Assembly: GCF_032854445.1 (NCBI RefSeq)
Contig: NC_088306.1
Coordinates: forward strand, 21,609,764 to 21,673,763
Direction of reading: 5' to 3'
Source of the DNA: Liolophura sinensis
Lineage: Eukaryota; Mollusca; Polyplacophora; Chitonida; Chitonidae
DNA length: 64,000 nt
Both the position numbers and the translations under genes were made by a program. Under the pieces are notes generated by a model, which saw only the letters and a list, made by a program, of their open reading frames with translations, was not told where the DNA came from and made no database searches. Positions 1 through 64,000 of this stretch are shown in pieces; positions within the stretch are counted from its first letter, which is position 1, and every line of letters begins with the position of its first letter.

Positions 1-64
1 TTCTGTTTTTTTCCCTCTCATATCTAGAAGTCCACCAGGATTTAGAATACATATACCCTAATTG

Positions 65-262
65 TTCAATCTTTTGAACTGCCTCTGACAACAATATTTT
101 GAAACATTCTGAGCGAACAACAGGTATTGGGCACAGAGAAAACATCTGCACAGTTTTATAAAGCTTGTATCTTTAATGACACAATGTAATCATTTTTGTT
201 CATAATAATTGTATGCATAAATTCCACTGAAAAAAGTGTGACTGTAGTTGAATAGGTTGAAG
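65..262. mobile_element. Inverted-repeat element family C (MITE-like)
   Basis: Starts TTCAATCTTTTGAACTGCC and ends GTAGTTGAATAGGTTGAA, imperfect inverted termini. The interior (GCACAGTTTTATAAAGCTTG) matches the copies at 10632, 35765 (reverse) and 52276. Confidence 0.6.
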
Positions 263-291
263 ATTTACAGTAAGTGATACAGATTTACAAT

Positions 292-504
292 AAATTTATT
301 TATTTATTTATTTCATTGGTGTTTTACGCCGTACTCAAGAATATTTCACTTATACGACGGCAGCCAGCATTATGGTGGGTGAAAAGAGGGCAGAGCCCGG
401 GGGAAAACCATGACCATCCGCAGGTTGTTGGCAGCCTTTCCCACGTACGGCTGGAGAGGAAGCCAGCATGAGCTGGACTTGAACTCACAGCGACTGCAAT
501 GGTG
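292..504 (-). mobile_element. SINE family A, 5'-truncated
   Basis: Core and tail of the common SINE, read on the plus strand as (TTTA)n, CATTGGTGTTTTACGCCGTA, GGCAGCCAGCATTATGGTGG and GAGAGGAAGCCAGCATGAGC. The tRNA-like head is missing. It lies in the ATG16L1 intron after exon 4. Confidence 0.8.
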
Positions 505-568
505 GCTTTACAATAAATAACATGATGTAACACATTATATTTCAATGAACTCAAGAATAAACTGTTAC

Positions 569-3500
569 TAACTTTGAATCCCTCTGCTGTAATTCTTTCT
601 CCTTTTCTTGTAGAGCATTATTAAGGTCAATGATTTGCTGAGCGTTCTGAAACAATCCAAGACAATTCCGAGAATTCCCAGAAAATTCCACTGTAAGTTA
701 TTATTGTACATGTACTCAGCAACCTCTGGCTATATGCAGACACTAGTCTTCTATTTTAACAAAAGAACAGACAACAGGAGTTATATATACAGCTACTTGT
801 ATGCTTGTATTTAACATGTCCATGCATTAAAATATGGATTATGTTTAAACTCTCAAGCAAATACATAACATACATGTAGGTCAGAATGTAAAACTTTACG
901 AAAATACAACACCCTTAAAATATCTTTTAAATATTTAACTACAGCATCGGCACCAACACTGTCTAATAACTAAAATACGGAGTCAAGTGTCTAAATTTTA
1001 TAGGACAACATCAAGTAAAAACTGTTTCAAAAAATGTGGACCCATTCTGTTCACTGGGTCCATACAAAAGAGCTCTCGGTTAGTCACCGTTCATGTCAAC
1101 TTTCCCTTTAGGGCTGAGATTATACTCTCTTAGAATGTACATAGGAAAGGATTACATACAGTTTATTTTCACCTGAGACGATAGTTTTGCATCAGTAATA
1201 CAAGGTACACACGCTAGTGTCACACAATAAGGCTAATCTGTCAGAATCTGAATATCAAAGGCCAGTCCAAAACTCTAAACAAGTCAGTCCAAGCAGTGTC
1301 TACAGTACTTTCTGTCTTCTTTTTATTTTTTATTTTTTCTCGTTTTTTTTTTTTTTGTGTGTAGTTGTGGTTGTGGAGCGAATGTAGTTCACAAGCACTG
1401 CACTGTAACAGTAGGTAATGGTTTGTTTATGCAATTGAGCTTGAAACCGGCTTGTGTACACATGGGAAATGCTGAGTGATCACAAGTCATCAAAATAACA
1501 TTCATATCAACCTTACAATTGTACAATATTCTCTGAAGTCCGCTAGATAAAAGAGCAGTGGAAATCCGTCCTGCAACAAGGAGGCACATTACGTGCATTC
1601 AAAGGATTCCTTCATCATCATATAACTGAAAAATTGTTAAGTACGACATCAAACCCCAAGCACTCACTCACTCACTCACTCACTCACTCAAGTCTTTTGC
1701 CACACAATGCCTCCCCGCTCCCTCCCCCTCCAATCTTCAACTTTAACATTTTTAAATATGACATCAGATTACACACAGGTACTTACATGACCTGTTTTCC
1801 GATGAAGCTCTGTAAGTTCTTCTTGTTGTTTATAAAGTTTCTGTTCTAAAGCCTGAGTTTTTTCACTGCCTCCTCTACAACAATGAGCAATTTCAGTTCA
1901 GCTTCTCTCCAGTGATCAGTGCGCATCGGTATACATACCTGATTGGTGCTTTGTGCCATATACAATGATATTTATTCTGCATCAATTTCTGAGACCATGA
2001 TTCACAGTCCAAGATCTTTTAATTTATTCTATATAATAAATTTCTTACTTAATTTATCTATCTATTTCTTTACTGGTTTACTATTTTGTTTATTGTTGCT
2101 TAAAGCTATAACTGATTAAAGCATTTTTCACCTCTATGGTGGTGGTTAGCTTAATGGGAGGAGGAAACCAGAATGCAGGAATGAATGATGGAAGAAGGAA
2201 ACCAGAATGCATGAATGAATGAATGAATGAATTATGGGAGGAGAAAACCAGAATGCAGGACTGAATGAATGATGGGAGGAGGAAACCAGAATGCAGGAAT
2301 GAACGAACGAATGATTATGGCTTAACGCCACCCAAGCAATATTTCAACCATAGAAGAACAAGGTGAAAACATGAGGTGGTTCATGTTTTCGATATGATAC
2401 TGAGAACATCAAAAACGAAACAAAACTGTTCAGACATGTTTAAATTCAGAAAAGAAAAACCCAAAGGAGCTAAAACTCCAAAACCGGCTATTTAAGAATG
2501 TTCGATCGAAAATCGGTACACGAGGTTTTTATTATTGATAAGTACTGATTTAGGGCAGCTTATGCCTCCTTGTCTACGACTGTGTTTCCATGGATACCAA
2601 TATGACTCGGTATCCAACAAGTATCTTTTAAAATACCATTTCCACGTGGTGTCGTAGGCCTTCACGTAGTCGAAAAATATCAACACCACATGTTGATTGA
2701 CGAAAACCATCTTGAACAAGGGTTTTAGAAAGTAACTTGTTGGTTTCAAGAAACCAAACAAGTCTATCATTTATCATTTATTCCATAGTCTCACAGGCAC
2801 AGCTGGTAAGAGCTATGGGACGGTAGTTAGACGGATCAGTATGATCCTTACCCTGTTTGGGAACCAGGATAATACAATCCTTCCTCTGTGAAGATGGAAA
2901 ATTGTTGGATTTGTTTGATTGGTGTTTTATTCTGTACTCAATAATATTTAACTTATACAACAGTGCCCAGCATTATGGTGGGAGGAAAGCGGGCAGAGCC
3001 CCGGAGAAACCCAAGACCACCTGCAGGCAGACCTTCGCATGTATGGCTGGAGAGGAAGCCAGCATGAGCTGGACTTACACTGACCACATTGGTGAGAGGT
3101 TGATGGGTCATTATGCTGCGCCAGAGCGCTAACCAACTGAGCCACAAAGGCCTCCACGAGGGAAAATTACCAGTTATCCAAATATTATTAAATAAGTCCA
3201 AGAGAGTCTCAAGTGACTCAGATGGTAAATGGTTCAGAAATACTTTACATTATCAGGACCACAAGCAGTATCATGTGCCTTTTTTAATGCAGCGAACATA
3301 TTGTGACTTGTGCCACAGCCTGAAACTCTGTATCCCGAGCAACAGGGCTGTGAATTATATTGTTATTTACTAAGACAGAAAAGCCACCTGCAGCTCGCTC
3401 TTCTTCAACTAAATAAGTGCTGTATAATGAATAATTTTTAAGAGTTATAGTATCGTGGTCAGATCTCTTCAGGTGAGTTTCCCGAAGTAGAAGAGCAATT

Positions 3501-3890
3501 GGATTTAATGATTGAAATAGCTGTGTTATATCAATAAAATTCATCTTAAGACCTCGACAATTCCATTGTATAATTCTGTCATATATAGACATCGCAGAGG
3601 GAGGCGAATGGGAGATTTATCTTCATGTTTGGATCGAAGACGACCCTTCTTTAGAGGCTGGCTGGAAGATCTCCCTGGTGCGGGAGATGTATCCATCACA
3701 TCCGCATCTGATGTGGAAGGACCACCATCCTTCAACAATCCAAACTTATTAGAAGTTTGGGCAGGATCCCCTGTGGCCTTACAGGGATGCTCTGTGGGTC
3801 CATTAGATTTAATGGTTTTCTTATTATTATTTAGAAGTTTGGTTTTGGACTTGTTTTTGTCATTATTTTTATGGGGATTGGGTCCAGGTT

Positions 3891-3926
<36 letters not shown>

Positions 3927-6409
3927 ATTGGTGTTTTACGCCGTACTCAAGAACATTTCACTTATACGACGGCGGCCAGCATTATGGTGGGTGGAAACCG
4001 GGCAGAGCCCGGGGGAAACCCACGACCATCCGCAGGTTGCTGACAGACCTTCTCATGTACGGCCGGAGAGGAAGCCAGCATGAGCTGGACTTGAACTCAG
4101 ATCGACCGCATTGGTGACAGGTTTATTAGTTTGTTCGGTACTATTTGCTGGTTTTATTTGTTGTATTGAAGTTGAGCAAGTCTGGGTTGAGCAAGAATTA
4201 AATGCAGATTGAGCCTAAAGACGCACAGAACTATCCCTATCACAAATTATTCCCTGACAGCTGTTCAGGGAATGGTGAGAGGATTTGACCACAGATATAT
4301 CAGATATTTTACTTAATGTAAATTCTCTGATTGTTGTTGCTGGAAACATTCAATGAGAATGTCTATGGATCTAAGTTTTTTTACATTTTTTAATGTCCCG
4401 GCTGAGCCCTGAAGAGCCCGTTTTAAAAGAAAGGAATGAATTTTTGAGGGCAGGTTTTGTTCACTCTTCATTGAGAGAATAACGAAAGGTGGCCAACTGT
4501 CCAGCTTATTATTATGCAAGTCTGACAAGACTTCCAACCTCTTTTTATCAGCATTCGACGAAGTCGGCTGAGAGGAAGACCTGATGAATACATTAGAGAC
4601 AACAGGCCAAAGGTTTAGGAAAGACATAATAGATATATAATCAGAATTCACCCCAAGTGTTACCCACCCACCACAGAGTGCTAACAAGGGCAAGCCTGAA
4701 CCTGGGGATACCCAGTAGGAAACACACCAAGGACTACACACTAGGTATACTCGACTAGATGGCCTTAATGAGCAAATCACAATTCCCACCCAATGAATAA
4801 GGTCAAACATTAGACACTTACTAATCGAATCATTCATCCGCCACCGCCTCACATGTAGTCTTGCAAATGAAATTTGAGAAATATCATTTATTCTCTAATG
4901 AGTGGTGTTGTGGGCGACCAGAATGCAGAAAGAAAACCAACTGCCACTGGTGAGTTACTGACAAACTTTTTCATATGTGGCTGGTAGAAGAAAAGTGGTC
5001 TCAAACAAATGTTATACTGCCCAAACAGCCTCATGATAACCATTCTCTGCTTATTGTCACCGACGCCGCAGGAGTAGTGAGAGCAGATTAATGTGGAAGT
5101 TGCCTGACCAAGGTTGGGATTGAACCTGCATCTCGTGTTGGAAGTATTGTGTACATGTTAAATATTTCTACACTAAACAATTGAACCTTTTTATCAGTGA
5201 CTTACACAGAGTCCCCTCTTAACGTCAGCGTCAAGTTTTCTTCTTTCAATCTTTCTACTTCCACTGTTAACTGCACATTCTGAGCCTTAAGAACTGCAGC
5301 ATTTTCAAACAATTTGTTTTCTGCAAGTCAAGAAAGAACAAAAAGTCACATCAGTTCACATTCTATTAAAAATGTCTGTTTCATGTTCTTCGTTAAATCC
5401 GTGCCTTGTATTTAACAAGATTTAATGATAATAATTCCCTGATGTTTAATGTCGGGTTCAGGAACTTTCTACCTATGACTAGACAGCAGGTTAATTAATT
5501 TGATCAGTAAGATTCAGTTGGCAAAAATGACAGAAATGAGTAGGGGAGGTTAGTCTTGTTGTCATGAATGGGAAGGAAGTCAGAGTTTGAAAGCCGCACA
5601 ATGTTTTTTGAGAGACAGGGATGGAACATGGAGGTAGAGTATAGTTTTTACCTCCATGGATGGATAACGATGAACGTAACAATTTTAAAATAGCAATATC
5701 AGTCCATCCGAACTGATTCGAATTTTCTCTGATGTGAGTTTAATTCTTAAAATTCTGGAATCACATTACGTGTTAGTTCCGTTTTTTAAATTTCTGCTAT
5801 TCTGGACATTCTACAAAAAATATGACCAAATCTCATTTAGCTTTTGACTTCATTCATGCTTTCATAGTTTTTCTCCATATGTCCATCACTGTAATAATAA
5901 TCTCTCTTATTAAGGTAAGAGAATTAAGATATATCGTTCGCAAGCCTGGAAATAAATGGAAACCTGGAAGTTGGTGCAGGATACAATGGCAAACATTCCA
6001 GCTATTCACAAGTATTAAAAACGTTGCAATGTTATTTACATCTCAATTTTGTCTTGTACCAAATAGATGGCCCCTGTCAAAATGTTGTATGGTACAAGGC
6101 ACTGTCGTTGTCCTACTGCTTACTTTCACGATTGGTTTGTATTTGTGCGTATCTAAACTCAAAAATGACCTGTGTCTTGCAACATTATGTTGTTGTTGAA
6201 CCTGTCAGATGATCTTGACCCTCATGACTATGGCATTGTCGACACAGTCGTCATGGATATCGATGACAGTAAAACCCTGCCTGCCAATTGACGCCAGACT
6301 CAAAATACTCACGGGCCTGAATGATACCAACAAAACATCGCGTTTGTTTTTTGTTTCGACGTTTTAGGGCCTTCAAGATTTGCTCTTTCCAGTCGCCGCC
6401 TTCCGCCAT
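569..6409 (-). CDS. ATG16L1: ATG16L1-like autophagy protein, 5' part only
   Basis: Four coding exons on the minus strand: 6409-6313, 5320-5206, 1874-1787 and 646-569, together 126 codons with matching phases (1, 2, 0, 0). The start codon opens MAEGGDWKEQILKALKRR, a short amphipathic N-terminus like the ATG5-binding helix of ATG16 proteins. Residues from about 33 onward are coiled-coil-like, and the junction of exons 3 and 4 gives QEELTELHRKTGHNAQQIID, which closely matches the start of the ATG16L1 coiled coil. In the family this protein binds ATG5-ATG12 and directs LC3/GABARAP lipidation at the phagophore; the C-terminal WD40 propeller would lie beyond position 1. Donors are GTGAGT, GTAAGT, GTAAGT and a weaker GTAACA at 568. 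Exon 4 has a second upstream AG near 688, but the acceptor at 647 keeps frame and family alignment. Assignment rests on recalled family sequence, not a search. Confidence 0.85.
1549..1692 (+). mobile_element. SINE family B, 3' part
   Basis: TGGAAATCCGTCCTGCAACAA, GGAGGCACATTACGTGCATT and CCCCAAGCACTCACTCACTC match the 3' half of the full copy at 29281. The element ends in an (ACTC)n run at about 1662-1690. Confidence 0.75.
2154..2320. repeat. Short minisatellite with GAATGAATGA tracts
   Basis: Four imperfect copies of GGAGGAGGAAACCAGAATGC followed by AGGAATGAATGAATGATG-type sequence, with variable numbers of GAAT. The copies are in ATG16L1 intron 3 to intron 2 territory, next to the LINE 3' end. 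Confidence 0.75.
2904..3160 (-). mobile_element. SINE family A, near full length, inside the LINE
   Basis: Complete from the TTTGATTGGTG tail side to the tRNA-like head (AGCGCTAACCAACTGAGCC on plus). Target duplication GGAAAATT flanks it (2896-2903 and 3161-3168). Removing the SINE rejoins the LINE reverse-transcriptase frame (GNFPSSQRKDCIILVP). Confidence 0.85.
3895..4117 (-). mobile_element. SINE family A, 5'-truncated, with long poly(T)
   Basis: A run of about 33 T precedes GATTGGTGTTTTACGCCGTA; the copy stops before the tRNA head. Duplicated flank CAGGTTTATT at 3885-3894 and 4118-4127 marks the insertion. Confidence 0.8.
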
Positions 6410-6805
6410 AGTTAACCCTCTACCCATTACATTTTACCCCGGATAAAATAAAATTCCAATACAGAAGAATAGAAGCTGTCTTGATTGAGAATTGTGATAT
6501 TGCCGAAAGGAAGTTAACACATGGGGAATTAAAACTTTTTATCAAGAGATGGATCGCAAAACATCCTTTTCGGCCTTTGAGGAAATAATATCGAAATTAA
6601 TATGAAAAAAGTCAAGGGGATGTAGTCCTTGCTTACAAAAAGGCGCCAAGAGTTATTTCCCTTGAAAGGGATTCAATGCTTGGTTATGATTAATTCAGCC
6701 AGCTCGATGGTCTCCCTACCGACCGAATCAATGAAATATAAAACATGGAGGCAGTACATTCAACGTTGTTGAATTCCGTTATAATGCCCTAGGTGGAAAC
6801 AGACC

Positions 6806-8666
6806 AGATTACTGGCACCATGCAGTAGTATACAGGTGTTATGAAAGTGTGAAGTACTGGTACCATGCATTAGTACACTGGTGTGATGGAGGTGTGAAGT
6901 ATTGGCACCATGCAGTAGTATACTGGTGTCACGGAGGTGTGAAGTATTGGCACCATGCATTAGTACACTGGTGTCACAGAGGTGTAAAGTACTGGCACCA
7001 TGCAGCAGTACACTGGTGTCATAGAGGTGTGAAGCATTGGTATTATGTGATGGCATACTGGTGTCATGGAGGTGTGAAGTACTGGTATCATGCAGTGGCA
7101 TACTGGTGTCATGGAGATGTAAAGCACTGATATTATGCAGTAATATCCATGATATATACTGATGTCATGGGTGTGAAGTACTAGCATCATGCAGTAGTAT
7201 ACTTGTGTCATGGAGGTGTGAAGTACTGCTACCATAAAGTAGTATACAGGTGTCATGGAGGTGTGAAGCATTGGTATTAAGTGATGGCATACTGGTGTCA
7301 TGGCGGTGTGAAGTACTGGCACCATGCAGTAGTATACTGGTGTCATGGAAATCTGAAGTACTGGTATCATGCATTAGTATACAGGTGTCATGGAGGTGAG
7401 AAGTACTGGTGTCATGCATTAGTATACTGGTGCCATGGAGGTGTGAAGTACTGGCACCATGCAGTAGTATACTGGTGTCATGGAAATCTGAAGTACAGGC
7501 ACCATGCAGTAGTATACTGGTGTCATGGAGGTCTGAAGTACAGGCACCATGCAGTAGTATACTGGTGTGATGGAGGTGTGAAGTACTGGCACCATGCAGT
7601 AGTATACCGGTGTCATTGAGGTGTGAAGTACAGGCACCATGCAGTAGAACACAGTTGTCATGGAGGTGTGAAGTACAGGCACCATGCAGTATTACACAGT
7701 TGTCATGGTGGTGTGAAGTACTGGTACCATGCCTTAGTATACCAGTGTCATAGAGGTGTGAAATACTGGCGCCATGCAGTAGTATACAGGTGCCATGGAG
7801 GTGGGAAGTACTGGCACCATGCAGTAGCACACAGGTATTACGAAGGTGTGAAGTACTGGTACCACGCAGTAGTATACTGGTGTGATGGAGGTGTGAAGTA
7901 CTGGCACTATGCACAAGTATACTGGTGTCATGGGGGTGGGCAGTACTGGTACCATGCAGTAGTATACTGGTGTCATGGAGGAGTGAAGTACTATCATCAT
8001 GCAGTAGATACAGGTATATATTGGTGTCATGGGTGTGTGAAGTACTAGCATTATGCAGTAGTACACTGGTGTCTTGGACGTGAGATGTACTGGTACCATG
8101 AAGTAGTATACAGGTGTCATGGAGGTGTGAAGTACTGATATCATGCAGTGGCATACTGGTGTCATGGAGGTGTGAAGTACTGGTACCATGCAGTGGCATA
8201 CTGGTGTCATGGAGATGTGAAGTACTGATATCATGCAGTGGCATACTGGTGTCATGGAGGTGTGAAGTACTGGTACCATGCAGTGGCATACTGGTGTCAT
8301 GGAGATGTGAAGTACTGATATCATGCAGTGGCATACTGGTGTCATGGAGATGTGAAGTACTGATATCATGCAGTGGCATACTGGTGTCATGGAGGTGTGA
8401 AGTACTGGTACCATGCAGTAGTATACAGGTGTCATTGAGGTGTGAAGTATTCATACCATGCAGTCGTATAATGGTGTCATGGGTGTGAAGCACTGGTACC
8501 ATGCAGTGGTTTGCTGGTGTCATGGAGGAGTGAAGAACTGTCACCGTGCAGTAGTATACAAGTGTCATGGAGGTATCATGGAGGTGTGAAATACTGGCAC
8601 TATGCAGTAGTATACCGGTGTTATAGAAGTATCATGGAGGTATCATGGAGGTGTCACGGAGGTGTC
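6806..8666. repeat. 45-bp minisatellite, about 41 units
   Basis: Tandem units close to GAAGTACTGGCACCATGCAG followed by TAGTATACTGGTGTCATGGA and GGTGT (45 bp). Unit ends vary (CAGTGGCAT, GATATCATG variants), and 8130-8400 contains an alternating higher-order pair. Because 45 is a multiple of three, open frames run on both strands, including one of 467 codons on minus at 7165-8568. I treat these as by-products of the array, since they show only the repeat. It begins about 400 bp upstream of the ATG16L1 start. Confidence 0.9.
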
Positions 8667-9047
8667 AGGACCCAGCTCAGTTCAAATCGTAAGCACTTGT
8701 ACTCAACTCGACTGGAGTTGTAGTCCTGTTGTTACGTTTAACTCCTTCATTCTTCAAGTTTTAAACCTGACTTTGGATTGAAACCTGCAGTGACTCTGGT
8801 TCAGTTACGTCAGTATTTAGCATACCCAAGCACTCAAGACCCGACAAGTCAGGTTGAGTCATGTAATCGTTTGTGTATGCTGAGCTTTCGTGTTCAGTTT
8901 AAGCATTGTTCTTGCTGAAGCTGACACCCTCCGAAGTCTGGATCAAATCCAAGTGATGCTGAAGGGCATAGTTTCCAGTCAGAACATTTTACAGGTAGCT
9001 GGTGAAAGTTCAAGGTTGACCCTTGGCACTCAATGCGCTACTTCCAC
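8667..9047. other. Unique intergenic sequence
   Basis: Between the minisatellite and a SINE; no gene, RNA or repeat recognised. Confidence 0.4.
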
Positions 9048-9272
9048 TTTTTATTTATTTGAGCGGTCATAATGCCATACCCAAGAATACTTTAATTATA
9101 CAACAGCTGCCAGCATTATGGCGGCTGGAAATCGGGCTTAGCCTGGGGGAAACCCACGACCTTCCGCAGGTTGCTGCATACCTTCCCACGTATGGCCGGA
9201 AAGGAAGTCAGCATTAATTGGATTCCAACCCACAGTGGCCACATTGGTAACTCCCTTGGTCAAAAAGGCCCC
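9048..9272 (-). mobile_element. SINE family A, diverged
   Basis: TTTATTTATT tail, CAGCTGCCAGCATTATGGCGG, GGGGGAAACCCACGACC and a decayed head ending AAAAAGGCCCC. Many substitutions suggest an old copy. Confidence 0.75.
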
Positions 9273-9485
9273 TTCCACACTTTAAGTCCATGTGTATCAA
9301 CCTCTTAAAATATATGCGAAGTGCAGAAGTGCCCAACTCTTAGGCCTAACCTGTCTTGCAATTATCTTCAGCTAAATGGAGTCAGACAAAACATTAAATG
9401 GCTTGTGTCACCAGCATGGCATCCTGCATATGGTAGGGTAGAGGAGCCATCTATTCATTTGTTTGGTGTTCTTTGGTTCTTTGAT

Positions 9486-9592
9486 TTTTTTCTTTGATAT
9501 TTCATGCCGGACTAAAAAAATATTGCACTTATACGATGGCTGCCAGCATTACGGTGGGAGGAAATGGGGCAGAGTCTAGGGGAAACCATTCT
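9486..9592 (-). mobile_element. SINE family A, 3' fragment
   Basis: TTTCATGCCGGACTAAAAAAA, ACGATGGCTGCCAGCATTAC and GGAGGAAATGGGGCAGAG match the core; the rest is absent. Confidence 0.65.
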
Positions 9593-9699
9593 TGAATTGG
9601 AGAATTGGGATACTTTACTATGCAATACCAGAACTGCCCTAGACTGGAGGAGGCCAACTTTTGAGATCAATGCCTCATAGAGGGCACACTTCTTGTGAC

Positions 9700-9764
9700 T
9701 ATTTATTTATTTATTTGATTGGTGTTTTACGCCGTACTCAAGAATATTTCACTTATACGACGGC
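9700..9764 (-). mobile_element. SINE family A, tail-end fragment
   Basis: TTTATTTATTTGATTGGTG through CACTTATACGACGGCT, close to consensus, then abrupt loss of similarity. It lies about 135 bp beyond the RPL8 stop, in its downstream flank. Confidence 0.7.
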
Positions 9765-9899
9765 TCTTGTTACTACAGCAAGCCATAACAATGACGTGTC
9801 GACAGAGAAAAAAAAAATTAACAAACTCATTTCACATTCCATATTTATTTTCTTTAGCTGGCTGGTAATTTTTTTTTTTTTTACAGCAAACCGAAGAAT

Positions 9900-17722
<7,823 letters not shown>

Positions 17723-18356
17723 GGTTCACCTGGAAAGATAAAACAAGAACTGACCATGTAAGAAAATTTACCATGACAAAACGGTAAGTTAGTAACTTCA
17801 GTTGTAACGTCCACCATATGCAAATTCAGTTCAGGTTAAATGAAACACCACATTCACAACGGCAATTTCTAAACAAAAATGCTAATTAAGAGCTACATAA
17901 CTTAAATTATGACAATTCCTGGTCATTACATTTTTTAATGATTTAGTAATTACACGCGAGCACTTTACTGGACAAATGAACAAAACTTCCATTTCACAAT
18001 TTCTTAATCAAATGATCATACTTTAGGGGACATATTTTGGCAGGTTATCACTACAGCAAACTTTGCCTAACCCACCAATGTTAACAATAATACACATGTA
18101 ACAAAAAATCTGTGCTATGGAAAATATCGAAACACATTTGTATGTTGTTGTTGTTATAACATTAGCAGTCCACATGTCATATGAACAAAAATGCCTCTTT
18201 CTAGCAATACAGAGAATTATAATTATGTGAAAATAGGTAAATCCCCTAGGTCAACTAAGTTTTAGGTGTAATATTGCGAAGTTTGAAGCAGATGTTTAAT
18301 TTTCATGGTAGATTTTAATGCGATTGTCCGTTGACTTGCTCTCCAATCCGACGTAC

Positions 18357-18384
18357 CGAGTTGGCCGATCTAGAAAAGGAAGAG
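18357..18384 (-). promoter_or_regulatory. RPL8: Candidate TOP-type first exon of RPL8
   Basis: On the minus strand the sequence reads CTCTTCCTTTTCTAG starting at 18384. This is a C followed by a pyrimidine run, as expected for the 5' terminal oligopyrimidine tract of ribosomal-protein mRNAs. A donor CTCG|GTACGT follows at 18356, and a good acceptor lies at 17730 just ahead of the ATG. This would give a 5' UTR of about 35 nt and mTOR/LARP1-type translational control, by analogy with animal RPL8 genes. The start site is inferred. Confidence 0.5.
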
Positions 18385-18793
18385 CCCGGATGTGAAAGGT
18401 GGAAGTCTTCAATGTCGTAAACAAAAATTCAAGAATGCCTTGACTTACAATTATGTAATACTCAAATAATCACAACAGGCACCAAACTGTTCCATAAAAC
18501 ACACATGCTCGTAACTATCTGAAACTTGTGAATAATTACCCTTACGACTTCTGGAGTTCTTATTTTTGGGAGGGGTCCACTCTTCTTTACTAAATACTTT
18601 TCTACATTTCTCTGTAAAAAAAACATTATTTTTGGATCCTGCCACTGGTTTGCGTGTTTATCTAAGGATCATAATTTATTCATTCTTTCCAAAACAGCTA
18701 AGTTGACAATATTCTTTGTCAATTAGGGTGTACGCGATGTGATGTAGGATTTTTGCTAACAGTCCCTCCAATAGGTCACGTGGACCACCTGCC

Positions 18794-18800
18794 TATAAAT
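18794..18800 (+). promoter_or_regulatory. TATA-like box of the DDX3-like gene
   Basis: TATAAAT sits 79 bp before the chosen ATG, with a TCAG initiator-like site about 28 bp downstream (near 18823). A start there gives a 5' UTR of about 50 nt. No ATG lies in frame between 18753 and 18873, so 18873 is the first usable start codon. Functional status is inferred. Confidence 0.4.
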
Positions 18801-18872
18801 TTCCTTTCTTTGTCAGGGAGCAGGATCAGCGAAAAGACACCATCATTCGCGATACCAGAACATCTATTCTCA

Positions 18873-37873
<19,001 letters not shown>

Positions 37874-40065
37874 GATGTCGTCGCTGTACGCTATGGTTTT
37901 TTCCTCTCTTTATCCAAGTTCTTTATTCACTAAAATACAACCACATAATTGCAGATGTTCACTTTCTTTTTGTTTTTATTTTTTTTTTTTCGCTTTGTTA
38001 GCATTGCTTCCACCATGTCCAGGGTAACATCAATGTAGAACCAGAATCTGTTTAAAACGTTAACAACAAGGAAAATTATGGAACTGATAATTTTTCTCCT
38101 GTGTGGGTTTAAGATGTGTACTGCTGTTTTTGCTCCTGTTATGCATATTCAGGGATTTTCTTTTTCTTTTTATTTTAATCAGATTTAAAATGAAATGGCT
38201 AACTTCGAACATGAGCTGGCAATTTTGTAGTTTGTAAACCAGATACCTGCAGATTGGATAAATCAAAAATTTTTTGCCAGTTTCTTTCAATTTTCAACCA
38301 CTCCTTGACTTCCCTTTTCTCAACGTGACATTTACATGTTAAACACATTGTAGGACAACTCTGATATAGTTGTACTCTTTATGATAATCAAGTGTGCAAC
38401 CACATTGAATTATGCAATGGCCTTTAAGTCAAACTAGAGGTGTTGCTTCTTGTAGCCCCTTTTGGGTTACAGTATTGCCCAAAGGCTGTTGAACTCTTTG
38501 GGGGGAAAGAGAACTGTTTCTCTTAGATATTGTGTACTTCCCTCAACTGCCAAGGATTATTCACTGAGGTGAGCATACTTCGGTGCCCAATGCCTGCCTC
38601 TCTCTATCCATTGATACGAGGAAAAAACAAGCAATCCCTTGTTGGGAATGCTTAGTATAGTGAATGACAGATGTATAGGATTGAGTAGGTGATAACACGT
38701 GTAGATTTCCTTGTGAACGTGTGATATAAATGTTTGTACAAATGGTTTTTGTACAACGTGAACAATTGAAAGGACCAAAAAATTACTTTTTTTTTTTTTC
38801 ATGAAAAATAACGATTGTACCACATTGTTCTTGCATTTGTAATCTGCCAGGGGACATCCCCATATGTTGGGGATCTTCTGTAAAGTACAGATTTACCACG
38901 CACAAACTCCTGTGTGACAAGTTTGAGCCTCATTGATCTTTAAGGAATCTCCCTTATTATCCATTTTCTACCTTGTATGCCATGTTACAAATCTGTTGCT
39001 CAGCAGAAAGGAGAGGCTGGCCTTAAGGCCTGTCTGTCCGTGTGTCTGCGTGTGTGTCCATTGCATTGTATGAAACAATTTCATGTGCCAAAGATCCTTT
39101 TTGACCAATTGTTGCAGTGGATTTTTTTTTTTTTTTGTTAGAGGCAGCAGTATTCTTGACTTTTGTCACATGATTGGGGGGTTTTCATCATGTGACTACG
39201 GTCTGTTCTTGAGGGGAACCCTCGGAGGTTTTTTTTTTCTCTTGGACAACAAATGTGACTTCGTTGTAGTTGGCTGTTCACCACCTTGTGACTGCTGCTT
39301 CTTCACAATTGGCCGATTGGCTCGATATTAACCCCACATGATGCGTTTCTGAGTGCAATTCCAAAATTTAACCATGGTCATTTGCTGCTTATTTAAATTT
39401 TTTTTTTTTTTTTGATAAATGTGCTCATATCTTTTTATTTGTTGATAATTCAACAAGTCTGCGACGCGCACCACTCACACTGTAAAACAAAATTTTATAC
39501 TCCTAACAGCTGAAGGGCCATGTTAAGAGGTTGTGGCCGTGTTTTGTTTTTTTTTTTGTTCTTTGTTCGAGCAGTTGCCGTTCTCTGTATGTGCTTGTGT
39601 CCGCGTGTGAATGTAATGCTCTGTGTAATTTAATCTGGTTCTACAGACAATGTTTCCCTGCACCCAGTGCCTGCCAGACAATTTGTTAGTATGTACCCAT
39701 CTCTGTGGTTTAGTTATACATGTATAATATTTCTGTGTACTACATTAGTAATGTATAATGCCGTCCTATGAAAGCTAGCTTTTTCTACCATCTATTTTGT
39801 ATGTGTGCTTGGGTGGTGTGATCGGATGCGTGGGCGGGGTCTGACTGTCCCTCCCGCCATCCCTTAAGTATGTATTGCCCTAAGAACAAGGGTGCGTTGC
39901 GACGTAGTAGATAGTGAGGTGCTCAGTGAGGCCCCTGCATATGTACCAGTATATCTTGTATGCATATGTAATCATGTATGTATTTTGCCGCTGGGCACTT
40001 GATGTGTATTAGATATATCGCACACAGCTTAATGTGGACTTAATAAAAACATCAACTCAGTTTGG
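37874..40065 (+). other. 3' UTR of the DDX3-like gene
   Basis: Non-coding, T-rich sequence from the TAA stop to the first convincing poly(A) signal at 40042. It carries several long T runs (for example 37980-37990, 38786-38799, 39121-39136, 39400-39413, 39547-39558) and TGTGTG/TGTA-rich stretches. DDX3 mRNAs commonly have long 3' UTRs. Further AATAAA hexamers downstream (for example near 40838) could give longer isoforms. Confidence 0.6.
40042..40047 (+). terminator. Poly(A) signal of the DDX3-like gene
   Basis: AATAAA in CTTAATAAAAACATC, followed within 30 nt by a GT-rich stretch (CAGTTTGGTGACC), fits a cleavage and polyadenylation site. Confidence 0.55.
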
Positions 40066-41253
40066 TGACCTGCCTGACGTGGCCAGACCTAAGGACTGAA
40101 CCTTTTTTCTAGCCAAAGATGCGATGGGATTTTTATACTTGCCTTGTTGTGATAAATGACACTTCTTTCGCTGGCCGCAATGCGCGTCGTCGCCAAGCGA
40201 GAAGTGAACGAAAGAATGGTGTCGATCAAACGTATCAATTGTGTTTTTTTTACCTGATGACGAATGGACATATCGGGTCAAGATTCAAACTATGTGCTAA
40301 ATGACCTCATCTCAAACTTGTTTAAAGGAAAATTAAAAGAAAACACCAGTCTTTTGTCTCCAGGTACTAAGTGTCAAAGAAAGTGCCTGTTAGCATGTCT
40401 GCTGACACACTTTGAAGATAAGGCATTGCCCCATGAACACTTGTCATTCGTGTTCTTGGGGGGAAAAAAGAGGGAAAATTATTACTCTCTCATGTATGGT
40501 ATAATGATTTTTCGTTTCCTGATACAAATATTTTGTGAGAATTCTTTTCTCAATGGATTTCTGTATTTGCCGTTACACTGTTCTCATTATTTTCTTTTTT
40601 TGGAAGTATTGCTAAAAGTTGACACACCTGATGTCTATATAGAGTTGTGTAGGTTTTATTTAGTCGGTAGACTGTTGACAGGGTTATCATGTTTTAATAC
40701 TGTACACTCATTTCATTATTTTATGCTGGAGTCCAAAGTGGTTTAGACTGATGTCTCCATACAACATTAGAAAGTTACTAATCTTTTGTTTTTTTTTTCC
40801 TCCCTTTTAATGGTTAATTAAATCTTATTGTAAAAAGAATAAAAAATTATGTTTACCCTATGGGTAAGATTTTGTAATACTTGCTTGATCATACCTACAG
40901 TGAAAAACCATCACTTTCCTAAGCTTGTTTGCTTGTTAAGGTTTTTAAGTGCTGCAGATGAGGCAAGTGATGATGTTGCACATACCGTCGTCCCATTGGT
41001 TTGCAGAGGCAACATGCCCGGGAGAGTCTGTTAAGGTACATTTTTCCCTTAGCAGGATTTTTTTTTTTTTTTTTTGGCGGGGGTCAAATTCTGACGTTAA
41101 GGCATGCCAAATCGTAATATTTGTGTGCCAAGAATTTGAACAATCCTTTATTCACATTCCAGCAAGCTCCTTGACTGACCATGCCTTGTATTATTAAAAG
41201 TAAGGCGCTAGGAAAGAATAAATGTCTCGACATTTATACAAACGTACACGTTA

Positions 41254-41274
41254 TATATATATATATATATATAT
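41254..41274. repeat. (AT)n microsatellite
   Basis: About ten TA/AT units in an AT-rich intergenic stretch. Confidence 0.75.
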
Positions 41275-42984
41275 TATAAATACCCCACCACTTTTAACCT
41301 CATCCCCATATGCCCCTAGTGGCCAAGTTAGCCTGGTGTAAGCCATTGACATAGACAAATTACATTCTACATACTTTTATTTTGACATCGCCGTTCATGC
41401 TGTAGTGGGTGAAGACAATGACTGTAGTGAGTGAGTTTTGAATGGATGAGTCGTGTCGACAAAGCTGCCTTCATGTTAGTCTTGTTAGATCCTATTAAGA
41501 GATGTGCTTGCCAAAAGACGATTTATAAACTGAACTTCAAGACTTCAAGGCACGTTGGTTGTAGTTGTAATAAGATCTGCATTCGAAATTTAAAGTAGGA
41601 TCTGTATATTTTACCATTTTTATGAATCATTCATTGACCAATCTTAAAAGGTGCTGAGCTGTAGGACTCCTAAGTGTAGTCTTTGAGCTTTTATGTATTG
41701 ATATTAACCCTAGACGTTTTTGTGTGGGCTGTGCAGATGTGGGGTATGTTTTTTTATTTTATGTTGAACTCTTCCATTCTTGCGTGTTTTTAAAATTCGG
41801 GACTATTTGTGAGTCTTGGACAAATTGGGATAATGTACTACTTGTAAACCTTGTATACCAAAGACTAAATAATATAGAAGGGACTGATATAGGAAATAGA
41901 TTTATTTTTCACCTGGTCCAGTGGGGATGGGGATTGGGGTTCAAGGGGGTGTGTATAAACCATTATATTTTTTCTGATTGTATGTTTAACCATACTTGCA
42001 GTTGAGATGTTTTACTTGTTGTAAGTTGTCCTAAACCAAGACACATTAAGAAACACTTCATCTAATAGCATTTAGTTAAGAGATTTGCAGTCAGCATTTT
42101 GTCCTTTTTACAACACTGGCAAAATCTGTTTTGTTTTGAGTATTTTTTTTTTTTTTTTTTTTGACTCATTTAATAACCACAACGGTTTAAGTCTCCTATG
42201 GCAGCAAGAGAAAGTTGACAAAATTATCAAGGTAAAAAAAAACAAAACAGAATAAGAGTAATGTTATGAATTTCCACCATGAAGACTGCGTATTACCAAT
42301 GGGGGATATAGCTGCTGGGTGGGGACATGTAAATTAAGTAAATATTCTGACCTAGTCAAAGTGTTGTCTACCGATACATATGTACTTAACCATTCGATCT
42401 CTCCATAACAACGGGCGTCTCTGCATATTCATCAATGGGATTTTTTTTTTCGCATATTTATTTCAATCTCTGCAATACTCCAAGGTATAATTTATTTTTG
42501 TCAAACATATTGTGATATTTATGCAACAGTCTTATTTCAAATCTGACATGTGATTATTTTGATAAATGAAAGGTGAAATCTTTGACCATTTAAGACAAAA
42601 TGTACGACACAACATGTGAAACTGAGTCAATAGGTAAACTTCCTCGTCACACGAAGAGAGTTGGTGTTTTTTATATGGGACGGCATTTTTTAAAATAAAA
42701 GATTTTTTCATATTGACTGTTTAACTGTAGCCTTGTCTGGCCTCACTAAAGGATGTGATCAGGTGATTGCTTGCATGTCCAACCAAACATCGGATTCATC
42801 CCAGATCGCTAGATTTATAGAAAATGAATCAATCCGTGGTTGTTTTTTTTTTTTTTTCTTTTTTCTTTTTTTTTTTTTTTTTTGAAATAAAACATCTGAT
42901 TTAATTTCATTACTGTCTCTGTTCTTTTTATACACCCCACTAGGTGGAGCATATATTGTAGCGAATTTGTCCGTCCATATTCGT

Positions 42985-43535
42985 GTCAGGGCTATAACTC
43001 AGTTTAACAAGTTTCTACATGGTTTTAACTTTAGTGGATACATTGATATACGGATAACAATGTGCCTCAACACGCAATTGTCCCTTTTCGCTGTTGTCGT
43101 GGTAACCAGATAGCCATTTTCCTGATATATCCAATAACAAGTATATAAATAGATATGATTTCGTGTCCAGGCTATGACTCCAACTGTTTTCTTGGTGGAT
43201 ACATACACAAACAGATGTGTTGTGACTCACATTTGTCCATTTTCGCAGTTGTCATGGCTACCAGATTGCTGTGTATGCGATATAGATATGAATTTGTATC
43301 AAAGATACAACAGTTTTCCACATAGTTTTAATTTTTGTTGGATACATACATGTAGATATACAGATGACAAGGTGTCGCGACTCGCATTTGTCCATTTTCG
43401 CTGTCATGGTAACAGGGTAGCGGTTTTCCTCATATACTATATAAATAGAAATGATTTTGTGTCCAGGCTACAACTGCAATTGTTCCGCATAAAGTTTTGA
43501 TTTGTCTACTTGCAAGGTTGTCATGGTAACCACAT
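42985..43535. repeat. Degenerate tandem repeat, about 165-185 bp unit
   Basis: Three to four copies share the phrases GTGTCCAGGCTATGACTC, TGGTGGATACATACA, TTGTCCATTTTCGC and GTCATGGTAACC. Copies begin near 42985, 43165, 43300 and 43460 with many substitutions. No function recognised. Confidence 0.65.
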
Positions 43536-44121
43536 ACCTATCAACACCCATGAAGATTCCCCTCGGGAGGAATGGGGGGGTGGGGTTATACTCTCCACAG
43601 TGCTGCTTGTATTCTTTTATACATTTTGGACAAATGCATTTGTTGCTGGCTTATTTTGTGTTCACCTGCAATAACGTCTGCCTTTATTGTAATTTTTGGT
43701 GTGGGTTGAAATTAAACTCTGCCGATTGTTACGGAATTCATTTTAAGCTCGTGTCTGGTCATGCCAAAGACATTTAAAATCAAACTCATTGCTGTGGCCT
43801 TATTGGCACTTGACAAAAATAATAAGCCCACAAAACTACATGTGAAAAGATATGAAATACAAGCGAATTGTAATTTCATGCTCCTTTTAGATATGTATAG
43901 AACTAGACACAAACCAGGTATGCCGTGTGTGATACAGGATAATTGATGAAAATAAATGTGTTTTGATGTACAGCAAGGACTTGTCAACCTGAGTAAGAGG
44001 ACTGAATTTAATTGTTAGATTGTTGAAATATGATCGCAGTCATTATTGTGGAAAGTGGAGTGAATGGGGAGCAAGGGTTTTCACAGGAATAAAAGTTCAG
44101 TTTACTGTTTCAGTATGCCAC

Positions 44122-44216
44122 CTATAGTTTAGCATTTTTCAAATGACCTGTTTAACTGTAATTAAGCATTTTTCAAATGACCTGTTTAGCTATAGTTAAG
44201 TGTTTTTCAAATGACC
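44122..44216. repeat. Short tandem triplication, about 38-bp unit
   Basis: TTTTTCAAATGACC recurs three times, each with a TATAGTTAAG/TGTAATTAAG-type lead. Confidence 0.75.
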
Positions 44217-44423
44217 GATTTTGCTTTGTTCCGATGGATTCCTTCACCTTGTAAGGTCACTTATTAGTCAGATTAATTTCTATCAGGAAACTATATGTTG
44301 ACATCAAGAGTATCATTTAAAGGCCTCTACGTGTTTCTGAAAAGTGCATTTTTGGATACCAAACTCGGGTTAAATACAGTAATCAGTGTTTTGATAAGGT
44401 AAATCTTCCTTAGCTGAAAAGCA

Positions 44424-44450
44424 CGACGTTAAACCCCAAGCACTCACCCT
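44424..44450 (+). mobile_element. SINE family B tail fragment
   Basis: GACGTTAAACCCCAAGCACTCAC only. Confidence 0.5.
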
Positions 44451-45112
44451 TATCCGAAACTCGCATGCAGAGATGCCAGAGGACTGTTCATGACCCACAC
44501 CTATTACCCATAAGCACGGCCATGCTTTCCCAAGAATCAGACAACAGTATAAATCTCGGTCAAGCATGATATAGCCTTGCATAAATTTCGTGCTAAGTGT
44601 ACTGTAACTTGGTGTGCTGTCAAGGTCTTGTGTCCTGGGCATTGTGTTCCAGTGAGGCGGCATTACAAGTAGGAGCGCCAGCCTGGTACAAGGAGACACT
44701 GTGGTAATATAGTTGGAATTATTGAAGAAAGCAACATTATTAAAAACACGAAAAGACACAATGATAAGGCCTTCTGACAAGAAAGCGGGCATCTCCACCA
44801 TTACATCCAGAACTTGTTATGGGTAAAGCCGCTGACATTTGGCAGGTTACTGATAAACATCGCCAGATGTGACCTACACATACGCACCCTATTCTAAGAA
44901 AAAAACAAGTCCTCACCGAACGTTGGACTGAGTATGTAGCAATATGAATGGCGATTATTTCTTGTCTCACAAACAGTGACAATAATGGAATATACAAATT
45001 CCCTGTTCAGACACAGTTTGAACTGCACCCCGTGTCCTAGTAATTGAAAGGCATGTACATTGGCCACTTGGTTTGGTGTTTACAATCAAGGCATTCTTCT
45101 TTTGAAAGAAAA

Positions 45113-45372
45113 AGGGGTGTCTATGGCCTAGTGGTTAGCCTGCCAGCACAGCACAATGACCCAGGAACTTGTCACTGAATTCAAGTCCAGTTCATGCTCA
45201 GTTCCTCTCAGGTTTCATATGGAAATTTCTTGCAGCAACCTGCGGATGATCGTGGGTTTCCCAAAGGCTCTGCCCCAGTTTTCTCCCACCATAATGCCGG
45301 CTGTCATCGTATAAGTGATTCTTATAAATACTGTTGAGCACAGCATAAAACACCAAGCAAATAAAGAAATAA
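45113..45372 (+). mobile_element. SINE family A, full length, diverged
   Basis: tRNA-like head GTCTATGGCCTAGTGGTTAG with box B-like GAATTCAAGTCC, core CAACCTGCGGATGATCGTGG and ACCATAATGCCGG, tail CACCAAGCAAATAAAG. It lies downstream of NME7. Confidence 0.8.
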
Positions 45373-45403
45373 ACAACAAACATGAAATTTCAACAGACGA
45401 TTT

Positions 45404-45409
45404 TTTATT
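45404..45409 (-). terminator. NME7: Candidate NME7 poly(A) signal
   Basis: On the minus strand AATAAA lies about 350 nt after the NME7 stop codon, in an AT-rich setting. It is the first clear hexamer seen downstream; the cleavage site is not established. Confidence 0.4.
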
Positions 45410-45760
45410 TTAAAACTTTTTTTTTCCATGTTTTTTTTTTTTAAAAAAAAAGCTTAGTAATTACAGGTGTCCTAATTTACATAAATTCCACGAATGTGAA
45501 AAAAAAAATCTCAATGGATTCCTGAATGTTGTTGAAGTTGTCTGAAAGTTTAAAATGTATTATACAATTTCCATTAGAACGTTTTCTCCTTAATTTGCAT
45601 TCAAAAAGTTCTCAACCAATATTTGGGAGAAAGGAAAAGTCATGTTATATGAAAGTTTTGTGTGGTTATTGTGCAACTGTTTGAGATGATGGCTGTCAGG
45701 CAGGTCAGTAAAACAGGATGTTCTGTGTACATGCTAAAACCGTCCACATCCACAGCTAGG

Positions 45761-48700
45761 TTAGCGATCCAAAATTTTGAAGAAATATTCCACCTATGAA
45801 ACAAAAGAAAATATTGTTTTTTAGTTGTTTGTGTAATGTCACAACGAAGAATTTTCGACGCCAGTGGTCAATTTTATTATATAGGTTGAGGAAAACACAG
45901 CTCCCAATGTAAACCATGAACTTTGACAAGGTATTCATTGACAAACTTTCCTATGTTTTTATTCACTCACTTCATAATAACAAAATTTATGTTTCAAATC
46001 ATAAATGCCCTTTTCCCTCATGAGAAACAAATACATGAAAATCTGGACCTTAAACTGTGTATGACATCAAGGTTTTAAGTGACAAGGTAAGTTCAGAATC
46101 ACTGTGCAGAACTGACCCCTGACCCTTAGACCATTATTGGGCTCACCTCTAGGAGGCCATCTTCTGGTAGATCTGTACAGTGAATGGCGTTCTGGATTTT
46201 GTCTTTTCCATACAATGCCCTTAATGTGCGAGGTCTGAGGTGTCGGGCTATCTCCTGCACAGAAATGTCGTAATCAGCAACATGAGAAAAACATTTTTTT
46301 TTTCTTGATTCATTTTATTTACTTGGTGTTTCACAATATAGCCAGATATTTTACCCAAATATCAAAGTGGAGCAGAGGTATTGTTAAGTGATTATGTCCT
46401 CTTCCCAAGACGTACAAGAAAACTAACACATGAATTCTGTTTGGTCGGCCTCTTCACATCAGTCTCACTTCTATTTAAATGTACCCTATTTTTCAACCTT
46501 TGCAACCACCTCTGCAAGCGATATTTTAAATATTCTGAGAATTATGGATCATACAGAAATAACTTTTTTTCCCCCTTTATAGGTTATTTTCTATACACAC
46601 CTGTTCCTGTTCGTTTATTTATTGAGCATTTATTTTGAACATTATTCTTTGTCAAGAAACTATTCCTTGTCAGTTATTCTGACTTAGATTCATTTTTATG
46701 TCATGGTACAATCATTTATTAACTCATTTCTGTATTTGGATTTACTTGCTTGTTTTTTTTTATTTGACAGATTGTGACACACAGTATTCCTAAACTCACT
46801 TCTTTATTTTAACTAGATAAATTTTATCGTTTGTCAGTAAGGTATGTCATACACCAACTATTCCATCTCATTTATTTACTGATTATTTTCTCCGACTTAC
46901 TGGATCGGCTGGGCCGGCCATATCCCTGAACTTTGTGGGTGCATCCTCTGATCGTATTTCGAGGGCGATACACGGCCCGTGGGTCAGCTCCTTCACCATG
47001 GCGTAGTACTCCTGGATCACGCCTTTATACACCTCATAGAACTCTTCAGCATTGGCCTGCTCCATGTTCACCATCTGCATGGCCGAGATCTCAAACCCAG
47101 CCTCGATAATTGCGCTGAGAATTTTCCCCGCAACACCTGTGAAAAAGGAAATAAATGATGTGGCCCTTAAAATTCACTAAAACCTTTTCATTGATTAATT
47201 ACTCCGGCAATTCCTTGTATTCATTATTTTTACACTTTTCTTTATACTTCACTGACTACATAAGGAATATATTTATTTATTTATTTGATTGGTGTTTAAC
47301 ACCGTACTCAAGAATATTTCACTTGTACCACGGCAGTCAGCAGTATGGTGTGGGGAAACCGGGCAGAGTCGGGGAAAACCCACGACCATCTGCAGATTGC
47401 TGGCAGACCTTGCCACTTACAGCCGGAGCATAAGTAATATGAGGCACAAGTACGGTATGGGGCTTGATTATGATAGCATACCAGCTACAGTTCCTGAATA
47501 TATCACTGAACACTACTAGACATTCGTATTTTTAAAAGACTCAACATTCAGCATGATTATGACGTCAACAACATCGTGTTTGTTCCGTCTCAATCCATAC
47601 ATGACTGTGCTATCCATTTTGTGAAGTCACCTTGCGCCAACATTTCAAAGCAATAAGTTCAGGCTGCAGGCATGCATCTCTTTAGCATACACTTCACATA
47701 CAAGACATTATATGCCAGGTCTCTGCAGAACATGAAGACGATTTATAACAGAAAATACTAACCATCAAGTACAGCATGGGGCTTGATAACACAGCAAGTA
47801 CAGTTTGTGTATTTGGCCGTGTTCTGACGAGATGGTCCTTTAGAGCTGAAGAAGAACTCTAGTTCCCTGGCTGCAGAGCCTTGTGAGTCGGCCCCATGAC
47901 AGGCATTCTGGGTTTTATCTGAGAACAAAACACAATGGTGGTTACTGTATTTGATTTGTTTATATGACTGGTGTTTAATGCCATAATCAAGAATTTTTAA
48001 CTTATGTGATGACTGCAATTCATGGCAACCACTGACATTTTTAAAGAGTAGATGTAAACTGACTTAACAATAAGCAAAATTAGTGCTTACACTGGTAAAA
48101 CCTTAACACCTACCAGGAAAAAGGCCACAAATAGAGATTGTCTGTGCTAACTCCATTAAAGCCAGCTTTGTTTTGGAGCGCATGGTCAGGGGAAATCAGT
48201 GTCAGGGCCACATACAGCTTTCTATTTTGTGCACCCTTTTTTTTTTTTTTTTTTTTTTTGATTGGTGTTTTACGCCGTACTCAAGAATATTTCACTTATA
48301 CAACAGCGGCCAGCATTATGGTGGGTGGAAACCGGGCAGAGCCTGGGTGAAACCCACGACCATCCGCAGGTTGCTGGGAGACCTTCCCACGTACGGCCGG
48401 AGAGGAAGCCAGCATAAGCTGGTCTTGAACTCACAGCGACCGCATTGGTGAGAGGCTTCTGGGTCATTACGCTGCGCTAGCGCGCAGAGCCACAGAGGCC
48501 CCTGCACCCTTTTTCAAGTTGTAAGCTAATTTGGGCATAAAATATTACGAGGGCTGAAATTACATACCAAAATACAGTGTAATAGTTTAGAAGCTGATTG
48601 AGTACATTTCCGTCCTAGATTCTATTACTTATGAATTATGATTATGATTACAGGGTAGAAGGCTTCCCACAGGTAAATGTGGTAAATATGTAACACAGTA

Positions 48701-51700
48701 AGTGACAGTAAGTTTTGCCCTTAACATACTGTCTAACAATATATGCCATACTCGTACACAGTGCTACCGAAAAGGGATCAAAGTTAAGCGTGGTATTTTC
48801 GGAAACCTTGGTTTGAGTATGTTTTCTGTGTTTAATGGGGGGTTCCCGATTTCAAAACATGGGAAAGGTAACTTTTTTGCAATAGGGATGTTTCGACTGT
48901 AAAGAAATAAAATGTGAGCGCTGGGTGAAATACTTCATTCAAATTATACGAGTGGTTGATGACAGATATAATCACCCTTTCTGTCATCTTGCCGCTAACT
49001 CAGTCCGTGAGAACATTAAACGACAGTAACCAACGGGTGAAAACGTCGTTTACCATACCCTATATTCATAACACCACAGCAGGTAAAATACACATCACTT
49101 TAATTTACACACAAATGATCTTTTTTACCTGTTCCAAAACGTGCCCTGATGCTGTTTGGGGCCTCTTTCCTTGCCACACTGGGATCTGTGGGCCCCATCA
49201 GAGCTCTCCATGTCTGAACAGCATTCTGGCCCATAAGCTCCATGGCTATCACGGGCCCACTACTTATGTAGTTCACTAGGTCGCTGCAATCAAACACATA
49301 CCATTTTACATTATGACCTCTGTTTGAAGACTTAAAGACATTACAGCATAAACTACTTTTGATGGAACAAAAGTTCAAAATCATGCTTTGACACACTTCC
49401 ACCACCTCATGGGATTAAAAAGTATCCTGCCTCATCCTTAAAACTGTACTGAAGATTATTTCACATATACAATGGCAGCCAGCATTCTGGTGGGAGGGAA
49501 AGCCAGCAGAATCTGGGGGAAACCCATAGCTACCTGCAACTTGCAGGCAGACCTACACACGGATGGCTGGAGAGGAAGCCAGCATGAGCTGGACTTGAAC
49601 TCGCAGCTACAGCTTTGGTGAGGCTCCTTGGTCAATGCCTCATCATCAGTGTAGTGTACTTGCTAAGACAACTATGTACAAACATATAAGTTACACATCA
49701 AAAACAAATGATGCTTGTGCTCCCATGCCTTTTCTGAAGTACTGGGAAAACCGTATTATTTTATTGGTGTTTTAATACCGTTTTCAAGAATATTTCACAC
49801 ATACATGTCCACAGCAGTCAGGTTTTTATTGAGTGAAGAAACCACAGTGCTTTGGGTAAACCAATGTCCTTCACCAAGGAAGTTTAATACAAAACCCCCT
49901 GACATAAAGCAGTAGTTCAGCACGACGCGGTGACCCAGGAACTCCTCACCAATGCAGTGGCTGTGAGTTCAAGTCCAGCTCGTACTGTCTTCCAGCAGCC
50001 TGCAGATGGTCGTAAGTTTCCCCCAGGCTCTGCCTGGTTACCTCCCACCATAATGCTGGTCGCCGTCGTATATGTTAAATATTCTTGAGTAGGGCATAAA
50101 AACACCAATTAAATAAATAAATAATTAATATAAAGCTGCAGCAGAACTAGTAGGAAAGCGTAAGAACTCGTCCTAAAGAGTCATCCAAAGTTTGCTCCTT
50201 TCGAAACTACTGTTCACCTTAACAAAAGACACAACATGGTCTAGATGTAGCTGGGGAATTTCATCAACGTCACCACATTACTGGTTATTCCAAGCCATCT
50301 GAATGAGACAGGATTTACTTACTCGAGGAAAGGTTTTCCTTTGTGTTCCTCGTAAAAATTGAATACCTCTGTCCTTGACAACTGGCACATTTTCAGCTTA
50401 CTGACCATAAAGCCCTTCTGGGTGATGATGTCCAAGATTTGCCCCACTTTGTTCACACACTCAGGCTTTATCATGGCAAAAGTCCTGACAAAATACAAAA
50501 GAGTATTAGTTAGCAGTTTCAGAATGCAAAACACCATCATGATTATTCAAAGTTATCTCCCTTCAATTGCATCACCACACTACATGCATCCAAATTCCTC
50601 AATCTATTTGCACATGAAAGCAACTTTCGCCGCCATTTTTTAGCACCATTTTGGAACCAAAACTCTACCAGTTCTGCCGGCCAATTTCGGAGCTCAAAAG
50701 GAAAAGTTTGTTAGTCTATTCAGAATAATGTCCTCAGAGTATACTGAAACAAACATCTTGCAAAAATGTTAAACTGCTGATTTACTCCTTGTTACTCCTT
50801 ATTACATAATTACATGTATGTATTAATTTGATATCTGTTTTGATATATTGAAAAGATCACAAAGTGAAAATCTTGCTTAATATGTATTTTCAATTTTCAA
50901 AGCATTAAGCAAGATCAGAAATCATCCAACCGTCAACAATTTATTAGATTGTTGTTTCACGCCGCACTCAAGAATATTTCACTTATACATCAGCGAGTAT
51001 CATTATGGTGGGAGGAAACCGGGCAGAGCCCAGGGTAAACCCATGACCATCCGCAGGTTCCTGGCAGACCTTCCCATGTACAGCCGGAGAGGAGTGTACA
51101 ATTTAAGCCTGCTGTTCACATGAATGTTGAAGACCCAGTGTCACTTACTTTTCTTTCCTGGAGCTGAATTTCCTGCGTGTGTAGTCATCGGCATAGTCTA
51201 CGATGTGTAAAGCACGGGAACAGATGTTGATAATGCTTCCTATGTAAAGATCCCTCATGGACAGGTTATCAACCTTGTTCCTCTTCAAGAACATTTTGTG
51301 GGCTTTGATATCAAACTATAAATGAGACAGAGAAACAATAAAATAGAAATCCTTGTAATGTGAATACATGTAATTATGATGTTAAGACATAATAGTAGCT
51401 CTACATCAACACCCAGAAAGAGTATGTACTGTATCATCAATATCCTTACCACGATAGCGTAATTTTATAGATGTATCATAAGAAAAATCAGAACTGATAA
51501 ACAGTGAATGCCAACAAATGCTGTGCTGTCCATTTTCCTGGTAAAATATGCTGATTTTGAAACCTTGAACCTTGTTTTTCATCACCCTGAGCAAATCATT
51601 TTTACCATCTTCATTTATTTCTGGGGTTATTTTCTTATCCTAAACTGATAATTTTTCTGTGGCTGCAAATGTTTAAGGTTAGAAAAGGCTTTGTTAAAAA

Positions 51701-53111
51701 AAAAGGTTGATGTGATGTCGTAGAGTGTTGTCAATTTACTAAAGAATCTCCTTTTCACAATGAACATCTGGAAAGTGGGTCGACGACAAACCAGATGTGT
51801 CAACTTTGTCTTAAGTGTTCAGGCCACAGTTTAATGAAGTTACTTCCCTTTATATTAAAATACAGTAACTAGGAATAAATCAGGGGACTGGAACCAGAAT
51901 GTGTCCCACTGACTACCTAGCATCACAATGTAGCAAAACTAGGCTTTTACTGTTATTGATAATTGAATATAGTAATGCAGGAATGTTACACGAGATACTT
52001 GACTTGTATTTTATGGTGTGTTAAATGGTGCACGGTATGACAGTCAATAGTGTCACTGCTGTAAGTCTTACTACACACAGTACAAACTTACACCATTGTA
52101 CATTAACAAATATGTTCGTTAAGGGAAATATCCTGCATAACGTTTTGAACATAATGGAGAGAGATGAATTTCAATCTAAGATAAACACGTATTAATAAAG
52201 AAAACAGAAAAAAAACACCCACCTCTCATATTACTATTCTGAAAGGATGTAATGGGACATGTATATACCGTAATTGTTGAGCCTTTTCAACTGCGTTTGA
52301 ACCAATATTTTAAAAGATTCTGTAAGAACTTTTGAGTGCAGAGACATAGCTTGCACAATTTTAGGGCAACTCCCATCTTCAGTGACACAAACAAACCATT
52401 TTAGTCTAATTTTCATGACAATTGTATGCGAAAATTTCAATGAGAAAAAAAGGCTGTTTTAATTAATCAAATGCCACCATACTTATGAATAGTCTCTTAC
52501 CATTTCCACTGAGCTATCCTCTGTGTAATAGGTGATTTTGTAACGTCGCACCAATGATGCAAATGGATCGTACCATTCTGTGATAAAACTGTAACAATCG
52601 TCCTCCGGAGTATTCTGCCGACCAATCATAATGCACATAAAAAGTAAACATTATATTAGAAAATTCTGCTCACTTCTAATACAGGCTAAAATTGGCCCTA
52701 TTAACCAGACGTCTTTTAGATGCGATATATCTAAAGTTTTGTGATTTCAGCAGTTTCAAAATCTGACTTTAACTTTATCTGTGAAAATCTGTGAAAACTC
52801 AAGGATCTTTGAAGACTTCTTCCAAATTTTATACCACCTACAAAATACGTCCACGTTTGCCCATGTACCTATTTCTGTGGAAGGAGAGACATCAAAGAAG
52901 TTTCAAATCTTCTATCTCCTATCTTTAACCAGGCAGCTGACCTAACATAGCCCCATAGATTGATAACGCCATGTCTATACCAGAATAGGCCATGTTGTTG
53001 TTTGCAGAGACAAGATACATACAGAATTTATTGAATATTTTAAAGCCCAAAATCAGTTATCAAAATCTTGCTCCATTTACCATTTGAAAGTGGCTATTAA
53101 CTTACCATCAT
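45761..53111 (-). CDS. NME7: NME7: DM10 plus two nucleoside diphosphate kinase domains
   Basis: Nine coding exons on the minus strand: 53111-53106 (only ATG ATG), 52614-52501, 51315-51149, 50484-50323, 49283-49129, 47918-47763, 47136-46901, 46254-46147 and 45793-45761. They total 1137 nt and 378 aa; human NME7 is 376 aa. Phases match at each join. Residues about 3-95 form the DM10 domain (TEWYDPFASLVRRYK; HKMFLKRNKVDN). NDK1 spans about 96-238 (FAMIKPE; active-site-like NACHGADS with His209). NDK2 spans about 242-378 (CCVIKPHAV; NAIHCTDLPEDG with His357; YFFKILDR end). Vertebrate NME7 is a gamma-tubulin ring complex component and an axonemal protein. An in-frame stop precedes the ATG pair, so the start is firm. 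Introns contain many SINE copies. It is head-to-head with BLZF1. Confidence 0.95.
46488..46565. mobile_element. Inverted-repeat element family C, end fragment
   Basis: TTTTTCAACCTTTGCAACCA and CCTCTGCAAGCGATATTTTA match the left end of family C. NME7 intron 7. Confidence 0.45.
47268..47432 (-). mobile_element. SINE family A, 5'-truncated
   Basis: (TTTA)n tail, TTAACACCGTACTCAAGAAT and CCACGACCATCTGCAGATTG; the head is missing. NME7 intron 6. Confidence 0.75.
47950..48024 (-). mobile_element. SINE family A, old 3' fragment
   Basis: TTTAATGCCATAATCAAGAA and TTATGTGATGACTGCAAT resemble the core end. Weak. Confidence 0.45.
48242..48502 (-). mobile_element. SINE family A, full length, near consensus
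   Basis: Poly(T), full core, and head ending GCGCGCAGAGCCACAGAGGC CCC on plus. Target duplication TGCACCCTTTTT at 48230-48241 and 48503-48514. On minus the head shows a box B-like GAGTTCAAGACC. This is the best reference copy of family A in the window. NME7 intron 5. Confidence 0.88.
49443..49628 (-). mobile_element. SINE family A, diverged
   Basis: CAATGGCAGCCAGCATTCTG, GGGGGAAACCCATAGC and GAGAGGAAGCCAGCATGAGC; the tail is lost. NME7 intron 4. Confidence 0.75.
49744..49872 (-). mobile_element. SINE family A, heavily decayed
   Basis: TTATTGGTGTTTTAATACCG and TTTCAAGAATATTTCAC followed by degraded core. NME7 intron 4. Confidence 0.5.
49916..50130 (+). mobile_element. SINE family A, 5'-truncated, sense
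   Basis: GTGAGTTCAAGTCCAGCTCG, AGCAGCCTGCAGATGGTCGT, ACCATAATGCTGGTCGCCGT and tail CCAATTAAATAAATAAAT. It is opposite to its neighbours at 49443 and 50940. NME7 intron 4. Confidence 0.78.
50597..50776. mobile_element. Inverted-repeat element family D, second copy
   Basis: CCTCAATCTATTTGCACATG AAAGC start, AATGTCCTCAGA interior and CTTGCAAAAATGTTAAACTG end align with 10246-10429. NME7 intron 3. Confidence 0.45.
50940..51096 (-). mobile_element. SINE family A, 5'-truncated
   Basis: TTTCACGCCGCACTCAAGAA, GGTGGGAGGAAACCGGGCAG and CCATCCGCAGGTTCCTGG, ending at CAGCCGGAGAGGA. It lies about 50 bp before NME7 exon 3's downstream border. Confidence 0.78.
52276..52458. mobile_element. Inverted-repeat element family C, decayed copy
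   Basis: GTTGAGCCTTTTCAACTGCG start, GCTTGCACAATTTTAGGGCA and TTGTATGCGAAAATTTCAAT interior, matching the 65-262 copy. It ends 40 bp before NME7 exon 2's donor. Confidence 0.55.
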
Positions 53112-53320
53112 GATGTCTTTGGTGACCGAAAGGCGAAAGAAAATGATATTTTCAGTCGGGGTTGTAAAAATACCTACGAAAACCGTCACTTGCCCGCGCG
53201 TGTCTCAGAGTTGTTGATGGCAACGGTGTGAACGACGCTGACTGTAACAGCCTGTTTCATTGGACGCTCTGTCCTGGTCTAACTTCCGGTTGTCACTATC
53301 ACTTCCGGATTGAGAAACAC
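53112..53320. promoter_or_regulatory. Likely bidirectional promoter between NME7 and BLZF1
   Basis: Only about 210 bp separate the NME7 ATG (53111, minus) from a donor-like site AAACAC|GTAAGT at 53321 (plus) that would end a non-coding BLZF1 first exon. The stretch holds two ETS-type ACTTCCGG sites (53282-53289 and 53301-53308), an inverted CCAAT box (CATTGG near 53259) and an X-box-like GTTGTT-GAT-GGCAAC (53210-53224). It is more GC-rich than its surroundings, with CpGs, and no TATA box is seen. The architecture is that of a housekeeping divergent promoter; the start sites are inferred. Confidence 0.55.
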
Positions 53321-53926
53321 GTAAGTAAAGTTTGGCGATAAAACTTGTGTTTGTTTGGAGCGTTACTTCATTTAAAGTTGCATGGCGAACACGATATTTA
53401 AACTGTACAATCCAGCTGTTCCCAAGGACTGAGATGTTTTGTATTTGACCCCTCAAAATTTCCACATTGCGTACGATCACTCAAGTGTCCGGCAACAGCC
53501 GTTCAACAACAACAAATGTGAAATGTTCAAATACTGATAGGTACATACAGCCGGTTGATCGAACATTCTGAACTGTTCATTACAATTGAATACTATTGGT
53601 AGGTTCATTGAGAATGTTATCAGTATGTCAGTTTTCCAATTTGTTCTTCAATTAGGATTTCTAGTAATTAATAGGCAAAACACTTTCGTCCCTAGTCATT
53701 TCCTTCCAAAGGTGTTTAAGATGTGGGTGCAATCCCTGTCATACTCTGTATTCAAAGATCACAGTTTGCCGCTAAACTTATATAGATATATTCATGTATT
53801 GCTATAAGATGAATTATGAATGCATGAATTTGTTAATCTAGATGGGCTCACAGTGCTATTTAAAATGTTGACATTCCATCCACGCATGAATTAAGACGAC
53901 AGGCTTCAAGCTTATTAGATCTATCG

Positions 53927-54148
53927 AGCCTGTCACCAATGCCATCGCTGTAAGTTCAGGTCCAGCTCATGGCGGTTTCCTTTCCGCTCGCGTGCATGGG
54001 AAGGTCTTTCAGCAACTTGTGAATAGTCATGGGTTTCCCTCAAGTTCTGTCTGGTTTCCACCCACCATAATTTTGGCCGCCGTCACATAAGCGAAATATT
54101 CTTGAGTAGGGCGTAAAACACCAATCAAATAAATAAATAAATAAATGA
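53927..54148 (+). mobile_element. SINE family A in the BLZF1 5' UTR intron
   Basis: ATCGCTGTAAGTTCAGGTCC, GGGAAGGTCTTTCAGCAACT, CACCCACCATAATTTTGGCC and a tail of (AAAT)n. Its 3' end is about 60 bp before the acceptor of the first coding exon. Confidence 0.78.
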
Positions 54149-54233
54149 ACATTAGATCTATCTGAATTGCCAGTGCATAGCATCATGTTATATCTTGCCT
54201 TTTCTTCAGAACTGACATCTTTTGTGTTACATA

Positions 54234-57200
54234 ATGCACAATTCTTCTACTGTGTCTCGGAACAGTGCAAAACATGGCACTCAAGCAAAACCAAAATCAA
54301 GTCAGCCAGGCATTAATCCCTCTATTCAGACCCCCTTGGATTCCTCAACAGTTATATTAAGATCTGCTGTCCCCAAATATGGCAATTACCAGGTTGGCAA
54401 AAAGAAACCGAAAGAAGGGGCAAATTCATCAGAGAAAAGAGGAGTGCGAGCAGTGGAGGTGAATCTCAGCCACCTGAACAAACCCACAGGGAGAATCCTC
54501 GCCTCTATGGCACCTATAGTAGTGGGGCAGAAAACACATGAAGCCCTGAGGTCAAGAAATGATTCTGATCATGGTGTCAACAGTTGCTCTAAAAGCCACC
54601 AGGCAGGGCTTCCTGCACAGAAATCTGTGAGTTCTAAGAGTACAAACAGTGTACAGTCTGTTGCTGCTGTGCCAGCTGTTCCCAGTAGTGATCGCTTACA
54701 CAGAGATTCCAATTCTCAACAAGGGACACAAAAAAGTGGTAAAGACAAACCGGTCAGTGTTGTGGACCCCATGCAAGCTGGGAGCCCTGTGACACAATCC
54801 ACTTCTGCATCCAGCACAGAGGAGCAAACGCTCGGACTGGACTCATACACGACAAACAATAACATATTCCTTGAGCAGTGGACCAAATCTGCCTCAGAAG
54901 CTATGTGTTTGAAAGAGGAAAACAAATCACTGAAAAGTCAGCTTGAAGTTCAGTTGCAGGTCAGTTTATCTTTCATCTGCAGGTATTTACACATCTGTCT
55001 TAAGTCTAAATCAAACTGCATGTACATTGGTAGTATAACAGGTCTGAATAATCACATATTAGTTTAATTCACAGGTATTTAAACATTTAAAATTTAGACA
55101 ACATATTGGGTCATAGACTCCCATTGAACATGTAAACATATCTATAGTTTGCATTTCTTGGTAGTTGTTGTCATGACATATGACTGAAAATCTGTTAAGT
55201 AAGATGTAAAACCATTAGCATACATACATGTCTTGTTAGACCACTTCGGTGGTCTAATACTTATATGGCAAGATACTTCAGTGGTGACAGCACTTTGGGG
55301 GCATGGACTAGCAGTGCCACAAGAAGTCACAGTGTGTGTGAACAAACCTAATGACTCTTTGTCAGAAATTGTTAAGGTATGACGTTAAACCCCAAGCATA
55401 CATACATACGTACATACATACATACATACATGTACATGTATGCTCCCTGCAATCTACATGTAGCTAACCTTTTTCTTTGTCAGCATGGTTTTGTTCACAG
55501 TATATACTATGCAGTTTGGCATTTCATGGATTTGTACATTAACTTATTTTGTAACAGGTGAACAAGGAGTTGAAAAGATTACTTGTGGCTTCGGTTGGAG
55601 AAGACTTGTGTCAGCGAGTGGAACATCTCATTAGGTGTGTGATGGAGTTGTTGTAAACACAAGACTTGTATTGATCTTTAGAGTTCTAAAGGAACTATAG
55701 GTATATTCAAAAGCCTGTCAGAGATTTGTTTACATTTGGCATTTGCATTTGAGGTGATGTTGTCCAATTCTAAACCCACAATTTTCCTGCTCCCACAGTT
55801 TGTAGGAACTTGCTGATAATAAGTGGTAAACAAAGCTTGTGTGGCAGTTACACAATCTAATGTTCATTGAACAACAATTGTGCGTGGAAAGGTCTTCCAG
55901 CAACCTGTGGATGTTTGTGGGTTGATGATTTCCTCCCACCAGCATTGTGGCAATGCTGGTGGGAGGTGAAGTGGGAAATAAAAGTGAAATAGATTAAGAT
56001 GTAAAGAAACTTTTTGAGGTGAACAGTTGTTTTGATGAAAGATAACCATGGTAAAAAGCATCCTAAAAGCCTATGTTTTGTGTTAATGGGAGATAACTCT
56101 TTGCATGAGCAGGGATAAAGCGCAGTTGTCAGCTGACCTAGGTGACTTTGCCAAAAAGATGACAGAGGATTATGAGAACTTGGACAAGGTGTCAATACAG
56201 GCTGACATGTGGAGAAGCAAATACCTGGCCAGCAGGTGGGTGCAGCTCTTGTATAGGGCCAGTCAGTGAGACTTCGGTTTATGAAGTTTAAAAGACAAAA
56301 AAAAAGAAATGCAAAGCAAGTAATATAACCTTATCTGTTCCATGTGAGGAGTGATTTCAGATTTTCTTGCTGGAATTCTTATGTCAGCAGATTTTGGAGA
56401 AACTGGAACCACAATGTTGTCTCATGCATACCCCGTGATTTTCAGTCTAAATGGCAAAAACGCGGAAACAATGATTGTGTGATGTCGCATTAGAAAGCTA
56501 TGTCCTCAGCTTGAAGAGATAACTCAATCCTGATACGTTAATATTGACAACTGGTGATGCTTTCAATAGTTCTGATATGCACAGTTTGCTTACTTTATAA
56601 GGTTCAGCATCACAAGTATAGAAAGGTACACATTTTAAACTGTAGGTGGGATACTTTAGCAATACAGACATCAGTTAGATCTAGTTTTGTTATGTGGCTG
56701 TGTTTCATCGTTGAGTTTCCAGGTAATAGGTTCTTTTAGTTGTCTAGAATGAGGAAGATTCTGTTTCTTCAGACATTATAAGGCATCGTAATTCTAAACT
56801 TCAAGGTTTTGTCTCCATGAAAGCATTGTAAAAATACAATATTTTCCAACTATGTACTGTATCAGGCTAATGACGGATGAGTTGGCAAAGAGCAAGGCGT
56901 TCTATGGAGTCCAGTATCAGGAGAGTCAAAGGGTGTTGCAGGAGTTGTTGATGGAGAGGCACGAATTGAGGACCAATCTCTCAGAGTCGTACAGGTATAT
57001 TATCACTCCATCCTACAGGTATAATATCACGCTGTCCTACAGGTATAATATCACGCTGTCCTACTGGTATTATATCACACTGTCCTACAGGTATAATATC
57101 AGTCCGTCCTACAGGTATAATATCACCTGTTCTACAGGTATAATATCACCCCATCCTACAGGTGTAATATCACGCTGTCCTACTGGTATAATATCAGTCC

Positions 57201-59292
57201 ATCCTACAGGTATAATATCACTCCATCCTACAGGTATAATGTCCCGCTGTCTTACTGGTATAATATCAGTCTGTCCTACAGGTATAATGTCACGCTGTCC
57301 TACCGGTATAATATCATGCTGTCCTATAGGTGTAATATCGCGCTGTCCTACAGATATAATATCAGTCTGTCCTACAGGTATAATATCACACTGTCCTACA
57401 GGTATAATATCATGCTGTCCTACTGGTATAATATCATGCTGTCCTGAAGGTGTAATATCACGCTGTCCTACAGGTATAATATCAGTTTGTCCTGCTGGTA
57501 TAATATCACACCGTCGTACAGGTATAATTTCATTCTTCCTCTGGGCTCTGCTCAGTTTCCTCCCACCATAATGCTGGTCACCATGGTATAAGGGAAATAT
57601 TCTTGAGTACGGAGTAAAACAACAATCAGATAAATAAATAAATAAAAAGAATATCACTCAGTCTCCCCCTCACTGCTAATGAAGAGGCAGGGGCTGAGGA
57701 CCAAGAGCCCCGCAGGTCCTGCTTTAGACAAAATACTTCGCCTTTCATTGGACAGCAACAGTTACATGTGGGATGTGTTTATTCCTGTATCCTGCAGCCA
57801 ACGTGTGTCTGCTGACTACTTTATCTCCCTTTGTTTGGTTGTGAAAACAATGGTCACATTGCAGAAGCGATTTGCCTATACACAGGTCTTATGCTCTTAG
57901 TTGATCGGTGTTTCACAGGATAAATTTGTACAATAACATAGTTTCTCATTGGCAGGATACGGAAATAAATGGTGTTAGTAACCCTCCTATTGAGATACAA
58001 TAACACCTTGCTACTGACACCATATACTTCTGTATCCTGTCACTGAGTAATCCTTGTGACTAATATAATCCTACAGCTATATCACTCGGACCAGCATATA
58101 TACTATCAGCCTTCTTCTCAGTTTATGAATATGACAGGATGAATTGTCTCAATGGTAGAAGCCATGGCTGTCCTGTAATGTCATTCAGACATATCATTCC
58201 AAAGTTATCATACCATTTGTCATTGACAAATACTAGAGCTTTTTTTTTTTTTACTTTTATGGCTAATCTCAGATTCTTTCTTTCTGTTGCCTGACAGATG
58301 CCTGCAGCAAGTTAGAGATGCCTTTGATCCGTTAAATACACACAAATCGTCCAACCTCCAGTCCAGCAATGTAATAGATCTGGCCAAAACGATTCAGAAC
58401 CTTGCAGAGACCATCCGCTTCCGCCTCCTACCTCCAGGTCCTGTTTTTAACAGCACCCCGTTTAATCTTGACACAAGGGTATGGACAGATAATCTAACCA
58501 AAGGAGAGTCATCAGCACAAGAGGTAATGTTCAGGGATATCGGTCTTAAGATTTAGAATGAGGAATTATTCAATTAGAATACACATGTTTTTGTGTCAAG
58601 CTAAGGAATTTCATTCCATTTCCCAAATTTCATTAAAAAAAGAAAGTATATTACAGGCATTTTGTGAAGCCGTCAGCAAGCATTCTACAGATTTTACAGG
58701 AGGTAGCTGACTGATCAGTGCTACTGTGGATGTATGCGTATTACCCATCTCCACTGCCTGTTGGTTCAGGATGCAGCCTTGCTTCAGTTTGTCTGTTATG
58801 TCATTGTGCCCCGTGACTTGTCATGTTTTCCCATGTTGAGCACAGTGTAAAATATTCAACGAAATATAGCAATAAATCTTGGCTGCAGTTTTAAATTTTT
58901 TTTTTATCCTTTTTTAGGGTACGTTATTCTTTAAAAATATTGAATAGAGTGTAAAACTGTTTAAAATGTGGTAAAATGTTGAAAAGAACCTACTTATACA
59001 GAGATCTCTGTATCTCCAAGTATATTTAAATGTGTCTCCTTAAGTTGATATTCTGCCGTAAACAGTACCTATCCGTGAAGAGCTATGCTGAACTGTTTCT
59101 GAACTGAATTTTGGTTTGTTGTAGCTTCTCTCGCGCAAGGTGGACACGTCCGATCTGAGTTCTTTTTCCCAGCCTTCCTCCACAATGGCTCCCGCCTCCT
59201 TCAAGATAGACCGTTATCATCCGCAGATGTGCTTTGACAATCTCACCCTGAACTGCTGTGGAGAGTGCAAAGGGGACATCAAAGTCCTTTAA
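54234..59292 (+). CDS. BLZF1: Golgin-45 (BLZF1) homologue, Golgi coiled-coil protein
   Basis: Six coding exons: 54234-54959, 55558-55634, 56113-56235, 56866-56994, 58298-58523 and 59125-59292; 1449 nt, 482 aa (human is about 400 aa). All phases agree. Acceptor ttcttcag at 54209 precedes the ATG by 24 nt, so a 5' non-coding exon is expected. Residues 1-210 are Ser/Pro/Gln-rich and low in structure, with a conserved-looking LNKPTGRILASMAP patch near 87-101. Residues about 222-375 are heptad-rich coiled coil (EENKSLKSQLEVQLQ through SESYRCLQQVRDAF). The C-terminus has CFDNLTLNCCGECKGDIKVL, four cysteines plus a hydrophobic tail as in golgin-45, which binds GRASP55 and Rab2. The family maintains medial Golgi stacking. 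Identification rests on the coiled coil plus C-terminal signature and the NME7 neighbour; it is recall, not a search. A minisatellite begins exactly at the exon 4 donor. Confidence 0.82.
55366..55440 (+). mobile_element. SINE family B-type tail with (ATAC)n
   Basis: TTGTTAAGGTATGACGTTAA ACCCCAAGCA followed by TACATACATACGTACATACA. Same 3' end as family B but with a different simple-repeat tail. BLZF1 intron 1. Confidence 0.6.
55878..55966 (+). mobile_element. SINE family A fragment ending in a perfect hairpin
   Basis: AAAGGTCTTCCAGCAACCTG and TTTCCTCCCACC are core, followed by the exact inverted repeat CCTCCCACCAGCATTG / CAATGCTGGTGGGAGG around a TGG loop (55932-55966). BLZF1 intron 2. Confidence 0.7.
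56995..57530 (+). repeat. 24-bp minisatellite made of splice-junction-like units
   Basis: About 22 head-to-tail units of GTATAATATCACGCTGTCCT ACAG, beginning at the exon 4 donor of BLZF1 itself (TAC AG|GTATAT). At about 13 of the unit borders the sequence is CAG|GT, preceded by a pyrimidine-rich TGTCCTA. All units are 24 bp except one of 23 bp (unit 6). Reading through from exon 4 stays open to 57571. Confidence 0.93.
57538..57645 (+). mobile_element. SINE family A, 3' half
   Basis: CTCTGGGCTCTGCTCAGTTT, CCTCCCACCATAATGCTGGT, TTCTTGAGTACGGAGTAAAA and tail (AAAT)n, directly after the minisatellite. BLZF1 intron 4. Confidence 0.78.
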
Positions 59293-61119
59293 CTATTAAA
59301 ACTTTTTTAGTTTATTTTCTTTTTTTTTTTAATTGATTTTTTGCTTTTTACCCCTTAGCCAAAATTCACCAAGGGTTATTGTCTTTGGAATAAGTGTCAT
59401 TTTTTATCTGTCCATTTCTTTGTAAAACCCTCTTGTTTCTTGAACTCACCTTTATCAGACTTGTGCTACTTGTGTACACTTAGATGTAGGCATTGGGAAG
59501 AATCCTTCTTCATTGTCTTTGACCTCAGTTAACTTTTTCAAATTCATTTAGGTTATATTTTGTGACAGTTCTGTAAGCATGTCTCTTAAACTCGGAAAGC
59601 AATTTTCTTCAGACGTTGTAAAGAGTCATGTACATGCACCTAGTCATGTACCATAGTACCATAATGTTTTTCATTGACCTTGACTTATTTTTCAAGGTCG
59701 TTGTGCATGTGCTTCCATAACCTTGTAAACACAGTATCTTTTGTAACTGATGTGCTTACCTGTGAAGGGAGTTTCATGCATTGCTTGGTATTTTATTTTG
59801 TTTCTAACATAGAACATATTGTTCTTGTCCCTTCTTGTCTATCTTTTAGAAAATATTCTTTGTAAATCTGTTGACCTTATGTACAAGTGCAAAGGAGATA
59901 AACCAAGTTCATCACTTTGAACACAATGATATTAAATGGCTTTTCAATGTGGTTATGTAAATCTTGAAGTGCACAGGCCAAGCTGTTACTTTGTTCTAAA
60001 AGACAGAGATGAATCTTCTCACCCAGCATCCATGAATATTCAAGTGAATACAAAGTATACAAGTGAACACAAATGAATACAAATACAATTACTGTGAAAA
60101 TGACACTTGCAGGGCTGTATTACTCTATGCTGTTCATACTTCCCTCTAAAGCCATTTGCAAGACAGGGGGAGATAACTGTTACCTTTAACAGCGCCGTAT
60201 TAATCATGTGGAAATATATGTTCAAAAAAAAAAAAAAAATTTGTTAGTGAGGAAGAAGAAAGAGCTAACCCAGTGTGTGACTTACTTATCTCATTTGTGT
60301 TCCTTACTAGTCCAGAATGTGGTCACTTATTGTCATTTGCATTCATTATCTTTTGTTTTATTTATCAATTACAAAGACCGTCTCTGACTGCCATTGGGTT
60401 GATAGTTGAGATGTTTTGCCAAAGCCTTGAGAAAGGATAGCAGCGCTAAACATGTTGCTGCAGTTTGTGACTGTAACTCTCTGAAATGGTTTCTGATCTA
60501 CACTGCTTTCCAGCCCCTTGACTTTGGATCTAGGGTTGTGGCCTACATGACCACTTAGAACAGAACTTTGAAATAATTTTTAGCATAATCCATGTGCTTT
60601 TATTGTTTATGGTTATTTTATTTATTTGTTCTTACTCCAGCAGGAATTATGGTGCTTTAAAAGGGTGCTGGATTCTTTCATTTTCATTCAAAATATTCTG
60701 TCTGGTTTAGGAAACTTTGGTTGAATGTGTTTGTAATAACTGTTGTTATGCCCCCAAAAATCCAGTGGCGTTAAAGGCAGTTAGATCCATTCCACTTCTG
60801 AATGGCCAAAATATGGAATTGCAAGTTCTACTGTCAAAACGAGTGATGTGTGATGCTAGAATCTGTTCTCTTATTTCAGCAGATTATTCTGTTAAATATA
60901 ACATAACAATTCTTTTAGAATAACAGAATGTTATGTTGAATAGACACAGCATTGTTTTATTATTCTAGGGTCACTCAGACAACAGACTTTCTTCTAAAAT
61001 GAATACATTAAGGTTTTGAGTGCACATACGCGTGAATGTATTTTTAAATTTGTATAAAGAATCTTACATGTGCAGATGCCTTTTGCATATGGTTAGTTAT
61101 GGCTTGGAGTTGCCTTGAA
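59293..61119 (+). other. BLZF1: Probable 3' UTR of BLZF1
   Basis: AT-rich sequence after the BLZF1 stop with no recognisable coding exon. It includes a T run at 59322-59332 and an A run at 60225-60238. The extent depends on the poly(A) choice. Confidence 0.35.
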
Positions 61120-61125
61120 AATAAA
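61120..61125 (+). terminator. BLZF1: Candidate BLZF1 poly(A) signal
   Basis: AATAAA about 1.8 kb after the stop, followed by TGTCTACTGTAC. Others follow near 61233, 61898 and 61945. Which one is used cannot be decided from the sequence. Confidence 0.3.
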
Positions 61126-61493
61126 TGTCTACTGTACTTAGCACTACAGTTATATGTATTTATCGATACTTATATTGCAATATGTGAAATATTTGTTGAG
61201 ACCATGGTCTGTCTTAGCATATACATTTATTTAATAAAATACATCATCTTTAGTGCATTCGTATACAGTGGATAGATATCTCAAAATAAGAACCTTTGTC
61301 TCTCTGTATAACAAATAGACAGGTGTATGCAATAGTAAGGCTGAATTCAATGTTTTACGGATAGTTTAACCTGATCATCTTATTTGGTTCTGGTACAGGT
61401 ATAGTTTTATGTTTCTGGCCTTATACTTTTTATATATTCTTATGCATTACAGTATATTTTGGTGGATACTAAAAAGCAATCTGCAATTGACAA

Positions 61494-61697
61494 TCAGTGA
61501 AGAGAAAATCTGCCGTCAGAGTGTGTGGGAGTGGATGCCTGTTGACAGTGTAGGGAAAATCTGCCGTCAGAGTATGTGGGAGTGGATGCCTGTTGACAAT
61601 GAAGAGAAAATCTGCCATCAGAGTGTGTGGGAGTGGATGCCTGTTGACAGTGTAGAGAAAATCTGCCGTCAGAGTATGTGGGAGTGGATGCCTTATC
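61494..61697. repeat. 51-bp minisatellite, four units
   Basis: Four units of GAGAAAATCTGCCGTCAGAG TGTGTGGGAGTGGATGCC TGTTGACAGTGTA (51 bp), differing by single bases. The period equals 17 codons, so a frame (EKICRQSVWEWMPVDSV period) stays open. It lies 2.2 kb after the BLZF1 stop. I see no gene context for it. Confidence 0.85.
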
Positions 61698-62271
61698 GGT
61701 GCTTATTATGTTATCAATGTTCAGTCTTGATTTTGAAAGAAAACGACGAGTTGGGCTGGTTCTTTGTTGTTATTTATGACCTTGAACGCAATGTTTTTTG
61801 ATCATAAATTCTCCCGATCCCAACGAGTGGCTTCCCACTTTTAAAGATGTTCAATGTTGAATTACTGGTTTTACTCAGATGAAATGTGGAAAAGGTCAAT
61901 AAATTTTTACTTAAATTTTCTCATCGTTTTCAAAAGATGAACAATAAAACATTTTAAATTAGTCAACACAAGCTTATTTCACATCCCAAATTTGGGCGAC
62001 GGTATTTAATTCATCTTATTAACTTTTTTGTGTTTTACATTCAACATTACATGCCACATGTTTTCTTTGTGTTTTCCCCACAGCCATGTTTAGGAATATC
62101 AGATGTGATTTTCACTTCAAAGGCCACTTTTAAAAGGGTAATGTAAGTGTGCTTTTAAAATTTTGCAGAAGTTATATCTGTTTGTAATCAAAAATGTATC
62201 AGGAATGTTATACTCCTTACCGTGTAGCCGCCGCTAAAGCGAGTAAAGAGAGCGACATGCGCTGAAAGGAC

Positions 62272-62312
62272 GATGGGTGGGTGGATGGATGGGTGGATAG
62301 ATGAGTGGATGT
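62272..62312. repeat. GGAT/GGGT simple repeat
   Basis: GGGTGGGTGGATGGATGGGT followed by GGATAGATGAGTGGATG. Confidence 0.75.
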
Positions 62313-62639
62313 GCGCTTACTCTTGCACGTGAGAAGATAGATGGATGTTGATGACGTTTAAGAGATAATGCCTCATAAGATTACGGTACATGTGTTTGGG
62401 TAATATCCAACTTGCTGTTTTGACCTTGATTGTGGACTTGTTATTCCGGGCAGAAATACTTCATTGTATAATCCCATGCTAACTTATGTGATACACATGT
62501 ACATTAAATGCCTTCAACTAAATGCCATATATGATGATATAAACATAATCAAACCACCTTGATAGCAAATTCTGTCGGTTTTTATTTCAGAGAAAATATT
62601 GTGATAAAAGGTTAATTAACGTTGTGCTGTCCCTCTGGG

Positions 62640-62806
62640 GCTCCATGGCCGAGGTGGCTTCCTGTTCGGCCATACGTGGGAAGGCCTGCGGCAACCTGTG
62701 GACGGTCGTGGGTTTCCCCCCGGGCTCTGAATGGTTTTCTGGCTGCCATCGTACGAGTGAAGTATTCTTGAGTACGACGTAAAAAAAAAACACTCAAATA
62801 AATATA
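62640..62806 (+). mobile_element. SINE family A, 5'-shortened
   Basis: GGCCATACGTGGGAAGGCCT, CGGCAACCTGTGGACGGTCG, CTTGAGTACGACGTAAA and tail CACTCAAATAAATA. Confidence 0.78.
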
Positions 62807-64000
62807 TGTTTTTAGATGTAATGTCAACAAAAGGTTTAGCTCGGAGAACCAGACGCCATAGCAGTGTCTGGGTATGTGTTTATTAGGTTCTGAATTCTGC
62901 CTTCAAAATTCAAGTTGTACATTTCATCTGACACTCCGAATGTCACATATAGGGGAGATTTTCGTTTTAGTTTCATTTTAGTTTCGTTTTAATAAATGAC
63001 CTAAGTACGTCCTGCGTGTGTTTTATTAAATGCTGTCGTAAATTTGCATTGCAACACTTTCAGCTAATGGACGTTTGGCTTCATTGACAGTAAAGTATTT
63101 TTCCATTTCTTCAGTTTTGTTGAATGGTGTGACAGCCCATACAAGATTTTGCAGTTTTCTTGCGCTGAAATCTCGGATATAACACAGTACGAAGAAATTC
63201 AGAGATACCCTGATGTAAAAAGTTTAATATTTTATAACGGTGGTGTATACGATTCACCAAAGGTATTGATTAAAAAAACTATGAGCACACGAAACCGCGG
63301 AATCTGTCAGAACATGCGTAGGGTTATTAGATATTTTTCCATGAAATGCTGTTTCTGTGCATTTCCTACTATTTATATGTGGAATTCAAGATTTGGACTT
63401 TACAAAGAAGGTTTATGTTTAATGATTTACGTTATACATTCAGCTAAAGCTATTACGTATTCTTACAGCGATACCGGTGAACAAGCATGATCAGTTGAAT
63501 GTCAAATAAGAAAGCTATAAAAGTAATGCACTGAACTAATTTATCATGATCGGAAAAATTAAGCTTTGGAAAACATTTGTTTACCAACAGATGCTAACAC
63601 ACAACGATGAACAGCTTTGTTCAGCCGCTGAAGTACATAATGGAAAATTCAACACAGTCAACCTGTATGTACAAATTCTAACAGCATTTACAAAAACAGG
63701 CAACATGGGAAAAAAGAATGACAGAAATGAAAAATAATCAATTGGGTTTGAACCCTACACTACCAGACATCGTATACAATGTGTCTAGTGCTGAAAACCA
63801 CCACAGCGTCTTGATCGAGTAAGGCCTTGGCGATCACTGCACCTGGTTAAGTATGTACATTTCAGGTTGCTCGACACACGGTGAGCAATCTACCCCACCT
63901 CCCCGCTCTACTCTAGTGTTCCATCTGGTTTGCCTGGTCTCAGTTTAGTGTTGAGAGGACAGAGTGCATGTAGGTGACAGGAAATGTTAGAAAATTATAA

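Follow-up and report, generated by a model that had tools for sequence, protein, structure and literature searches.

NME7 and BLZF1 form an apparently old head-to-head gene pair in the chiton Liolophura sinensis, with a probable shared promoter

The window, by which we mean the whole 64-kb stretch of DNA analysed here (contig C12, 21609764-21673763, part of an assembly that totals 609,464,459 bases in 632 contigs), carries NME7 on the minus strand and BLZF1, the golgin-45 gene, on the plus strand as divergent neighbours. The splice anchors of both genes were placed by exact match, and the exons were then translated (Table 1). The genome contains a mollusc-type haemocyanin tandem array (eight PF14830 matches, all on contig C8), in agreement with the molluscan source assumed in an earlier note on this DNA. 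The chiton genome has been described as holding 28,010 protein-coding genes; Liolophura is reported to have undergone partial genome duplication, and chiton genomes to be extremely rearranged. Searches of the genome with the two proteins yielded no second copy of NME7 or BLZF1.

Table 1. Features of the NME7–BLZF1 locus (window positions)
Feature	Position	Strand	Basis or remark
NME7 coding span	45761..53111	-	splice anchors, open spliced frame, Pfam, PDB, single locus
NME7 coding exons 1-5	53106-53111, 52501-52614, 51149-51315, 50323-50484, 49129-49283	-	
NME7 coding exons 6-9	47763-47918, 46901-47136, 46147-46254, 45761-45793	-	
Proposed shared divergent promoter with both 5' ends	53112..53320	.	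209 bp, no repeat copy, 14 CpG
Putative RFX-type X-box GTTGTTGATGGCAAC (weak lead)	53210..53224	+	pattern match
CCAAT box	53259..53263	-	
ETS-type site ACTTCCGG, copy 1	53282..53289	+	
ETS-type site ACTTCCGG, copy 2	53301..53308	+	
Predicted BLZF1 intron 1	53321..54209	+	splice consensus; carries dispersed repeat copy ~53926-54150
BLZF1 (golgin-45) exons	54210-54959 (ATG 54234), 55558-55634, 56113-56235, 56866-56994, 58298-58523, 59125-59292	+	splice anchors, open frame, PDB peptide, genome search

The nine coding exons of NME7 gave an open spliced frame of 378 amino acids, extending from the ATG at 53111-53109 to a stop codon that ends at 45761. The first coding exon consists of ATGATG, just two Met codons, and is followed by GTAAGT. 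In a PDB search, residue 3 of the protein paired with residue 3 of the 380-residue NDK chain of 8snb (1.1e-149), which we take to be a sea urchin entry, and this alignment supports the assigned start. Pfam revealed an N-terminal DM10/PH domain (PF25364, PH_NDK7_N, 1.5e-33; PF06565, DM10, 2.5e-05) together with two NDK domains (PF00334 in two stretches, 4.9e-79). The best full-length match was NME7 rather than another NDK, with residues 8-377 of the 378 aligning to the 376-residue NME7 chain of 7ung, presumably the human protein (2.6e-154). These observations confirmed the minus-strand NME7 with an ORF start at 53111 that the earlier note had read from the sequence. Seven of the eight genome matches of the protein fell in the window, indicating a single locus, and the eighth, on contig C1 and 41% identical, was another NDK. 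A comparison with IMG/VR returned two pattern stretches and no relative.

BLZF1 comprises six coding exons with an open spliced frame of 482 amino acids, whose stop codon ends at 59292. Pfam gave no match for the protein at E values up to 0.1, and its best PDB match was the golgin-45 C-terminal peptide 5h3j_B, covering residues 457-480 (E 0.0049). The naming of the gene with its ATG at 54234 as BLZF1 in the earlier note holds. According to a review, the C-terminus of golgin-45 binds GRASP55 through a terminal PDZ ligand and two cysteines that take part in a zinc site, and the protein acts at the Golgi. Compared by eye with the published description, the chiton C-terminus NCCGECKGDIKVL retains both the zinc-ligand Cys-x-x-Cys and the hydrophobic end that would serve as the PDZ ligand. 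A GRASP gene was located on contig C4 at 9.456-9.458 Mb, and chiton golgin-45 is a candidate for binding its product at the Golgi. The central region was 34% identical over 265 amino acids to a provisional human BLZF1 sequence, which serves as a lead and not as a test. All six genome matches of the BLZF1 protein lay in the window, again indicating a single locus.

At BLZF1 exon 5, the 5' splice site (56994/56995) is spanned by the first unit of a 24-bp minisatellite (22.8 copies, 56986-57532), which repeats it. The array contains 16 AG/GTR donor-like junctions, including the real BLZF1 donor. Splicing from the first five of these to exon 6 keeps the frame open and adds multiples of 8 residues, and the remaining 11 lie beyond a 1-bp slip (57114 to 57137) and run into stops. 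The minisatellite thus looks like a tandem expansion of a splice donor, and it could yield length variants of golgin-45.

The ATGs of the two genes are 1,123 bp apart. An in-frame TGA at 54213 precedes the BLZF1 ATG at 54234, so the 5' leader is non-coding, and the splice sites upstream are an acceptor at 54209/54210 and a perfect donor at 53320/53321. We therefore predict a non-coding exon 1 of BLZF1 with its donor at 53320, which lies 209 bp from the NME7 ATG. For the non-coding exon ending at 53320 in the earlier note, the donor and the non-coding leader were borne out, while the exon itself stays a prediction from a single donor; another GTAAGT, at 53950, lies inside the repeat copy of intron 1. 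Alternatively, BLZF1 transcription might begin shortly before exon 2, around 54.2 kb, which would place the two starts about 1 kb apart and leave the promoter unshared. The TGA and ATG of exon 2 are compatible with any upstream start. However, a consensus acceptor ends at 54209, a dispersed repeat ends about 60 bp upstream and no ETS-type site occurs near 54.2 kb, which makes a start at exon 2 quite improbable.

The dispersed repeat is about 220 bp long, ends near AAATAAATAAA and is presumably a mollusc tRNA-derived SINE. Examples in the window are located at 53926-54150, 48241-48457 and 3907-4121, and the repeat matched another 14 stretches of the window as well as 18 stretches in 12 other loci, with 70-94% identity among the copies listed. 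An ARAGORN scan of the window was negative for tRNA genes.

The interval between the NME7 ATG and the predicted BLZF1 donor is free of repeat copies, and at least as many CpG as its 14 occur in 0.3% of the sliding windows of this length, some of them overlapping the interval. Among its motifs, which were picked after the sequence was seen, are both copies of ACTTCCGG present in the 64 kb (0.57 expected; at least two anywhere in 11 of 100 shuffles); 12 further loci of this genome, 75,108 bp in total, lacked the motif. From these features, we consider it likely that NME7 and BLZF1 belong together as an old divergent pair and that both transcripts start within a single compact, CpG-rich promoter no longer than about 209 bp. 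RNA polymerase II would start in both directions from the shared core, and broad expression both ways would come from ETS-type factors bound at the ACTTCCGG pair. The literature on the regulation of BLZF1 and NME7, mostly as represented in listings, contained nothing on a shared promoter.

The interval also matches an RFX-type X-box pattern, which occurs once in the 64 kb (0.19 expected; at least one match in 18 of 100 shuffles). A slightly looser pattern gave three matches in the window, of which two belong to a degenerate repeat around 43.1-43.5 kb, and none in the 12 other loci. Neither pattern was found upstream of five ciliary and three other genes, a control in which the first exons of the ciliary genes were not all located; allowing one mismatch added a single match, 1.2 kb upstream of KIFAP3. 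Since none of the five ciliary regions matched, a role of RFX is treated as a lead. As the weakest step of the proposed mechanism, binding of an RFX factor to the X-box might increase the expression of NME7, and that of BLZF1 along with it, in ciliated cells. It is rather unlikely that the shared promoter constitutes a bilaterian regulatory unit linking golgin-45 to the ciliary programme via NME7, in which ETS factors would set a base level, the RFX X-box would raise both genes during cilium building, and golgin-45 would thus help to supply membrane for cilia, a role not recognised so far.

A fully degenerate X-box pattern gave 85 matches in the window and was discarded as useless. The degenerate repeat itself (43093-43530) contains four RFX-like palindromes identified by eye, for example GTTGTCATGGTAAC, two of which fit the stricter pattern; they sit 2.2-2.7 kb past the NME7 stop.

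For the mammalian locus, we take C1orf114 and CCDC181 to be the same gene. Human NME7 is described with BLZF1 upstream and ATP1B1 downstream (PMC12524336), the cattle order is given as NME7, BLZF1, CCDC181, SLC19A2 (PMC4831767), and human BLZF1 overlaps C1orf114 with its 3' end (PMC2151771), so that its 5' end faces NME7. A head-to-head arrangement in human follows from combining these passages of the three papers, in agreement with the divergent human neighbours named in the earlier note. The mammalian genes have the same neighbours as in the chiton, with BLZF1 upstream of NME7, and the identical arrangement indicates that the pair is common to a mollusc and mammals. The pair is real and apparently old, and an origin before the protostome–deuterostome split is the plain reading of the two lineages compared, one chiton and the mammals (human and cattle, from the papers). 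BLZF1 and C1orf114 also adjoin in opossum, chicken and Xenopus and are on different chromosomes in zebrafish, in a passage that does not name NME7 (PMC2151771). As far as listings indicate, none of the papers naming both genes is about invertebrate synteny, and neither gene is visible in the text of a catalogue of overlapping antisense transcripts published in 2002.

Of four mammalian neighbour families sought in the chiton genome, two that lie near the pair in cattle and human were located on the same contig as the chiton pair when the paralogues within each family were taken together. With the pair at 21.66 Mb of C12, the main SLC19A match is at 14.19 Mb (about 7.5 Mb away) and the main ATP1B match at 16.98 Mb (about 4.7 Mb away), with one further weak ATP1B match on C1. 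KIFAP3, a bovine neighbour of the pair, is on C13 in the chiton, so the linkage of the wider region is partial. FIRRM/C1orf112 (DUF4487) had no match anywhere in the chiton genome, nor in the control genomes, which renders that search uninformative. C12 accounts for 31.08 of 609.46 Mb, and the chance of finding at least two of the three located families there is estimated at ~0.008. The positions of SLC19A and ATP1B, on C12 and megabases away, indicate that the wider linkage group survives in part with its order shuffled, while the NME7–BLZF1 junction was kept. An independent origin of the adjacency in chitons and mammals, in whose favour we found nothing, is extremely improbable, given that a given gene has a chance of ~2e-5 of being the head-to-head neighbour of BLZF1 (an estimate from 28,010 genes), that the orientation is identical and that two flanking families lie on the same chromosome.

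Among 40 new interferon-sensitive genes of a human study, NME7 and BLZF1 share a co-expression module, in passages that do not comment on their adjacency, and the recurrent set of seven genes in that study includes NME7 and not BLZF1. The co-expression fits a shared promoter in human and is no proof of one. It also bears on the possibility that the adjacency is ancestral but neutral, with two separate promoters, and that the pair lasted because a 200-bp target is seldom broken. Short intervals are indeed small targets, and the two proteins act at different sites, NME7 at the gamma-tubulin ring complex and the cilium and golgin-45 at the Golgi. Nevertheless, two spaced promoters would hardly fit into 209 bp, the SLC19A and ATP1B families have shifted by megabases on the same chromosome, and the human interferon data show a shared module, which together render neutral persistence unlikely. 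Under a shared core, a break inside the core would deprive one gene of its promoter, and the junction would therefore survive while its neighbours move off. For the shared promoter offered in the earlier note as the simplest constraint, the anatomy (compact, CpG-rich, repeat-free, with the ETS-type pair) provides good support, and we infer the sharing itself, with an indivisible shared core as the best explanation.

Ancient metazoan microsynteny was reportedly described by Irimia et al. in 2012. The constraint proposed for NME7–BLZF1 is one core promoter, in contrast to a distant enhancer residing in a bystander gene. As in the ancient microsyntenies (PMC8851819), the adjacency of the chiton pair is shared with a distant animal lineage, here the mammals. 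The pair also resembles conserved divergent pairs with bidirectional promoters, such as HSP10/HSP60 (PMC2871058), in its head-to-head order, its presumed shared promoter of less than 1000 bp and its conservation across distant species; it differs from them in that NME7 and BLZF1 have no obvious common function and that the bidirectional promoter here is a proposed one. The main text of that work does not name the NME7–BLZF1 pair (PMC2871058). The pair is a newly documented case of this well-known class.

Chitons and mammals have been separated for more than half a billion years. A ciliary gene and a Golgi gene that are joined from chiton to mammal, in a class reported to be heavily rearranged, offer a clean test of whether an indivisible core promoter can by itself hold genes together over such a time. 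In human, variants or edits at the junction could act on both NME7 and BLZF1, and the region has been studied for NME7 and glucose handling (PMC12524336).

Beyond the 3' end of NME7 lies a gene for a DDX3-like helicase, and an RPL8-like gene lies near 12.3 kb of the window; both names are our reading of Pfam results on 85 of 224 open frames, a list that excluded the gene span and two tandem arrays. Downstream of BLZF1, where open frames of at least 62 amino acids were inspected in 30 kb, the next recognised gene encodes a GFI1-like zinc-finger protein and lies outside the window (locus L031; by eye). In the tetrapods described, C1orf114 follows BLZF1, unlike in zebrafish, whereas the genes recognised on either side of the chiton pair are the GFI1-like and DDX3-like ones. 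Long tandem arrays at 6810-8574 (45-bp unit, 38.9 copies) and 11461-12173 (26-bp unit, 19.7 plus 7.5 copies) are open in several frames, with no sign of coding. Upstream of the window, retrotransposon-like open frames were recognised by eye at L033:5287-9150.
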